Part shown: piece after piece, positions 1 through 64,000 of the stretch
How positions within the stretch are numbered: the stretch's first letter is position 1
How the letters are laid out: each line of letters opens with the position of its first letter
DNA from: Yoonia maritima
Lineage (GTDB): Bacteria; Pseudomonadota; Alphaproteobacteria; Rhodobacterales; Rhodobacteraceae
Direction of reading: 5' to 3'
Assembly: GCF_002933395.1 (NCBI RefSeq)
Contig: NZ_PKFN01000007.1
Coordinates: 558,001-622,000 of the forward strand
Length of the DNA stretch: 64,000 nucleotides
The notes under the pieces: generated by a model
Seen by the model: the letters and a program-made list of their open reading frames with translations, nothing else
Database searches by the model: none
What the model was told of the DNA's origin: nothing
Position numbers and translations under genes: made by a program

Positions 1-901
1 TGTCGATGGCCTGAACACGCTGATCGACTTTCGTTATCAGCAGCATTTCTTTGCGGGCAATGGCCAACACGGTATGGGCAGTCAGCGGACTGGTAAAGAC
101 GGCGATGACAAGGTTTTACGTGTCCCTGTCGGGACCGAGATCATCGACGAAGACGAAGAAACCGTTATCGCCGACCTGACTGAAGTAGGCCAACGCATTG
201 TCATCGCCAAAGGCGGTAACGGTGGCTGGGGCAACTTGCACTTTAAGTCTGCCACAAACCAAGCCCCGCGTCGGTCGAACCCCGGCCAAGAATCCATTGA
301 ACGGACAATCTGGCTTCGGCTCAAATTGATCGCTGACGTTGGTTTGTTGGGGATGCCTAATGCAGGGAAGTCAACGTTCCTTTCTGCGACATCTAACGCG
401 CGCCCAAAAGTTGCTGATTACCCGTTTACGACATTGATCCCAAACCTTGGTGTCGTTGGGATTGACGAGGTCGAATTCGTCGTTGCGGATATCCCCGGTT
501 TGATCGCTGGTGCGTCCGAAGGACGTGGTTTGGGTGACACATTCCTTAGTCACGTTGAACGCTGCGCGGTGTTGTTGCATCTGATTGATGGCACTTCGGG
601 TGATCCGGCCGTCGACCTGACGACGATTATCGGCGAACTCGAAGCCTACGGCGGTGAGTTAGCTGAAAAGCCCCGTATTACGGTTCTGAACAAGATCGAC
701 GCGCTAGACGACGAAGAACGTGCGTTCTTGAAGGAAGAGATCGAAGCCGTTGCGGCCGGTCCAGTGTTGTTGATGTCTGGTGTAAGCCGCGAGGGTATAC
801 CCGAAGTTCTACGCGCTTTGCGTTCAGAGATCGACGATAACCGTCTGCGCCATCGGAAAGCTGCGGAGGAAGCGGAAGAGGACGCCCCATGGCAGCCTTA
901 A
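1..901 (+). CDS. obgE: GTPase ObgE/CgtA (5' end cut by window)
   Basis: Ribosome-associated GTPase of the Obg family, involved in 50S maturation and stress or cell-cycle control. The reading frame is open from base 2, upstream of the first ATG at 74, so the gene begins outside the window. The visible part holds the end of the glycine-rich Obg fold and then the G domain with G1 (GMPNAGKST), switch I (YPFTT), G3 (DIPGL) and G4 (NKID). The C-terminal tail after the G domain is short and acidic. It overlaps proB by 13 nt, and the obg-proB-proA order points to one transcript. Family identity is certain; only the N-terminus is missing. Confidence 0.97.
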
Positions 902-1995
902 CCGAAGCAAAGCGGCTTGTTGTTAAAATCGGATCTGCATTGCTCGTTGATGCAGATACCGGTGCGTTGCGGGAAAAATGGTTAACGTCATTGGCTTCTG
1001 ATGTGGCGCGTATTCGTGCGCGCGGCACCGACGTTGTTTTGGTGTCGTCAGGTTCAATCGCTTTGGGCCGCGGCGTGTTGGGATTGCCTGCCGCTGCATT
1101 GCCCTTAGAGCAATCGCAAGCCGCTGCAGCGGTCGGCCAAATTCGTCTTGCCCGTGCTTATGAGGAGGCGCTCGCGCTTCACGGGATTATCGCGGGGCAA
1201 GTGCTTGTTACTCTTGAAGATTCACATGATCGTCGTCGCTATTTAAACAGCCGGGCGACGATGGAAACGATGCTTTCGCTAGGGGTGACACCCATCGTGA
1301 ACGAAAACGACACGATTGCGACGGATGAAATTCGATACGGTGATAATGACCGTTTAGCTGCACAAGTTGCCGTAACGATTGGTGCAGATCAGTTGATACT
1401 TTTGTCCGATGTCGATGGGCTGTACACTGCCAATCCGCGTGTCAATTCTGACGCGAAACATATTGATAATGTCGAGAAATTAACTCCTGAAATTGAAAGC
1501 ATGGCGGGTGATGTCGGCTCTGGTCTTTCTAAGGGGGGCATGATCACAAAGATCATGGCGGCCCGTATGGCGACCGAAGCAGGTTGCGCTATGGCCATTG
1601 CCTTAGGGACCGAAACAAGTCCGCTTGCTGCACTGGAAAATGGTGCGCGAACGACTTGGTTTGCTGCGCAAACTGATCCGCAAGCGGCTCGCAAGCGCTG
1701 GATCGCTTCGATGAAGGCGGCTGGTACGATCAGCATAGATGATGGCGCAAAGACAGCATTGAAGCGCGGAAATAGCCTGTTACCTGCTGGTATTACGCAA
1801 GTATCTGGGCGTTTTGGGCGTGGGGATGTTGTTGCAATTTTGGATGCGCAAGGCGTGCAGTTAGGGCAAGGTTTGACCCGCTACACAGCCGCGGAAGCAC
1901 GTCAGATAATGGGGCGCCGATCAGATGAAATTTCAGCAGTATTAGGCTATGAAGGTCGTGCTGCATTGGTGCACCGCGATGATATGGTGCTTTAA
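889..1995 (+). CDS. proB: Glutamate 5-kinase
   Basis: Catalyses the ATP-dependent phosphorylation of glutamate to glutamyl-5-phosphate, the first and feedback-regulated step of proline synthesis, in the cytoplasm. At 368 aa it has the full length of the two-domain enzyme: an amino-acid-kinase domain (KIGSALLV near the N-terminus, then the [11 protein letters not shown] and GDND segments) and a C-terminal PUA domain from about residue 275. It starts inside the end of obgE and is followed 12 nt later by proA, so translation of the three genes is probably coupled. Confidence 0.97.
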
Positions 1996-2007
1996 GAGGT
2001 CTAGAAA

Positions 2008-3273
2008 ATGAACGAGCAAACGCAAATCGCGACGATGATGACCGAAATTGGTGCGGCTGCCCGCGCTGCGGCTACCGTTCTTGCAACTGCTCCGGCGGCG
2101 TCGAAAGAAGAGGCGCTGAATGCGGCTGCAAATGCCGTTTGGGAACAACGTGCCGCGATTATTGCTGCGAACAAACAAGATATGGCGTTCGGTGCTGAGA
2201 AAGGTCTTTCCCCGTCGATGATGGACCGCTTGATGCTGGATGAGGACCGGATCGGTGGTATCGTTTCAGGTCTGCGCGCCGTGGCCTTGCAGGACGACCC
2301 GATTGGTGTCGTGACCGAGGAATGGACACAACCAACGGGCCTGAACATCAAACGCGTCCGTACGCCGATTGGCGTGATCGGTGTGATCTACGAAAGCCGT
2401 CCTAATGTGACCGCTGATGCAGGTGCTCTTTGCCTAAAGTCAGGGAACGCAGTGATTTTGCGCGGCGGCTCTGAAAGCTTTCATTCAAGCCAAGCCATTC
2501 ATGCCTGTCTGGTTGAGGGGCTTCAGGCCGCTGGTCTGCCAGAGGCGTCAATTCAATTGATCCCAACACGCGACAGGGCAGCCGTTTCTGCAATGATTCA
2601 GGCGACAGATTATATCGATGTGATCGTGCCACGCGGTGGTAAGGGGCTTGTTGGATTGGTTCAGCGCGAGGCCCGCGTGCCGGTGTTCGCCCACCTAGAA
2701 GGTATTTGCCACATCTACGTCGATGCGAGCGCCGACTTAGCAAAAGCACGTGCCGTTTTGATTAATGCTAAAACACGTCGGACCGGGATTTGTGGATCGG
2801 CGGAATGCTTATTGGTCGATCAGGCATTTCTTGACAAACACGGTGATGTTTTAACCCGTGATCTCTTGGATGCCGGGGTTGAGGTGCGCGCGTCTGGTAC
2901 GCTCGCTGAAACCGCAGGCACAGTGCCGGCAACGCCTGATGACTTTGGGCATGAGTTCTTGGATATGATCATCGCAGCGAAAACCGTGGATGGCATCAAT
3001 GGTGCGATTTCACACATCCGCGAATTCGGTTCAAACCACACGGATGCAATCATTGCCGAAAATGATAATGTGGCTGATCAGTTCTTCCGAGAGCTTGATA
3101 GCGCGATCTTGATGCGCAATGCGTCGACCCAATTCGCGGATGGCGGTGAATTTGGAATGGGTGCTGAAATCGGCATTGCGACTGGTAAACTGCATGCACG
3201 TGGTCCTGTTGGTGCAGTACAGTTAACCAGCTTCAAATACCTTGTGACGGGTGACGGAACAGTGCGTAGCTAA
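2008..3273 (+). CDS. proA: Glutamate-5-semialdehyde dehydrogenase (gamma-glutamyl phosphate reductase)
   Basis: Reduces glutamyl-5-phosphate with NADPH to glutamate-5-semialdehyde, which cyclises to pyrroline-5-carboxylate, the second step of proline synthesis. At 421 aa it matches the family length. The aldehyde-dehydrogenase-type catalytic cysteine lies in the segment [11 protein letters not shown], and [10 protein letters not shown] and ILRGGSES are typical ProA signatures. It lies directly behind proB. Its stop codon overlaps the end of the convergent chpT gene by 4 nt. Confidence 0.97.
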
Positions 3274-3860
3274 AACTGCGCGTTAAGCATGGTATCGCCA
3301 GCGCTGAAAGAAAGCTGGCGATCTGCCTCAGCGAGGGCCGTTGGCAACAGCGCAAATTGGACCTGTGCGGCAGTGTGAACAAGGTTGGTTTTGGGGTCGG
3401 TAATGCTGTTCCATAGGTCGGCGTCAAAGTTCACGCGTTTTGCCCGCGCGTCAAAGAGCCAAGCATCCCCAACTTGTTTGATGACCACGTCACCACCAAT
3501 AGGAAGCGCAGTTTCAAAGCAAAGCAGGACCAACAGCGCCGATCGCACACAGCGTCGTTGCTGATCACCTTGGATATCCCAATGAAAAGTGTTGCGCGCC
3601 CCTTGCGATATCGCCGCGAGAATGCTGCGTATTTCGGTACTGCTGATGCGTTGGCTGTCGGTCGCAGCGCCGAATGCAATTCTGAATAATCTGATTCGGG
3701 CGTTGGCATTTTCTACGCTGTCGTTAATTAATGACATTTCGGGGGCGGTGTTCCCGCTGGTTAACGCCAAAAGTTCGACCCCATTGCCGATTGCCCCAAT
3801 AGGGCTGATAAGGTCGTGGCAAATACGTGAACCCACAAGTGCGGCCAGATCAGGTTGCAT
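3270..3860 (-). CDS. chpT: Histidine phosphotransferase ChpT
   Basis: Phosphotransfer protein that in Caulobacter passes phosphate from the hybrid kinase CckA to CtrA and CpdR. I chose the ATG at 3860 (196 aa) because AAGGAG lies a few bases upstream; an upstream in-frame start at 3977 would run through the DUF3553 gene. The phosphoacceptor is predicted as His15 in the segment [16 protein letters not shown], followed by a second half resembling a degenerate histidine-kinase ATP-binding fold. Its targets sciP and ctrA lie 20 kb away in the same window. The start codon is only 29 nt from that of the divergent DUF3553 gene. Confidence 0.9.
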
Positions 3861-3889
3861 GGCGCGGTCTCCTTTTGGAGGGAAGTTGA

Positions 3890-4069
3890 ATGATAGGCAT
3901 GAATGCCATTTTAGAACCCGGAATGTTGGTGCGTAATCCGACCCAACCAGATTGGGGCGTGGGGCAGGTACAGTCAAACGTCGGCGGGAAGATTACGGTA
4001 AACTTTCGTGAAGAAGGCAAGGTTGTGATTGATGGGGCACGGCTGGGTCTCATCTTGGTTGATCAATAG
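3890..4069 (+). CDS. DUF3553 domain-containing small protein
   Basis: Small 59-aa protein with a strong GGAGG Shine-Dalgarno 8 nt before the ATG at 3890; a second in-frame ATG is at 3899. The sequence has the DUF3553 pattern: an ILEPGMLVRNPTQPDWGVGQ opening, then QSNVGGKITVNF and GKVVIDG. This resembles the small beta-barrel (CarD/Tudor-like) found at the end of some UvrD-like helicases, so a nucleic-acid or protein-binding role is possible, but none is established. It is divergent from chpT with 29 nt between the starts. Confidence 0.85.
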   Translation: MIGMNAILEPGMLVRNPTQPDWGVGQVQSNVGGKITVNFREEGKVVIDGARLGLILVDQ

Positions 4070-4169
4070 TTAAAGTCCGTTGTTTAGACGTATCGTCACA
4101 ATGGTTGTCAAACCGTTAACGTCGCAGTAGAAACCGCGATCTAAGCCAGAGGCTCTGACACAGGTACAT

Positions 4170-4946
4170 ATGTCTTACCACGCACCACAGTTTCAGATTT
4201 CGTTGGCTCATTCTCATGATGATGTCCGAGCTGCGCAGCGTCTGCGCTACGACGTGTTCGTGCGCGAATTGGGGGGCGGCGGTGATATGGTGGATCATGA
4301 GGCCCAGCTTGAAAAAGATAGCTTTGACCCTTTTGCAGTGCATCTCTTGTTACGGGATATGGCGCGCCCCGCAGAAGATCAGGTTGTCGGCGTTTACCGT
4401 TTATTGACCGAAGATCGTGCAGCAGATGCGGGCCAGTTTTACTGCGAAGACGAATTTGATCTGTCTGTGCTAAAGGCAAGCGGCAAGCGGTTGCTTGAAT
4501 TAGGCCGATCGTGTTTGCACCCAGATTACCGTGGCGGAACAGCGATGATGCATCTTTGGGGCGCGCTTGCGGATTTCGTGCGCCGCGAGAAGATTGATGT
4601 CATGTTTGGTGCCGCATCATTTCACGGCACAGATACACAGGCTTTGGCGGGACCGCTGAGCTTGCTTTATTACAGGCATCTCGCGCCACCTAAACTACGT
4701 GTGACAGCAACAGGGCCCCATGCGGCGTTGATGAATTTAGTACCGGAAGATCAGATCGACCGGGTGTCTGCGATGCGTGATACACCAGCATTGATCAAAG
4801 CGTATTTACGACTTGGCGGGACAGTTGGTGACGGCGCTTTTGTTGATCACGCATTTAATACGATCGATATTTGTTTGATTTTGGCGGCGGATGCGGTCTC
4901 TACTTTACAGGGTAATATCTATGGAAAAGGCAATCCCCGTGTCTAA
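4170..4946 (+). CDS. olsB: Ornithine N-acyltransferase OlsB (GNAT family)
   Basis: Predicted L-ornithine N-alpha-acyltransferase that uses 3-hydroxyacyl-ACP to make lyso-ornithine lipid, the first step of ornithine-lipid synthesis. At 258 aa it matches OlsB. Recognisable parts are the N-terminal AAQRLRYDVFVRELGG segment, the VVGVYRLL strand, and LLELGRSCLHPDYRGG, the acyl-donor-binding region typical of this branch of acyltransferases. The following gene is the OlsA-type O-acyltransferase, which overlaps its end; together they form the complete two-step pathway for this phosphorus-free membrane lipid. Confidence 0.92.
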   Translation: MSYHAPQFQISLAHSHDDVRAAQRLRYDVFVRELGGGGDMVDHEAQLEKDSFDPFAVHLLLRDMARPAEDQVVGVYRLLTEDRAADAGQFYCEDEFDLSVLKASGKRLLELGRSCLHPDYRGGTAMMHLWGALADFVRREKIDVMFGAASFHGTDTQALAGPLSLLYYRHLAPPKLRVTATGPHAALMNLVPEDQIDRVSAMRDTPALIKAYLRLGGTVGDGAFVDHAFNTIDICLILAADAVSTLQGNIYGKGNPRV

Positions 4947-5778
4947 CACATGGACGAGCACTGATATGCCGCCCCGATTACATATCGGCTGGGCTGGATG
5001 GTTGCGGGTGATTGCCCGTGCCGTGCCGCTGATCGTATTGGTGTTTGGTGGATTAGTTGTGTTGCTGATTGTCCGGCTGATTGAACGCCCCTTTTGTGGG
5101 GTAGGTCGGCCTGTGACCCCATATATTACGCAATTTGTCTGTCGTGGCGCATTTGTTTTGCTTGGCATCCAGTTCGACAGTGTTGGTATTCCCATGAAGA
5201 GCGGAGGCGCAGTGGTCGCGAACCATGCGTCATGGCTTGATATTTTTGCACTGAATGCGCGCAAGCGGATCTATTTTGTCGCAAAGAAAGAGGTGTCAGC
5301 CTGGCCCGGCATTGGTTGGCTTGCGCGGGCAACAGGGACGTTGTTTATCAAACGGTCGCGCACTGCCGCGGCAGAGCAGGTCGCCATGTTCAAAGAACGT
5401 CTTGCTGTCGGCCACAGGTTGTTGTTTTTCCCCGAAGGCACATCGACAGATGGATTGCAGGTTTTACCATTCAAACCGACGCTATTCGCAGCATTTTTTG
5501 ACCCAGCCCTGCGTGATCAATTGTCGGTGCAGGCTGTGACGGTCATCTATCACGCCCCAGCCGGAGAAGACGCGCGGTTTTACGGCTGGTGGGGGGATAT
5601 GGATTTTGGCCCACATTTGCTTTCGACTCTGGCTGCAAAACATCAGGGTGGCGTGACTGTTGTCTACCACCCGCCCGTTCAACTTGGCGATTTCGAAGAC
5701 CGTAAGGCTTTGGCTAAAACGCTTGAAAATACGGTGCGCGCAGGTCTAGACCGCCATCGCCAGACGCAGATCGGCTAG
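4921..5778 (+). CDS. olsA: Lysophospholipid/lyso-ornithine lipid acyltransferase OlsA
   Basis: Predicted 1-acyl-glycerol-3-phosphate-type acyltransferase that O-acylates lyso-ornithine lipid to ornithine lipid. The PlsC motifs are present: NHASWLD (the HX4D catalytic block) and FPEGTSTDG. A hydrophobic segment at about residues 25-50 should anchor it to the inner membrane. Start choice is uncertain: ATG at 4921 overlaps olsB by 26 nt, while ATG at 4966 would avoid overlap; an upstream ATG at 4891 lies deeper in olsB and is unlikely. The 3' end overlaps the convergent thiE-like gene by 33 nt. Confidence 0.88.
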   Translation: MEKAIPVSNTWTSTDMPPRLHIGWAGWLRVIARAVPLIVLVFGGLVVLLIVRLIERPFCGVGRPVTPYITQFVCRGAFVLLGIQFDSVGIPMKSGGAVVANHASWLDIFALNARKRIYFVAKKEVSAWPGIGWLARATGTLFIKRSRTAAAEQVAMFKERLAVGHRLLFFPEGTSTDGLQVLPFKPTLFAAFFDPALRDQLSVQAVTVIYHAPAGEDARFYGWWGDMDFGPHLLSTLAAKHQGGVTVVYHPPVQLGDFEDRKALAKTLENTVRAGLDRHRQTQIG

Positions 5779-6372
5779 TGTCTTTGCCGGATCTTCCGAA
5801 CGCCAGATTTCTTCTCCGATACCAAAGAAATCTGTGTGTGGCGCAAGCGCGCGAATAAGTTCAACATCCAATGCGCCCTCTGCGACAACGGGCACCTCGA
5901 TCATCATTGACCACCATTCGAACAAATCAAGACCAGCTTGTTCACCTGCGCCCAATGTGGATTTTCCAACGGGCCCAAAGCTGACGTAGTCGGCGCCCAT
6001 TTCTCCGGCAGACATGCCTTCGTGGCTGGATGTTCCGCAGAACGTGCCGACGATCGCGTCTTCGCCCAGTTCTTTGCGCGTCTTGATGACTGATTTGGCT
6101 GCGTCCAACAGGTGCACGCCATCAAGGCCAAGCCGTTCAACCATCATAATATGGCTATCGATCACTAATGCGACATCGCGGGCGTGTGTAACTTCGCGAA
6201 GGGCGTCAGCTGCTTTTCCAATCCGCGTTTCATCTTTTGTGCCAATCGCAAGGCGTACACAGGCGACTTCGGTGCTATCGAGGCATGCCGCAAGTTGGTC
6301 TGGATAGGTTGACAGATCGAACTCTGATGGGGTGATCAGGTAGATTTGTGGCTGTTCAACGGCGTCTGACAT
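5746..6372 (-). CDS. Thiamine phosphate synthase family protein
   Basis: 208-aa TIM-barrel protein of the ThiE/TenI family, which condenses HMP-PP with the thiazole phosphate to give thiamine phosphate. Visible signatures are YLITPSEFDL at the N-terminus, LVIDSHIMMVERLGLDGVHL (the substrate loop, NDR replaced by IDSH), and GADYVSFGPVGKSTLGAG, the phosphate-binding region. No other thiamine genes are adjacent, and the modified loop leaves open whether it is the housekeeping ThiE or a paralogue. It is convergent with olsA. Confidence 0.8.
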   Translation of the reverse strand: MSDAVEQPQIYLITPSEFDLSTYPDQLAACLDSTEVACVRLAIGTKDETRIGKAADALREVTHARDVALVIDSHIMMVERLGLDGVHLLDAAKSVIKTRKELGEDAIVGTFCGTSSHEGMSAGEMGADYVSFGPVGKSTLGAGEQAGLDLFEWWSMMIEVPVVAEGALDVELIRALAPHTDFFGIGEEIWRSEDPAKTLADLRLAMAV

Positions 6373-6557
6373 GGGCGTGTATTCCGAATTAATCTTGGTT
6401 CATGGCGTTCTAGCTGGGTTTGTGACGCTTGGCTATGGCTTCGATTGGGCCATCCAGTCATTATCAGGGCGAGACCACATTTATGAATAGCCATAGGGTT
6501 TCCTTGCGTTGTGATACGCGCCAGCGTATCACGCCAGCCGATATCAAAGGAAGTCCG

Positions 6558-7298
6558 ATGCCAAGCTCTGATCCGCAACCTGCTTTTGTCCTGATCCGTC
6601 CGCAAATGGGCGAAAACATTGGCGCCGCCGCGCGTGCAATGTGGAATTTTGGGCTGGACCGCATGCGGATCGTTGATCCACGTGACGGATGGCCAAACCA
6701 AAAGGCCGTTGTCATGGCCAGCGGTGCAGGGCGATTGCTTGATGAGGCGCAGTTGTTTGAGGATACACCGAGCGCTATTGGTGATTGTGATTTCGTATAT
6801 GCGACAACTGCGCGCCCGCGTGATTTAACAAAGCCCGTTTTCACCCCCGAGGCTGCCATGAAAGATGCGCGCGCCCGTATTGCTGCGGGTGGTAAGGTTG
6901 CTGTGATGTTTGGTCCGGAACGTGCGGGCATGGAAAACGACGATATTGCGCGCGCGAATGCAATTATTTCAGTGCCTGTTAATCCAGAATTCGCCTCATT
7001 GAACCTTGCGCAGTGTGTATTGTTAACGGGTTATGAATGGCGCCGCGAGGCAGTACCAACTGCCGATGTGACCAACTCTGCCGTTGGTGAATGGGCTGAG
7101 CAGCTAGAGATTGAGAAACTGAGCGAACATTATGAGCAACGTCTTGACGATGCAGGGTTCTTTTTCCCAGAACATAAGGCCGCGAGCATGAAGGTGAATT
7201 TGCGAAATCTATGGTCACGTATGCCGATGACACGTGCGGATGTGCAGATGTTACATGGTGTTATGCGCCAAATGGTGCGCTGGAAAGAACGGGGGTAG
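6558..7298 (+). CDS. trmJ: tRNA/rRNA 2'-O-methyltransferase, TrmJ type (SpoU family)
   Basis: SAM-dependent 2'-O-methyltransferase with a trefoil knot (SPOUT fold), most like TrmJ, which modifies residue 32 of tRNAs. I chose ATG 6558 (246 aa) because AAGGAAG lies just upstream and the SpoU N-terminal motif (FVLIRPQMGENIGAAARAM) begins right after; the frame is open to 6429 but that part looks non-coding. Motif 2 appears as VAVMFGPERAGM and motif 3 as SLNLAQCVLLTGYEW. The stop codon lies inside an inverted repeat (see 7295-7319). Confidence 0.9.
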   Translation: MPSSDPQPAFVLIRPQMGENIGAAARAMWNFGLDRMRIVDPRDGWPNQKAVVMASGAGRLLDEAQLFEDTPSAIGDCDFVYATTARPRDLTKPVFTPEAAMKDARARIAAGGKVAVMFGPERAGMENDDIARANAIISVPVNPEFASLNLAQCVLLTGYEWRREAVPTADVTNSAVGEWAEQLEIEKLSEHYEQRLDDAGFFFPEHKAASMKVNLRNLWSRMPMTRADVQMLHGVMRQMVRWKERG

Positions 7299-7319
7299 GT
7301 GGATCAAGATCCACCCTAC
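7295..7319. repeat. Imperfect palindrome over the trmJ stop codon, possible terminator or REP-like element
   Basis: Eleven-base arms GTAGGTGGATC and GATCCACC(C)TAC flank a 2-nt AA centre, with one bulged C. The trmJ stop codon TAG (7296-7298) sits inside the left arm. There is no T-run after it, so if it ends transcription it does so weakly. The form resembles GTAGGGTGGRTC-type palindromes scattered between genes in Rhodobacterales, but only one copy is seen in this window. Confidence 0.6.
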
Positions 7320-7399
7320 GTGGTCTTGCGTCATCCTGCCGCTTGCAGAGGTCATGTCACAGCCCTAGTTTCCAATTCAAGACATATCTGGAGGCCATA

Positions 7400-8533
7400 A
7401 TGGCAACAAAGCGTTCAATTTTCGAAGAAGTCGGAGATACACCCAAGCAGGTTGCTGCGCCGGGGGCGATTGATCGCGCCGGGCAGGGCGCACGCGGTGG
7501 TGTTCGCGCGTGGCTGCTGGCCCTTTTGGTAATGGTCGTCGTTATGATTGCCGTTGGCGGTTTGACCCGTCTGACTGACAGTGGCTTATCAATTACTGAA
7601 TGGAAGCCCGTCACAGGGGCCATACCGCCGATGGGCGAAGCGGCTTGGGCCGAGGAATTCGCAAAATATCGGGAAATTCCAGAGTATCAATTGCAAAACA
7701 AAGGTATGTCGCTTTCTGAGTTCAAATCTATCTATTGGTGGGAATGGGGGCATCGCCAGCTTGGTCGTTTGATCGGGTTGGTATGGGCTGTCGGGTTCTT
7801 AGCCTTTGTCGCGACGCGCAAGGTCCCGACCGGTTGGACCGGGCGCTTGTTTGGCATCGGTGCATTGATTGGTGTGCAGGGTGCAATTGGCTGGTGGATG
7901 GTGTCTTCTGGCCTTGGCGAAGGGATGTTGGACGTCGCATCATATCGATTGGCGACCCATTTAGGATTGGCGTTTGTCATTGTCGGAATGATCATCGTTT
8001 ATGCGTTACGGTTGGCGCGTTCGCAGTCTGATTTGTTGCAAGCCCGCCGAAGTGCCGACCAGCGTATGGTGCGCCTGTCGACGTTTCTTGTTGGGTTGGC
8101 GTTTATCCAGATCATCCTTGGCGCATTGGTTGCGGGTATTGATGCTGGCCGCGGATACCCGGACTGGCCGCTTATGGCGGGTGGTTTTCTTCCGCCAAAT
8201 CCGCTGGATATCACACCAATGTGGCGCAATTTTTTCGAAAATGACGGTCTGGTTCAGTTCATGCACCGCATGGCAGGTTATACGTTATTTGCCTATGGTC
8301 TGTTCGTCTTTTTGCGGGCACGGAAATCTGCAAACCGTAAAATTCGGGCGGCGTTCCATGGCGTATTTGGAATGATGTTTCTGCAAATGGTTTTGGGCAT
8401 CTTTACCGTTATTTATTCAGCGCCATGGCATATTGCGATTGTGCACCAAATCGGGGCCGTTGCTCTTTGGGCGCTGATCTTGCGTGGCCGTTTCTTAGCG
8501 CAATATCCCATTTCTCAATCTGTCCGAGGCTGA
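7400..8533 (+). CDS. ctaA: Heme A synthase CtaA (COX15 type)
   Basis: Integral membrane enzyme that oxidises the C8 methyl of heme O to the formyl of heme A, needed for aa3-type cytochrome oxidase. I chose ATG 7400 (377 aa), preceded by TGGAGG. The protein shows about eight transmembrane segments, with the first-half signature GGLTRLTDSGLSITEWKPV, then WWEWGHRQLGR, ATHLGLAF, and FMHRMAGY and VHQIGA in the second half; these carry the expected heme-ligating histidines. The start upstream at 7211 lies inside trmJ and is rejected. Confidence 0.95.
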   Translation: MATKRSIFEEVGDTPKQVAAPGAIDRAGQGARGGVRAWLLALLVMVVVMIAVGGLTRLTDSGLSITEWKPVTGAIPPMGEAAWAEEFAKYREIPEYQLQNKGMSLSEFKSIYWWEWGHRQLGRLIGLVWAVGFLAFVATRKVPTGWTGRLFGIGALIGVQGAIGWWMVSSGLGEGMLDVASYRLATHLGLAFVIVGMIIVYALRLARSQSDLLQARRSADQRMVRLSTFLVGLAFIQIILGALVAGIDAGRGYPDWPLMAGGFLPPNPLDITPMWRNFFENDGLVQFMHRMAGYTLFAYGLFVFLRARKSANRKIRAAFHGVFGMMFLQMVLGIFTVIYSAPWHIAIVHQIGAVALWALILRGRFLAQYPISQSVRG

Positions 8534-8537
8534 CAAC

Positions 8538-10007
8538 ATGACCGCATATGATGACTTGATGCAATTCCAACGTGAGACAGAAGCCTTGGGGCAAGTCGCA
8601 GGTCGTCTTGGTTGGGACCAGGAAACAATGATGCCGGAAGGTGCGACGCCGCAACGCGCCGAGGAACATGGCGCGATGGCGAATGTTTTACATGCACGTC
8701 GAATTGATCCACGTGTTGGTGAGTGGCTTTCAAAAGCCGAAGCAATCGATGACATCGCCGCTGCGAACCTGCGTCATATTAAGCGAAGCTTTGAGCGTAC
8801 GACCAAAGTCCCGGCGTCATTAGCGGCAGAGCTGGCGAAAACGACATCGCTTGCGCATCGGACTTGGGCGCAGTGCCGTGCCGATGAAAATGTCGCAGGC
8901 TTTTTACCCGTCCTGCAAAGAGTCGTCGACTTACGCAAGGAAGAAGCGGCAGCCGTTGCAGGAAATGCAGATCCATATGACGCGCTTTTGGACGATTATG
9001 AACCGGGTGCAACAGGCGCTAGCATTGGCGCGATGTTTGACGCACTTCGTCCGCGATTGGTTGCGTTACGTGCTGCGATTCTCGATAGCGACGCACCCCA
9101 AGAACTGTCAGGCAATTTTGACGAGGCCGCGCAGCTAGCACTGTCGGAAAAGCTAGCGCTTGCCTTTGGGTATACGCTGAATAACGGGCGCATTGATAAG
9201 GCTGTGCATCCGTTTTCGTCAGGTTCCGGTATGGATGTGCGAATTACGACCCGAACGAATGCGGTAGATCCGTTCAATTGCTTTTATTCTACGATCCACG
9301 AAGTCGGTCACGCAGCCTATGAACAGGGGATCGATGATCGACATTTATTGACACCACTGGGCGCGGGTGTCTCGATGGGCGTCCATGAAAGTCAAAGCCG
9401 TATTTATGAAAACCAATTGGGGCGCAGTCGTGCGTTTACTGGTTGGCTTTACGGCCAGATGCGCGACAGTTTTGGTGATTTTGGTATTCCGGGCGAAGAT
9501 GCATTCTTTGCGACGGTGAATCGGGTCAATAACGGCTTTATCCGGACCGAGGCGGACGAGGTCCAGTATAACCTGCACGTATTGCTGCGCTTTGATTTGG
9601 AACGCGCGCTGATTTCGGGTGACCTCGATGTCAACGATCTTGAGGCCGCGTGGAATGATCGTTTCGCCGCTGACTTTGGGTACGAAGTTGACAAGCCATC
9701 AAACGGCGTATTGCAGGATGTGCATTGGTCCGAAGGTTTGTTTGGTTATTTTCCGACCTATACACTTGGCAATGTTTATGCAGGCTGTCTGAATGTATCT
9801 TTACGCAAAGCAGTACCTAATTTGGATGATGATTTGGGGCGGGGTGATACATCTGCTGCAACTGCTTGGTTGCGTACGAACCTGCAACAGTTCGGTGGTT
9901 TGCGTTCGCCGATCGATACAATTCAACATGCGACCGGCGAAACCCCTTCCGAAGCACCGTTACTTGACTATTTAGAGCAAAAATTCGGTGAAATTTACGA
10001 CCTGTAA
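8538..10007 (+). CDS. Carboxypeptidase M32 (carboxypeptidase Taq family)
   Basis: Cytoplasmic metallocarboxypeptidase that removes C-terminal residues from peptides. All the M32 family blocks are visible in order: HPFSSG, DVRITT, the zinc site HEVGH (HEXXH), HESQSR with the third metal ligand, and the C-terminal GVLQDVHWSEG. At 489 aa it has the normal length. It begins 4 nt after ctaA, so it is probably co-transcribed although the functions are unrelated. Confidence 0.95.
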   Translation: MTAYDDLMQFQRETEALGQVAGRLGWDQETMMPEGATPQRAEEHGAMANVLHARRIDPRVGEWLSKAEAIDDIAAANLRHIKRSFERTTKVPASLAAELAKTTSLAHRTWAQCRADENVAGFLPVLQRVVDLRKEEAAAVAGNADPYDALLDDYEPGATGASIGAMFDALRPRLVALRAAILDSDAPQELSGNFDEAAQLALSEKLALAFGYTLNNGRIDKAVHPFSSGSGMDVRITTRTNAVDPFNCFYSTIHEVGHAAYEQGIDDRHLLTPLGAGVSMGVHESQSRIYENQLGRSRAFTGWLYGQMRDSFGDFGIPGEDAFFATVNRVNNGFIRTEADEVQYNLHVLLRFDLERALISGDLDVNDLEAAWNDRFAADFGYEVDKPSNGVLQDVHWSEGLFGYFPTYTLGNVYAGCLNVSLRKAVPNLDDDLGRGDTSAATAWLRTNLQQFGGLRSPIDTIQHATGETPSEAPLLDYLEQKFGEIYDL

Positions 10008-10023
10008 GGTAGCGGTCAACATA

Positions 10024-10058
10024 ATTGTACCAGTATGATTTGAAAATATGGGTACAAT
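10024..10058. repeat. Inverted repeat ATTGTACC-N19-GGTACAAT
   Basis: Perfect 8-base arms at 10024-10031 and 10051-10058, located between the carboxypeptidase stop and the DUF1127 terminator. The arms share the ATTGTA/TACAAT core that recurs in front of and inside the mocR start (10371-10461). It may be an additional regulator site or simply a stem-loop; nothing else is seen here. Confidence 0.4.
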
Positions 10059-10075
10059 CAAAATAGCATGGGCGC

Positions 10076-10105
10076 AAAAAAAAAGGGCCGGAGAATATCC
10101 GGCCC
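10076..10105 (-). terminator. Rho-independent terminator of the DUF1127 gene
   Basis: On the minus strand, a perfect 8-bp stem GGGCCGGA/TCCGGCCC with a 5-nt loop is followed by a run of nine T. It lies 20 nt beyond the DUF1127 stop codon, which makes that gene a short single-gene transcript. Confidence 0.9.
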
Positions 10106-10126
10106 AGTCAGGAAGATGCAAACGTA

Positions 10127-10354
10127 TCAGGCCTGCCAGAAAGGTTTAGATCGTTCTGCCTGGGCAGTAGACGCATCCAAACCAATGTCGTTTAATAAAT
10201 ATGGTGATAGGTCCTTGAGGTGACGGCGAGTTTTTCGCCGCATATCCCATTTTGTCACGGCCACGGCAAAGCGAACCGCCGCGCGTGCCATGAGTGGCAT
10301 GGCGGGTTGGGAGCTAAGTGCGGCGAACTGCGCCGCTGGGAGCGCGTGTGACAT
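10127..10354 (-). CDS. DUF1127 domain-containing small basic protein
   Basis: 75-aa protein with start ATG at 10354 preceded by AAGGAA at 8-nt spacing. The C-terminal half has the DUF1127 signature (TRRHLKDLSPYLLNDIGLD), the short helical domain shared by small proteins of Rhizobiales and Rhodobacterales. One family member in Rhodobacter, CcaF1, binds RNA; whether this one does is unknown. It is divergent from the MocR regulator gene and ends in its own strong terminator, so it is likely to be that regulator's target. Confidence 0.88.
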   Translation of the reverse strand: MSHALPAAQFAALSSQPAMPLMARAAVRFAVAVTKWDMRRKTRRHLKDLSPYLLNDIGLDASTAQAERSKPFWQA

Positions 10355-10370
10355 ATGAGGTATTCCTTCA

Positions 10371-10386
10371 ATTGTATTGACACAAT
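10371..10386. promoter_or_regulatory. Putative MocR operator 1 (ATTGTattgacACAAT)
   Basis: Inverted repeat in the DUF1127-mocR divergent promoter region, close to the DUF1127 start. The ATTGT/ACAAT arms match the repeat inside the mocR start (10445-10461), and a third half-site GATACAA is at 10411-10417. MocR/PdxR regulators are known to bind repeated half-sites between divergent genes; assignment here is inference from recurrence and position. Confidence 0.5.
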
Positions 10387-10441
10387 ATAGCGAATTGCTA
10401 TAGGTAAATTGATACAAAGTGTTTTTCTGTAGGTCTAGAAA

Positions 10442-11866
10442 ATGATTGTAACCGATACAATTTGGCAGCCAAATCTTGCCGAGGTTGGGAGGTCAAAATA
10501 TCAAGCGCTTGCGCAGGCGATCCGTGAAGGTGTCGCGTCAGGGCAGCTCCGACCTGGTGAAAAGCTGCCGCCAGTGCGTGATCTGGCCTACCGGGTCAGT
10601 GTGACACCGGGCACAGTTGCACGGGCATATAAGCTTCTTATTGACGAAGGGCGGCTTCACGCGGGGGTTGGCCGGGGTACGTTTGTGTCCGAGCCAAAGC
10701 TGCAGCCTGTACGTAGCCTGCCTGCAGCTGATCGTTTTTTTGACCCCGCGCTTGATCGTGATGGTCAGGCGCATCTTCTGAGCCCGAAAATGCCTGACGT
10801 GGGGCAGGGCGATATCATCCGCGCGGCGATGCGCGATCTTGCGGATACCACTGCGCCAGACATGTTGCTGCGTTATCCAACACGTGACACGGACTTGCCT
10901 GCAAGAGAGGCCTTTGCTGGAACATTGGATTCAAAGCATATTGGCGCGTTCGACATTCACAACATCGTCGCGAGCCATGGGGGGCAGAACGCCATTCTGA
11001 TGATCTTGCAAAGCGTGTTGACTGGGGCAAGCCCTGTTATTGCGGTTGATGAGCTGAGCTATGGTGGATTTCGGTCTGCGGGTGTTTTGTGCCGTGCCGA
11101 GGTTATCGGTATTCCGTGGGATGATGATGGCCCAATGCTTGACGCGCTTGAAGACGCCATCAAGGAACATAAAATTCAAGTGTTTTGCACCTCTGCCGAG
11201 GTATGTAATCCAACGGTAAAGCAGACCACGCCAATGCGGCGCGAACAGATTGCAGCACTTGCGCTTGCGCATGGTGTGCATATTATTGATGACGATTGTT
11301 ATCGCTTGATGAATACAGAGAGGGTTGGCCCAAGTTACCGCGCGCTTTTGCCGGGGTTGGGCTGGTATCTAACGTCACCTTCGAAATCTATCACGGCATC
11401 GCTACGGATTGGTTTTGCTGTGGCTCCCAAGGGGTGGAGCAAGGCGTTGACGCGCACAGCGACTTTTACATCGTTTGGTGTGACACGGATCGTGACTGAC
11501 CTGTATGCAGCGATTATTCGGCATCCGGATTTGGACGCAATCGTGGATCGGGTAAAGGCCCGTATTCGCGATGATATTCTCGCTGCGGTTCAGGTGCTGG
11601 ATGGCTATGACATGCGCTATTCTGAAACGGTTCCGTTTTTGTGGCTTGATCTTCCAATGGGATGGCGCGCCGGAGAGTTTTGTCAGGCAGCAGAAGCTTC
11701 AGGCGTTTTGATTAAATCTGCGGATGATTTTGCGCTGCGTGAAAGCCGTTCGGTGCATGCCGTGCGCATTGCAGTGAATGGTTTAGTCCCGCACGCCCAT
11801 TTCGTTCAAGCGATGGAGCGTTTACGGGACTTATTGGATTATCCGCCAGAAAGGATCGCGATTTAG
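10442..11866 (+). CDS. MocR-type GntR regulator with aminotransferase-like domain
   Basis: 474-aa transcription factor with an N-terminal GntR winged helix (about residues 12-80, LRPGEKLPPVRDLAYR and TVARAYKLL) fused to a fold-type I PLP aminotransferase domain (about 110-470). SPSKSITASLRIGF contains the probable PLP lysine and IDDDCYRL the cofactor aspartate region. Such regulators sense PLP or an amino-compound effector. It is divergent from the DUF1127 gene. An inverted repeat, ATTGTA-N5-TACAAT, begins at its second codon, consistent with autoregulation. The effector is not predictable. Confidence 0.92.
   Translation: MIVTDTIWQPNLAEVGRSKYQALAQAIREGVASGQLRPGEKLPPVRDLAYRVSVTPGTVARAYKLLIDEGRLHAGVGRGTFVSEPKLQPVRSLPAADRFFDPALDRDGQAHLLSPKMPDVGQGDIIRAAMRDLADTTAPDMLLRYPTRDTDLPAREAFAGTLDSKHIGAFDIHNIVASHGGQNAILMILQSVLTGASPVIAVDELSYGGFRSAGVLCRAEVIGIPWDDDGPMLDALEDAIKEHKIQVFCTSAEVCNPTVKQTTPMRREQIAALALAHGVHIIDDDCYRLMNTERVGPSYRALLPGLGWYLTSPSKSITASLRIGFAVAPKGWSKALTRTATFTSFGVTRIVTDLYAAIIRHPDLDAIVDRVKARIRDDILAAVQVLDGYDMRYSETVPFLWLDLPMGWRAGEFCQAAEASGVLIKSADDFALRESRSVHAVRIAVNGLVPHAHFVQAMERLRDLLDYPPERIAI
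10445..10461. promoter_or_regulatory. Putative MocR operator 2, perfect ATTGTA-N5-TACAAT palindrome in the mocR start
   Basis: Perfect 6-bp arms separated by ACCGA, beginning one base after the mocR ATG. It shares arms with the repeat at 10371-10386. A regulator bound here would block its own initiation region; this is inferred, not shown. Confidence 0.5.
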
Positions 11867-11932
11867 TTGGGGTAAAATAATACCTAATTTCTAAGGGATT
11901 GTTTTTAAACAATTAATCATTGGTAAGTGTGC

Positions 11933-11960
11933 TTGACTGTGTTTGTGGCCACTATATAAC
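11933..11960 (+). promoter_or_regulatory. Probable sigma-70-type promoter of rplM-rpsI
   Basis: TTGACT (11933-11938) and TATAAC (11955-11960) are spaced 16 nt, about 50 nt before the rplM start. This is the strongest -35/-10 pair I could read in the window and fits a highly expressed ribosomal operon. Confidence 0.6.
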
Positions 11961-12012
11961 GCCCCAATCCGAATGACTGTGGCCTTGTGCCACCCCAAAC
12001 TTCTGGTGAGAT

Positions 12013-12474
12013 ATGAAAACCTTTACCGCTACCCCAGCGGATATCGACAAGAAATGGATCCTGATCGACGCTGAAGGCGTTGTTCTTGGTCGTCTTGCTT
12101 CGATCATCGCTATGCGCTTGCGCGGCAAGCATAAACCGTCCTTCACTCCGCACATGGATATGGGCGACAACGTTATTGTCATCAACTGTGAAAAAATCCA
12201 GATGACCGGCAACAAGCGTGACGAAAAATACTACTGGCACACTGGTCATCCCGGCGGGATCAAAGAAAAGACCAAAGCCGACATTCTGGAAGGCGCACAC
12301 CCAGAGCGCGTCGTCATGAAAGCTGTTCAGCGCATGTTGCCAGGCGGCAAGCTGTCCCGTCAGCAAATGACTCACCTGCGTGTATTCGCTGGTACTGAGC
12401 ACGGTATGGAAGCGCAGAAGCCTGAAGTTCTGGACGTTAAGTCCATGAACAAAAAGAACACGAGGACTGCATAA
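12013..12474 (+). CDS. rplM: 50S ribosomal protein L13
   Basis: 153-aa ribosomal protein L13, an early-binding component of the large subunit on 23S rRNA. Typical signatures are [16 protein letters not shown] near the N-terminus, [12 protein letters not shown], and [14 protein letters not shown]. Its stop codon overlaps the rpsI start by one base (TAATG), the usual coupled L13-S9 operon. Confidence 0.98.
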
Positions 12475-12962
12475 TGACTGATCAAGTGAATTCTCTCGAA
12501 GAGCTGGGCCAAGTCGCTGAAGCAGCTGAAGTTGTTGTAGAAGTTGCTGCGCCACGTGAACCAGTTCGTGATGAACTAGGCCGTTCTTATGCAACTGGTA
12601 AGCGTAAAGACGCGGTTGCACGCGTTTGGATCAAGCCAGGTTCTGGTAAGGTCACCGTGAACGGCAAAGAAATGAACAAATACTTTGCACGTCCGGTTCT
12701 GCAGATGATCCTGCGTCAGCCTTTCCAGGTTGCTGGTGTTGTTGATCAGTTCGACGTCATGGCAACTGTTGCTGGTGGAGGTCTTTCTGGTCAAGCTGGT
12801 GCGGTTAAGCACGGTGTTTCTAAGGCACTGCAGTTGTACGATCCGTCACTGCGCGCTGCCTTGAAAGCTGCTGGCTTCCTGACACGCGATAGCCGTGTTG
12901 TTGAACGTAAGAAATACGGTAAGCGCAAAGCGCGTCGTAGCTTCCAGTTCTCTAAGCGTTAA
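12474..12962 (+). CDS. rpsI: 30S ribosomal protein S9
   Basis: 162-aa ribosomal protein S9; its C-terminal tail reaches the P-site t[34 protein letters not shown] and the terminal [11 protein letters not shown] are diagnostic. The N-terminal 30 residues are an acidic extension common in alphaproteobacterial S9. It is translationally coupled to rplM and followed by a strong terminator. Confidence 0.98.
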
Positions 12963-12985
12963 TCGCTGCTACATGTTTTCGAAAG

Positions 12986-13011
12986 GGGCGGTCCAGCGGG
13001 CCGCCCTTTTT
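12986..13011 (+). terminator. Rho-independent terminator of rplM-rpsI
   Basis: GGGCGGTCC and GGGCCGCCC form a 9-bp stem (one G-T pair) with a 3-nt loop, followed by TTTTT, 24 nt after the rpsI stop. Confidence 0.88.
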
Positions 13012-13065
13012 GCATTGTGTTGGTCCAGATTGTATTGCAGGTTTGGCTGCAGAAAAGGAAGCCCG

Positions 13066-13692
13066 ATGTATATTCCGGCACATTTCAATGAAACTGACTC
13101 GGAAGCTGTGCAGGCATTAATAACCGAGTTTCCATTGGCGACTTTGGTGGCGCACACGGATCATGGTTTGGTTGCGAACCATTTTCCATTGATCGCAGTC
13201 GGTAAAGATCAATTGGTAGGTCATTTGGCTTTAGCGAATGACTTACATCGTTTGCTGCCAGCCGGATCAGATATTATGGCTATATTTCAATCGGATGACG
13301 CCTATATCTCACCTAATTGGTATCCATCAAAGGCCGAGCATCACAAGGCTGTTCCAACATGGAATTACCAAACAGTTCATATCCACGGCAAGATTACGTT
13401 TCAGCACGACAACAAATCCAAAATCGCGGCTGTCGGTCGTTTGACACAAAAACATGAACGGGTCGTGAATGGCGTCGATGCTTGGAAGATGTCGGACGCG
13501 CCAAAGGAATTCATGGCGGGCATGTTAGACAATATCGTCGCGTTTGAGATCGAGGTTACCAAAGTCTTAGCCAAATCGAAGCTAAGCCAAAATAGATCGT
13601 CCGATGACATTGAAAGCGTCGCATCGCAGTTAAATACGGCCGGCAAAGTTGGGCTAAGCCGCAAAATGCAGCCAACTGACAAACAGGCATAA
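13066..13692 (+). CDS. FMN-binding negative transcriptional regulator, PaiB family
   Basis: 208-aa protein of the PaiB family, flavin-reductase-like proteins annotated as negative regulators after Bacillus PaiB. I chose the ATG at 13066, preceded by AAAAGGAA; it starts MYIPAHFNETD as family members do. The pattern WYPSKAEHHKAVPTWNYQ and the C-terminal FEIEVTKVLAKSKLSQN are typical. It could equally be an FMN-dependent oxidoreductase. It stands before polyamine-type transporter genes, which is suggestive because Bacillus paiAB is linked to polyamine metabolism, but a functional tie is inference. Confidence 0.85.
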   Translation: MYIPAHFNETDSEAVQALITEFPLATLVAHTDHGLVANHFPLIAVGKDQLVGHLALANDLHRLLPAGSDIMAIFQSDDAYISPNWYPSKAEHHKAVPTWNYQTVHIHGKITFQHDNKSKIAAVGRLTQKHERVVNGVDAWKMSDAPKEFMAGMLDNIVAFEIEVTKVLAKSKLSQNRSSDDIESVASQLNTAGKVGLSRKMQPTDKQA

Positions 13693-13786
13693 ATTCTGCA
13701 CGTTTTGTCCGCTGATTTGTAAAGCCGATGACTAGATTTCATTTTGGATATTGATCTTTTCCGTGCTTCAGTGAAAGCATCGGTCC

Positions 13787-14659
13787 ATGCTGAGTAAATT
13801 CCTCTCTTCTGAAAATGGTCGCGGGCTTTTGATGGTGAGCCCGCCATTTCTTTACGCCATGTTGCTTATGGCGTTCCCATTGATCGCGATCTTCTTGTTC
13901 AGCTTTTGGACGCAAGATTTTATGACGCTGGATACGACATTCACGTTGAATAACTACCGCGAAATAGCCGAAAAGCCGATTTATGGCGCACTGCTACAGC
14001 GGTCACTGTTCGTGTCGGCGTCGGTCACGGCTGTGACAGTGTTGCTGGCCTTTCCGGTGGCATATTTCCTGTCTTTCCATGTGCGTCCAGATCGCAAGTC
14101 GCTCTGGCTGTTCCTGATCACGATTCCCTTTTGGACATCCTATTTGATCCGGGTTTTTCTTTGGAAAGTCATCTTGGGCTATAATGGCGTGATCAACACT
14201 GGGCTGATCAATGTGGGGCTGATTGACGAACCACTGACGTTCATTTTGTATAACGTGAATGCTGTGATCATCACGCTTGCGCACGCATTTGCCCCGTTTG
14301 CGATCCTGCCCATTTTCGTGGCGCTTGAAAAAATCGACCGCTCGCTGCTTGAGGCTTCGCAAGACCTTGGGGAAAGCAAATTCATGACGTTTATGCGTAT
14401 CACGCTACCACTGGCGATGCCGGGTGTGGTTGGTGCAGTGTTGATCGTCTTTATCCCGACGATTGGCGATTATGTGACCCCTGAATTGATGGGTGGTGCT
14501 GGTGGCAAACTGATCGCAAATATGATCCAGACGCAGTTTTTGGCGTTGAACAACGCGCCATTGGGTGCCGCGCTGGCTATTGTTGCGATGTTGTGTGTCA
14601 CAGCGATCAGCCTGACCTTTGTGTTAATCAACCGTCGCTGGCTAAAGGGGCGTTCATGA
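13787..14659 (+). CDS. ABC transporter permease, PotB type (polyamine-like)
   Basis: 290-aa inner-membrane permease with six predicted transmembrane segments. The EAA loop that docks the ATPase reads as EASQDLGESKFMTFMRITLPLAMPG around residues 190-213. It resembles PotB/PotH of spermidine/putrescine importers. It is the first gene of a three-gene cluster with the second permease overlapping by 4 nt; no periplasmic binding protein gene lies nearby, so the exact substrate cannot be read from context. Confidence 0.9.
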   Translation: MLSKFLSSENGRGLLMVSPPFLYAMLLMAFPLIAIFLFSFWTQDFMTLDTTFTLNNYREIAEKPIYGALLQRSLFVSASVTAVTVLLAFPVAYFLSFHVRPDRKSLWLFLITIPFWTSYLIRVFLWKVILGYNGVINTGLINVGLIDEPLTFILYNVNAVIITLAHAFAPFAILPIFVALEKIDRSLLEASQDLGESKFMTFMRITLPLAMPGVVGAVLIVFIPTIGDYVTPELMGGAGGKLIANMIQTQFLALNNAPLGAALAIVAMLCVTAISLTFVLINRRWLKGRS

Positions 14660-15456
14660 GCCTTCGTATCTATGCCATCGCTTATCTGATCTTTCTTTAT
14701 GCGCCGATAATTTTGCTACCAATCTTTGCGTTCAACGACGCAACGATTATTGCCTTTCCACTAAGCGGATTTACGACCGATTGGTTCACAGAGCTGGCCA
14801 GTAATAAGTCGCTTCATGCCGCAGTTAAGAATTCGCTGTTTATCGCGCTGGTATCGGCGATCACGTCAACAATTTTGGGTGTTTGTGCCGCGCGGGCAGG
14901 GGCGATGCATCGCTTTCGGTTCAAGGCGGGGATCATGGGTTTCATCATGTTGCCACTGGTCTTGCCCGAAATTATCGTTGCCGTGTCATTGCTGGTTGTT
15001 GTGGTGCAGATCTTTGATCTGGGTCTATCGAATTGGACGATCATTGCCGCGCATGTGCTGATCTGTACACCCTTTTGTATCGCGATCCTTAACGGTGCGT
15101 TCCAAAATCTTGATCCAGCTATGGAAGAGGCCGCAATGGACCTTGGCGAAAGCCGGTTTTCCGCGTTCCGCCTTGTGACGTTGCCGCTGGTGATGCCGGG
15201 GATCATTTCGTCGATGCTGATCGCCTTCACGATCTCACTTGATGAATTCATCATCGCATTCTTCTTGTCCGGTGCCAGCCCGACGATGCCCGTCTATATC
15301 TGGGGCTTGCTACGCTTTCCGGCATCCTTGCCAGTCGTGATGGCGCTTGGAACGATTTTGGTGGCGCTGTCCATCGTGCTTTTGACAATTGCAGAGCTTT
15401 TGCGCCGCCGGGGATTGGCCCGCGCGGGTGTGAAAGACAAAGGGGGTTTTCTGTGA
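14656..15456 (+). CDS. ABC transporter permease, PotC type (polyamine-like)
   Basis: 266-aa second permease subunit with six predicted transmembrane segments and an EAA loop (EAAMDLGESRFSAFRLVTLP). The start ATG at 14656 overlaps the stop of the first permease (ATGA). In PotC homologues the conserved SLDEFIIAFFLSG segment follows, and it is present here. The next gene, the ATPase, again overlaps by 4 nt, so the three are translationally coupled. Confidence 0.9.
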   Translation: MSLRIYAIAYLIFLYAPIILLPIFAFNDATIIAFPLSGFTTDWFTELASNKSLHAAVKNSLFIALVSAITSTILGVCAARAGAMHRFRFKAGIMGFIMLPLVLPEIIVAVSLLVVVVQIFDLGLSNWTIIAAHVLICTPFCIAILNGAFQNLDPAMEEAAMDLGESRFSAFRLVTLPLVMPGIISSMLIAFTISLDEFIIAFFLSGASPTMPVYIWGLLRFPASLPVVMALGTILVALSIVLLTIAELLRRRGLARAGVKDKGGFL

Positions 15457-16538
15457 CCGCTTTGATCACGCTTACGGGCGTTAACAAATACTACGCCGAT
15501 TATCACGCCTTGCGTGAAATCAACCTGACCATCAATGCCGGAGAGTTCTTTTCCCTGCTAGGACCTTCGGGTTGCGGTAAGACCACATTGCTGCGCACCA
15601 TTGCAGGTTTTGAGAGCGTCTCGGACGGTGTTGTGATGATCGGTGGAAAGGACATGGCAGATGTTCCCGCCAACCTGCGCCCCACGAATATGGTGTTTCA
15701 GTCGTATGCGATTTTCCCGCATTTGACTGTGGCCGAAAACGTGGCCTTTGGTCTTCGGAAATCTAAAGACCTTGATAAGCCAACAAAGGCCAAGATGGTC
15801 GAGGAAGCGCTAACGATGGTTGGTCTTGCGGGCTATGGTAAACGCGCGGCACACGCATTGTCAGGTGGGCAGCGGCAGCGGGTAGCACTGGCGCGCGCCC
15901 TGATCTTGAAACCTAAGGTGCTGTTGCTGGACGAGCCGCTTTCAGCCTTGGATAAAAAGATGCGCGAACAGATGCAGGTCGAGTTAATCCGGCTGCAGCG
16001 TCAGGTCGGGATTACATTTATCTTGGTCACCCATGACCAAGAAGAAGCACTCGTTATGTCTGACCGTATCGCCGTCATGTTCGAGGGAGAGATCGGGCAG
16101 CTGGCCGATCCAGAAACGCTTTATCGTCGTCCTAATTCTCGACGCGTAGCAAGTTTTATAGGTAAAATGAATTTCTTAGATGCCGAAGTTAATGCGGTAT
16201 CTGAGGAGATTGACGTGACCGTTCAGGGGCTAGGCCCTCTGAAAATATCGGCGGAACAAGCACCCGAAGAAGTTTCGGTTGGTCCTGCAGTTGCGGGTAT
16301 TCGTCCAGAAACGCTTGGCATTTTGTTCGAAGGGGAAACGACTAATCGTAAGCTCGTCGATGGCGTGGTGGATGAGGTCGTCTATTATGGTGATATGACC
16401 TATTATGACGTGCGGATCGATGGCGTCGCGCAACCGTTGAATATCGCGATGAAGAACCTGATTGGTCGTCCGGTTCTAGATGTTGGCGCCAAGACGCGTG
16501 TGATTTGGGATGAACGGTCTTTGGTGCTGTTAAAATAG
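15453..16538 (+). CDS. ABC transporter ATP-binding protein, PotA type
   Basis: 361-aa ATPase energising the two preceding permeases. It begins with GTG at 15453, overlapping the preceding stop. Walker A (GPSGCGKTT), the Q-loop (VFQSYAIFPHLTV), signature (LSGGQRQR), Walker B (VLLLDEPLSALD) and the H-loop (THDQEEA) are intact. The C-terminal 110 residues form a TOBE/MOP-like regulatory domain as in PotA. No potD/potF gene is within 3 kb; the binding protein must be encoded elsewhere. Confidence 0.92.
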   Translation: MTALITLTGVNKYYADYHALREINLTINAGEFFSLLGPSGCGKTTLLRTIAGFESVSDGVVMIGGKDMADVPANLRPTNMVFQSYAIFPHLTVAENVAFGLRKSKDLDKPTKAKMVEEALTMVGLAGYGKRAAHALSGGQRQRVALARALILKPKVLLLDEPLSALDKKMREQMQVELIRLQRQVGITFILVTHDQEEALVMSDRIAVMFEGEIGQLADPETLYRRPNSRRVASFIGKMNFLDAEVNAVSEEIDVTVQGLGPLKISAEQAPEEVSVGPAVAGIRPETLGILFEGETTNRKLVDGVVDEVVYYGDMTYYDVRIDGVAQPLNIAMKNLIGRPVLDVGAKTRVIWDERSLVLLK

Positions 16539-16541
16539 CGT

Positions 16542-17060
16542 TTATTCGATCACAAACGCATAGCGGATCGCGATTGTCTCTAATCCGGGGTTCAAATTTT
16601 GGGTGTCGCCATTTGACCGGTGATCATAAAGCAGCGCCAGTGTTCCACCGTTGTCGAACCTATAGCCAAGCCCCAAGGCCGACCGAAAATGAAGGCTGCC
16701 CCCCAGATCGGGCCCATTTCCACGTGAATAGAGGCCGGGCATTAACGATGTTTCCAAAAACAGGGGCCCTGCGATCATATCTTGGCTTGTCCACTTAAAG
16801 CCTGCGCCGACCCAAAGCCCGTTTTCATCCGTAAGCGACGCGCCAATCGTTGGCTGAAACGGGCCAAACTGACGCGGCAAATCATAGCCAAAGTAGACTT
16901 CTTCGCTTTGCTGTTCTTCTTGAAACAGTACTTGTCCGCCTTGCAAAGATATACGCGCGCTAGCATCGTATTCTTGTAAGCAACGACCGGTCTTGCAGTC
17001 GTTTAGTCCCATATCTGTCAGGCTGGTGATGAGGAAAATTAGTGCTAAAGAACCGTCCAT
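16542..17060 (-). CDS. Acyloxyacyl hydrolase, PagL-like lipid A 3-O-deacylase
   Basis: 172-aa predicted outer-membrane beta-barrel enzyme that would remove the 3-O acyl chain from lipid A. The PagL catalytic triad can be read as His147-x-Ser149 with Asn150, and Glu161 exactly 14 residues after the histidine, the spacing in Pseudomonas PagL. An N-terminal hydrophobic stretch could be a signal peptide. The protein ends with an aromatic strand (IRYAFVIE), as barrel proteins often do. It starts 8 nt behind the tetR stop, as third gene of a ppk2-tetR-pagL group. Confidence 0.8.
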   Translation of the reverse strand: MDGSLALIFLITSLTDMGLNDCKTGRCLQEYDASARISLQGGQVLFQEEQQSEEVYFGYDLPRQFGPFQPTIGASLTDENGLWVGAGFKWTSQDMIAGPLFLETSLMPGLYSRGNGPDLGGSLHFRSALGLGYRFDNGGTLALLYDHRSNGDTQNLNPGLETIAIRYAFVIE

Positions 17061-17068
17061 TGTCGTCC

Positions 17069-17686
17069 CTAATTATCTGCGTCAAGCAGCCCAAGGCCGC
17101 GTAAATAAATACCAATTCCGCTTTCAAGCAGGTCTTCCGGGGCAAAGGGGCTTTTGGTTCCGGGGCTGCCACGCGCGAATAACTCAACCACGCCATGTGA
17201 CAGTGCCCAGATATGTGCGCTAAACATTTGCGGGGGTGGGCGACGGTCAGCAGGGATGTGCTGGCTTAGTTCTTCGGCGGCTTTTTCCAAAACGCCCATC
17301 GCACGGGTTGCGACAGCATTCAGCTCCGGTGAACGGTTCATCGAAATGCCAGATTCAAACATAGCAATATAATGCCCCGGATGATCGCGAGCAAAGGTAA
17401 GATAGGCGCGACCGGTCGCCTCAAACGCGGCGAGCGCGGACGGTTGGCCGCTGCCATATGCAACATCCATCGCATCCCCGAACATTTCGTACCCTTGATG
17501 AGCGGCCGCAGCGATCAAGTCTTCGCGACCTTCAAAGTGACGGTAGACGGCTGCAGGGGTTACACCTGCCTCGCGGGCTGCCTCTGACAGGGTGAAACCT
17601 GTAGGGCCACGTTTTTCGATGAGCGTCAGGCAGCCGCTTATCAATGCTTGGCGTAGGTTGCCGTGATGATAACCGCGTTTAGACAT
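17069..17686 (-). CDS. TetR/AcrR family transcriptional regulator
   Basis: 205-aa repressor with an N-terminal TetR DNA-binding domain (about residues 8-55, helix-turn-helix in FTLSEAAREAGVTPAAVYRHF) and a ligand-binding C-terminal half. Its first codons overlap the end of ppk2 by 8 nt, and the PagL-like gene follows by 8 nt, so all three probably form one transcript. Its target is unknown; self-regulation of this operon is the simplest guess. Confidence 0.92.
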   Translation of the reverse strand: MSKRGYHHGNLRQALISGCLTLIEKRGPTGFTLSEAAREAGVTPAAVYRHFEGREDLIAAAAHQGYEMFGDAMDVAYGSGQPSALAAFEATGRAYLTFARDHPGHYIAMFESGISMNRSPELNAVATRAMGVLEKAAEELSQHIPADRRPPPQMFSAHIWALSHGVVELFARGSPGTKSPFAPEDLLESGIGIYLRGLGLLDADN

Positions 17687-18548
17687 TCCAGAGGTCCGGG
17701 CCTCCTGCGATATTTGGGTCGACCTTGCCCAGCGCCTTGGCGTCTTTGTTCGTATAATCCAACTGGGTCAAAATACTGCGGATCGCATTGACCCGAGCAC
17801 GTCTTTTATCGTCAGATCGCACGATGGTCCAAGGCGCAACATCTGAATGGGTACGATCCAGTGTTTCATCAATCGCGTTGCTATACGCGTCCCATTTCGC
17901 CAGCCCTTTGACATCGATCGAGCTTAGCTTCCACTGCTTCAGTGGGTCTTTTTCGCGATCAAGAAAGCGTTTTAGCTGTGTCGCTTGCCCAACGTTCAGC
18001 CAAATTTTAAAGATTTTTATACCTTCGCCGACAAGCATTTGTTCAAATGCCGGTACTTGATGAAACCAGCGTTCACGCTGTTCGGGGGTACAGAACCCAA
18101 ATACATGTTCCACAACGCCACGGTTATACCAACTGCGGTCAAAGATTGTGATCTGTCCCTTGTGAGGCAGATGCGCGATATAGCGCTGAAAATACCACTG
18201 TGCCGCTTCGACGTCTGTCGGTTTTGCAAGTGCAACTACGTTGGCCACTCGCGGGTTTAGGTTTTCACGCAAGCGTTTGATCGTGCCACCTTTGCCAGCC
18301 GCGTCACGTCCTTCAAACACGATTGCGATGCGCTGGCCCGTATCACGAACCCATGCCTGCATCCGCACCAATTCAATCTGAAGTGCGGCAAGCGCGTCTT
18401 CATATTCGCCTTTGTCCCAGCGTTTGTCGTAGGGGTAATTGGGATTTAAAATATCAGATTTGCCAGCAGATTTGATTGCTGCGCGCACGTCATCTGGCGC
18501 GCCGTCGCGATAGAACTGGCTGATGCCGCCATCAAAGGGCAAATCCAT
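17679..18548 (-). CDS. ppk2: Polyphosphate kinase 2
   Basis: 289-aa PPK2-family enzyme that transfers phosphate between polyphosphate and nucleotides (usually poly-P-driven NDP to NTP). Walker A is at residues 80-88 (GRDAAGKGG) and Walker B at 136-144 (FDRSWYNRG), with the lid segment KPTDVEAAQWYFQRYI between. The length indicates a single-domain PPK2; whether it prefers ADP or GDP cannot be decided by eye. The start has GGGAGA upstream. Confidence 0.95.
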   Translation of the reverse strand: MDLPFDGGISQFYRDGAPDDVRAAIKSAGKSDILNPNYPYDKRWDKGEYEDALAALQIELVRMQAWVRDTGQRIAIVFEGRDAAGKGGTIKRLRENLNPRVANVVALAKPTDVEAAQWYFQRYIAHLPHKGQITIFDRSWYNRGVVEHVFGFCTPEQRERWFHQVPAFEQMLVGEGIKIFKIWLNVGQATQLKRFLDREKDPLKQWKLSSIDVKGLAKWDAYSNAIDETLDRTHSDVAPWTIVRSDDKRRARVNAIRSILTQLDYTNKDAKALGKVDPNIAGGPDLWNV

Positions 18549-18597
18549 GAAACGTCTCCCGATATTTCTTTTGCCCTACTATGGGCTTAAGCGCTGC

Positions 18598-19644
18598 TTA
18601 GTGCAATCCGGCCCGCGCGGCTGCGCGGTCGATTGCAGCGATGATTTCGTCTTGGTTCGTTTGCTGCGGCATATGTCCGACTCCATCCAGCCGAGTCAGA
18701 TTTGCTGATGGCACGATCTTTATGATCTCTTCTGCATGGATATGCAGCGGAACAGTTGTATCAGCGGTGCCGTGCACGATTTCAATCGGAAGCGTGAGCT
18801 CGGGGTAGCGCTGTGAAAGGGTCACAACATGCGGACGTAGGGTGTTCACCTGTCTCACATTAGCGCGAAAACTGTCAGGGCGCAGGGTCAGCCCAGCGCC
18901 GATGTAATCGGCATATCCAACCGGTGCTGTTTGAGGTGCAAAGGTTGCCTCGATCCGGTTGTTTACAATGCCACGAGGAACGAGCGCTGAAATCATAGGT
19001 ACGGTAATTGCGCCACCAAATGCGCTGCCGTTGATTGTGTAATATGGATCAAGCTTACCGGGCCAAGGCATGGTTACACCTGCCATCGATACGATACTAC
19101 GGGCATTCACGGTACTTGGTGCATCGAGCCCTTCGACGGCCCAAGCGTATGTTACGATCCCACCATAGCTGTGACCTGCAACAATTGGGTGTTCGATCCC
19201 AAGCATTTCGGCCGCGGATCGCAACATGCGTGCTTGGTCTTGGGGGCTATCGCCTGTGGTGGCTGTCGGCGCTGTGGAAATTCCCGGGACTTGATCAGTG
19301 TATCCAAGCCCCGGGCGATCAAAGGCTGTCACCGTATACCGATCCGTAAGCTGATCCATCAGTGAAAAGGTGAAATCACGTAGGTTTCCACCTGCACCAT
19401 GGAGCAAAATCAGGTGAGGGCCTTGACCAGATTGCACATAGTGAACCTGTCGCCCTTCAACGCTCACGAAATTTCCCAACGGTGGATAGCTTTGTTCAGC
19501 CTTCGTCGCACGGTTTTGTGCGCCACAACCAGTTAGCATCGCGCCAAAGCCCAGTGCCAACGTCGCCAGTTTAAGCGTTTTGCGTCCCAATTTTGTCCAA
19601 CTCAAAATGTGTGGTCTGATAGATCTGATTGATCCAGTTACCAT
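18598..19644 (-). CDS. Alpha/beta-fold hydrolase, probable lipoprotein
   Basis: Serine hydrolase of unknown substrate. The nucleophile elbow is GHSYGG, the acid is in HGTADTTVP and the histidine in GVGHMPQ. A lipobox (AMLTGC) after a hydrophobic stretch indicates a lipid-anchored envelope protein. The start is uncertain: ATG 19644 overlaps metA by 74 nt, whereas TTG 19590 ([16 protein letters not shown]...) would give a normal-length signal and only 20 nt overlap; I favour the TTG biologically but give the ATG. It is probably co-transcribed with metA. Confidence 0.82.
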
Positions 19645-20497
19645 ATAAGAGATGCGCGTGACTTTTCCACCGATTGAGCGGTTGTTTCGTTGGGTCATCA
19701 TCGGGGTAATAGTTCAAAGGCACGTGAATGGCGGTACCTGCTTCGACATCCCGATCATATTCCTGCTTTAATGTGCCGCTGTCGTATTCAAAGTGGTTAA
19801 AGATATAAAGCGCGCGATGCGCGGGATCTTCAACCAAACAGGGTCCAGCGTCATCGCTGGTAATCAGCGTCTTCAGCCCCTTCGCCGCATCGATTTCATC
19901 TTGGCGCATTTCGGTCCAACGACTGACTGGGATGACACAATCATCCGAGAACCCCATGAGGTAAGGTGACGCGCTATCAATCAAGTGATGGCGGTAGCAA
20001 CCAAATAGCTTTTCATCAAGAATATGCTTTTGCACCCCATGGAAGTAGTTGATCATTGCCATCCCCCCCCAACAAACGCCAAAGGTGGAATGCACATTGG
20101 TCTGTGTCCATTCGAACACCTGCTTGAGCTCGTCCCAATAGGTCACATCTGTGAATGGTAGATGCTCAATTGGGGCGCCGGTGATAACCAAGCCGTCAAA
20201 CTTTTGATCGGTGACCTCGCTGAACGGCACATAGAATTCTGCCATGTGCTCGGCTGCTGTGTTTTTCGTCTGGTGCTCGGACATCCGGATCAGTGTCAGT
20301 TCAATCTGAAGCGGGGTTGCCCCGATCAGCCGTGCGAACTGATTTTCGGTCTGAATTTTCTTGGGCATCAGGTTTAACAATGCGATCCGCAGTGGGCGGA
20401 TGTCCTGACGGGCGGCCTGTTCTTCACCCATGACGCTCACACCTTCACGTGACAAAACGTCAAAGGCGGGCAGGGCGGAGGGCAATTTGATTGGCAT
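19571..20497 (-). CDS. metA: Homoserine O-acyltransferase MetA (predicted acetyl-CoA type)
   Basis: 308-aa enzyme that activates homoserine for methionine synthesis. Cys142 in [10 protein letters not shown] is the acyl-enzyme nucleophile. Residue 111 is Glu (GAPIEHLPF), which in this family marks acetyl-CoA users, whereas succinyl-CoA users have Gly; so O-acetylhomoserine is the predicted product despite the usual 'succinyltransferase' name. The gene follows a P-loop protein gene by 41 nt. I saw no SAM-II riboswitch in that gap. Confidence 0.95.
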
Positions 20498-20522
20498 AGT
20501 TTTTGTCCTAAAGCAGCAGGGA

Positions 20523-20542
20523 TTAAGAAATAGGGTTCTTAA
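20523..20542. repeat. Short inverted repeat before metA
   Basis: TTAAGAA and TTCTTAA arms with a 6-nt centre overlap the stop codon of the upstream P-loop gene. It could be a weak stem-loop or protein site in front of metA; there is no T-run adjoining it. Confidence 0.4.
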
Positions 20543-21402
20543 CTGCGCATCTCAAGTGCGTCGGCAATCATGCCAACAAAGCCCTCCGAGTCTTTGACAG
20601 ATGCCACGGCGTCCATTGGCACCGTAATGCCCCAACGTTCAGCCATGGCGCGATAGCGTGGCTGACGGTGCGCGAGCGCCTTTGCAAAAGCCCAGCGGAT
20701 AAAATCATCTGGATTTACCTTGTCGGGGGCGACGTTAAATTCCACCAGATATGCGTTCCATGTGTTCAGTAAGAAAACAGGATCATAGGACATTGGTTTT
20801 GGTTCGCGATCAAAGCGGCGCACGAGTTCGGCTGTGTGTGCCTCAGACCCTTCGATCCAAACGATCAGCGTTTTTGACGCCAGATCAGTCATGATCGGAT
20901 CGTTAGGGTTATTGACATCAACCCACTCACAAATCGATCCACCTGTGTCGCATATGAAATGGGGATACTGATAAAGGTCATGTGATCGTTCAATGAAATG
21001 CCCAGTGTCATGCAATGCGGCGACTTCGGCCTGCTGGAATTGGTCTTGGCGTCGGGTATATTCATCCCAAGGCAATCCACCTTGATCAGGGTCGCCGGGT
21101 TTTCCCAAATATGAAGACATCGGTTTCAGATCGTTGAACGAGATGTTCGAGCCGATATAAATACTGTCAGAGCGCAGAAGATCACGCAGGAACGGCACCT
21201 TCATCGCTTCGCGTTTGGCGTTATCTGCGATCAGTTCGCCCATGTAGCGCGTACCGATCCGATAATCGATGGAATAGTGGAACCAATCACCCTGTTCGCG
21301 CAGCATGGAAGACAGATACGTCTTGCCCAAGCCTGACATAGCAAACAGTAAAACACGTTTTTGCGGCGCGGCGCGCCAGTCGGATGCGGTACTATAAATC
21401 AT
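20539..21402 (-). CDS. P-loop ATPase-like protein of unknown function
   Basis: 287-aa protein with a nucleotide-binding loop at residues 22-29 (MSGLGKTY) near the N-terminus, the rest mostly soluble and acidic. A kinase-like fold is possible: [18 protein letters not shown] could be a nucleoside-kinase-type segment and the protein contains [14 protein letters not shown] do not recognise a defined family beyond the generic 'ATPase' label it carries in related genomes. It precedes metA on the same strand, 41 nt away. Confidence 0.75.
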
Positions 21403-21535
21403 GATCTCTGGGTAACGGGATATGTGCCGATCTGCCAGTGATAAATTTACGTCGCGTTTGGCAAATCCCCACGCTTGTATGGGCAGGATGCCATGACTAA
21501 CTGACGTTTAACAACATGAAACAAAGGATAAAAAT

Positions 21536-22516
21536 ATGCGTGCCATCATTCATGATACATTCGGTGAACCCGCTGACGTGTTAAAGCCCGCCGACGTTGA
21601 GCTGCCTGTGCCTGCTGCGGGCGAATTGTTGATCAAAACGACCCTGTCGCCGATTCATAATCATGACCTTTGGACAATCCGTGGCAACTATGGCTACAAA
21701 CCGGAACTGCCCGGCGCCATCGGCGGGTCAGAGGCTGTGGGTGTCATCGATGCCGTGGGCGAGGGCGTTGATGATGCGATGATCGGCCAGCGTGTGGCAA
21801 TCGCAGGGGTGCACGGCACATGGGCCGAATATTTTGTCGCGCCGGCGTCTGGTGTGCTGCCATTGCCTGATGTGATTTCAGACAGTCTAGGCGCACAGCT
21901 GATTGCAATGCCTTTTAGTGCGATTTCACTTCTTGAAACGTTGAAAGCCACGAAGGGCGATTGGATCATTCAAACCGCCGCCAACGGCGCAGTGGGAAAG
22001 ATTATGGCCGTATTGGCTAAGGCCCGTGGAATCAATCTTTTGAATCTCGTGCGCCGTCCTCAGGCTGCACAAGAGCTGACGGACATGGGGATCGAGAACG
22101 TGCTTGTCACAACAGATGCCAACTGGAAAGAGACGGCAAGAACCATCATCGGCACGTCAGGTGCTGTTTCCGCAATTGATTCTGTTGGTGGTGACCTTGC
22201 AAATGACCTCACCGATCTCCTGGCGGTGGACGGTGAGCTGGTAGTTTTTGGTACAGCAACGGGCGCACCTCTGACCTTGTCATCCGGCACCTTGATCATG
22301 AAGCACATAGCGGTCAAAGGCTTCTGGGGCGCGCGCGTCAGTGCAGAGCTACCAGTAGAAGACCGCCAGCGCCTTATCGGCGAATTGGTAACGCTCGCTT
22401 CAACTGGTGAGCTTACGCTTGCCGATGGCGGCGCATTTGGTTTGGAGGCTGTCACCGATGCAATGCAGGCCGCATTGAAGCCGGGTCGCAAGGGTAAGGT
22501 GATGATGAAGCCCTAA
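21536..22516 (+). CDS. Zinc-type alcohol dehydrogenase-like / quinone oxidoreductase (MDR family)
   Basis: 326-aa medium-chain dehydrogenase/reductase. The GroES-like N-terminal domain contains HNHDLWTIRGNYGY and GGSEAVGVIDAVGEGV, and the Rossmann part IQTAANGAVGKIMAVLAK. The structural-zinc cysteines of classical alcohol dehydrogenases are absent, so it is closer to the quinone-oxidoreductase/ETR1 branch, NADPH-dependent enal or enone reduction being the likely chemistry. It is divergent from the P-loop gene. Confidence 0.85.
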   Translation: MRAIIHDTFGEPADVLKPADVELPVPAAGELLIKTTLSPIHNHDLWTIRGNYGYKPELPGAIGGSEAVGVIDAVGEGVDDAMIGQRVAIAGVHGTWAEYFVAPASGVLPLPDVISDSLGAQLIAMPFSAISLLETLKATKGDWIIQTAANGAVGKIMAVLAKARGINLLNLVRRPQAAQELTDMGIENVLVTTDANWKETARTIIGTSGAVSAIDSVGGDLANDLTDLLAVDGELVVFGTATGAPLTLSSGTLIMKHIAVKGFWGARVSAELPVEDRQRLIGELVTLASTGELTLADGGAFGLEAVTDAMQAALKPGRKGKVMMKP

Positions 22517-22532
22517 GTTATCGCGCGGCGTA

Positions 22533-23672
22533 TTATGCGCCGCGCCATATCCAGCCACCACCCAAAACACGTGTGCTATCAGGGTCATAGAATACGCACG
22601 CTTGCCCCGGTGATACGCCTTGTTCGGCAACCATCAATTCCACTTCGGCTTCAGTTTCTGAGATAGGGCGCAATATCGCATCGGTTGGCGGCCGTGTTGA
22701 CCGGACCCGCACCATGATGCTGCGTTCTTTCATATCAGTGAACTTGGTGTCGCCCAGCCAATTGATTTCCCGGATTGGGACGCGGCGTGTTGCCAGCATA
22801 TCGCGGGGGCCAACGATGACATGCTTCTTGTCGACGTCGAGTTTGACCACATAAAGCGGATCAGCCAAGCCACCGATACCCAAGCCGCGGCGTTGTCCGA
22901 CGGTGTAGTGGATCACACCTTTGTGGGTCCCCAAAACATTGCCGTCGACATCGACGATATCACCAGCTTCGGCAGAACCGGGGCGCAGTTTTTCGATCAG
23001 CTTTGCGTAATTCCCGTCGGGAACAAAGCAGATGTCTTGGCTGTCAGGCTTATCCGCAACGCTTAAGCCGTATTTGCTGGCCAGTGCGCGAGTTTCGTCT
23101 TTGGATTTCAGGTGGCCTAGTGGGAAACGTAGATAGTCCAGCTGTTCTTGCGTTGTTGAAAACAGAAAATAGCTTTGGTCGCGATTGCTGTCGGCCGCTG
23201 AATGAAGCTCTGCTTTGGCGTCGCCCATTTGACGTTGGATGTAATGGCCTGTTGCCATGCAATCAGCATCTAAGTCTTTGGCGGTTTCCAGCAAGTCTTT
23301 GAATTTCACACGCTCGTTGCAGCGAATGCAGGGCACCGGCGTCGCACCCGCAAGGTAGCTGTCAGCGAATTCATCAATCACAGCCTCGCGGAATGTATTT
23401 TCGTAATCCAACACATAGTGCGGAAAACCCATTTCTTCGGCGACGCGGCGTGCATCATGAATGTCGCGGCCAGCGCAGCAGGCACCTTTTTTGGCCAAGG
23501 CCGCACCATGATCATATAGCTGCAGTGTGACGCCAACCACATCATAGCCTTCTTCGGCCAGTTGCGCCGCCACAACAGAGCTATCGACGCCGCCAGACAT
23601 GGCAACGACAACACGCGTTTGCGCGGGTGGCTTGGCAAAGCCGAGAGAGTTCAACGCCGAATCAAGGGGCAT
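22533..23672 (-). CDS. mnmA: tRNA 2-thiouridylase MnmA
   Basis: 379-aa enzyme that installs the 2-thio group on U34 of tRNA-Lys, -Glu and -Gln with ATP and a persulfide relay. The PP-loop is SGGVDSS at residues 26-32. The catalytic cysteine pair is Cys115 (PVPCIRCN) and Cys215 ([10 protein letters not shown]). Full length. It is convergent with the oxidoreductase gene (16 nt between stops) and divergent from sciP. Confidence 0.97.
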
Positions 23673-23802
23673 GGTGCGTCCAATTAGATAGAGTTTGATA
23701 TGAAATATAGGAAAATGCGCCGTACTCTCAAGGGCTGGTTATACGAAGCGTTAAGTCATTTTGCAGATAACCTTGTCCGGGAGTATTCAAAAGGGGTGCG
23801 AA

Positions 23803-24081
23803 ATGTATTTACGTAAAGTTGAAGGACCGCGGTCTGTTACCTTGCCTGATGGATCAGTGATGACGCGCGCTGATTTACCAAGCGAGAACACGAGGCGTTG
23901 GGTCGCATCGCGCAAGGCGGCTGTTGTTCGGGCTGTCGCCGCGGGATTAATTCTGCGCAAAGAGGCATTGGAGCGGTATGGATTGTCAGATGAGGAGTTT
24001 TCCGAATGGGAGAACGCCGTCGCACATCACGGGGAGGGCGCATTGAAGGCGACAGCGTTACAACGTTATAGGCAACCTTGA
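23803..24081 (+). CDS. sciP: SciP, CtrA inhibitor (DUF1153)
   Basis: 92-aa helix-turn-helix protein that in Caulobacter binds CtrA and represses its activated promoters. I chose the ATG at 23803; the frame is open upstream to 23761 but MYLRKVEGPRSVTLPDG is the typical family start. The DNA/CtrA-binding helices lie in RRWVASRKAAVVRAVAAGL and EALERYGLSDEEFSEWE. It lies 91 nt upstream of ctrA, which is the standard arrangement in Rhodobacterales. Confidence 0.93.
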   Translation: MYLRKVEGPRSVTLPDGSVMTRADLPSENTRRWVASRKAAVVRAVAAGLILRKEALERYGLSDEEFSEWENAVAHHGEGALKATALQRYRQP

Positions 24082-24118
24082 GTTGAATTGCTATGGGAAA
24101 TTATGTGGTAACGGGTGG

Positions 24119-24142
24119 TTAACCATTCGGTGTTTAGGTTAA
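24119..24142 (+). promoter_or_regulatory. Putative CtrA half-sites upstream of ctrA
   Basis: TTAACCAT at 24119-24126 equals the known CtrA half-site, and a second TTAAC follows at 24139, in the 91-nt gap between sciP and ctrA. The spacing between the TTAA cores is 16 nt, not the 7 nt of a full site, so these are separate half-sites. Autoregulation is inferred. Confidence 0.55.
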
Positions 24143-24172
24143 CAAGACAAACGATAGAGCGGAGAACCCCAA

Positions 24173-24886
24173 ATGCGTGTCTTGCTGGTCGAGGACGACC
24201 CAACAACATCCAAAAGCATCGAATTGATGCTGACCCATGCCAACCTAAACGTCTATGCGACTGATCTTGGTGAAGAGGGGATCGATCTTGCGAAGCTATA
24301 TGATTACGATCTTATCTTACTTGATCTGAATCTGCCGGATATGAACGGCTATGAGGTACTGCGTCAGCTACGCCTTAGCCGGATTGATACGCCAATCCTT
24401 ATCCTGTCGGGCGATGATGGTACCGAAAGCAAGCTCAAAGGGTTTGGCTTTGGTGCGGATGACTATCTGACCAAACCTTTCCACCGCGAAGAACTTGTTG
24501 CACGCATTCATGCGATTATTCGACGCTCTAAGGGGCACGCGCAGTCCATTATCAAAACGGGTCGCATTGACGTTAATCTAGATGCCAAAACGGTGAGCGT
24601 GGGCGCAAGCACGGTGCATCTGACAGGCAAGGAATACCAGATGCTCGAACTTCTGAGCTTGCGTAAAGGAACGACACTGACAAAAGAGATGTTTCTGAAC
24701 CACCTTTACGGCGGGATGGATGAACCTGAACTTAAAATCATCGATGTTTTCATCTGTAAGTTGCGCAAAAAGCTGAGCGAGGCCACTTCAGGTGAAAACT
24801 ATATCGAAACAGTTTGGGGGCGTGGATATGTTCTACGTGATCCTGAACCGGTATCTCAAGTCGAACCAATAGCGGTGAGCGCGTAA
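24173..24886 (+). CDS. ctrA: Response regulator transcription factor CtrA
   Basis: 237-aa OmpR-type master regulator; in Rhodobacterales it mainly controls motility, gene-transfer-agent and related genes rather than being essential. The receiver domain has the phosphoacceptor Asp51 ([14 protein letters not shown]), Lys in LTKPFHREE, and a winged-helix domain in residues 125-225. It follows sciP, and chpT, its phosphodonor, is 20 kb upstream. Confidence 0.96.
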
Positions 24887-24903
24887 AACGCGCAGCCGTT
24901 TTT
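24879..24903 (+). terminator. Possible terminator of sciP-ctrA
   Basis: GCGCG and CGCGC enclose TAAAA over the ctrA stop codon; five T follow after AGCCG. The stem is short and the spacing to the T-run is not ideal, so termination is only plausible. Confidence 0.45.
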
Positions 24904-24963
24904 GAATCTCAGGTTTTATTTCGGCACTGATAGCCTCTGGACGACAAAGAGCTGGTTGCCTAA

Positions 24964-29249
<4,286 letters not shown>

Positions 29250-29266
29250 GTATTTTGTTCTCAAAT

Positions 29267-29281
29267 GTTCCCAAAAAGTTC
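29267..29281 (+). promoter_or_regulatory. Consensus LexA (SOS) box GTTC-N7-GTTC
   Basis: GTTC at 29267-29270 and 29278-29281 are separated by exactly 7 nt, the direct-repeat operator of alphaproteobacterial LexA. A further GTTC lies at 29257-29260. The box is 58 nt upstream of the start of a 40-codon gene and 17 nt after the recG stop. A search of this window gave no other such pair to my eye. Confidence 0.65.
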
Positions 29282-29338
29282 TTTACCGAAGGTTAATTCC
29301 ATGAGAACAAAGTGGCAACAGAACAAAGGAGCAACAAA

Positions 29339-29461
29339 ATGGCTAAGGAAATCAAAGACGTTATTGTCCGGTCCCGTGACACGATTATCTCTGATGCGCT
29401 TGGCGTTGTTGCTTTGATGGTCATGTTGTTTGTCGGATTATCCCTACCCGGATTAGTCTGA
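29339..29461 (+). CDS. 40-aa single-pass membrane peptide, candidate SOS-induced
   Basis: Small ORF of 40 codons preceded by AAAGGAGC at 7-nt spacing, an excellent ribosome binding site. The peptide has a charged N-terminal third (MAKEIKDVIVRSRDTIIS) and then one hydrophobic helix (about residues 20-37, containing VVALMVMLFVGL). I do not recognise a named family. A LexA-type box lies upstream and a terminator follows at 29607. Small SOS-induced membrane proteins that block division (Caulobacter SidA) are a functional precedent, not a demonstrated homologue. Confidence 0.7.
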   Translation: MAKEIKDVIVRSRDTIISDALGVVALMVMLFVGLSLPGLV

Positions 29462-29606
29462 CGTGCCTGCGCGACGCGGGTTTGGTTACCCTCACATTGC
29501 ACTGTCCCACATACGCAATGCTGAACGACCTGCCTGTCTAATATCCTGAACGGGGTTTTGCCTCTCCCGAAGGAAGTTTGACCGAACCCGTGTCGCGAAA
29601 AACCTG

Positions 29607-29643
29607 CCGCCGCCACTCTGTCCCGGGTGTGCGGCGGTTTTTT
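29607..29643 (+). terminator. Rho-independent terminator downstream of the small membrane peptide
   Basis: CCGCCGC (29607-29613) and GCGGCGG (29631-29637) form a 7-bp stem followed by TTTTTT. It ends the transcript of the 40-aa gene (or of the 145-nt untranslated part that follows it) and abuts the convergent IscU-like gene. Confidence 0.85.
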
Positions 29644-30088
29644 ATGCGTCTGTCTTAGAAGCTTCGAGCGCATCAAGCGTTGCATCAAACGCAAGTAGGA
29701 TTGAAGCGTGGCGGTTCTTGTAGTCTTTTGCAGGCTGTAGAACCTCAAGATCGTTGAACGGGGCAGCAGGGACCGCACCGTCGTTCTTGAGCATATCAAA
29801 TAGCTGATCACGTCCTGCTTTGATCTGCCCGGGTGTTAGGCCAACGATATTTGCCCCAACCACCGCCGCTGCCGCCTGACCAAGCGCGCATGCTTTTACG
29901 TCTTGGCCGTAGTCGGTGATAACCCCGTCGTCTAATTGGACATCAACCGTCACCGTCGATCCACAAAGTGGCGCGCGTTTTTTTGCGGTTGCAGTCGGCG
30001 TATTGAGTCGGGTCGTTCGTGGCATATCCGCTGCCAACGCCAGAATCCGACCGGAATAGAGTTTGATCATATCTGTTTCTGCTGACAT
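29642..30088 (-). CDS. Iron-sulfur cluster assembly scaffold protein (IscU/NifU-N family)
   Basis: 148-aa IscU-like protein. Two of the three scaffold cysteines are visible (APLCGSTV and VKACALGQAA), but the third position reads NRHASI, without cysteine, so a His may replace it or the protein is a non-canonical scaffold. No suf or isc genes adjoin. It is divergent from hisI and ends at the terminator of the small peptide gene. Confidence 0.87.
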   Translation of the reverse strand: MSAETDMIKLYSGRILALAADMPRTTRLNTPTATAKKRAPLCGSTVTVDVQLDDGVITDYGQDVKACALGQAAAAVVGANIVGLTPGQIKAGRDQLFDMLKNDGAVPAAPFNDLEVLQPAKDYKNRHASILLAFDATLDALEASKTDA

Positions 30089-30155
30089 CGCGTTTGCCCT
30101 TCTGAACGGTCCCCCTTAGATAGTCCGAAGACATTCAGTTGCAAAGGGTTTCGCC

Positions 30156-30518
30156 ATGTCATTCGATCCAAACAGTTTGAAATACAATGACGCAGGGCTG
30201 ATCCCCGCGATCGCCCAAGACAGCGTTTCCGGCGAAGTCCTGATGATGGCATGGATGAATGCCGAAGCTGTGGCCAAGACGTTAGAGACTGGTCGCGTGA
30301 CTTATTGGTCCCGTTCGCGTCAAGAATTCTGGATTAAAGGCGAAACAAGTGGGCACACGCAGGAATTGGTTGCGTTTAAAATCGACTGTGACCGTGACTG
30401 CCTATTGGTTGAGGTGAAGCAGGTAGGCGCGGCCTGTCATACTGGCCGTCGGACCTGTTTCTTTACTGCGGTTGTTGATGGTGAAGAAGTTGTGACGGAA
30501 GCGCCTTTGGAGCCGTAG
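30156..30518 (+). CDS. hisI: Phosphoribosyl-AMP cyclohydrolase
   Basis: 120-aa single-domain HisI (without the HisE part), opening the purine ring of PR-AMP in histidine synthesis. The zinc/magnesium site residues are in DCDRDCLL and ACHTGRRTC, as in the family. Its stop is followed 7 nt later by a terminator-like repeat. Confidence 0.95.
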
Positions 30519-30525
30519 GAATGCG

Positions 30526-30556
30526 CTCCGCGCGGGAGTATTTTTAGCAAGATGAT
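30526..30556 (+). repeat. Terminator-like dispersed repeat, copy 1 (CTCC-GCGCG-GGAG TATTTTT)
   Basis: CTCC and GGAG pair around GCGCG, followed by TATTTTT AGCAAGATGA. The same arrangement, reversed, occurs at 62497-62519. It follows hisI and probably ends its transcript. The gluQRS stop codon lies within it. Confidence 0.6.
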
Positions 30557-31383
30557 GGGGGAAATCCGACCATGCGGCGTATGTCGTCTGGTGTGGCGCC
30601 TTCGGCACGATATTTTGATAGGGCCTTTGATTTATCGATTTTTGCTAAACGCTTACCACTATCGTCGGTTATCAGTGCATGGTGGTGATATTGCGGGGTC
30701 CGCCATCCTATGATGTTTTGCAGCAGAACCTGAAAGGGTGTTTGTGCCCACAAATCCATACCGCGCACGACATGCGTGACTCTTTGCAGCGCATCATCGT
30801 GTGCACAAGCGAGATGATAGGCCGGATTGCCAGTGTTTTTTCTGATGAGAACGGTGTCGCCTATGTCGTTGATAAGCTGATCTGGGGTGATGTGATGTTT
30901 GATGGGCGCACCGGATGAAAGCTCGACAAACGTCATAGTACGATCGCGTTGTTCCAAGGCCGCGCTAATGTTTAGCCTGATCGCATCACCGGGTTGCGCG
31001 TCATTCATTGTGCGGTGCCGACAGGTTCCTGGATAAACAAGCCCTTCGACACCGGGCATTGCCCCAGCATCTTGGATATCGCGCCTTGTGCAAGAGCAAG
31101 GGAATACCAACTGGCGCTTTGCCAGTTGTTCAATGACGCCGTTATAGTCGGCCGTATGATCTGATTGTCGCCGCACAGGCAGCGGCCAATCTAGTCCCAG
31201 CCAGTGAAGATCGTTATAAATGGCTTGCTCGAACGCGGGTCGGGCGCGGGTGCTGTCAGTGTCTTCAATGCGCAGCAGCGCGGTTCCGCCGTGCCTTGCT
31301 GCAATATCCCAAACCGTCAGAGCAGAATAGGCGTGCCCGAGATGCAATGGCCCTGTGGGCGACGGGGCAAACCGCGTGATCAT
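30544..31383 (-). CDS. gluQRS: Glutamyl-Q tRNA(Asp) synthetase
   Basis: 279-aa truncated glutamyl-tRNA synthetase lacking the anticodon domain, which attaches glutamate to queuosine in tRNA-Asp. The class I HIGH motif appears as LHLGHAYSA and the second site as KRLAKIDKS. A zinc site is formed by CSCTRRD and the downstream cysteine-histidine pair (CRH). The gene begins directly at the trmFO stop codon, so the two are co-transcribed. Confidence 0.95.
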   Translation of the reverse strand: MITRFAPSPTGPLHLGHAYSALTVWDIAARHGGTALLRIEDTDSTRARPAFEQAIYNDLHWLGLDWPLPVRRQSDHTADYNGVIEQLAKRQLVFPCSCTRRDIQDAGAMPGVEGLVYPGTCRHRTMNDAQPGDAIRLNISAALEQRDRTMTFVELSSGAPIKHHITPDQLINDIGDTVLIRKNTGNPAYHLACAHDDALQRVTHVVRGMDLWAQTPFQVLLQNIIGWRTPQYHHHALITDDSGKRLAKIDKSKALSKYRAEGATPDDIRRMVGFPPSSC

Positions 31384-32727
31384 TTACACGGTCTGGGCGA
31401 GCCACGCCTGCCAATCTGACTTGGCGCGATCTGTGTAACCTTTGTAACGCTCTTTACGATTTCGACGCCCGTTTTTCGCACCTTCGAGAGGTGGGAACAG
31501 GCCGAAATTGACGTTCATGGGCTGGAACGTCTTTGCCTCTGCGCCGCCGGTGATATGCGTCACCAGCGCGCCCATGGCGGTCGTGTTTGGAACCGCGGGC
31601 AGCGTTTTTCCTGTGAGCTCGGCGACCGCAAGGCGCCCAGCAAGTAGACCCATCGCAGCGCTTTCTACATAACCTTCAACGCCAGTAATCTGCCCGGCAA
31701 AGCGGATATTCGGGCGCGAGCGCAGGCGCATTTGTTCATCAAGTAGCGTTGGCGAGTTGATGAATGTGTTCCGATGAATGCCGCCAAGCCGTGCGAATTC
31801 GGCATTCTCAAGAGCAGGAATGGTTTTAAATACAGCCTTTTGCGCGCCGTACTTCATTTTTGTTTGGAACCCGACGATATTGTACAATGTGCCAAGCGCA
31901 TTATCGCGACGTAACTGAACGACCGCATATGGCTTGTTCTCGGGATCATTAGCGTTCGTCAGGCCAACAGGCTTCATCGGGCCAAAACGAAGCGTCTCGC
32001 GTCCACGCTCTGCCATTACCTCAATAGGTAGGCAGCCGTCGAAATAGCCCGCAGTTTCGCCTTCTTTGAATTCTGTCTTTTCGGCGGCAAGAAGCGCGTC
32101 GATGAACGCCTCGTACTGATCTTTATTCATCGGGCAATTGAGGTAGGCGGTCCGCTCTTCCTCGGTCTCACCTTTATCATAGCGTGACTGCATCCATGCC
32201 ACATCCATATTGATGCTTTCATGGTAAACAATCGGAGCAATTGCATCAAAGAATGCAAGTGCTTCGGCACTGGTTTCGGCTTGGATTGCCTTTGCCAAAC
32301 TACCCGATGTCAGAGGGCCGGTTGCGATGATCCAATTTCCGTCGTCAGGCAGGCTGGTAATTTCATCATATGAAATTGAGATGTTCGGATGCGATTTAAG
32401 CGCGGCGGTCACGCTTTCCGCAAATGGGTCACGATCCACGGCTAATGCGCCGCCCGCAGGCAAACGGTGCTTTTCAGCTGTTTGCATAATCAACCCATTG
32501 GCTTGACGCATTTCCCAGTGCAACAAACCAACGGCATTTTGTTCGTGATCATCTGACCTGAATGAGTTGGAACATACCATCTCGCCCAAGTTGCCAGTAC
32601 GATGGGCAAAGGTTTCTACCTTCGGTCGCATTTCGTGAACGACAACCTGTAGCCCTGCGTTTGCAGCCTGCCAAGCAGCCTCTGATCCGGCCATGCCGCC
32701 GCCGATGATGTGTAATGTCTGATCCAT
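31384..32727 (-). CDS. trmFO: Methylenetetrahydrofolate-tRNA-(uracil-5-)-methyltransferase TrmFO
   Basis: 447-aa flavoprotein that forms ribothymidine at position 54 of tRNA from methylene-THF, found in many alphaproteobacteria instead of SAM-dependent TrmA. It opens with an FAD-binding [12 protein letters not shown] and contains [22 protein letters not shown] and NVNFGLFPP, all family signatures. Length is full. Operon with gluQRS downstream. Confidence 0.97.
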
Positions 32728-32755
32728 CGTTCTGACTTAATCGGCAGACCAAGAA

Positions 32756-32785
32756 ATGAAAAGCCCCGGGATGTGACACCCGGGA
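32756..32785 (-). terminator. Terminator of the outer-membrane protein gene
   Basis: Minus-strand CCCGGG/CCCGGG stem with an 8-nt loop, followed by a short T-rich run (CTTTTC). It separates the outer-membrane gene from trmFO. Confidence 0.7.
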
Positions 32786-32822
32786 CATATTCAGTATTCG
32801 CGTTGATAATAGATCAACACGC

Positions 32823-33635
32823 TTAAAAGCGATCAAGAGAGAATGAAGCCTGCTCCATGAAGGAACGTGTATCAGTCAATGTTCCGCCAGTAGCGCCAAA
32901 GTTGTAGTTAAGGTTGAAGCCGACATAAACTTGTGGGTCAGCAGCCGTATAGTTTGTGTCTCCATCGTTTGCGGTGATACCTAGACGGCCAAGCTCTGCA
33001 TTAATGCCGACCCCATTACCAAAATCATAACCTGCGCTAATCGCGACATCAGTTACTGTCGCTTCGATCACGGTACCACCGGTCGTTACGCCATAAGACG
33101 GAGAAAAGGCATCATACCGGGCGCCAAAAGTAACGCCTTGCGCAGTAGCAAAGTCAACGGACATGCCGCCGAATGTGTAGTCTTCATCATCATAGGCTGT
33201 TAGATCTGTAACGCCGTAGTATGCCTCGAAACCGGTGCTGCCTGAGCGCATTCCGAATTCCAAGCCAACAATGTTAATGTTATCGCTCACTGCATCAGTG
33301 GATTCCGTTGCAACGAATAGACCGATTGCTGACGTCGGCGTTGATTTGTAAAGCGCGTGCAATGTTAAGTTTGTCGTATCATAGGTGCCCGCATCGATGG
33401 CATAGGAATCGCCGCTGTGATTGTACAAACCAAAGCTTGCACCGACGGAAAAGGCCGGCGCAATTGAAAACTCTGCGGTTCCTTCGATCGTGGTTTGGAT
33501 GCCGTCTTCGCCGTCGTCAGTTAAAAGCGCTGTGCCCAATTCAATGGACGCTGCGCTAAGTTCAACGCTTTGAGCGAAGGCTGGTGTCATGCCTGAGCTG
33601 ATAAGAAGTGTGGCAAGTGCAATTTTCAAGGTCAT
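32823..33635 (-). CDS. Outer-membrane beta-barrel protein
   Basis: 270-aa protein with a clear Sec signal (MTLKIALATLLISSGMTPAFAQS, cleavage likely after AFA). The mature part is rich in Gly, Thr, Tyr and alternating hydrophobic strands and ends NYNF...SFSLDRF, with a terminal Phe typical of outer-membrane barrels. I cannot name a transported substrate; a porin-like or structural barrel is likely. It is transcribed alone with a terminator on either side. Confidence 0.8.
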   Translation of the reverse strand: MTLKIALATLLISSGMTPAFAQSVELSAASIELGTALLTDDGEDGIQTTIEGTAEFSIAPAFSVGASFGLYNHSGDSYAIDAGTYDTTNLTLHALYKSTPTSAIGLFVATESTDAVSDNINIVGLEFGMRSGSTGFEAYYGVTDLTAYDDEDYTFGGMSVDFATAQGVTFGARYDAFSPSYGVTTGGTVIEATVTDVAISAGYDFGNGVGINAELGRLGITANDGDTNYTAADPQVYVGFNLNYNFGATGGTLTDTRSFMEQASFSLDRF

Positions 33636-33738
33636 GGTTCCTAAAGCCTTATGGGAATTATAGACTCATCTATAAATTGTTTTTCTGAGCGAACTAGGTT
33701 GCTCGCTATTTTACAGCTGAATGTTCCAATTTAGCCAC

Positions 33739-33774
33739 AAAAAAGCCTGCCTGAACTCGATCTATCAGGCAGGC
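33739..33774 (-). terminator. Strong terminator of gyrA
   Basis: Minus-strand 10-bp perfect stem (GCCTGCCTGA/TCAGGCAGGC) with a 10-nt loop and a run of T. It lies 30 nt after the gyrA stop codon. Confidence 0.92.
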
Positions 33775-33803
33775 GTATCAGCTTTGAAATAGGGGGTAGT
33801 AGG

Positions 33804-36545
33804 TTAGTCGTCGGTTTCGGCATCCTCGTCGCCTTGATCGGCAATCCATGCAACGCTGACCACAGTTTCACCTTTGCCCGTATCGAATACTTTGACACCA
33901 CCTGCGCCGCGTGACCGGAAGGAGATACCTTCGATTGGAACCCGGATAGACTGACCAGTGGATGTCACCAGCATGATCTGATCTGACATTTCCACTGGGA
34001 ACGATGTAACCAGTGGGCCGCCGCGCATTGCTTTGTCCATCGCTGCAACGCCCATGCCGCCACGTCCGCGAACAGGGTAGTCATGGCTGGATGACAGTTT
34101 ACCAGACCCTTTGGATGTGATCGTAAGGATCAGGTTTTCAGCGGCCGACATTTCGGCATAGCGCTCTTGGCTGATTGCACCTGCGACTGCGTCTTCTTCG
34201 TCATCCGTTTCCGCATCATCGGCCAAACCAGCCATCGCGCGACGCATTTTTAGGTATGCGGCACGTTCATCGGCCTCGGCCTTAAAGTGGCGGATGATCG
34301 ACATCGAAACGACCTTATCCTCGCCTTGCAGCTTGATGCCGCGCACACCAACCGAAGCGCGCGAGTTAAAGACGCGGACATCTGTAGCAGGGAAGCGGAT
34401 TGCACGACCTGAATCGGTGACCAGCATTACGTCATCTTCGTTTGAAGCGATGCGCGCGTTGATTAGCGTCGTTTCAGCATGATCGTCTTCAAACTTCATT
34501 GCGATCTTACCGTTACGCATGACGTTCGTGAAATCTGACAGTTTGTTACGGCGGACTGTACCGGCAGAGGTTGCAAAGACGACTTGCAGATCGTCCCATT
34601 CGTCCTCGGGGCGGTCAACGGGCATGATCGCCGCGATGGATACACCTTGTGGAATAGGAAGGATGTTGACGATCGCTTTGCCTTTGGCTGTACGGCTGCC
34701 AAGCGGTAGGCGCCACGTCTTAAGCTTGTAGACCATTCCGTCTGTCGTGAAGAACAACAGTTGCGTATGCGTATTGGCCACAAAGAGCGTGGTCACCACG
34801 TCCTCTTCTTTGGTCTGCATGGATGACAGGCCTTTACCACCACGACGTTGCGCACGGAAATCGGCAAGAGCTGTACGTTTGATGTAACCTCCAGACGTGA
34901 CCGTCACGACCATGTCTTCGCGTTCGATAAGATCTTCATCGTCCATGTCGCCGGCCCAGTCGACGACTTCGGTGCGGCGAGGCACAGCAAACTGATCGCG
35001 GACTTCGTGTAGCTCATCACGGATGATCTGCATGATGCGATCACGTGAACCCAAAATTTCTAGGTATTCCCGTATCTTACCTGCTAATTCTTGAAGTTCA
35101 TCTGTCACTTCTTTGACGCCAATTTGGGTCAAACGCTGAAGGCGCAATTCAAGGATCGCACGGGCCTGTGTTTCGGACAGGTTATATGTGCCGTCTTCGT
35201 TGGCGGTATGGGTCGGATCGTCGATCAGCGCGATATATTCGAGGATCGTTTCAGCAGGCCAACGACGTGTCATCAGTTTTTCACGCGCAGTCGCGGCGTC
35301 AGCAGACGAACGGATGGTGGCAACGATTTCGTCGATGTTGGTGACGGCAACGGCCAAACCGCACAAGATATGCGCCCGTTCACGTGCCTTACGCAATTCA
35401 AATGCCGTGCGTCGTGCAACCACTTCTTCGCGGAAGTCGATAAACGCAGTCAGGAACGCGCGTAGTGTCAGTTGTTCTGGCTTACCGCCGTTCAGCGCAA
35501 GCATGTTACAGCCAAAGTAAGTTTGCATCGGCGTAAAGCGGAACAACTGGTTCAGCACGACCTCGGCCGTGGCGTCTCGCTTTAGTTCAACAACAACCCG
35601 AACACCATTACGGTCAGATTCGTCTTGGACATGTGCAATGCCTTCGATCCGCTTTTCGCGGGCAGCTTCGGCGATCTTGTCGATCATCGCGGCCTTGTTC
35701 ACCTGATAGGGAATTTCGTCGATGACGATTGCGTAGCGATCTTTGCGAATTTCTTCGACGTGCGTTTTTGAGCGCACAACGACAGAACCGCGGCCTTCAA
35801 GATAGGCTTTACGCGCACCGCTGCGGCCCAGAATGATCCCGCCAGTTGGGAAGTCAGGAGCAGGGACGTATTCGATCAATTGTTCGGATGTCAGGTCCGG
35901 TTCGTCAATCAGCGCTAAAGTGGCAGTGATCACTTCGCCCAAGTTATGTGGCGGAATGTTGGTCGCCATACCAACAGCAATACCGCCAGCACCGTTGACC
36001 AGCATGTTCGGAAAACGTGCAGGTAAAACAGTGGGTTCGCGGTCTTTGCCGTCGTAGTTGTCTTGGAAATCAACCGTGTCTTTGTCGATGTCGGCCAGCA
36101 GGAATGCAGCGGGCTTATCCATCCGGACTTCGGTGTAACGCATCGCAGCGGCGCGGTCGCCGTCCATCGAACCAAAGTTACCTTGCCCATCAAGCAGCTT
36201 TAGCGACATAGAGAAATCTTGGGCCATCCGGACCAAAGCGTCATAAATCGCACTGTCACCGTGAGGGTGGTATTTACCCATAACATCGCCAACAGAACGC
36301 GCTGATTTCCGGTAAGGTTTGTCCGACGTGTTACCGCTTTCGTTCATACCATAAAGGATACGGCGGTGTACTGGCTTTAGCCCATCGCGCAAGTCGGGGA
36401 TCGCACGACTTACGATCACGCTCATTGCGTAATCAAGATAGCTGGTTTTCAGCTCGTGCTCGATGGTAACCGCTGGCCCGTCATAAACATAACGTGCTGG
36501 CGTGTTTTCGTCATCGTTTTCAGGGGTTTCTGGAGTATCGTTCAC
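33804..36545 (-). CDS. gyrA: DNA gyrase subunit A
   Basis: 913-aa A subunit that cuts and religates DNA to introduce negative supercoils. The active Tyr is residue 137 (AMRYTEVRM). The quinolone region reads [12 protein letters not shown] with Ser98 and Asp102, equivalent to wild-type S83 and D87 of E. coli, so no target resistance is encoded. The C-terminal beta-pinwheel contains the GyrA-box-like QRRGGKGL. Monocistronic with a strong terminator. Confidence 0.98.
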
Positions 36546-36724
36546 GTGGACCGCCTGTTGTTATTCTTACTGCTATATCTCGTTCAGTATACCTTATCAG
36601 ACACTTGATATAGGGTGCAATGGGCGATGCTGGGTTGGCGAATTGGGGGCAGTTAGTGACGCCTAACGTATTGTTTTTATTATCCAAGTTTCCGCAGAAA
36701 ATTGGATATTTTTTGTAGTTAAAA

Positions 36725-36762
36725 TTTGGGGCAGGAAATCGTGGTGATTTTCCTGCCCCAAA
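36725..36762 (-). terminator. Terminator of arginase-ornithine cyclodeaminase operon
   Basis: TTTGGGGCAGGAAATC and GATTTTCCTGCCCCAAA form a long near-perfect stem with A/T-rich flanks on both sides. It follows the ocd stop codon; the T-rich side on the minus strand fits this operon. Confidence 0.82.
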
Positions 36763-36765
36763 GCA

Positions 36766-37812
36766 TTATCCAGCGCGTTTGATCATGCCGAACAAATCAC
36801 GAGGATCATCTGGGTCTGCAACCAGATCAATATCGACATAAAATGGCGTGTCTTTGATCTGCTGATGGACATAGCGAAGGGCGCTAAAGTCCTCGATCGC
36901 AAAGCCAACACCGTCGAACAGGGTGACCTCTGACGCGGATGTGCGGCCCGGCGTTGTGCCTGTGATAACCTGCCAAAGCTCTGTGACCGGGTGGTCTTCG
37001 GGCATTTGCTGAATTTCGCCTTCGATCCGCGTCTGTGGAGGGTATTCAACGAATACGGTTGATCGGGCGACGATATCGCGGTGAAGCTCTGTCTTGCCGG
37101 GGCAGTCGCCGCCGATAGCGTTGATGTGGACGCCCGCGCCAACCATGTTGTCGGTCAGGATTGTTTGCATATCCTTATCCGCCGTGGCCACGGTGATCAC
37201 ATCAGCGCCCTGAATTGCTTCTTCCGGGGTTGCGCAGGACGTTATGGTGAACCCAAGGTCGGCCAAGTTTGCCGCACATTTTTTGGTTGCTTCGGGATCG
37301 ATGTCGTAAAGGCGAATGTCATTGATCCCACAGACAGCCTTGATCGCGAGGCATTGAAATTCTGACTGCGCACCATTGCCAATCATGGCCATGGTTTTTG
37401 CGTCAGGCGACGCAAGGTGTTTGGTTGCGACCGCAGACATGGCACCTGTGCGTAAGGCGGTCAAAACCGTCATCTCTGAGAATAGAACCGGGTATCCTGT
37501 GTAAACATCTGACAGCACGCCAAATGCTGTAACTGTCTGTAGGCCTTCCTTCATGTTTTTCGGGTGACCGTTTACATACTTGAAGCCATACAGTTCACCG
37601 TCAGATGTCGGCATCAGTTCGATCACGCCAACGTCTGAATGACTGCCGAGGCGTGGCGTTTTGTCGAACAGTTCCCAGCGGGCGAAGTCGCGTTCAATTT
37701 CGCGCGCCAGATCAGCCATAAAGGTTTCGATACCGATGCTGTGGATCAGTCGCATCATATTGTCGACGCTGACGAATGGAACCATCGCGAGTGGTGAGGC
37801 TTTGAGTGTCAT
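36766..37812 (-). CDS. ocd: Ornithine cyclodeaminase
   Basis: 348-aa NAD-dependent enzyme converting ornithine to proline and ammonia. The nucleotide-binding segment MIGNGAQSEFQ is at residues 142-152, and EMTVLTALRTGAMSAVA and DGVGFAIEDFSALRYV are typical. It begins inside the end of the arginase gene (4-nt overlap), so arginine is turned to ornithine plus urea and then to proline by a two-gene operon. Divergent Lrp regulator behind the arginase gene is the likely controller. Confidence 0.95.
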   Translation of the reverse strand: MTLKASPLAMVPFVSVDNMMRLIHSIGIETFMADLAREIERDFARWELFDKTPRLGSHSDVGVIELMPTSDGELYGFKYVNGHPKNMKEGLQTVTAFGVLSDVYTGYPVLFSEMTVLTALRTGAMSAVATKHLASPDAKTMAMIGNGAQSEFQCLAIKAVCGINDIRLYDIDPEATKKCAANLADLGFTITSCATPEEAIQGADVITVATADKDMQTILTDNMVGAGVHINAIGGDCPGKTELHRDIVARSTVFVEYPPQTRIEGEIQQMPEDHPVTELWQVITGTTPGRTSASEVTLFDGVGFAIEDFSALRYVHQQIKDTPFYVDIDLVADPDDPRDLFGMIKRAG

Positions 37813-38738
37813 TGGTGGCTCCGGGTTGGGCGGTCAAATACGCGGCGGCCTAGCAGGGATGCTGTCAGGTCTACCATTAGGTTTGCGGTCTGGCCGCGAT
37901 CATCAAGAAACGGATTAAGCTCAACCAGATCAAGCGAGGTCACGAGACCGGAGTCCGAGAGCATTTCCATGACGAGATGGCCTTCGCGGACAGTGGCGCC
38001 GCCGGGAACAGTTGTTCCAACCGCGGGTGCGACAGATGGGTCTAGGAAATCCACATCAAGCGACACATGCAGCATTCCGTTGACCGCTTGGACCTTATCC
38101 AAGAAAGCCTGCAGCGGGGCGCTGATCCCTTGTTCGTCGATCATGCGCATATCCACCAGCATCACGTCGCCATCGTCTAGAACGGCATGTTCAGCGGCAT
38201 CAACCGACCGCAAGCCAATCATGCAGATATTCGCGGGTTCGACACGCACGGGCAGGGGCGGATAGGCGTCAAAGCCATCACGTCCAGTGACATAGCCCAC
38301 TGGCGTGCCGTGCAGGTTTCCGCTGTCGGTCGTATCGGGCGTATGGATGTCGCTGTGCGCATCCAGCCAAAGCGCAAAAAACGGTCGGTTCTGTTTGGCT
38401 GCGTGGGCGGCCATACCTGCAACAGTTCCAGCTGCAAGCGCATGGTCGCCACCCATGAAAATGGGCATGCCCCGTGGCGCTGCTTCTTCAGCGGCGGCCA
38501 TGAGGGTTTGTGTCCAGCCGACATTTTCGGCCAGCTTGTAAACTTGTGGGTTTCGGGCAGGCGCGACTTCTACCGATGCGGGGCTCAGGTTGCCGATGTC
38601 TTCGACTGTGTGTCCAAGTTCGGTGATCGCCTCTGAGATGCCAGCGGTTCGGTATGCGTCGGGGCCCATGAGGCAACCACGAACGCGTTTTCCGCAGTCC
38701 ACCGGTGCCCCAATTAAGATGCAGTGTCTTTGTGTCAT
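37809..38738 (-). CDS. rocF: Arginase
   Basis: 309-aa manganese enzyme hydrolysing arginine to ornithine and urea. The metal motifs are GGDHALAAG, DAHSDIHT and SLDVDFLDP. I chose the ATG at 38738; an upstream TTG at 38810 is in frame but would put the start next to that of the lrp gene, and its added residues look non-protein-like. A clear Shine-Dalgarno is not seen before 38738, so the start needs checking. First gene of the arginine-catabolic operon. Confidence 0.93.
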   Translation of the reverse strand: MTQRHCILIGAPVDCGKRVRGCLMGPDAYRTAGISEAITELGHTVEDIGNLSPASVEVAPARNPQVYKLAENVGWTQTLMAAAEEAAPRGMPIFMGGDHALAAGTVAGMAAHAAKQNRPFFALWLDAHSDIHTPDTTDSGNLHGTPVGYVTGRDGFDAYPPLPVRVEPANICMIGLRSVDAAEHAVLDDGDVMLVDMRMIDEQGISAPLQAFLDKVQAVNGMLHVSLDVDFLDPSVAPAVGTTVPGGATVREGHLVMEMLSDSGLVTSLDLVELNPFLDDRGQTANLMVDLTASLLGRRVFDRPTRSHQ

Positions 38739-38775
38739 CCCAAAATTATTGTCCAAAACAACGGCTGGCGGTAGC

Positions 38776-38788
38776 GCACAAAACGTGC
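38776..38788. promoter_or_regulatory. Possible Lrp operator between arginase and lrp
   Basis: GCAC-AAAAC-GTGC palindrome in the 77-nt gap between the divergent starts, and TTGTACAA (38803-38810) nearby. Position suits a regulator of both; not otherwise supported. Confidence 0.35.
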
Positions 38789-38815
38789 AAAATGAATCTA
38801 AGTTGTACAAAGTGG

Positions 38816-39244
38816 ATGGTTAAATTGGACAAACTGGATACCCGGCTGGTCGGGGCCTTGCGTCGAAATGGGCGCGCATCGCTGTCAGAGTTGGCAGCAG
38901 AACTTAACGTGACTCGCAGCACCATTCGGACGCGACTTGATCGGCTGGTCGAGGCCGGTGAGATCGTGGGGTTTTCGGTGGTCACCCGTTCAGACGTGCG
39001 GCCCGATCCGGTGCGCGGCTTTATGAGCTTGGAAATTGCAGGGCGCGGGGCCGAGAAGATATCAAAAAGCCTAACCCGTATGCCCCAGGTGCAGATGGTT
39101 CATTCAACCAACGGCACTTGGGATTTGATCGCGGAAATCGGAACAGCGACGCTTGAAGAATTCGATCAGGTGCTGTCTGCCATTCGCCGCTTAGAAGGCG
39201 TCACGCGGAGCGAGACGAGCCTTCTTTTGTCGACGCGCCGCTAA
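38816..39244 (+). CDS. Lrp/AsnC family transcriptional regulator
   Basis: 142-aa regulator with an N-terminal helix-turn-helix (LSELAAELNVTRSTIRTRLDRL) and a C-terminal RAM amino-acid-sensing domain (about residues 65-140). ATG 38816 starts VKLDKLDTRLV, close to the usual N-terminus. Divergent from arginase-ocd, it is probably their arginine- or ornithine-responsive controller, by analogy with related regulators of these genes. The 3' end overlaps dsbB by 44 nt on the opposite strand. Confidence 0.92.
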   Translation: MVKLDKLDTRLVGALRRNGRASLSELAAELNVTRSTIRTRLDRLVEAGEIVGFSVVTRSDVRPDPVRGFMSLEIAGRGAEKISKSLTRMPQVQMVHSTNGTWDLIAEIGTATLEEFDQVLSAIRRLEGVTRSETSLLLSTRR

Positions 39245-39692
39245 GAACAACTGCGGCAATCCAAAAGCCGACCAAAACGAAAGAGAATATCGCGTTCCAT
39301 GTCGGCATTGAGAGTGTCAGAAATTCCCAAGACACTTGATCGCACATGATGACTTTGGGGCCTTCGACGGCAAGTAATCCAGCACCATCAAGGCCATTCA
39401 ATAGCCCGTTGCCTGTGCAGCTGCTGGGGCCTTCCCACCAGTCACGTTCCACGCCCATATGGAAGAAACCGATAGAACCAGTCGTTGCAGCGGCCAATGC
39501 GCCAAGCGCTGGCAATAACCATCCACGAATTTTCCAAGCCAATAGGCCGATCACAATCGCGGCCACATGTGGCCAGCGCTGCCAAAGGCACATTGCACAG
39601 GGCGGATATCCAAAAAACTGAAATGTAAATGCGCCAGCCATCAATGCCGCTGATCCACCTGCGGCGATAAGAACCATTAAATTACGTGTCAT
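39201..39692 (-). CDS. dsbB: Disulfide bond formation protein B
   Basis: 163-aa inner-membrane protein with four transmembrane segments that reoxidises DsbA and passes electrons to quinone. The first active pair is CAMC in YPPCAMCLWQRWPH, and the second pair is in the periplasmic loop (SSCTGNG and IMCDQV). Start ATG 39692 overlaps the preceding gene by 4 nt. Operon with the DedA-like gene. Confidence 0.93.
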   Translation of the reverse strand: MTRNLMVLIAAGGSAALMAGAFTFQFFGYPPCAMCLWQRWPHVAAIVIGLLAWKIRGWLLPALGALAAATTGSIGFFHMGVERDWWEGPSSCTGNGLLNGLDGAGLLAVEGPKVIMCDQVSWEFLTLSMPTWNAIFSFVLVGFWIAAVVLSGASTKEGSSRSA

Positions 39693-40267
39693 AGCAGCCC
39701 CACAATGGCGAACCCGCCCAGCAGAAGAACGCAAAAAGCGATGAAAATAAGCCCAAGTCGGCGTTCGATAAAGTCACGGATAGGTTCCCCAAACTTCCAC
39801 AAAAGTGCTGCAACCAAAAAGAAACGCAGTGCTCGTGCGATAATGGCGGAAATAACAAATACAGGAAATGACAGTTGCGTCACGCCTGACGCGATCGTGA
39901 TGACTTTGAACGGGAAGGGTGTGACACCAGCAGTCAGGACAGCCCATGCGCCCCATTCGTTGTACTTTGCGGCGAATTCTTCGAACGCGTGACCTTTCCC
40001 ATAAAAGTCAAGAATGGGTTGGCCTACGGTCTCCATTAGTGCAAAGCCGATGTAGTAGCCAAACATTCCACCTAACACCGACGCAACTGTCGCAACGGCA
40101 GCGATGAGGAACGCGCGTGATGGGCGCGCAATGATCATCGGGATCATTAAAACGTCCGGTGGGATTGGAAAAAACGAAGATTCGACAAATGCAACGACGG
40201 CAAGTGCCCAAAGCGCATAGCGTGATTGGGCCAATGACAACGTCCAATTGTAGAGACTGCGCAACAT
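39689..40267 (-). CDS. YqaA/DedA-like membrane protein
   Basis: 192-aa inner-membrane protein with the SNARE-associated/DedA fold. The stretch ESSFFPIPPDVLMIPMIIARP, split by the conserved FFPIPPD, and the re-entrant segment TPFPFKVITIASG are diagnostic. DedA relatives act in lipid flipping and envelope homeostasis; the exact job of YqaA is unknown. ATG 40267 has GGAAGG upstream. It precedes dsbB with a 4-nt overlap. Confidence 0.9.
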   Translation of the reverse strand: MLRSLYNWTLSLAQSRYALWALAVVAFVESSFFPIPPDVLMIPMIIARPSRAFLIAAVATVASVLGGMFGYYIGFALMETVGQPILDFYGKGHAFEEFAAKYNEWGAWAVLTAGVTPFPFKVITIASGVTQLSFPVFVISAIIARALRFFLVAALLWKFGEPIRDFIERRLGLIFIAFCVLLLGGFAIVGLL

Positions 40268-40378
40268 TATAGAACCTTCCTGTATTTTATGCGTTAGGCC
40301 ACGCTGGCACAGTGGGGTCAAGCTTGTGCCGTTATTGGATGCAGTTAAAATGCCGCATAGGCAACGGGAGACTGGGTG

Positions 40379-41230
40379 ATGAAATGGCAGGGACGCCGCG
40401 GTAGTGGCAAAATCGAGGACCGACGACGCGCTGGCGGTGCGCGCAGTGCAGGCGGCATTGGTGGTATTGGCGCTGTCGCTGTCTTACTCATCGGCTGGTA
40501 CTTTGGTGTTGATGTGAGCCAATTTGTAAACCTTGACGGGGACGGGCAGGGCAGTGCGCAATCAGCTGAACTGACGCCTGCTGATGAACGTGCCGCTGAA
40601 TTTGTATCTGTGACGTTGGCCGATACAGAGGATGTCTGGACAGATATTTTCCGTCACCAACTAGGGCAGGTCTATAATGCACCAACCTTAGTGTTGTTTA
40701 AGGGGCAGACCCAATCAGCATGTGGCGGTGCGTCCGCTGCAACCGGACCGTTCTATTGCCCGCCCGAAAAAAAAGCATTTCTTGATACGGCATTTTTTAC
40801 GACTCTTGATGATCGTTTCGGCGCGCGGGGCGATTTTGCGGCAGCCTATGTCGTAGCACATGAGATTGCGCACCACGTTCAAAACGAATTAGGTATTTTG
40901 GGACAAGCAAATCAAATTCGGCAGCGGTCTTCTGAAGCAGAATCAAATGCGATTTCTGTGCGGATTGAATTACAGGCTGACTGCTTTTCCGGTATCTGGG
41001 CACGTGCAGCACGGGAAAAATTTGATAGCCTCGAGCAAGGCGACATTGCAGAAGCAATGAACGCAGCCGCGCAGATCGGCGACGATACACTGCAACGCAA
41101 TGCCGGACAGCGCGTACAACCGCACACATTTACACATGGAACAAGCGCGCAACGCCAACGCTGGTTTGCGCGTGGTTTCGAGACAGGTAACCTCAGCGAT
41201 TGCGATACTTTCGGTGCCGCGCGACTTTAA
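40379..41230 (+). CDS. Neutral zinc metallopeptidase (YpfJ/KPN_02809 family)
   Basis: 283-aa membrane-anchored protein with one N-terminal transmembrane helix (about residues 24-44) after a basic tip (RRGSGKIEDRRR). The zinc site HEIAHHVQ is HEXXH. The C-terminal part ends with typical QADCFSGIWA and QRQRWFARGFETG segments. Substrates are not known. The ATG at 40379 is one codon after a GTG in frame; GGGAGA precedes. Followed by tRNA-Leu. Confidence 0.92.
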   Translation: MKWQGRRGSGKIEDRRRAGGARSAGGIGGIGAVAVLLIGWYFGVDVSQFVNLDGDGQGSAQSAELTPADERAAEFVSVTLADTEDVWTDIFRHQLGQVYNAPTLVLFKGQTQSACGGASAATGPFYCPPEKKAFLDTAFFTTLDDRFGARGDFAAAYVVAHEIAHHVQNELGILGQANQIRQRSSEAESNAISVRIELQADCFSGIWARAAREKFDSLEQGDIAEAMNAAAQIGDDTLQRNAGQRVQPHTFTHGTSAQRQRWFARGFETGNLSDCDTFGAARL

Positions 41231-41292
41231 TGCAAGAAAATGCATTCGACTGATTGACGTTGCCCGCGGTCCTGTTTAGGAGGTCCGCACTG

Positions 41293-41378
41293 GCCGATGT
41301 GGCGGAATGGTAGACGCAGGGGATTCAAAATCCCCCGATAGTAATATCGTGAGAGTTCGAGTCTCTCCATCGGCACCA
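41293..41378 (+). tRNA. tRNA-Leu (CAA)
   Basis: 86 nt with CCA encoded. The acceptor arms GCCGATG and CATCGGC pair perfectly. The anticodon stem GGGGA/TCCCC holds the loop TTCAAAA with anticodon CAA, decoding UUG. A long variable arm and the T loop TTCGAGT are present, as in a class II tRNA. No obvious terminator follows directly. Confidence 0.96.
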
Positions 41379-41559
41379 GTATTACTTGTTAAGGTGTAGG
41401 GCTTATAGGATTAAGTCAGGACAGTGTTCGCATTGGGTCGCCATCGCGCCCAAAGCATGTCTTAACTAGGGTAATTGCTTGCAAACATGAACTTTTTGCG
41501 CGGCGGCCCCGAGAATAGGTTGCTTGTATGCGCTGGTGGCTGGTAATTTAACGGTGTTT

Positions 41560-41577
41560 CCGTTCAGCAGAGAACGG
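41560..41577. repeat. Hairpin CCGTTC-N6-GAACGG before the Hint gene
   Basis: Perfect 6-bp inverted repeat within the 235-nt gap between tRNA-Leu and the Hint-domain gene. It could be the weak end of the tRNA transcript (TTT follows the stem after one base) or a site in the leader of the next gene. Nothing else is recognised in this gap. Confidence 0.35.
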
Positions 41578-41613
41578 CTTTGTGAGTAAGGTGTTTGAAC
41601 AGGGGATTTTCGC

Positions 41614-42306
41614 ATGACAGTCGTGAACACATGTTCTGATAGCGCTGCTCTTTGGAGCGTGAATAGACCTGCCAATACGGTTCCTGGAACTGATCCGTCA
41701 CGGCCAAAAAAAATCGTACCCTGCTTTACACCGGGCACTGCAATTGCAACGCCCCGTGGTGAAATTCTCGTCGAAGATTTGAAGGTGGGCGCGCGGGTGC
41801 TCACGCGCGATAACGGTATCCGGCACATCACTTGGGTCGGGCATAAGTCAGTTACGACAGATGACCTTAAAGCGACGCCGGGCATTCGCCCAATTTTCAT
41901 CAAAGCCGGGGCATTGGGTGATGGTCTGCCTGAACGAGATATGCAGGTATCGCCGTACCACCGGGTGTTGATCGTTTCTGAAATGGCGCAAATGTATTTC
42001 GAGCAAAACGAAGTGCTGGTTTACGCAAAAGACCTGACAAAAATTGATGGTGTAAAAATCGGTGCACCGCAGGATCTTACTTATGTGCATTTCATGTGTG
42101 AACATCACGAGGTGGTGTTGTCCAACGGCGCATGGACCGAGACATTCCAACCCGGCGATTATTCACTTCGCGGTGTGGACGCAGATCAACGCGAAGAACT
42201 GTTCCGGCTTTTTCCGCAGCTTGCCACAATGGAAGGGTTAAAGCAGTATCGTGCGGCCCGTAAAACATTGCAGAAAAAAGAAACCAAAGTTCTGTTTAAA
42301 TCTTAA
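41614..42306 (+). CDS. Hint (hedgehog/intein) domain-containing protein, short form
   Basis: 230-aa protein dominated by a Hint_2-type fold. The predicted nucleophile is Cys37 in VPCFTPGTAIATPRGE, followed by VEDLKVGARVLT, and later YVHFMCEHHEVVLSNG. No signal peptide is visible; the first 30 residues are unremarkable. Function is unknown in these proteins, which occur in many copies in Rhodobacteraceae and usually lack C-terminal extein. It resembles the second Hint protein 2 kb downstream. Convergent with the MobA-like gene (11-nt overlap). Confidence 0.88.
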   Translation: MTVVNTCSDSAALWSVNRPANTVPGTDPSRPKKIVPCFTPGTAIATPRGEILVEDLKVGARVLTRDNGIRHITWVGHKSVTTDDLKATPGIRPIFIKAGALGDGLPERDMQVSPYHRVLIVSEMAQMYFEQNEVLVYAKDLTKIDGVKIGAPQDLTYVHFMCEHHEVVLSNGAWTETFQPGDYSLRGVDADQREELFRLFPQLATMEGLKQYRAARKTLQKKETKVLFKS

Positions 42307-42922
42307 CGCCCGCGCGCCAATCCGCCCAATCTTGGGGGGTATCTAGGTCTAAACGTGCTTGCGCGCCAAGTGGGACAAGCCGCATTTGATCACGGTGTTT
42401 TTTGATAATTTTGGTAGCCCCATTGTCGCCTGACAAATGTAAGAATTCTGAACGTAATGCGTTATCAAAAACAACGGGATGGCCGGGGTTTCCTTTGTGT
42501 GTCGCGCCGCGCCAAATAAGGTGGTTTGGGTGAGTGCCAATTACGCAAAGCATGTGAAGCAGATCAGACGTTTGCAAAGATACCAAGTCAGCGAGAATCA
42601 CCATAAACTTGGAGCACGGTGCCAGCATTGCGACAGATTCCCGTAAGGTTGCGCCGATCCCTTCAGTCGCCTGTGCTATTGCCAAAATCGTAACATCTAA
42701 CCCTGAAAGCAGTTCTGCTCTTGTGTGATGGGCCGCGGGCAGCGCCACATAGACAGGTTGTTGGGTTGCTATCGCTCTTTTGCACTGGGTTCGAAGAAGA
42801 GGTTCCCCATCGACCAATTCGTTTAATTTATCACGCCCATTCATACGGCTTGAACTGCCCGCAGCCAAAATAAGGATCGGACAGTCAATGTTGGTTGTGA
42901 TCGATAAACGCCCCATTGGCAT
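42296..42922 (-). CDS. MobA/MocA-like molybdopterin nucleotidyltransferase family protein
   Basis: 208-aa NTP transferase of the family that attaches CMP or GMP to molybdopterin. The nucleotide-binding signature LILAAGSSSRMNGRDKL is at residues 17-33 and the metal aspartate in ILADLVSLQTSD, where the usual Asp-Met/Gln is Asp-Leu. No molybdoenzyme gene is near, so the substrate is not set by context; other cofactor transferases are possible. A downstream start at MGRLS (two codons later) is equally likely. Confidence 0.8.
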   Translation of the reverse strand: MPMGRLSITTNIDCPILILAAGSSSRMNGRDKLNELVDGEPLLRTQCKRAIATQQPVYVALPAAHHTRAELLSGLDVTILAIAQATEGIGATLRESVAMLAPCSKFMVILADLVSLQTSDLLHMLCVIGTHPNHLIWRGATHKGNPGHPVVFDNALRSEFLHLSGDNGATKIIKKHRDQMRLVPLGAQARLDLDTPQDWADWRAGVKI

Positions 42923-42931
42923 TGCAAGACC

Positions 42932-43489
42932 CTAAGGGATGATGCGGGTATATTTTGTGCCTTCAAGCGTCGCGCCAAGTCGTAATCCGGTTTGCGCAAA
43001 GACGACAGCAATGACTGGTGACAGCGACGTCGTTGTCTCAGCGCGCAGCATTTCGCTTTGGGCGCTGATTGCATATTCGATATCGGCACCAGCCGCCCAG
43101 CCCGGGGATTGACGGAAATCCATCAGCGCATCTTGGGTCATGAAAAACAGAACATGGCTGTATTGCTGGGCACCGATTTGCAGGCCAGCGCTGCCCGACG
43201 CGGATGAATAATAGTCGACTGTTGAGTTGCCGATGCGTAGGGCCCCACGTCCAAAGGAACCGCCAAGACCAAGACCGACTTCGGTGATCAACGGCATCAC
43301 GAGCATACCGCTGGCACGGCTGGCGAGCTGCTGAGTGCCCGGAAACTGCGAGTACATCGCGTTCAATGTACCGTCGACACGTGCATCAATGGTTGCAGGC
43401 CCATTGCCGCCAATACCATTACTACATGCCCCCAAAGTCGTTGTTGCCAATGCGCCAAGCGTAAAGCTACGCCTTGTGTAAGTGCTCAT
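42932..43489 (-). CDS. YSC84/SYLF-domain lipid-binding lipoprotein
   Basis: 185-aa protein with start ATG 43489. The N-terminus carries a twin-arginine-like TRRSFTLG and a lipobox (TTLGAC), so it is probably exported and lipid-anchored. The rest has SYLF features: ASGMLVMPLITEVGLGLGGSFGRG, DYYSSASGSAGLQIGAQ and a final VFAQTGLRLGATLEG. SYLF domains bind lipids; no precise role is known. It starts between the MobA-like gene and the second Hint protein. Confidence 0.87.
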   Translation of the reverse strand: MSTYTRRSFTLGALATTTLGACSNGIGGNGPATIDARVDGTLNAMYSQFPGTQQLASRASGMLVMPLITEVGLGLGGSFGRGALRIGNSTVDYYSSASGSAGLQIGAQQYSHVLFFMTQDALMDFRQSPGWAAGADIEYAISAQSEMLRAETTTSLSPVIAVVFAQTGLRLGATLEGTKYTRIIP

Positions 43490-43711
43490 TTTTTTCGCCT
43501 TATCTGCCATATCTGAAACGTTTATCGTCTCTTATTTCGGGAAGTATAAGTAAATTCTAAGAAGCTGTCACCTGTTGGTTTGTTTGGGGCACGCCAAGAC
43601 TGTTTCAGCAGCTGATCGACACTATTGATAAATTTCAAAATGTGCTATCTGATCCTCCTGAGGTTGAAGTTTGAAATAACGAGTGCTGCGCGTTGTGAGG
43701 GTGGTTTGTAG

Positions 43712-44956
43712 ATGCCGTTAGAGCCAGGAGATGTTCTTTTCGTCGGTTGGGATAGCGATAACGACGATATCGCGTTTATCGCAACCACAGGTCTTTCCGC
43801 CGGAGAAGTTATCTATTTCACCGACGATGAGCGCGACGAGACCGGCTTCTTTGGTAGTGAACAAATGATCGAATGGACCGTCCCTGCCGGTGGTGTTCCT
43901 GCTGGCACTGTGGTGACAATCGATATGGACCCTGCCGCTGATACAATCAATTTCGATTCCGGAGGCGACGTCGATTATATTAAGGGCGGCTATGATATCG
44001 CTGGTCGCAATGAAATGTTTTGGGCGTTCCAAGGAACACGTGACGGGAACGCAATTACCGCAACAAACTATGTCGCGGTTATCGGGAACGAGGCTGACGG
44101 CAGTAATACGCAAACGCCAAACCTTACTGGGACCGGGCTTACGACAAGCAACGGGGCGGTCATTATTGATGGTGACGAAGATTATATGGAGTGGACCGCA
44201 GACGGTACGCTACCAATTCAACAAGAGGATTTGATCGCATCCATACTTGATTTGGATAATTGGACCACGGCCGATGGAAGGGGGGTCCAAAACACCGGTG
44301 GTGGGTTTAATGTGGAAACCCAAAACGTTGTTTGTTTCGCCGGTGGGACAAAAATCGCTACTTGTGAGGGCGCTATCGAAATCGAAAAACTTCGGGTTGG
44401 TCAGAAAATCGCGACGCTTGCTGCGGGCGCAGCTAAAATTCGTTGGATTGGTGTGATTAAGCTCTCTAGCGCGGACCTAGTAGCGAATCCAAAGCTGCGA
44501 CCGGTACGCATTCGTGCCGGCGCATTAGGCAAAGGATTACCCAAGCAAGACCTATTGGTGTCGCGCCAGCACCGGATACTTGTTTCGTCAAAAGTAGCAG
44601 AGCGCATGTTTGGCCTAAGGGATGTGCTTATCCCGGCGGTGCGGCTGACAAACCTCCCAGATATATTCATTGACGAAACGATCAATGACATAAGCTATTA
44701 CCATATTTTATGTGACGATCATCAAGTTGTATTCGCTGAAGGTGCACCTGCTGAGACCTTGTTCTTAGGACGGGAAACGGTGCATTCACTTTCTATCGAC
44801 GCACAGGAAGAGATCGAGACACTGTTCCCCGGCCTTGTTGGTCAACAATGCCCAACAAGAGCCGCGCAAATGATCGTCGATTTACCTCGGCAACATCGCT
44901 TGATTGCACGGCATATAAAGAACAACAAACCTTTGCTGGAAACCTATCGTAACTAA
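43712..44956 (+). CDS. Hint domain protein with N-terminal adhesin-like domain
   Basis: 414-aa two-domain protein. Residues 1-200 form a beta-rich domain with the signature FIATTGLSAGEVIYFTDDE, the same as in extracellular calcium-rich or adhesin-like proteins of cyanobacteria and Roseobacters. Residues 205-370 are a Hint domain with nucleophile Cys208 (VVCFAGGTKIATCEG) and CDDHQVVFAEG near its end. No Sec signal is seen, so if it is secreted the route is not obvious. GAGGGTGG precedes the ATG. Function unknown. Confidence 0.86.
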   Translation: MPLEPGDVLFVGWDSDNDDIAFIATTGLSAGEVIYFTDDERDETGFFGSEQMIEWTVPAGGVPAGTVVTIDMDPAADTINFDSGGDVDYIKGGYDIAGRNEMFWAFQGTRDGNAITATNYVAVIGNEADGSNTQTPNLTGTGLTTSNGAVIIDGDEDYMEWTADGTLPIQQEDLIASILDLDNWTTADGRGVQNTGGGFNVETQNVVCFAGGTKIATCEGAIEIEKLRVGQKIATLAAGAAKIRWIGVIKLSSADLVANPKLRPVRIRAGALGKGLPKQDLLVSRQHRILVSSKVAERMFGLRDVLIPAVRLTNLPDIFIDETINDISYYHILCDDHQVVFAEGAPAETLFLGRETVHSLSIDAQEEIETLFPGLVGQQCPTRAAQMIVDLPRQHRLIARHIKNNKPLLETYRN

Positions 44957-44968
44957 CTGTCTATGATG

Positions 44969-45967
44969 TTAGCGATTCAGAACTTTCGCGGCCTCTGGCG
45001 CGAAATAGGTTAGCACCCCATCGCAGCCAGCGCGTTTGAATGCCAAAAGGCTTTCCATCATGACTTGTTCGCCGTTCAACCAGCCATTTTGCACGGCGGC
45101 TTGCAGCATCGCGTATTCTCCGCTGACTTGATAGGCGAATGTGGGCACACCAAATGCGTCTTTCACGCGACGGCAAATATCCAGATACGGCATCCCGGGT
45201 TTCACCATGATCATATCGGCACCTTCGGAAAGGTCGCGTTCGACAAGGCGCAGTGCTTCGTCTGAATTGCCGGGGTCCATTTGATAGGTGTTCTTGTCAC
45301 CAGTCAGCGCGGATGACGCGCCAACCGCATCGCGAAACGGTCCGTAGAACGCAGATGCATATTTTGCCGTGTAGCTAAGGATCGTGACGTTTTGATGCTT
45401 TTCTGTCTCAAGCGCGTGGCGGATCGCGGCGATACGACCATCCATCATGTCAGATGGGCCTAAAATATCAGCCCCTGCATCCGCTTGCGCCAGCGCCATT
45501 TTAACAAGCGCTTCGACCGTACGATCATTCACGATTTCGCCGTTTTCGACAAATCCATCGTGCCCGTTAATGTTGTAAGGGTCTAATGCGATATCTGTCA
45601 TAACGGCGATGTCGGGTGCTGCATCTTTGATTGCCCGGATCGCTTGGTTCGTGAGGTTGTTCGGATCCCATGCCATGGCGCAATCTTCGGTACGGGCCTC
45701 CATACCCGTGTAGGGGAAAAGGCAGATTGCAGGGATGCCCAATGTTTGGGCTTCTATCGCTGCCTTGGCAACGCGATCCACTGTCTTGCGGGTGACGCCC
45801 GGCATTGATGCAACAGGCGTTTCGTCGTCTGTCCCATCCATCACAAAAACGGGCCAAATCAGATCATCCACGCTGAATGAATGCTGACGCGTAAGCGCCC
45901 GAAGACTTGCGGATTGGCGGTTGCGACGCAGGCGCGCGGCGGGAAAAGGAGCAACAGTAGGTTTCAT
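44969..45967 (-). CDS. hemB: Porphobilinogen synthase (ALA dehydratase)
   Basis: 332-aa enzyme joining two 5-aminolevulinate molecules in tetrapyrrole synthesis. The active lysines lie in SYTAKYASAFYGP and MVKPGMPYLD. The metal loop reads DIALDPYNINGHDG, with Asp where zinc-dependent enzymes have the Cys triad, so it is of the magnesium/potassium, zinc-independent type seen in Rhodobacter. Convergent with the Hint gene, divergent from the next gene. Confidence 0.97.
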   Translation of the reverse strand: MKPTVAPFPAARLRRNRQSASLRALTRQHSFSVDDLIWPVFVMDGTDDETPVASMPGVTRKTVDRVAKAAIEAQTLGIPAICLFPYTGMEARTEDCAMAWDPNNLTNQAIRAIKDAAPDIAVMTDIALDPYNINGHDGFVENGEIVNDRTVEALVKMALAQADAGADILGPSDMMDGRIAAIRHALETEKHQNVTILSYTAKYASAFYGPFRDAVGASSALTGDKNTYQMDPGNSDEALRLVERDLSEGADMIMVKPGMPYLDICRRVKDAFGVPTFAYQVSGEYAMLQAAVQNGWLNGEQVMMESLLAFKRAGCDGVLTYFAPEAAKVLNR

Positions 45968-46087
45968 AGTGTCATCTTTCGTAATTGCGGCCTTGGTCGC
46001 ATGGATTTTTACCTATCACAAGTATGGGCATCTTTCGTTTGTAACGCTAACGTCACCCAAAATGAGTTAGATCAACAGGATACGACT

Positions 46088-46612
46088 TTGGATTGGAACG
46101 GCCTCTTTTCTCGTGTGCTGGATGTGCACACATTTTCCAACCTTTGGTACTGGATCATGGTCTGCACCTGCTGGATGATTGTAAGCCATTGGATCATAGG
46201 CGTGCCGTTTGACATGATTTTGCGTGCGCGACGCTTTGGCGCGCAAGCCGGAAGCGATTTAGAGGCATTGGTCGATATCAATGTGCGACGCATTCAAGCG
46301 CTGGTACAAGAAGGTGGCGGTTTAGCTGTTGGTTTACTTGCATTTATTCTGACTTCAGTCGTCGTTTCTGCCCTCTACTACCGATTGGAAGTCGCTCAAG
46401 GTGTCATGCTTTTGGTGCTTCCAATCACCTTTGTCGGAGGCATAAATGTTTTTGCTTCCAAGCGGTTATCACAAAATCCACTGCAGGGGGCTGAGCTTTC
46501 AAAATACCTGATACGTCTGCGACTGATTATCCAGCTCATCGCGATGGTCTCTGTATTCATTTCGGCAGCCTACGGTATGCTTTTTAGTCTCATGCAGCCG
46601 TTTGGCTACTGA
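46088..46612 (+). CDS. Four-helix membrane protein ('component of SufBCD complex' family)
   Basis: Predicted 174-aa inner-membrane protein with about four transmembrane segments (LWYWIMVCTCWMIVSHW, ALLAFILTSVV-like, VMLLVLPITFVGG, LIAMVSVFISAAYG). Typical family start MDW...LFSRVLDVHTFSNLWYW supports TTG 46088 rather than the ATG at 46001 or the upstream frame opening at 45881 inside hemB. The functional label is inherited annotation without evidence here; no suf gene adjoins. Confidence 0.75.
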   Translation: MDWNGLFSRVLDVHTFSNLWYWIMVCTCWMIVSHWIIGVPFDMILRARRFGAQAGSDLEALVDINVRRIQALVQEGGGLAVGLLAFILTSVVVSALYYRLEVAQGVMLLVLPITFVGGINVFASKRLSQNPLQGAELSKYLIRLRLIIQLIAMVSVFISAAYGMLFSLMQPFGY

Positions 46613-46651
46613 ACGGTTGACACCAAAGCCCGGCGGAGTAGTTCATCCCGC

Positions 46652-49600
46652 ATGTCCGATCTAAAATACATCACCGTAAGCGGTGCCCCCGAAGGTTATG
46701 ATGCGCAGCTTATTCTGGCTGAGCTATCTAAAGGCCATCCCGTTCTTCACGTAGCGTCTGATGACAAACGGCTTGCCGCCATGCAGGCAGCGCTTTCGTT
46801 TTTTGCGCCAGATGTTCCTGTGTTCGTTTTCCCAGCTTGGGATTGCCTGCCGTATGACCGGATTTCCCCGAACGCGGATGTTTCTGCCGCACGCATGGCG
46901 ACGCTTGCAGGGCTTGTTCATGGGATGCCTGAAAAGTTTGTGCTGCTGACGTCGCTTGCAGCCGCAACGCAACGCGTACCCGCCCGCAGTATCCTGCGCG
47001 AGGCGGCTTTTAAGGCCACAGTTGGCAGTCGGATTGATGAAACTGCCCTGCGTAATTTTTTGGTTCGTATGGGATTTACCCAAAGTCCCACAGTGATGGA
47101 GCCGGGCGATTATGCCGTGCGGGGTGGCATAATCGATATCTTCCCACCGGGGCAATCTGGACCTGTCCGGCTGGATCTTTTTGGCGATGTTTTGGATGGC
47201 GCGCGGCGTTTCGATCCGGCCACACAAAGGACCACCGAAAAATTAACCGAAGTTGAACTCGCGCCCGTATCCGAAGTCATTTTAGACGATTCAGCAATTA
47301 CACGGTTCCGGCAAAACTATCGCATTGAATTTGGCGCAGCGGGCACTGATGATCCGCTTTACGAAGCCGTCAGTGCTGGTCGCAAACATGCGGGGATTGA
47401 ACACTGGCTCGGCTTTTTCCAAGAAGATCTTGAAACGTTATTCGATTATCTGCCGCGGGCGACAGTGACTTTGGATGATCAAATGGGGCCAATGCGACTG
47501 GCGCGTTGGGAAAGCATCGAAGACCAATATGGCACGCGCATGCACGCGCTGACCCAAAAGGGTCGGATGGATAGCGTCTATAAACCAGCGCCGCCTGCAT
47601 TGTTGTATATGGATGATAACGCGTGGGATGCTGCGATTTCCAACCGACGGGTGATGCAGTTTTCGCCTTTGAAACAGGCAACAGGTGTGGGTGTTATTGA
47701 TGCTCGCGGGCGTATCGGGCGCAATTTCTCGCCTGAGCGACAGCAGGAACAAATTAGCCTTTTCAGTTCATTAGCGGACCATGTGAAAGTAAAGCTTAAG
47801 GACGGACCTGTCGTAATTGCGTCCTATTCCGAAGGCGCGCGCGAACGGCTGGAAGGGCTGATCGAAGACGAAGGCATTTCTGAAACTATCGCTATTAAAG
47901 ATTTCAGTCGGGTTGGGAAGTCTGGGGTTCATCTTGCTGTCTGGCCGCTTGATCACGGTTTTGAAGCGCCCGGGCTCACGGTCATTTCTGAGCAAGACGT
48001 TCTGGGTGATAGGCTAATCCGTCAAAGCAAACGTAAACGTCGCGCCGAAAATTTCCTAAGCGAGGCGAACAGCCTAAACCCCGGCGATCTCGTGGTTCAT
48101 GTGGATCACGGTGTGGGCCGTTTTAAAGGCATGGAGGTCGTCACCGCATTAGGGGCGGCGCACGAATGTCTCCTTTTAGAATATGCCGAAGATTCAAAGC
48201 TTTATCTGCCGGTGGAAAACATCGAACTCCTGTCCAAATACGGCCACGATACTGGGCTTTTGGATAAGCTGGGAGGCGGTGCATGGCAGGCAAAGAAAGC
48301 CAAGCTCAAGGAGCGCATCCGGCAAATCGCCGAGCGGCTTATTCGGGTCGCTGCTGAACGCGAATTGCGCACGGCACCCGCGATGGACCCGCCTGACGGC
48401 TTGTGGGATCAATTCCTAGCGCGTTTTCCCTACGTTGAAACCGACGACCAGTTGGCTGCGATCGCTGATGTGCTGGATGACTTGGCTGCTGGCAAGCCTA
48501 TGGATCGCCTCATTTGTGGTGATGTCGGTTTCGGTAAGACCGAAGTTGCCATTCGGGCAGCGTTTGTCGCCGCGCTTTCAGGGATTCAGGTTGCAATAAT
48601 TGCACCAACGACGTTGCTTGCACGGCAGCATTACCAAAACTTTGCCGAACGGTTCCGGGGATTTCCTGTGAACGTCCGACCGCTGTCGCGTTTCGTTTCA
48701 GCCAAAGATGCGGCCTTGACGCGTGATGGGATTACGAAAGGCACCGTTGATATTGTTGTTGGCACGCATGCGTTGCTGGCAAAAGGTGTGCGGTTTAAGA
48801 ACCTTGGCTTGTTAGTCATTGATGAAGAACAAAAATTTGGGGTTCAACACAAAGAACGCCTAAAGCAACTTCGTACTGATGTGCATGTGCTTACGCTGAC
48901 AGCCACACCTATTCCACGGACCTTGCAGCTATCGTTGTCTGGTGTGCGCGACCTGTCAATTATCGGCACACCGCCGATCGACCGGCTTGCGATACGTACC
49001 TACGTGAGCGAATTCGATACGGTCACGGTGCGCGAGGCATTGTTGCGCGAGCACTACCGTGGCGGGCAATCGTTTATCGTTGTTCCTCGGATCGCCGATA
49101 TGCCCGAAATGGAGGAGTTCCTGAAAACGGAGATGCCTGAAGTATCCTATATCACTGCGACAGGCCAGATGGCCGCCGGTGAATTGGACGACAGGATGAA
49201 CGCGTTTTATGATGGGAAATACGATGTCTTATTGGCGACAACAATTGTTGAATCCGGCCTTGATATTCCGACGGCAAATACGATGATTGTTTGGCGTTCT
49301 GACATGTTTGGTCTGTCACAGCTTTATCAAATTCGTGGACGTGTTGGCAGGTCTAAGACACGTGCTTATGCTTATTTAACAACTAAACCGAGGCAAAAAC
49401 TGACCGACACGGCACAAAAGCGTTTGCGTGTGTTGGGGTCTATCGACAGCCTTGGGGCTGGCTTTACGCTCGCGAGTCAAGATTTGGATATTCGTGGGGC
49501 GGGGAACCTGCTTGGTGAAGAGCAATCAGGGCAGATGCGCGAAGTTGGATATGAACTATACCAACAGATGCTTGAAGATCAGATTGCCGCGATTAAATCT

Positions 49601-50101
49601 GGGGATGCCGAGGGCATCATCGATGATGGTCAATGGGCGCCACAGATCAACCTTGGTGTCCCTGTCCTGATCCCAGAAGACTATGTGCCTGATCTAGATG
49701 TACGGCTTGGCCTGTATCGCCGCCTGTCGGAGTTAACGACCAAGGTCGAGTTAGAAGGTTTTGCGGCGGAGTTAATTGATCGGTTTGGTAAGCTTCCGCG
49801 TGAGGTGAACACATTGATGTTGGTCGTACGTATCAAAGCAATGTGTAAACGCGCGGGTATTTCAAAATTGGATGCAGGGCCAAAAGGCGCGACGATTCAG
49901 TTTCACAACGATAAATTCGCGTCACCGCAGGGATTGGTTGAGTTTGTGCATGCCCAAGACGGTCAGGCCAAGGTCAAGGACAACAAGATCGTCGTGCTGC
50001 GTGACTGGGCTAAGGAGCGCGATAAAATCCAAGGTGCGTTTAATATCGCACGAGAGTTGGCACAAAAGCTTGCCGACGAGAAAAAGAAAAAGGCCGGGTA
50101 A
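46652..50101 (+). CDS. mfd: Transcription-repair coupling factor Mfd
   Basis: 1149-aa SF2 translocase that removes stalled RNA polymerase and recruits UvrA. Order of domains: N-terminal UvrB-like module, RNA-polymerase-interacting domain (LVVHVDHGVGRFKGME near residue 475), motor with Walker A CGDVGFGKTEVA and DEEQ box VIDEEQKFGV, motif VI YQIRGRVGRSK, and a C-terminal regulatory TRCF domain. Full length. It ends in a hairpin overlapping the stop. Confidence 0.98.
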   Translation: MSDLKYITVSGAPEGYDAQLILAELSKGHPVLHVASDDKRLAAMQAALSFFAPDVPVFVFPAWDCLPYDRISPNADVSAARMATLAGLVHGMPEKFVLLTSLAAATQRVPARSILREAAFKATVGSRIDETALRNFLVRMGFTQSPTVMEPGDYAVRGGIIDIFPPGQSGPVRLDLFGDVLDGARRFDPATQRTTEKLTEVELAPVSEVILDDSAITRFRQNYRIEFGAAGTDDPLYEAVSAGRKHAGIEHWLGFFQEDLETLFDYLPRATVTLDDQMGPMRLARWESIEDQYGTRMHALTQKGRMDSVYKPAPPALLYMDDNAWDAAISNRRVMQFSPLKQATGVGVIDARGRIGRNFSPERQQEQISLFSSLADHVKVKLKDGPVVIASYSEGARERLEGLIEDEGISETIAIKDFSRVGKSGVHLAVWPLDHGFEAPGLTVISEQDVLGDRLIRQSKRKRRAENFLSEANSLNPGDLVVHVDHGVGRFKGMEVVTALGAAHECLLLEYAEDSKLYLPVENIELLSKYGHDTGLLDKLGGGAWQAKKAKLKERIRQIAERLIRVAAERELRTAPAMDPPDGLWDQFLARFPYVETDDQLAAIADVLDDLAAGKPMDRLICGDVGFGKTEVAIRAAFVAALSGIQVAIIAPTTLLARQHYQNFAERFRGFPVNVRPLSRFVSAKDAALTRDGITKGTVDIVVGTHALLAKGVRFKNLGLLVIDEEQKFGVQHKERLKQLRTDVHVLTLTATPIPRTLQLSLSGVRDLSIIGTPPIDRLAIRTYVSEFDTVTVREALLREHYRGGQSFIVVPRIADMPEMEEFLKTEMPEVSYITATGQMAAGELDDRMNAFYDGKYDVLLATTIVESGLDIPTANTMIVWRSDMFGLSQLYQIRGRVGRSKTRAYAYLTTKPRQKLTDTAQKRLRVLGSIDSLGAGFTLASQDLDIRGAGNLLGEEQSGQMREVGYELYQQMLEDQIAAIKSGDAEGIIDDGQWAPQINLGVPVLIPEDYVPDLDVRLGLYRRLSELTTKVELEGFAAELIDRFGKLPREVNTLMLVVRIKAMCKRAGISKLDAGPKGATIQFHNDKFASPQGLVEFVHAQDGQAKVKDNKIVVLRDWAKERDKIQGAFNIARELAQKLADEKKKKAG

Positions 50102-50113
50102 ACCCGGCCTTTG
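50089..50113. terminator. Bidirectional terminator at the mfd stop
   Basis: AGGCCGGG and CCCGGCCT form an 8-bp perfect stem with TAAA loop over the mfd stop codon, flanked by A-runs before and TTTG after; it can serve mfd and, on the other strand, the convergent Bcr/CflA gene. Confidence 0.75.
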
Positions 50114-50146
50114 TTATGAGTATTTGGTACAAAGCGAGAACGGTGG

Positions 50147-51343
50147 TTATTCTTCACCGGGCCGTTTGATCATGGTCGTGAGCCATAGCGCCAAGCTTGC
50201 GCATACCAATGTACCATAGGCCATTGGCATCGGCGTTCCATCAAACATCAGCGCGACAGGCACAGCGATAACCACAGCACCAACGGTCGCCACAGCGGCA
50301 ATGACGGATGCGGCTAGCCCTGCAATATGCCCCATTTCTTCCATCGCGAGCGCATTAAGGTTCCCGATTGTTAGGCCGGCTTGGAAAAAATTACCTGTGA
50401 CCCAAATAAGATAGGCACCGAAACTAAGCCAATAGGGCCCGTTGAACAGTGTCACGGCGACAAGCATTACAGTGATAGCAATTTGCACTGTATACATAGA
50501 TTTAATAATCGCGCGCATCCCCAATCGAACGACCAGTCGTGCGTTCAGCACGCTTGCCGATGAGGCGAAAATTGCGATTGCGCCAAACCAGAGGTGAAAG
50601 ACATCGCCTTGCGCAAAAGTTTGGTCAAAGACCTGCTGTGTTGACGAAATCAACATAAACAGCATGCCAAAGGTCAAGGTTTGCACCAGGATCGACAATC
50701 GTGCTGTCCGGTGAACGAACATTTCGCGCGTTGCACTAACAAGAGCCTTAACGCTAAGTGGGCGTCGTTTTTCAGGCGTCAGTGTTTCAGGCTGTCTTAT
50801 GACCAACCATGTCATCACAATGGATGCAAATACGACAAAGGCTGCGAAAATTCCACGCCAGCCAAAACCAATGATGATGTAGTGACCAATGGTGGGCGCC
50901 AGTGCCGGTACAATTGAAAATACGATCATGACAAAAGACATGATCCGCGCCATTTCGCGGCCGCTATAGAGATCACGTACCAATGCCATCGCGACCACGC
51001 GCGGGCCTGCTGCACCCAGTCCTTGTAGTACACGAGCCGCGAGCATGACTTCGAGGTTTTGGGCCTGCCAAGCGATGACACATGCAATAATATAAAGCAG
51101 CGCACCGCCGACCATGACCGGTTTGCGTCCGAATGCGTCCGACAGTGGGCCAGTAAATAACGTCCCAATGCCCATACCCAGCACAAAGCTGGTCACGATC
51201 AGCTGCGCACGGTTTAGGTCAAGCGGCGTCAGTTCTGCACCGATTTGCGGTAAAGCAGGGAGCATCGCGTCGATTGAAAATGCGACTGTTGCCGCGACCA
51301 TTGCCATCAGCGCAATGAATTCTGTTTGTGGTAGGCGTTTCAT
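50147..51343 (-). CDS. Multidrug efflux MFS transporter, Bcr/CflA family
   Basis: 398-aa inner-membrane transporter with twelve predicted transmembrane helices. The N-terminal SIDAMLPALPQIGAEL, GPLSDAFGRKPVM (motif A), and ARVLQGLGAAGPRVVAMALVRD (motif C-like) are typical of the drug:H+ antiporters of the Bcr/CflA branch. Substrates are unknown. The start ATG at 51343 has no competing alternative. Convergent with mfd. Confidence 0.92.
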   Translation of the reverse strand: MKRLPQTEFIALMAMVAATVAFSIDAMLPALPQIGAELTPLDLNRAQLIVTSFVLGMGIGTLFTGPLSDAFGRKPVMVGGALLYIIACVIAWQAQNLEVMLAARVLQGLGAAGPRVVAMALVRDLYSGREMARIMSFVMIVFSIVPALAPTIGHYIIIGFGWRGIFAAFVVFASIVMTWLVIRQPETLTPEKRRPLSVKALVSATREMFVHRTARLSILVQTLTFGMLFMLISSTQQVFDQTFAQGDVFHLWFGAIAIFASSASVLNARLVVRLGMRAIIKSMYTVQIAITVMLVAVTLFNGPYWLSFGAYLIWVTGNFFQAGLTIGNLNALAMEEMGHIAGLAASVIAAVATVGAVVIAVPVALMFDGTPMPMAYGTLVCASLALWLTTMIKRPGEE

Positions 51344-51459
51344 AAAAGGGGTCCAGCAATAGGGTGCGACAGGTTACGATTAGTTTGTTCGCATTCTGAA
51401 TTAGGGTGCCAAAGCAACCTGATGCCTGTCATTATTGTGCCAAGCTGGACGTGGAGCGT

Positions 51460-52104
51460 TCATGCGTCTTCTTCTAGCTTATCCATGATTTCGGTAATCA
51501 CGCTGACCCAGGTTTCAGGCGGCTGCGCACCGGGAACCGCATGTTGCTGCGCCACGATAAATGTCGGTACAGAGTTTACACCCATTTTGCGGCTATGGGC
51601 ATCGCGCGCGCGGATATCTTCGATGTCAGCGTCAGAGCTCAGTAGCTTTGTGATTGTGGCAGCATCCATTTCGGCTGTGTCGGCGATGTCTGCGAGAACT
51701 TCGTGGTTGCTGATATCGCGCCCATCAACGAAGTAGGCTTTGAACAACAAATCAACGACAAAGGTTTGTCGCTGCTCGATCCCCGCCCAGTGGATGAGCC
51801 GATGCGCATCAATCGTGTTTGGGGTCGTTTTAATAGCGTCAAAATTGATCACGGCGCCTGTCTTTTCTGCATGTTCGACAACAGGGGCATATGCCTTTAC
51901 CGCACCATCTTTACCGCCAAATTTTGCCTCAAGGTAGGCGCGCCGGTCCATACCTTCGGCGGGCATATCGGGGTTCAGCTGAAAGGGGTGCCACTCCATG
52001 ATAAATGGGTGATCCGGAAACTGGAGCAACGCCTTATCCAAATTGGTCTTACCAATATAGCACCACGGGCAGATTGGATCGGAAATAATATCAAGTTTGA
52101 CCAT
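51460..52104 (-). CDS. DsbA-family oxidoreductase, FrnE-like
   Basis: 214-aa thioredoxin-fold protein without signal peptide, hence cytoplasmic. The active motif is CPWC in SDPICPWCYIGK; FrnE of Deinococcus is the nearest characterised relative. I chose ATG 52104, preceded by CAGGAG, over the upstream start at 52170. A second conserved part is GVNSVPTFIVAQQHAVPGAQ with the cis-proline. Its redox role is probably oxidative-stress related; substrate unknown. Confidence 0.9.
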   Translation of the reverse strand: MVKLDIISDPICPWCYIGKTNLDKALLQFPDHPFIMEWHPFQLNPDMPAEGMDRRAYLEAKFGGKDGAVKAYAPVVEHAEKTGAVINFDAIKTTPNTIDAHRLIHWAGIEQRQTFVVDLLFKAYFVDGRDISNHEVLADIADTAEMDAATITKLLSSDADIEDIRARDAHSRKMGVNSVPTFIVAQQHAVPGAQPPETWVSVITEIMDKLEEDA

Positions 52105-52335
52105 CTGGTTCTCCTGTCGCGTCGCAACGTTTAGCGGGTTGTCGACGGCTGAGCATTCCGTACGCGTCACACGTACCGTTCGATTTGTGATAGCACGTCA
52201 GTGAACAGGGGCCAGAGCCAATGCACATAAAACACTGTGCAAAATAGCACATATTCGTGCTAGACCTGTGCGCATGGTGCATCGGGGCAATCCTCGCAGT
52301 TGCAACAATTGCGCCCTCTGATTAAGACAGGCGTC

Positions 52336-52959
52336 ATGACAGAACACGATCCACAAAGCCTTATCCGCGTTGCACATGAAAACGGCGACAGCACAATTGC
52401 CCAGCCTCTTGATTTAGGGGCGCGTGTACGTGAATTACGCAAGGCACGTGATTGGACATTGGAGCAGGCTGCCCAGCAAGCTGGCCTCGCGCGTTCGACG
52501 CTTTCCAAAATTGAAAATGGCCAGATGTCACCAACCTATGATGCGCTGAAAAAGTTAGCGGTCGGATTGGAAATATCGGTACCTCAATTGTTTACACCAC
52601 CGTCAAAAGGACAAGTAAACGGCCGTATGGCTGTCACAAGGAACGGTGACGAAGGTACAAAGATCACAACCACTTACGAGCATGCGTTACTAGCCGAAAC
52701 TTTGACGACCAAAAAAATGTTACCGTATCGCGCCCGTGTGCGGGCCCGTTCTATGGATGATTTCGACGGCTGGGTGCGCCACGACGGCGAGGAGTTTCTA
52801 TACGTATTAACTGGGCAAGTTCGGCTTTACACAGAATTTTATGAGCCAATTGAACTTAGCCGTGGTGACAACGCATACTACGATGCGTCTATGGGGCATA
52901 ACGTCGTGTCGCTAAGCCAAGAAGACGCGACCATTTTATGGGTCACGTCCTTGAGCTAA
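52336..52959 (+). CDS. XRE-type regulator with C-terminal cupin domain
   Basis: 207-aa transcription factor. Residues 28-82 form a Cro/XRE helix-turn-helix (LEQAAQQAGLARSTLSKIENG), residues 135-203 a cupin barrel (GEEFLYVLTGQVRLYTEFY, SRGDNAYYDASMGHNV). Such proteins respond to small polar ligands, often linked to amine or amino-acid metabolism. The start at 52336 gives MTEHDPQSL; a longer frame to 52300 is possible. Convergent with the lone SBP gene. Confidence 0.9.
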   Translation: MTEHDPQSLIRVAHENGDSTIAQPLDLGARVRELRKARDWTLEQAAQQAGLARSTLSKIENGQMSPTYDALKKLAVGLEISVPQLFTPPSKGQVNGRMAVTRNGDEGTKITTTYEHALLAETLTTKKMLPYRARVRARSMDDFDGWVRHDGEEFLYVLTGQVRLYTEFYEPIELSRGDNAYYDASMGHNVVSLSQEDATILWVTSLS

Positions 52960-52983
52960 CCCCCAGCCGCGCGGGCTAAGGGG
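52960..52983. terminator. Possible bidirectional terminator between XRE and SBP genes
   Basis: CCCCAGCC and GGCTAAGGGG fold with a two-base bulge around GCGCG in the 30-nt gap between convergent stops. No T-run, so weak. Confidence 0.4.
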
Positions 52984-52989
52984 AACGCT

Positions 52990-54807
52990 TTAGTCTTCAG
53001 AGTACCACCAGACGTCTGGCTGCCAGCCTGGCCAATCGCCAAAAATTGGCATTGTGTCGGGGAAGTGAAGGTTTTTGGAATGCGCGATACGGCTAATGTT
53101 CCACTGGTAGATAGGGATAACATAGCGTCCTGCAGTCAGTGACCGATCCAAGGCTTTCACAGCCGCGACAAAGTCATCTTGGCTATCTGAGGTAAGAAGC
53201 CGACCAATCATCGCGTCCACTGCGGGTGATTTGACCCCCATCAGGTTACGGCCTCCGGTTTGATCGGCGTCTTCGGAACCGAAGTAGTTAAATTGCTCGT
53301 TGCCAGGCGAGAGCGACACACCCCGGCGATAGTAAACCATGTCAAATTGATAGGCGTCAGTGCGTTCTTTGAATTGCGCACTGTCGGCAACAGTTACTGT
53401 CGGGGTGACACCAATACGTGACAGCGATTCAACATACATATCGATGATCGTCTGATTTTCGGTTGCTCCTTGATCAAGAAGGATATCGAATGTGAATTCG
53501 TCACCAGCTTCGTTTTTCATCACGCCGTCTTGCACAGTCCAACCGGCTGCTTCCATTTGATCCAATGCGGCGCGCGTCCCTGCGCGGTTCCGTTCGCTGC
53601 CATCTGCGACAGGCAGGCTATAGCCTTCTAATGTGCCAGGGATCAGCTCATCGGCGAAAGGTTCTAGAAATTCGCGCACACGCCCTTCGGCAGGACCATG
53701 CGACATGCTAAGCGGTGAGTTAGACCAATATGACGTGATCCGCGGCTGGACTGAACCTGTTAGGGCTTGGTTGATGAATTCAAAATTAAACGCATGCAGC
53801 ATTGCATCGCGTACGCGCCAATCAGCAAATATGGCTTTGCGGGTGTTCATCGCAAACCCTGTCATACCAGATGGGCGTTCATGGCCGAGAACAGATTTGA
53901 TCACATCGCCATTTTGAACCGCCGGGAAGTTGTACCATGTATCCCAACGCGCCACGTTGAATTCACGGTTTGAATTCACTTCACCAACCTTGAACGCCTC
54001 AAATGCCGCCGTTTCATCGCCAAAGAATTCAAGGCGTATTTCGTCGATGTTATTGGTGCCGACCCGAAATGGAACGTCGGCGCCCCAATAGTCTGGATTA
54101 CGTTTTAGCGAAACAAAACGCCCCGGTTCAAAGTCATCGATAATGTAAGGGGCTGATGTGATTGGTACGATGTCTGTCGTGCTTTCGGCGAAATCCACGC
54201 CTTCCCATTGTGCCTTTTTCAAAATTGGGCGCATCCCAGCAAGCAACGCCAGCTCACGATCTTCGACATTGAAGGTAAACCGGACGGACCGATCACCAGT
54301 CTGTTCCATGCTTTCAACCTTGGACCAGAAGCCCAGATAGCGCGGGTGTCCAATTGTGCCCAGCGTTTCATAAGACCACATCACATCTTCGATTGTGAGC
54401 GGGCTACCATCCGAGAATTGCGTGCCTTCGCGCAACGTGAATTCAACCCATTCGCGATTCGGTCCGGTTTCAACCGATTCGGCCAAAACACCGTAGAGTG
54501 TGAACGGTTCATCTAGGCTTCGGCCCATAAAACTTTCGCCGATAAAGAAGCGTAACTGCCACGGAACTGACCCTTTCCGGATGAATGGATTTAGGCTGTC
54601 AAAACTGCCGACTTCGGCGGTGACAATGTGGCCGCCCGTCGGGGCATTCGCATTTGCATAGGGCAGGGACACAAAATCCGGTGGAAGGGCAGGATCGCCA
54701 TACATAGCTATGCCATGCTGGGGTTCGGCGACCGCTGTTGTGCCTGTGGCGAAGAGCATTAAGGAAGTTGCCAAACCTCGCCAGCTGTAATGAAAATGCG
54801 ATGTCAT
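52990..54807 (-). CDS. Extracellular solute-binding protein, family 5 (oligopeptide-type)
   Basis: 605-aa periplasmic binding protein with a Sec signal (basic start, then LATSLMLFATGTTAVAEP). SBP_bac_5 features: FDSLNPFIRKG at about 70, EFTLREGTQFSDGSPLTIEDVMWSYE, and VNSNREFNVARWDTW. This resembles the YejA branch for peptides or related compounds. No permease or ATPase gene follows; the gene is alone, so it would depend on a transporter elsewhere. Divergent to the sRNA/bdhA side. Confidence 0.9.
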   Translation of the reverse strand: MTSHFHYSWRGLATSLMLFATGTTAVAEPQHGIAMYGDPALPPDFVSLPYANANAPTGGHIVTAEVGSFDSLNPFIRKGSVPWQLRFFIGESFMGRSLDEPFTLYGVLAESVETGPNREWVEFTLREGTQFSDGSPLTIEDVMWSYETLGTIGHPRYLGFWSKVESMEQTGDRSVRFTFNVEDRELALLAGMRPILKKAQWEGVDFAESTTDIVPITSAPYIIDDFEPGRFVSLKRNPDYWGADVPFRVGTNNIDEIRLEFFGDETAAFEAFKVGEVNSNREFNVARWDTWYNFPAVQNGDVIKSVLGHERPSGMTGFAMNTRKAIFADWRVRDAMLHAFNFEFINQALTGSVQPRITSYWSNSPLSMSHGPAEGRVREFLEPFADELIPGTLEGYSLPVADGSERNRAGTRAALDQMEAAGWTVQDGVMKNEAGDEFTFDILLDQGATENQTIIDMYVESLSRIGVTPTVTVADSAQFKERTDAYQFDMVYYRRGVSLSPGNEQFNYFGSEDADQTGGRNLMGVKSPAVDAMIGRLLTSDSQDDFVAAVKALDRSLTAGRYVIPIYQWNISRIAHSKNLHFPDTMPIFGDWPGWQPDVWWYSED

Positions 54808-54931
54808 AATTGTGATGCCCCGTTGGTTTGATTTGGTTATTAAAACTGATCGTAAAGCGGCTTTTGTGCGTTTTCAAACTTTTAGCTTGGAGCCGCGCAA
54901 GTGATTGCTTATAAAGGAGTCACTGCTCGAT

Positions 54932-54996
54932 AGGTTTCTTGCCTGTATGAAACCTGCCTCAATAACTTTACGCCCGCCTTGTGCGGGCGTTTTTTT
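54932..54996 (+). ncRNA. Candidate small RNA with two hairpins and a strong terminator
   Basis: In the 270-nt gap before bdhA, a perfect 7-bp hairpin AGGTTTC-N10-GAAACCT (54932-54955) is followed by a 14-nt linker and then a perfect 8-bp terminator stem ACGCCCGC/GCGGGCGT with seven T (54970-54996). No gene on the plus strand precedes it for 2 kb (the SBP is on the other strand), so the terminator has no evident mRNA. The 5' end is not defined; a -35-like TTGCTT is near 54906. No coding potential. Confidence 0.6.
54970..54996 (+). terminator. Orphan Rho-independent terminator (3' end of the sRNA candidate)
   Basis: ACGCCCGC-CTTGT-GCGGGCGT stem-loop followed by TTTTTT, one of the best terminators in the window, about 80 nt before the bdhA start. 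Confidence 0.9.
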
Positions 54997-55077
54997 ATTG
55001 GCTATTCTAACAATCGGTGGCCTTTGCAGTTGCAGCATGTAGACTGAGTCGTAACGCAACATGACGGAGCAGATTCC

Positions 55078-55851
55078 ATGTCACTTTCAGGCAAAACCGT
55101 GATTATCACAGGCTCAAATTCAGGTATCGGGCTGGGTGTTGCCCGTGAATTGGCTAAGGCAGGCATCAATGTGGTGCTAAATTCCTACACTGATACGGCC
55201 GAAGACCATGCTCTTGCTGCTGAAATCGCTCAAGAAACTGGGGTGACTGCGCGTTACATTCAAGCCGACATGTCGAAGGGCGATGAATGTCGTCGGTTGA
55301 TAGCTGATGCTGGCGGTTGTGATATTTTGGTGAATAACGCCGGTATTCAACACGTGGCCCCAGTCGAAGAATTTCCGGCGGGAAAATGGGATGCGATCAT
55401 CGCGATTAACCTAAGCTCTGCTTTTCATACAACTGCAGCTGCAATCACTGGTATGCGTGAAAAGGGCTGGGGGCGGATTATCAACATTGCATCCGCTCAT
55501 GGACTGACCGCGTCACCGTATAAATCCGCCTATGTTGCTGCAAAACACGGGATTGTCGGTTTCACGAAAACAATCGGCCTTGAAACCGCGCAAGAACCCA
55601 TCACATGCAACGCGATCTGTCCGGGTTATGTTCTGACCCCTTTGGTCGAGGCGCAGATCCCTGACACGATGAAAGAATACGACATGTCCCGTGAAGACGT
55701 GATTAAAAACGTCATGCTAGAACGGCAACCATCAAAAGAATTTGCGACGACCGAACAGTTGGGCGGTACGGCTTTGTATCTTTGTTCTGATGCCGCGGCG
55801 CAGGTTACCGGCACCACCATTAGTGTCGATGGCGGTTGGACCGCACTGTGA
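55078..55851 (+). CDS. bdhA: 3-hydroxybutyrate dehydrogenase
   Basis: 257-aa short-chain dehydrogenase oxidising 3-hydroxybutyrate to acetoacetate. Cofactor site is TGSNSGIGLGVA and the catalytic Ser-Tyr-Lys set is in NIASAHGLTASPYKSAYVAAKHG. It resembles BdhA over its length, including CNAICPGYVLTPLVE. The next gene, a patatin-like hydrolase, starts within its stop (GTGA), which suggests a short polyhydroxybutyrate-use operon. Confidence 0.93.
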   Translation: MSLSGKTVIITGSNSGIGLGVARELAKAGINVVLNSYTDTAEDHALAAEIAQETGVTARYIQADMSKGDECRRLIADAGGCDILVNNAGIQHVAPVEEFPAGKWDAIIAINLSSAFHTTAAAITGMREKGWGRIINIASAHGLTASPYKSAYVAAKHGIVGFTKTIGLETAQEPITCNAICPGYVLTPLVEAQIPDTMKEYDMSREDVIKNVMLERQPSKEFATTEQLGGTALYLCSDAAAQVTGTTISVDGGWTAL

Positions 55852-56879
55852 AACGTATCAACCTCGCGCTTCAGGGCGGTGGTGCGCATGGCGCGTTCAC
55901 TTGGGGGGTGTTGTCGCGTCTTCTTGCGGAAGAAGATATTGAAATCGCGGCGATTTCGGGCACGTCTGCCGGCGCTTTGAATGCTGCTGCGTTGAAATCT
56001 GGTTGGGTCGATGGCGGCCGACAAGGCGCGATAGATAACCTCGAATGGCTTTGGGGGCAGGTGGGTGCCGTTACGGACCCAAGCCTTTCTGACTGGATCG
56101 CGTCGCTTGCTCCGACAGCGCATGTTTGGGCCAAGACACTGAAATATTCGCCCGCTTACGCCGCCTTTGATTTTACGACGCGCATGATGTCGCCCTATAT
56201 CTACGGCCCAGCACTTCGCAACCCACTTGAGGCAATCGTCAACAAATTCAATTACGATAAAATCTGCCGAGATGAAGGGCCTGAACTTTATATTTGCGCA
56301 ACGAACGTTCGGTCTGGAAAAATACGTGTTTTCAATGATGTGGAAATCTGTCCTAATGTGATCATGGCATCTGCCTGCTTACCCACGATGTTTCAGGCAG
56401 TCGAATTTACAGACCCGAAAACAGGTAAAACAGAGGCGTTCTGGGATGGTGGATACACTGGTAACCCAGCGTTATTCCCATTGTTTGAAAAACATCTGCC
56501 TAGCGACGTTTTAGTTGTGAACATCAACCCGCTTTACCGTGAAGATGTTCCAGAAGACGTACAGGGCATTCATAATCGGATAAATGAGATCAGTTTTAAC
56601 AGCTCGTTACTACGTGAACTTCGCGCGATTGCGTTTGTGCAACGTCTGATCCGTGAAGGATCAGTACCCGAGGGTGCTATGAAAAGCGTCTTGGTGCATA
56701 TGATCGCGGATGATGGTTTGATGAACGAACTCAACGTCGCGACCAAAACCATTCCAACGCCCGTCGTGTTAAGCCGCCTGCGCGAAGCGGGCGAAGCTGC
56801 GGCACATGCGTTCTTATCGCAGCACAAAGGCGACTTGAACAATCAAAGCACCGTGGATTTGGCAGACATGTTTAGCTAA
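55848..56879 (+). CDS. Patatin-like phospholipase / possible PHB depolymerase
   Basis: 343-aa patatin-type serine hydrolase. GTG 55848 overlaps bdhA by 4 nt. The oxyanion loop is GGGAHGAF near the start, the nucleophile motif GTSAG (Ser in ISGTSAGALNAA), and the catalytic Asp in DGGYTGNP. These proteins hydrolyse lipids; coupling to bdhA makes an intracellular poly-3-hydroxybutyrate or 3-hydroxybutyrate-oligomer hydrolase a plausible alternative. Ends convergent with the LysE-type gene (8-nt overlap). Confidence 0.9.
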   Translation: MKRINLALQGGGAHGAFTWGVLSRLLAEEDIEIAAISGTSAGALNAAALKSGWVDGGRQGAIDNLEWLWGQVGAVTDPSLSDWIASLAPTAHVWAKTLKYSPAYAAFDFTTRMMSPYIYGPALRNPLEAIVNKFNYDKICRDEGPELYICATNVRSGKIRVFNDVEICPNVIMASACLPTMFQAVEFTDPKTGKTEAFWDGGYTGNPALFPLFEKHLPSDVLVVNINPLYREDVPEDVQGIHNRINEISFNSSLLRELRAIAFVQRLIREGSVPEGAMKSVLVHMIADDGLMNELNVATKTIPTPVVLSRLREAGEAAAHAFLSQHKGDLNNQSTVDLADMFS

Positions 56880-57474
56880 GCAGCTTAAACGCCAAAAGCC
56901 ACATGACGACACCGATGAGCACATCCAAGAATTGCCATGCCTTCGCGGATTGCATTATTGGCGCCAACAGTCGTGCGCCGTAACCTAAGCTGAAGAAAAA
57001 GACAAAAGACGCCGTGATTGCGCCAATCCCAAAAACGGTTTTCTGGGCGACGTCATCGTATTGGACCGAAATCGCACCGATTAAACCGAGTGTGTCCAAA
57101 TACACATGTGGGTTAAGCCATGTCAGCGCAGCGACGGTGCCTAACGTTGCCCACAATCCGGCGGATTGCCCGGCGATCTGCATGGCGTATTCCCCTTTGT
57201 AAGCCGCCCAAAGACGTATCGCGCCATAAACGATCAGGAATGCGGCACCGCCCCATGTCATGATTTGCGGCAGAAGAGGGTACAGTTCAACGATCACGCC
57301 AAACCCCAGAACGCCAGCCGCAATCAAAAGCGCGTCAGAACCCGCACATAACAAGCAAAGTAAGAATACATGATTCCGCGCTAAGCCTTGCCGCAATACA
57401 AATGCGTTCTGTGCGCCGATCGCTAAAATAAGACTAAAGCCCGTGAAAAAACCCGTAATAGCAGCACTGAACAC
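56872..57474 (-). CDS. LysE/ArgO family amino-acid exporter
   Basis: 200-aa inner-membrane exporter with six predicted helices and the family N-terminus GFSLILAIGAQNAFVLRQGL, plus ALTWLNPHVYLDTLGLIG. ArgO/LysE relatives export basic amino acids; arginine or lysine is the likely substrate, which would fit the arginine-catabolic genes 20 kb away only loosely. Start is GTG at 57474, immediately after the DUF502 gene's stop. Confidence 0.9.
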   Translation of the reverse strand: MFSAAITGFFTGFSLILAIGAQNAFVLRQGLARNHVFLLCLLCAGSDALLIAAGVLGFGVIVELYPLLPQIMTWGGAAFLIVYGAIRLWAAYKGEYAMQIAGQSAGLWATLGTVAALTWLNPHVYLDTLGLIGAISVQYDDVAQKTVFGIGAITASFVFFFSLGYGARLLAPIMQSAKAWQFLDVLIGVVMWLLAFKLLS

Positions 57475-58203
57475 TTAAGCGTCACTTTCGACAATTTCGG
57501 GCGTTTGTTTTTTGTTCGGATAGACAAGACCGGCCGAAATCACAAGCTTCGCGGCATCCTCGACCGTCATGTCCAAGAACTTCACCTCGCTTTGAGGTAA
57601 GAACAGCAAAAAGCCTGATGTCGGGTTAGGCGTCGTGGGTAGAAATACCGTCACAACAGGTTCGCCATTTGATAGTTTGGCGTCGATTTCGCCTTTGGCA
57701 TTTGTTGATACAAATGCAATTGCCCAAATACCCTTACGTGGATATTCAACCATACAAGCCTTATCAAACGACGTGTCGCGTTGTGAAAACACAGTTTCGG
57801 CCAGCTGTTTTGCGGCGTTATAGATAGAGCGCACGACCGGCATACGGTCCACAAACCGTTCACCGATGCGTATAAACGAACGCCCGATCAGCCCCTTGCC
57901 CGTCCAGCCAACCATCACCGTGAAAATCAAAAAGATGAATACGCCAATGCCACGCACGTTCACGGTAATTTCGTCACCCGGCCCCCGGTTTAGAAGTCGG
58001 TTAACAAGCTCTTCGGGGTGGTAGGCATCGGGAACAAAGGGCCAAACCCAGCTATCGATCCAACCGACAACAGTCCAAATCAGCCAAAGGGTCAGCCCAA
58101 TGGGCGCGACAATGATAAGTCCCGCCAAAAAGTTACTGCGTAAGGCTGAAAATATGCGCAACTTACCACGGCGCTTAGGGTCGTCAGGAGTCGCGTTGGT
58201 CAT
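57475..58203 (-). CDS. DUF502 domain-containing membrane protein
   Basis: 242-aa protein with two transmembrane segments in the first 100 residues (FLAGLIIVAPIGLTLWLIWTVV and FIFLIFTVMVGW) and a conserved soluble C-terminal part (PVVRSIYNAAKQLAETV, GFLLFLPQSEVKFLDMTVEDAAKLVIS). DUF502 has no known role; a location in the inner membrane is clear. It directly precedes the LysE gene on the same strand. Confidence 0.9.
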   Translation of the reverse strand: MTNATPDDPKRRGKLRIFSALRSNFLAGLIIVAPIGLTLWLIWTVVGWIDSWVWPFVPDAYHPEELVNRLLNRGPGDEITVNVRGIGVFIFLIFTVMVGWTGKGLIGRSFIRIGERFVDRMPVVRSIYNAAKQLAETVFSQRDTSFDKACMVEYPRKGIWAIAFVSTNAKGEIDAKLSNGEPVVTVFLPTTPNPTSGFLLFLPQSEVKFLDMTVEDAAKLVISAGLVYPNKKQTPEIVESDA

Positions 58204-58276
58204 TTCACTATCTCAAATATCTTTAATGGACATCTATGTACTACCGGACCAAGCCACAACCTTATGGTGTTTGATA

Positions 58277-59191
58277 TCAGCCCAGTTTTACCATTTCGAT
58301 GGCTATTTGTGCAGCTAGCCGCGCATTGTTTCGAACAAGCGCAATATTTGCAGTGAGTGACCGTCCTTCGGTCAGTTCGAAAATGCGTCCTAACAGGAAT
58401 GGTGTGACAGCTTTCGCGCTGACGCTCTGTTCATCCGCTTCAGCCAAGGCTTGCGCGATGATCGGAGCAAGCGTTTCTGCCGTAATCTGATCCGCTTGCG
58501 GGATTGGGTTGGCAACCAACTGTCCACCCTTAAGACCCATTGCCGTGCGCGTGGTTTGCGCGCGCGCGATATCTTCGGCGGTGTCCATCCGCAATGGCGC
58601 CGCGATGTCAGACGTGGCAGACCAAAAGGCGGGTAGCACATCTTGCCCATATGCGATGACAGGCACACCCAGCGTTTCGAGCACCTCAAACGTCTTGGGT
58701 AGATCAAGAATTGCCTTCGCGCCAGCGCCGACGACTGTGACAGGTGTTTGCGCCAGTTCCTGTAGGTCTGCAGAAATATCAAAGCTGAGTTCAGCGCCCC
58801 GATGCACGCCGCCAATTCCACCAGTAGCGAATATATGAATATCCGCCAGATGCGCAGCGATCATTGTCGCCGCAACCGTCGTGGCACCCGTACCACCTGT
58901 TGCGATACATGCCGCCATGTCGGCACGTGATAGCTTTGCGACGTTTTGGGCCTGCCCAAGACTGTCCAATTGTTCAGGCTCAAGTCCAACATGAAGCAAT
59001 CCGTCAATCACAGCGATCGTGGCGGGAACGGCACCAGCCTTGCGGACATCGTCTTCTACGATACGGGCAGTTTCGACATTCTGAGGAAATGGCATGCCGT
59101 GAGTAATGATCGTGCTTTCGAGTGCGACAATCGGACGACCGTCCGCGCGCGCATGTGCAACTTCGGCGCTGTAATGAATTGGAATGGTCAT
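58277..59191 (-). CDS. psuG: Pseudouridine-5'-phosphate glycosidase
   Basis: 304-aa enzyme that splits pseudouridine 5'-phosphate into uracil and ribose 5-phosphate. It opens with VALESTIITHGMPFPQN and contains FATGGIGGVHRG, both family-defining. It overlaps psuK by 4 nt, so kinase and glycosidase are made together to recycle pseudouridine from RNA turnover. Confidence 0.96.
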   Translation of the reverse strand: MTIPIHYSAEVAHARADGRPIVALESTIITHGMPFPQNVETARIVEDDVRKAGAVPATIAVIDGLLHVGLEPEQLDSLGQAQNVAKLSRADMAACIATGGTGATTVAATMIAAHLADIHIFATGGIGGVHRGAELSFDISADLQELAQTPVTVVGAGAKAILDLPKTFEVLETLGVPVIAYGQDVLPAFWSATSDIAAPLRMDTAEDIARAQTTRTAMGLKGGQLVANPIPQADQITAETLAPIIAQALAEADEQSVSAKAVTPFLLGRIFELTEGRSLTANIALVRNNARLAAQIAIEMVKLG

Positions 59192-60081
59192 AGTGGTGTT
59201 TCTCCGGATACGTATGTCGCTGCGGCGTTTAGTGCACGTGTCAAGGCTGTCGCGCGGTTCATGCCCTCTGACTCTGACGCTATGTGTGCCGCCATAAATG
59301 TGTCGCCTGCGCCAGTCACACGCGTGACCATGACAGCAGGTGGGGTTTGCGTGATGATGTCACCTTGCGTACCTTCTGATGCGGATTTGCCGCCATCTGT
59401 GACAAGCACGCGGTGCGCACCACGTTGGATCAGCGCAGCCGCGGCACTGGCGCTATCATCAAATTGCATGTGGCACAGTAGCCCGGCCTCTTCGAGATTG
59501 ACGTACAATGTTGCTGATGGGTGACCAAGAAGCGCCAACAACCGTTCCGCTTTGCCCGGTGATGCTGGCGCAACGCGTAGGTCTGCATGTTGGAACAAGT
59601 TTGATCCCGCGATGTCTTGCAAGAGCTCCTCGGTCAGATTGCCATCCAGTGCAACGGTGCCGCTATACGGCACGTCAGCTGTGCCAAGTGCACCGTTTGC
59701 CATCGCGCGCAAAATCTTATTACCTGCGGCTTCTAGCGAATGCGCGTCAGCGATTGCGGCGATCAAGCCATTCGCGCCTTCAACCGCCATATACACATCC
59801 GTAGGCAGGTCTTCGGAGCGATAAATATGATCGCACACCATTCCCATGCGGGTGGCTTCTGCAACCAGTTCATCGCCCTCAGCATCACGCCCAATTGCGG
59901 TAAGTAAGGCAGGGGTCATACCAAAACGCCGTAGGGTCATTGCAATGTTCATCGCAACGCCACCCGGAAGCCGCGTAATGCGCCCCGGAACATCAGAGCC
60001 TACACGCATTGAACTTGCCGTGCGTCCAATCACGTCCCAAAGGACCGAACCAATACAAAGAATGTCAGCTTGTTGTGTCAT
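59188..60081 (-). CDS. psuK: Pseudouridine kinase (PfkB family)
   Basis: 297-aa PfkB/ribokinase-type kinase. N-terminal GSDVPGRITRLPGGVAMNIAMTLRRFGM and C-terminal GAGDTFMAAHIASE (the catalytic Asp of the PfkB signature 2) are clear. Its place before psuG makes pseudouridine the likely substrate. Confidence 0.92.
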   Translation of the reverse strand: MTQQADILCIGSVLWDVIGRTASSMRVGSDVPGRITRLPGGVAMNIAMTLRRFGMTPALLTAIGRDAEGDELVAEATRMGMVCDHIYRSEDLPTDVYMAVEGANGLIAAIADAHSLEAAGNKILRAMANGALGTADVPYSGTVALDGNLTEELLQDIAGSNLFQHADLRVAPASPGKAERLLALLGHPSATLYVNLEEAGLLCHMQFDDSASAAAALIQRGAHRVLVTDGGKSASEGTQGDIITQTPPAVMVTRVTGAGDTFMAAHIASESEGMNRATALTRALNAAATYVSGETPL

Positions 60082-60123
60082 GCGCCCGTTCTGACCGAGC
60101 CGGGAACGATGCGCAAGCGTCCG

Positions 60124-60342
60124 TCACAGCCCATCTTGCATCATTTGACGAATTTTTACCGCCTTTTCAAAATGGTCCAATTTATGGGTTTCGATCCACC
60201 AAGTCGCGGCCTCCATTAGCAAGGCAGGATCATCATTGCGGTTTGCAAAAAATGCATAGAAAGACAACCCAACACCGTCACCTTTTTGTGCGATTTTTTG
60301 GTCACAAACGGCGGTAGCTTTTTGACGAAGGCTAGTTCTCAT
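60124..60342 (-). CDS. DUF6500 family small protein
   Basis: 72-aa soluble protein starting at ATG 60342, overlapping the DUF4198 gene's stop by 4 nt. It contains VCDQKIAQKGDGVGLSFYAFF and WWIETHKLDHFEKAVKI, which match the small family labelled DUF6500. No function is known. It is probably co-transcribed with the DUF4198 gene. Confidence 0.8.
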   Translation of the reverse strand: MRTSLRQKATAVCDQKIAQKGDGVGLSFYAFFANRNDDPALLMEAATWWIETHKLDHFEKAVKIRQMMQDGL

Positions 60343-61139
60343 TCGGGGACGCCAAATGTCAGGTTTGCCCACAGCGTTTCCCAAACGGCGCCAGTTTGCT
60401 CTTGCAATTCATCAGTCGGTTCGCGCAACACAACTGCATCGACCATATAGCTATTGCCACCGGTGACTGGAAAAGTTGCAATACCATCATCATTGGTTTG
60501 GAAATATGAAACTTCGACAGTACCGTCGGCCGCCTTGTCAAAGACCTCGATCTGCACATTTGCGCGCACGTCCTGACGATAAAACAATTGAACCGTGAAG
60601 CCGTTATCCAAGTCATCCGTGTAGGGGTTCGTCAGGGCAACGAGTTCAGTTTCCAGCCCCACACGGTGATCGGCACCGGCAGCATTCCCAACGCCAATTA
60701 ATGTCTTGGAATAGCGTGAATACACTTCTTTGAAGTTAGCTTCGGGCAATCCACGTTCCCTTTGGCGCGTCAACACATCGCCAAAGTCTTTATGATCAAC
60801 AAAGTTTTGAAATTTTTCCCAAGTTGCGTAATCGACCGTCGCGTTACGCGCCTGATACGCGACGATGTTTAGACCTTCAGCAGCAGGTGCTTGGTTCAGC
60901 GCTGGTCGATCTCCGGCACGTCCACGAACATTTACGCCCGTCCCGCCAGCGATGACTGCGAAATGTTCAAAACGTTGTGGAAAAAACACCTGCTTGGTTC
61001 CCGCGAAATTCTGGCCATTGACAATATGTGCCTCAAGGTTACCGTCCGCGGCTATCTGATAAGCCGTTGGTTCAAGCCAGAACTCATGTGCGGTTGCAGG
61101 AACGGCCAACAATGAAAAGAGAAGAGCTAAAATGCGCAT
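60339..61139 (-). CDS. DUF4198 domain-containing periplasmic protein
   Basis: 266-aa exported protein (signal MRILALLFSLLAVPATAH, cleaved before EFWLEP). DUF4198 proteins are associated with uptake of nickel or cobalt, by analogy with NikM/NikK proteins; the segment VRGRAGDRPAL-type loop and FQTNDDGIATFPVTGG are recognised. It ends against DUF6500. Start ATG lies in the ATGCGCAT palindrome that also holds the HupE start. Confidence 0.83.
   Translation of the reverse strand: MRILALLFSLLAVPATAHEFWLEPTAYQIAADGNLEAHIVNGQNFAGTKQVFFPQRFEHFAVIAGGTGVNVRGRAGDRPALNQAPAAEGLNIVAYQARNATVDYATWEKFQNFVDHKDFGDVLTRQRERGLPEANFKEVYSRYSKTLIGVGNAAGADHRVGLETELVALTNPYTDDLDNGFTVQLFYRQDVRANVQIEVFDKAADGTVEVSYFQTNDDGIATFPVTGGNSYMVDAVVLREPTDELQEQTGAVWETLWANLTFGVPE
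61132..61139. other. Shared palindrome ATGCGCAT holding two divergent start codons
   Basis: The first three bases on the plus strand start the HupE gene and, read on the minus strand, the last three start the DUF4198 gene. Both predicted products need these starts to have a complete signal peptide. Confidence 0.6.
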
Positions 61140-62481
61140 AGGTGTTTCCTTATCCAACGTTGCAAGGGTTGTCTTTCATGCGCTGATGTCAAGCATGATC
61201 ACGGTTATTGTGATGACAGGCACGTCCGCGAGGGCGCATGAAGTCTTTCCAAGCATTTTAAATTTGCGGGCCGAGGACGGCGTTGTCATGATTGAACTAG
61301 ACGTCAACGCAGAGGCCATGCTGGCCGGTGTTGACCTAAATACTGTCGAAGACACAGATACAGCGACCAATGCCCAAGATTACGACGCGCTGCGTACGTT
61401 AACACCGCAGGACATTGCAGATCGGTTTGACGCCTACTGGCCGCAATTTATAGAAAATTTTACGTTTTTGGTCGATGGCAAACCTACGATACTAAATGAC
61501 AACGGCACCATTGTTTATGGCGCCGAAGACGAAACGTCCGTACGTATGACCCGCCTTACGCTTGTCGGAACATACCCTGAGGACGCCGAAACGTTTCAAA
61601 TCGGCTGGGTGCCTGCATACGGTACATTAATTGTACGCCAGAACGACATCGCTAATGATCCATATACGGGCACCTTGTCGGGCGGTGCGTTATCGGAACC
61701 TTTCTTGATTAATGGTGGATCGGCACAGTCTGGTTTGCATGTATTTGGGTCCTATATTCCGATCGGCTTTGATCACATCGTCCCTAAAGGTTTGGACCAT
61801 ATCTTATTTGTGCTCGGGCTGTTTTTCTTATCTGCGCGCATCCGACCTTTGTTGACGCAGGTTTCGTTGTTCACCTTGGCGCATACGCTGACGCTGGCAT
61901 TGGCTGCGCTTGGATATGTGCGGTTGCCCGGCAGCGTGGTCGAACCGCTTATTGCGGCGTCCATCGTGTTTGTCGCGCTCGAAAATATTTATGCAAAAGG
62001 GCTAAGCCGGTGGCGACCTGTCGTGGTATTCGGTTTTGGATTGCTTCACGGGCTTGGTTTCGCCTCTGTTTTGGCGGAATTCGGACTGCCCGAAAACGCG
62101 TTTATCCCGGCACTCATTGGGTTCAATGTCGGGGTCGAAGTAGGGCAACTTGCGGTAATTGCTGTCATGTTCTTGTGTATTTGGCAGGCGCTGCGCGTTG
62201 ATCGCGGTGCAAATGAAGTAGGGCAGGGCTTTGCGCTCTATACGGTGTTGCTTATTGCGGCACTCGCACTTGCTGTTTTGAACCCCGCGCCATTGCAAAC
62301 TTTGATCGAAGGTCCCGTTTGGGTCTTCGCAGCGCCATTGGCGATGGTTTTTGCTTTATGTGCAGCATCCATCCATTTTCGCGATCAAGTTGACGCATAC
62401 CGCCGTCTTGTCGCAATTCCTGCATCTGTCGCAATCGCGGCGGTCGGGGCGTATTGGTTCGTTGAGCGGGTCTTTTTGTAA
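61132..62481 (+). CDS. HupE/UreJ_2 family membrane protein (possible metal permease)
   Basis: 449-aa protein with a signal peptide (TSARAHEV cleavage region), a periplasmic N-terminal domain (residues 40-210) and a C-terminal membrane domain of about seven helices. The HupE hallmark is GFDHIVPKGLDHILFVLGLFF, then HTLTLALAAL and HGLGFASVL. HupE/UreJ proteins transport nickel. The start ATG 61132 overlaps the divergent DUF4198 start by 8 nt; an internal ATG at 61186 would lack the basic signal-peptide region. Confidence 0.85.
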   Translation: MRIGVSLSNVARVVFHALMSSMITVIVMTGTSARAHEVFPSILNLRAEDGVVMIELDVNAEAMLAGVDLNTVEDTDTATNAQDYDALRTLTPQDIADRFDAYWPQFIENFTFLVDGKPTILNDNGTIVYGAEDETSVRMTRLTLVGTYPEDAETFQIGWVPAYGTLIVRQNDIANDPYTGTLSGGALSEPFLINGGSAQSGLHVFGSYIPIGFDHIVPKGLDHILFVLGLFFLSARIRPLLTQVSLFTLAHTLTLALAALGYVRLPGSVVEPLIAASIVFVALENIYAKGLSRWRPVVVFGFGLLHGLGFASVLAEFGLPENAFIPALIGFNVGVEVGQLAVIAVMFLCIWQALRVDRGANEVGQGFALYTVLLIAALALAVLNPAPLQTLIEGPVWVFAAPLAMVFALCAASIHFRDQVDAYRRLVAIPASVAIAAVGAYWFVERVFL

Positions 62482-62496
62482 GATATCACCTCGCTT

Positions 62497-62519
62497 TGTA
62501 TAAAATACTCCCGCCGGAG
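62497..62519 (-). repeat. Terminator-like dispersed repeat, copy 2 (minus orientation)
   Basis: On the minus strand CTCC-GGCG-GGAG is followed by TATTTTATACAAAG, matching copy 1 at 30526-30556. It lies just after the HupE stop codon, before the rpsB leader. Confidence 0.55.
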
Positions 62520-62677
62520 GCAGCCAAAGGGTTGCGTCCGGCGCAAAGCCCGGTTAAAGCGCACGCACTTAATCCCGCAGGCGGGGGCGGGTCCAATGGG
62601 GACAAATCCCAAAGGATCCACCGGTTGGCAACACGCTAATCCCCCGCTGAGGTTGAAACCGGAAAAGGAAAAAAGAC
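62513..62677 (+). promoter_or_regulatory. rpsB: Structured 5' leader of rpsB
   Basis: A strong hairpin GCCGGA...TCCGGC (62513-62542, with an inner GCAGCC/GGTTGC stem) is followed by an outer pairing GCGGGGG (62581-62587) with CCCCCGC (62641-62647) enclosing about 53 nt. Ribosomal protein S2 leaders in several bacteria are regulated by S2; this could be such a leader. Sequence similarity to a known motif cannot be asserted. Confidence 0.45.
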
Positions 62678-63445
62678 ATGGCTCTTCCTGAGTTCTCCAT
62701 GCGCCAACTGCTTGAAGCAGGCGTACACTTTGGTCACCAGACCGCCCGCTGGAACCCTAAAATGGGTCAGTACATCTACGGCTCACGTAACGGTATCCAC
62801 ATCATGGACCTGACACAGACTGTTCCAATGCTGGACCAGGCTTTGCAAGTTATCCGTGACACTGTCGCAAAGGGCGGCCGCGTTCTTTTCGTTGGCACAA
62901 AGCGTCAAGCTGCAAAGCCAATCATGGACGCTGCTGAAAAATCTGCGCAGTTCTACATGAACCACCGTTGGTTGGGGGGCACGCTGACAAACTGGCAGAC
63001 TGTTTCAAAGTCTATCAACCGCCTGAAAGCCATCGACGAAGCGTCTGCAACTGGATTTGCGGGTCTGACCAAGAAAGAACGTCTTGGCATGGAGCGTGAG
63101 CAAGGCAAACTAGAAGCATCACTTGGCGGTATCCGCGAAATGGGCGGCGTTCCTGACCTGATTTTCGTCATCGACGTCAACAAAGAAGATCTGGCCATCG
63201 CAGAAGCTAAGAAACTGGGCATCCCAGTTGTAGCTATTGTTGATACCAACTGTTCACCTGACGGCGTAGACTACGTCATTCCAGGTAACGATGACGCTGC
63301 ACGTGCCATCGCGCTTTACACCGATCTGGCTGCACGTGCAGCGCTTGACGGTATGTCCGCTCAGCTGGGTGCAGCTGGCGTTGACATGGGCGCAATGGAA
63401 GAGTTCGCAGAAGAAGTCGTTGCTGAAGAAGCCGCTGCTGAATAA
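62678..63445 (+). CDS. rpsB: 30S ribosomal protein S2
   Basis: 255-aa S2 protein. The start follows AAAAGGAAAAAAGAC, a good SD. Motifs are [22 protein letters not shown] and [14 protein letters not shown], with a [17 protein letters not shown]-terminal core and an acidic Ala/Glu tail. The final codons and stop are copied in tandem (see 63416-63490). Upstream of tsf as in most bacteria. Confidence 0.98.
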
Positions 63446-63490
63446 GCCGCTGCTGAATAAGCCGCTGCTGAATAAGCCGCTGCTGAATAA
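63416..63490 (+). repeat. 15-bp tandem repeat at the end of rpsB (4 exact copies plus one degenerate)
   Basis: Unit GCCGCTGCTGAATAA occurs exactly four times at 63431-63445, 63446-63460, 63461-63475 and 63476-63490. A degenerate copy GTCGTTGCTGAAGAA precedes at 63416-63430. The first exact copy holds the last four codons (Ala-Ala-Ala-Glu) and the stop; each of the others repeats them in frame. Confidence 0.97.
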
Positions 63491-63505
63491 GCGTCACAAA
63501 ACGGT

Positions 63506-63532
63506 CGGGTAGGGGGCGTATCCCCCCTCCCG
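63506..63532 (+). terminator. Hairpin between rpsB and tsf, possible attenuator
   Basis: CGGG and CCCG with inner GGGGG and CCCCC form a stem with a two-base internal loop. There is no T-run, so partial termination or mRNA protection is more likely than full termination. Confidence 0.5.
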
Positions 63533-63565
63533 CAGATCAATGAATTCCGTTTAAGGAGAAGTAAC

Positions 63566-64000
63566 ATGGCAATCACCGCTGCAATGGTGAAAGAACTGCG
63601 CGACAGCACTGGCGCAGGCATGATGGACGCGAAAAAAGCGCTGACAGAAACTGATGGCGACATGGAAGCCGCGGTTGATTGGCTGCGCACTAAAGGTCTT
63701 GCAAAAGCTGCTAAGAAATCCGGCCGTACGGCTGCTGAGGGTCTTGTGGCTGTTGCCGTCAAAGAAGGCAAAGGGATCGCTGTCGAAGTGAATTCTGAAA
63801 CCGACTTTGTTGGTAAAAATGCTGACTTCCAGAAAATGGTTTCCGGCATCGCAAACGTTGCTTTGGGTGTGTCTGACGTTGACGCGCTGAAGGCTGCTGA
63901 TATGGACGGCAAATCCGTTGAGCAGACCGTAACCGATGCAGTTGCTGTGATCGGTGAGAACATGTCTGTGCGCCGCATGGCGGCTCTCGAAGGTGCATCA
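63566..64000 (+). CDS. tsf: Elongation factor Ts (3' end cut by window)
   Basis: Nucleotide-exchange factor that recycles EF-Tu. The first 145 codons are visible, starting after [28 protein letters not shown] is the UBA-like N-terminal domain of EF-Ts, and [13 protein letters not shown] matches the conserved TDF loop that contacts EF-Tu. The rest is beyond the window. It follows rpsB by 120 nt. Confidence 0.97.

Follow-up and report, generated by a model that had tools for sequence, protein, structure and literature searches.

A putative LexA-controlled transcript behind recG in Rhodobacteraceae, encoding a predicted membrane microprotein and ending in a structured 3′ RNA

What is a 40-codon reading frame doing directly behind a DNA-repair operon, under an operator of the LexA type, and what might its product do for a damaged cell? 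The frame lies in a 64,000-nt stretch of the Yoonia maritima genome (hereafter, the window), and an original prediction, made from the letters of this stretch, had taken it for an SOS-controlled membrane peptide and a possible division inhibitor in the manner of Caulobacter SidA. Comparison across related genomes added to that prediction a second LexA-type site, a family-wide spread, and a structured RNA between the gene and its terminator; judged on sequence evidence, the locus is likely to give rise to a single SOS transcript that yields both a microprotein and a 3′ RNA.

The peptide gene and its distribution

The gene (29,339–29,461, + strand, 40 codons plus stop) is preceded by a good ribosome binding site, GGAG at 29,328–29,331, as had been proposed, and a Shine–Dalgarno-like tetramer at most 20 nt from the start was found in 77 of 80 homologous loci. 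A peptide search gave matches in 85 of 146 genomes, from which 81 loci were taken by peptide match alone and 80 used, one (L081, genome G056) being spurious; four matches in other families (E 0.19–0.94) fall outside the 80. The place after ligA-recG was borne out, with recG upstream on the same strand in 80 of the 81 loci. Ahead of ligA-recG and the peptide gene, the window also carries a response regulator gene (24,173–24,886) with Pfam receiver and C-terminal DNA-binding domains, which we take to be ctrA.

Within the family, the gene is nearly everywhere. A profile built on 30 peptides found the gene in 284 of the 292 genomes sampled across the order, in 111 of 112 genera, and the profile matches listed were all in Rhodobacteraceae. 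Behind recG, five of the eight genomes missed by the profile carry a diverged copy (L260, L262, L264, L266, L267; L262 recognized by eye), and no copy was found there in the other three (G313, G360, G396); the 284 profile matches and five diverged copies therefore bring the total to 289 of the 292 genomes. In a sample of 385 genomes from the class, the only convincing matches were in five Rhodobacteraceae, the other 30 standing at E 0.001 or worse and most of them within longer frames. Outside the family, 67 recG loci were examined (out of 140 non-family genomes with recG); none of them held the peptide, and one had the box described below within 500 nt, against a shuffle rate of 1.2%. A search for plasmid homologues returned none. 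By these sequence searches, the peptide gene is a near-universal gene of Rhodobacteraceae. Two Paracoccus-like loci (L266, L201) encode copies of 31 and 34 amino acids that are nearly the helix alone, with the box retained.

Evolutionarily, the peptide is under purifying selection, yet it is changing faster than RecG: over four divergence bins its mean pN and pS are 0.034 and 0.158, 0.151 and 0.362, 0.195 and 0.549, and 0.204 and 0.599, against recG pN values of 0.024, 0.071, 0.101 and 0.107 in the matching bins. Asp19 and Gly22 are present in all 77 forty-residue members and are invariant too in a second set of 70, while residues 20–40 bear no charge in any of the 77. Hydropathy and helix prediction agree on the single hydrophobic helix that had been anticipated (residues about 20–40), and AlphaFold places helices at 2–11 and 13–35 (mean pLDDT 88, pTM 0.50). 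From sequence and model together, the product is almost certainly a membrane peptide, which we read as a short amphipathic start followed by one predicted membrane helix, its topology being presumptive. Since the helix is short and uncharged and has two invariant residues near its membrane edge, a specific membrane partner is suggested. No significant match was found in Pfam, NCBIfam, PHROGs, PDB sequences or PDB folds, which for the fold search is as expected of a short helix.

LexA-type operators and the promoter between them

The direct repeat GTTC-N7-GTTC (GTTCCCAAAAAGTTC), placed at 29,267–29,281 (+ strand) by the original prediction, was recovered at exactly those positions by a pattern scan of the 64-kb window; its closeness to the gene also held, with 57 nt between box and ATG where 58 had been given. 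Taken alone, the box is no evidence, because the window holds one such repeat where shuffles lead one to expect 1.97, and the whole genome holds 119, fewer than the 174 of the same pattern read backwards. Its significance comes from comparison: the repeat stands between recG and the peptide gene in 79 of the 80 homologous loci (shifted in L057, L069, L077 and probably L071), and it leads back to the same locus in a scan that required no protein. That scan, for TGTTC-N7-GTTCTTTAC-N18-GAACAA across genome contigs, found at least 116 loci; among the 116 matches listed, recG was seen just upstream in 113 (the others being L187, L243, which is cut, and L254) and the peptide in 112 (the others being L164 and L239, both cut, L187 and L225), L187 being a chance match in Thermolongibacillus. 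We call this box O1. With box and peptide frame both conserved among relatives, the proposed LexA-type operator gains support.

On the start side of the promoter lies a second site, O2, which in the window is GAAC-N7-CAAC (29,305–29,319, + strand). Sites of the form GAAC-N7-[GC]AAC occur here in 76 of the 80 loci, both operators in 75, and in several relatives (e.g. L273, L274) O2 is a perfect GAAC-N7-GAAC. Between the two operators, a putative promoter was recognized at 29,282–29,310 (+ strand), with TTTACC, 17 nt ending in TGA, and GAACAA. The consensus of the 69 loci that could be set in one register (11 omitted for a one-base spacing change or a shifted or altered box) reads TGTTCnCAAATGTTCtnaaAAAGTTCTTTACannnngttaannataTGaGAACAAAGnnGCAACA, in which TTTACA, a 17-nt spacer ending in TGn, and GAACAA keep promoter spacing, as does the lexA promoter of locus L132 (TTGACA-N17-TAGAAC). 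The presumed −10 hexamer, GAACAA, is unusual and counts against the SOS reading preferred below. One of the 69 registered loci, L071, sits on the wrong GTTC, which slightly lowers the column values.

Conservation of the regulatory stretch exceeds that of its surroundings. Over 67 loci grouped by divergence, pairwise identity is 84–92% in the O1 stretch and 83–92% in the O2 stretch, figures in which the columns used to register the loci are favored, against 43–49% at four-fold sites of recG and 30–44% in the upstream flank; columns without a role in the registering are equally high (first GTTC 0.986, TTTAC 0.943, CAAC 0.931). Two further elements were observed nearby: a third GTTC, 10 bp before O1 (29,257–29,260, + strand), whose spacing to the box (29,257–29,270) is N6, unlike the N7 of LexA sites, and which is kept in 59 of the 69 registered loci, and a CtrA-like TTTA-N7-TTAA (29,282–29,296) overlapping the promoter spacer in 38 of the 69, too weak a signal for a CtrA site to be claimed.

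The same box form occurs at lexA in six of six genomes and at recA in six of six, and because these genes share it, control of the peptide unit by LexA, and thus by the SOS response, is very likely. The text of a Dinoroseobacter shibae study lists putative LexA sites at lexA, recA, dprA and other genes (PMC6473078), and recG is absent from its main text, as it is from the main text of a Paracoccus sRNA survey (PMC5107571). Among 18 chosen genomes searched for lexA, four gave no match: G360 and G063 lack the unit, in G084 neither recG nor the peptide was found, and G088 (74% complete) retains peptide and box, a case that speaks against the preferred reading. In G313, G396, G072 and G069, lexA is present and the peptide was not found, which likewise speaks against it; in one of these, G396 (about 2.7 Mb), the operator is retained behind recG and the peptide gene is unrecognizable (L268).

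The 3′ RNA between stop codon and terminator

The predicted terminator of the gene's own proved to be a hairpin at 29,607–29,637 with a T run at 29,638–29,643 (+ strand), and a terminator was obtained in 150 of 155 loci tested. A facing gene (29,642–30,088, 148 amino acids, without a Pfam match at 0.001) uses the same terminator, which looks bidirectional. Between the stop codon and the terminator, a stretch of about 180 nt (29,462–29,644, + strand) contains blocks conserved among 55 close loci, and in the window it folds at −78.6 kcal/mol (z −5.8; none of 200 shuffles as low) into a 19-bp closing helix (arms 29,470–29,488 and 29,579–29,597, + strand, placed by fold and covariation) that encloses hairpins with C-rich loops. 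Across the family, 132 of 150 loci reach a fold z of −3 or lower with the terminator included; without the last 45 nt, which hold it, only 49 of 150 do so and 84 reach −2. At least six pairs spanning at least 70 nt were counted in 134 loci, a raw count made without a shuffle comparison.

Covariation was seen in two kinds of alignment. In an ordinary alignment of 21 close sequences (A3), both sides change in 17 of 54 pairs, 12 of them in the closing helix, and the covariation is 0.208, where shuffling gives 0.137 and sliding at most 0.096. A model built from these sequences (R1), which scores the window RNA at 127 bits, was run on hand-picked loci. Among 36 that carry the gene, 32 gave a match at the expected place with E ≤0.01 (L040 gave 0.036, L046 0.06, and L053 and L148 no match), and none of five loci lacking the peptide did so (L263, L265, L268, L269, L270). 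At E 0.0001, the model matched 53 of 56 picked loci, a set that excludes the 21 training relatives; several of the distant matches span just 55–90 nt, mainly the terminator and outer helix. The alignment of these 53, which leans toward the structure, has a covariation of 0.420, compared with 0.133 on shuffling and no more than 0.076 on sliding. The sense strand is favored because GU cells exceed AC cells (79 to 18 in the body of A3, 138 to 70 in alignment A5), though the structure had been chosen on that strand.

Three C-rich elements recur on the + strand. TGTCCC (29,503–29,508) is present in 127 of 145 distinct RNAs, against 18 in shuffles, and CTGCCTG (29,530–29,536), in the loop of a short hairpin, in 109 of 145, against 5.7; a further loop (29,556–29,564) holds TGCCTC, which is found in 78 of 145. 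In the folds, TGTCCC is unpaired in 124 of 166 occurrences and CTGCC in 195 of 249. As unpaired motifs, UGUCCC and CUGCCUG suggest a regulatory 3′-end RNA, and from the covariation and motifs we hold with good confidence that the RNA is functional. By sequence, most genera show it clearly; in the Rhodobacter and Paracoccus groups it is shorter, and the Rhodobacter RNAs give weak R1 scores of 22.6 and 20.6 bits. Over eight genomes, R1 gave two weak extra matches above a 25-bit threshold, 25.0 bits in G021 and 26.4 bits in G231, the latter above the 22.6 bits of that genome's own locus; both are presumably terminator-like, and as second copies they weaken the claim of a single RNA. Against Rfam, the only match was sub-threshold, to sX13 (19.2 bits against 50), so that the libraries searched contain no family model for the peptide or for the RNA. 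A literature search limited to openly licensed papers likewise returned no description of either, to the extent that their text was available, nor any description of a division hold during DNA repair in Rhodobacteraceae.

Possible roles of the unit and comparison with known systems

We posit that LexA, on two operators flanking the promoter, would hold it shut until RecA-triggered cleavage allows a transcript of roughly 330 nt; that this transcript would encode a 40-amino-acid peptide destined, as predicted, for the inner membrane; and that its folded 3′ end probably acts as a regulatory RNA. A pair of operators flanking a single promoter suggests tight repression that would be lifted only once LexA is largely gone, which is what one would expect for a product harmful if made early. 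The peptide would then most likely bind a membrane protein of the divisome and hold division back while repair proceeds, like SidA in Caulobacter. A division hold is the likeliest single role because of the SidA precedent, and the sequence has no feature that points to division specifically; we therefore advance the brake on division by analogy and tentatively, and the entire chain, from SOS control through to that brake, a shade more tentatively still. The fuller version, in which a LexA-locked transcript delivers two effectors, a family microprotein that holds division and an RNA whose UGUCCC and CUGCCUG pair with target mRNAs, is speculative and on balance rather unlikely. If true, pairing by the C-rich RNA would give the SOS response of Rhodobacteraceae a post-transcriptional branch. 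The peptide gene thus offers a single, conserved and easily deleted candidate for a division hold during DNA repair in this family, and with the structured RNA attached, two products would come from one SOS-controlled transcript.

Other roles were weighed against the brake on division. Most known single-helix microproteins modulate membrane machines, and the peptide could act during SOS on a transporter, a protease, or a DNA-uptake or secretion apparatus; the specific partner suggested by Asp19 and Gly22 would fit such a role, but the neighboring recG and ligA encode soluble enzymes and no gene for a partner is linked, and we consider it an unlikely though serious alternative. The main rival to a division brake is an SOS membrane peptide of the TisB/DinQ type, which would lower the membrane potential, or alter the nucleoid or recombination, and so bring damage tolerance or dormancy. 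Escherichia coli DinQ is described as a single helix of 27 amino acids, with two LexA operators over its promoter and a transcript of about 330 nt (PMC3567139), a close likeness to the unit as we reconstruct it. However, DinQ and TisB are described as type I toxin–antitoxin pairs with antisense RNAs (PMC3567139), and in the general analysis of the peptide locus none came to notice; the gene is fixed and syntenic across the family, unlike a patchy addiction module; and although the coding region masks the ribosome binding site strongly in the window, such masking does not characterize the family (0.661 over 79 loci against 0.664 in a codon-shuffled control). We regard this role, too, as unlikely, and somewhat the less credible of the two. 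That the RNA is the main product and the small frame mainly its carrier would suit the strong covariation and conserved motifs, but it is improbable, since purifying selection acts on the peptide, which moreover persists where the RNA has shrunk, for instance in the Rhodobacter group. Least probable is that the GTTC/GAAC array serves another regulator, alone or with LexA, as the third GTTC, the CtrA-like motif and the ctrA-like gene in the same block might hint, given the identical form of the boxes at lexA and recA and the perfect O2 box of several relatives.

Among known systems, Caulobacter SidA, the precedent for the preferred brake on division, is reported as a 29-amino-acid, SOS-induced inner-membrane protein that inhibits division via FtsW (PMC4211646). 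The present peptide would share with it a very small size, an inner-membrane location (here predicted), LexA control (here presumed from the operators) and an alphaproteobacterial host; it is longer by description, 40 amino acids against the 29 of a protein of known function, and "SidA-like" stays an analogy. We know of no structured 3′ RNA for SidA.

For the RNA, the nearest likeness is UdsC of Rhodobacter sphaeroides, an sRNA cut, according to the available text, from the 3′ end of a small-protein mRNA of about 300 nt (PMC6238624, PMC8625941, PMC9779115); the 3′ RNA would likewise end a small-protein transcript of about that size. They are separate loci, with RSP_7527-udsC starting, by the coordinate in those sources, at 1,289,874 and the peptide homologue at 1,264,762, 25 kb apart. 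For this comparison the chromosome of G231 was assumed to be that of R. sphaeroides 2.4.1; the udsC position there holds another small ORF, which has no match in Pfam (DUF1127 included) and has a hairpin and T run of its own behind it. EcpR1 of rhizobia was also set aside as a different sRNA, recG entering that paper only as a cloning fragment. Set beside DinQ and TisB, with which it shares the single-helix peptide, the unit differs in being near-universal in its family, and in that, where those systems have antisense RNAs, its conserved RNA would instead form the 3′ end of its own transcript.
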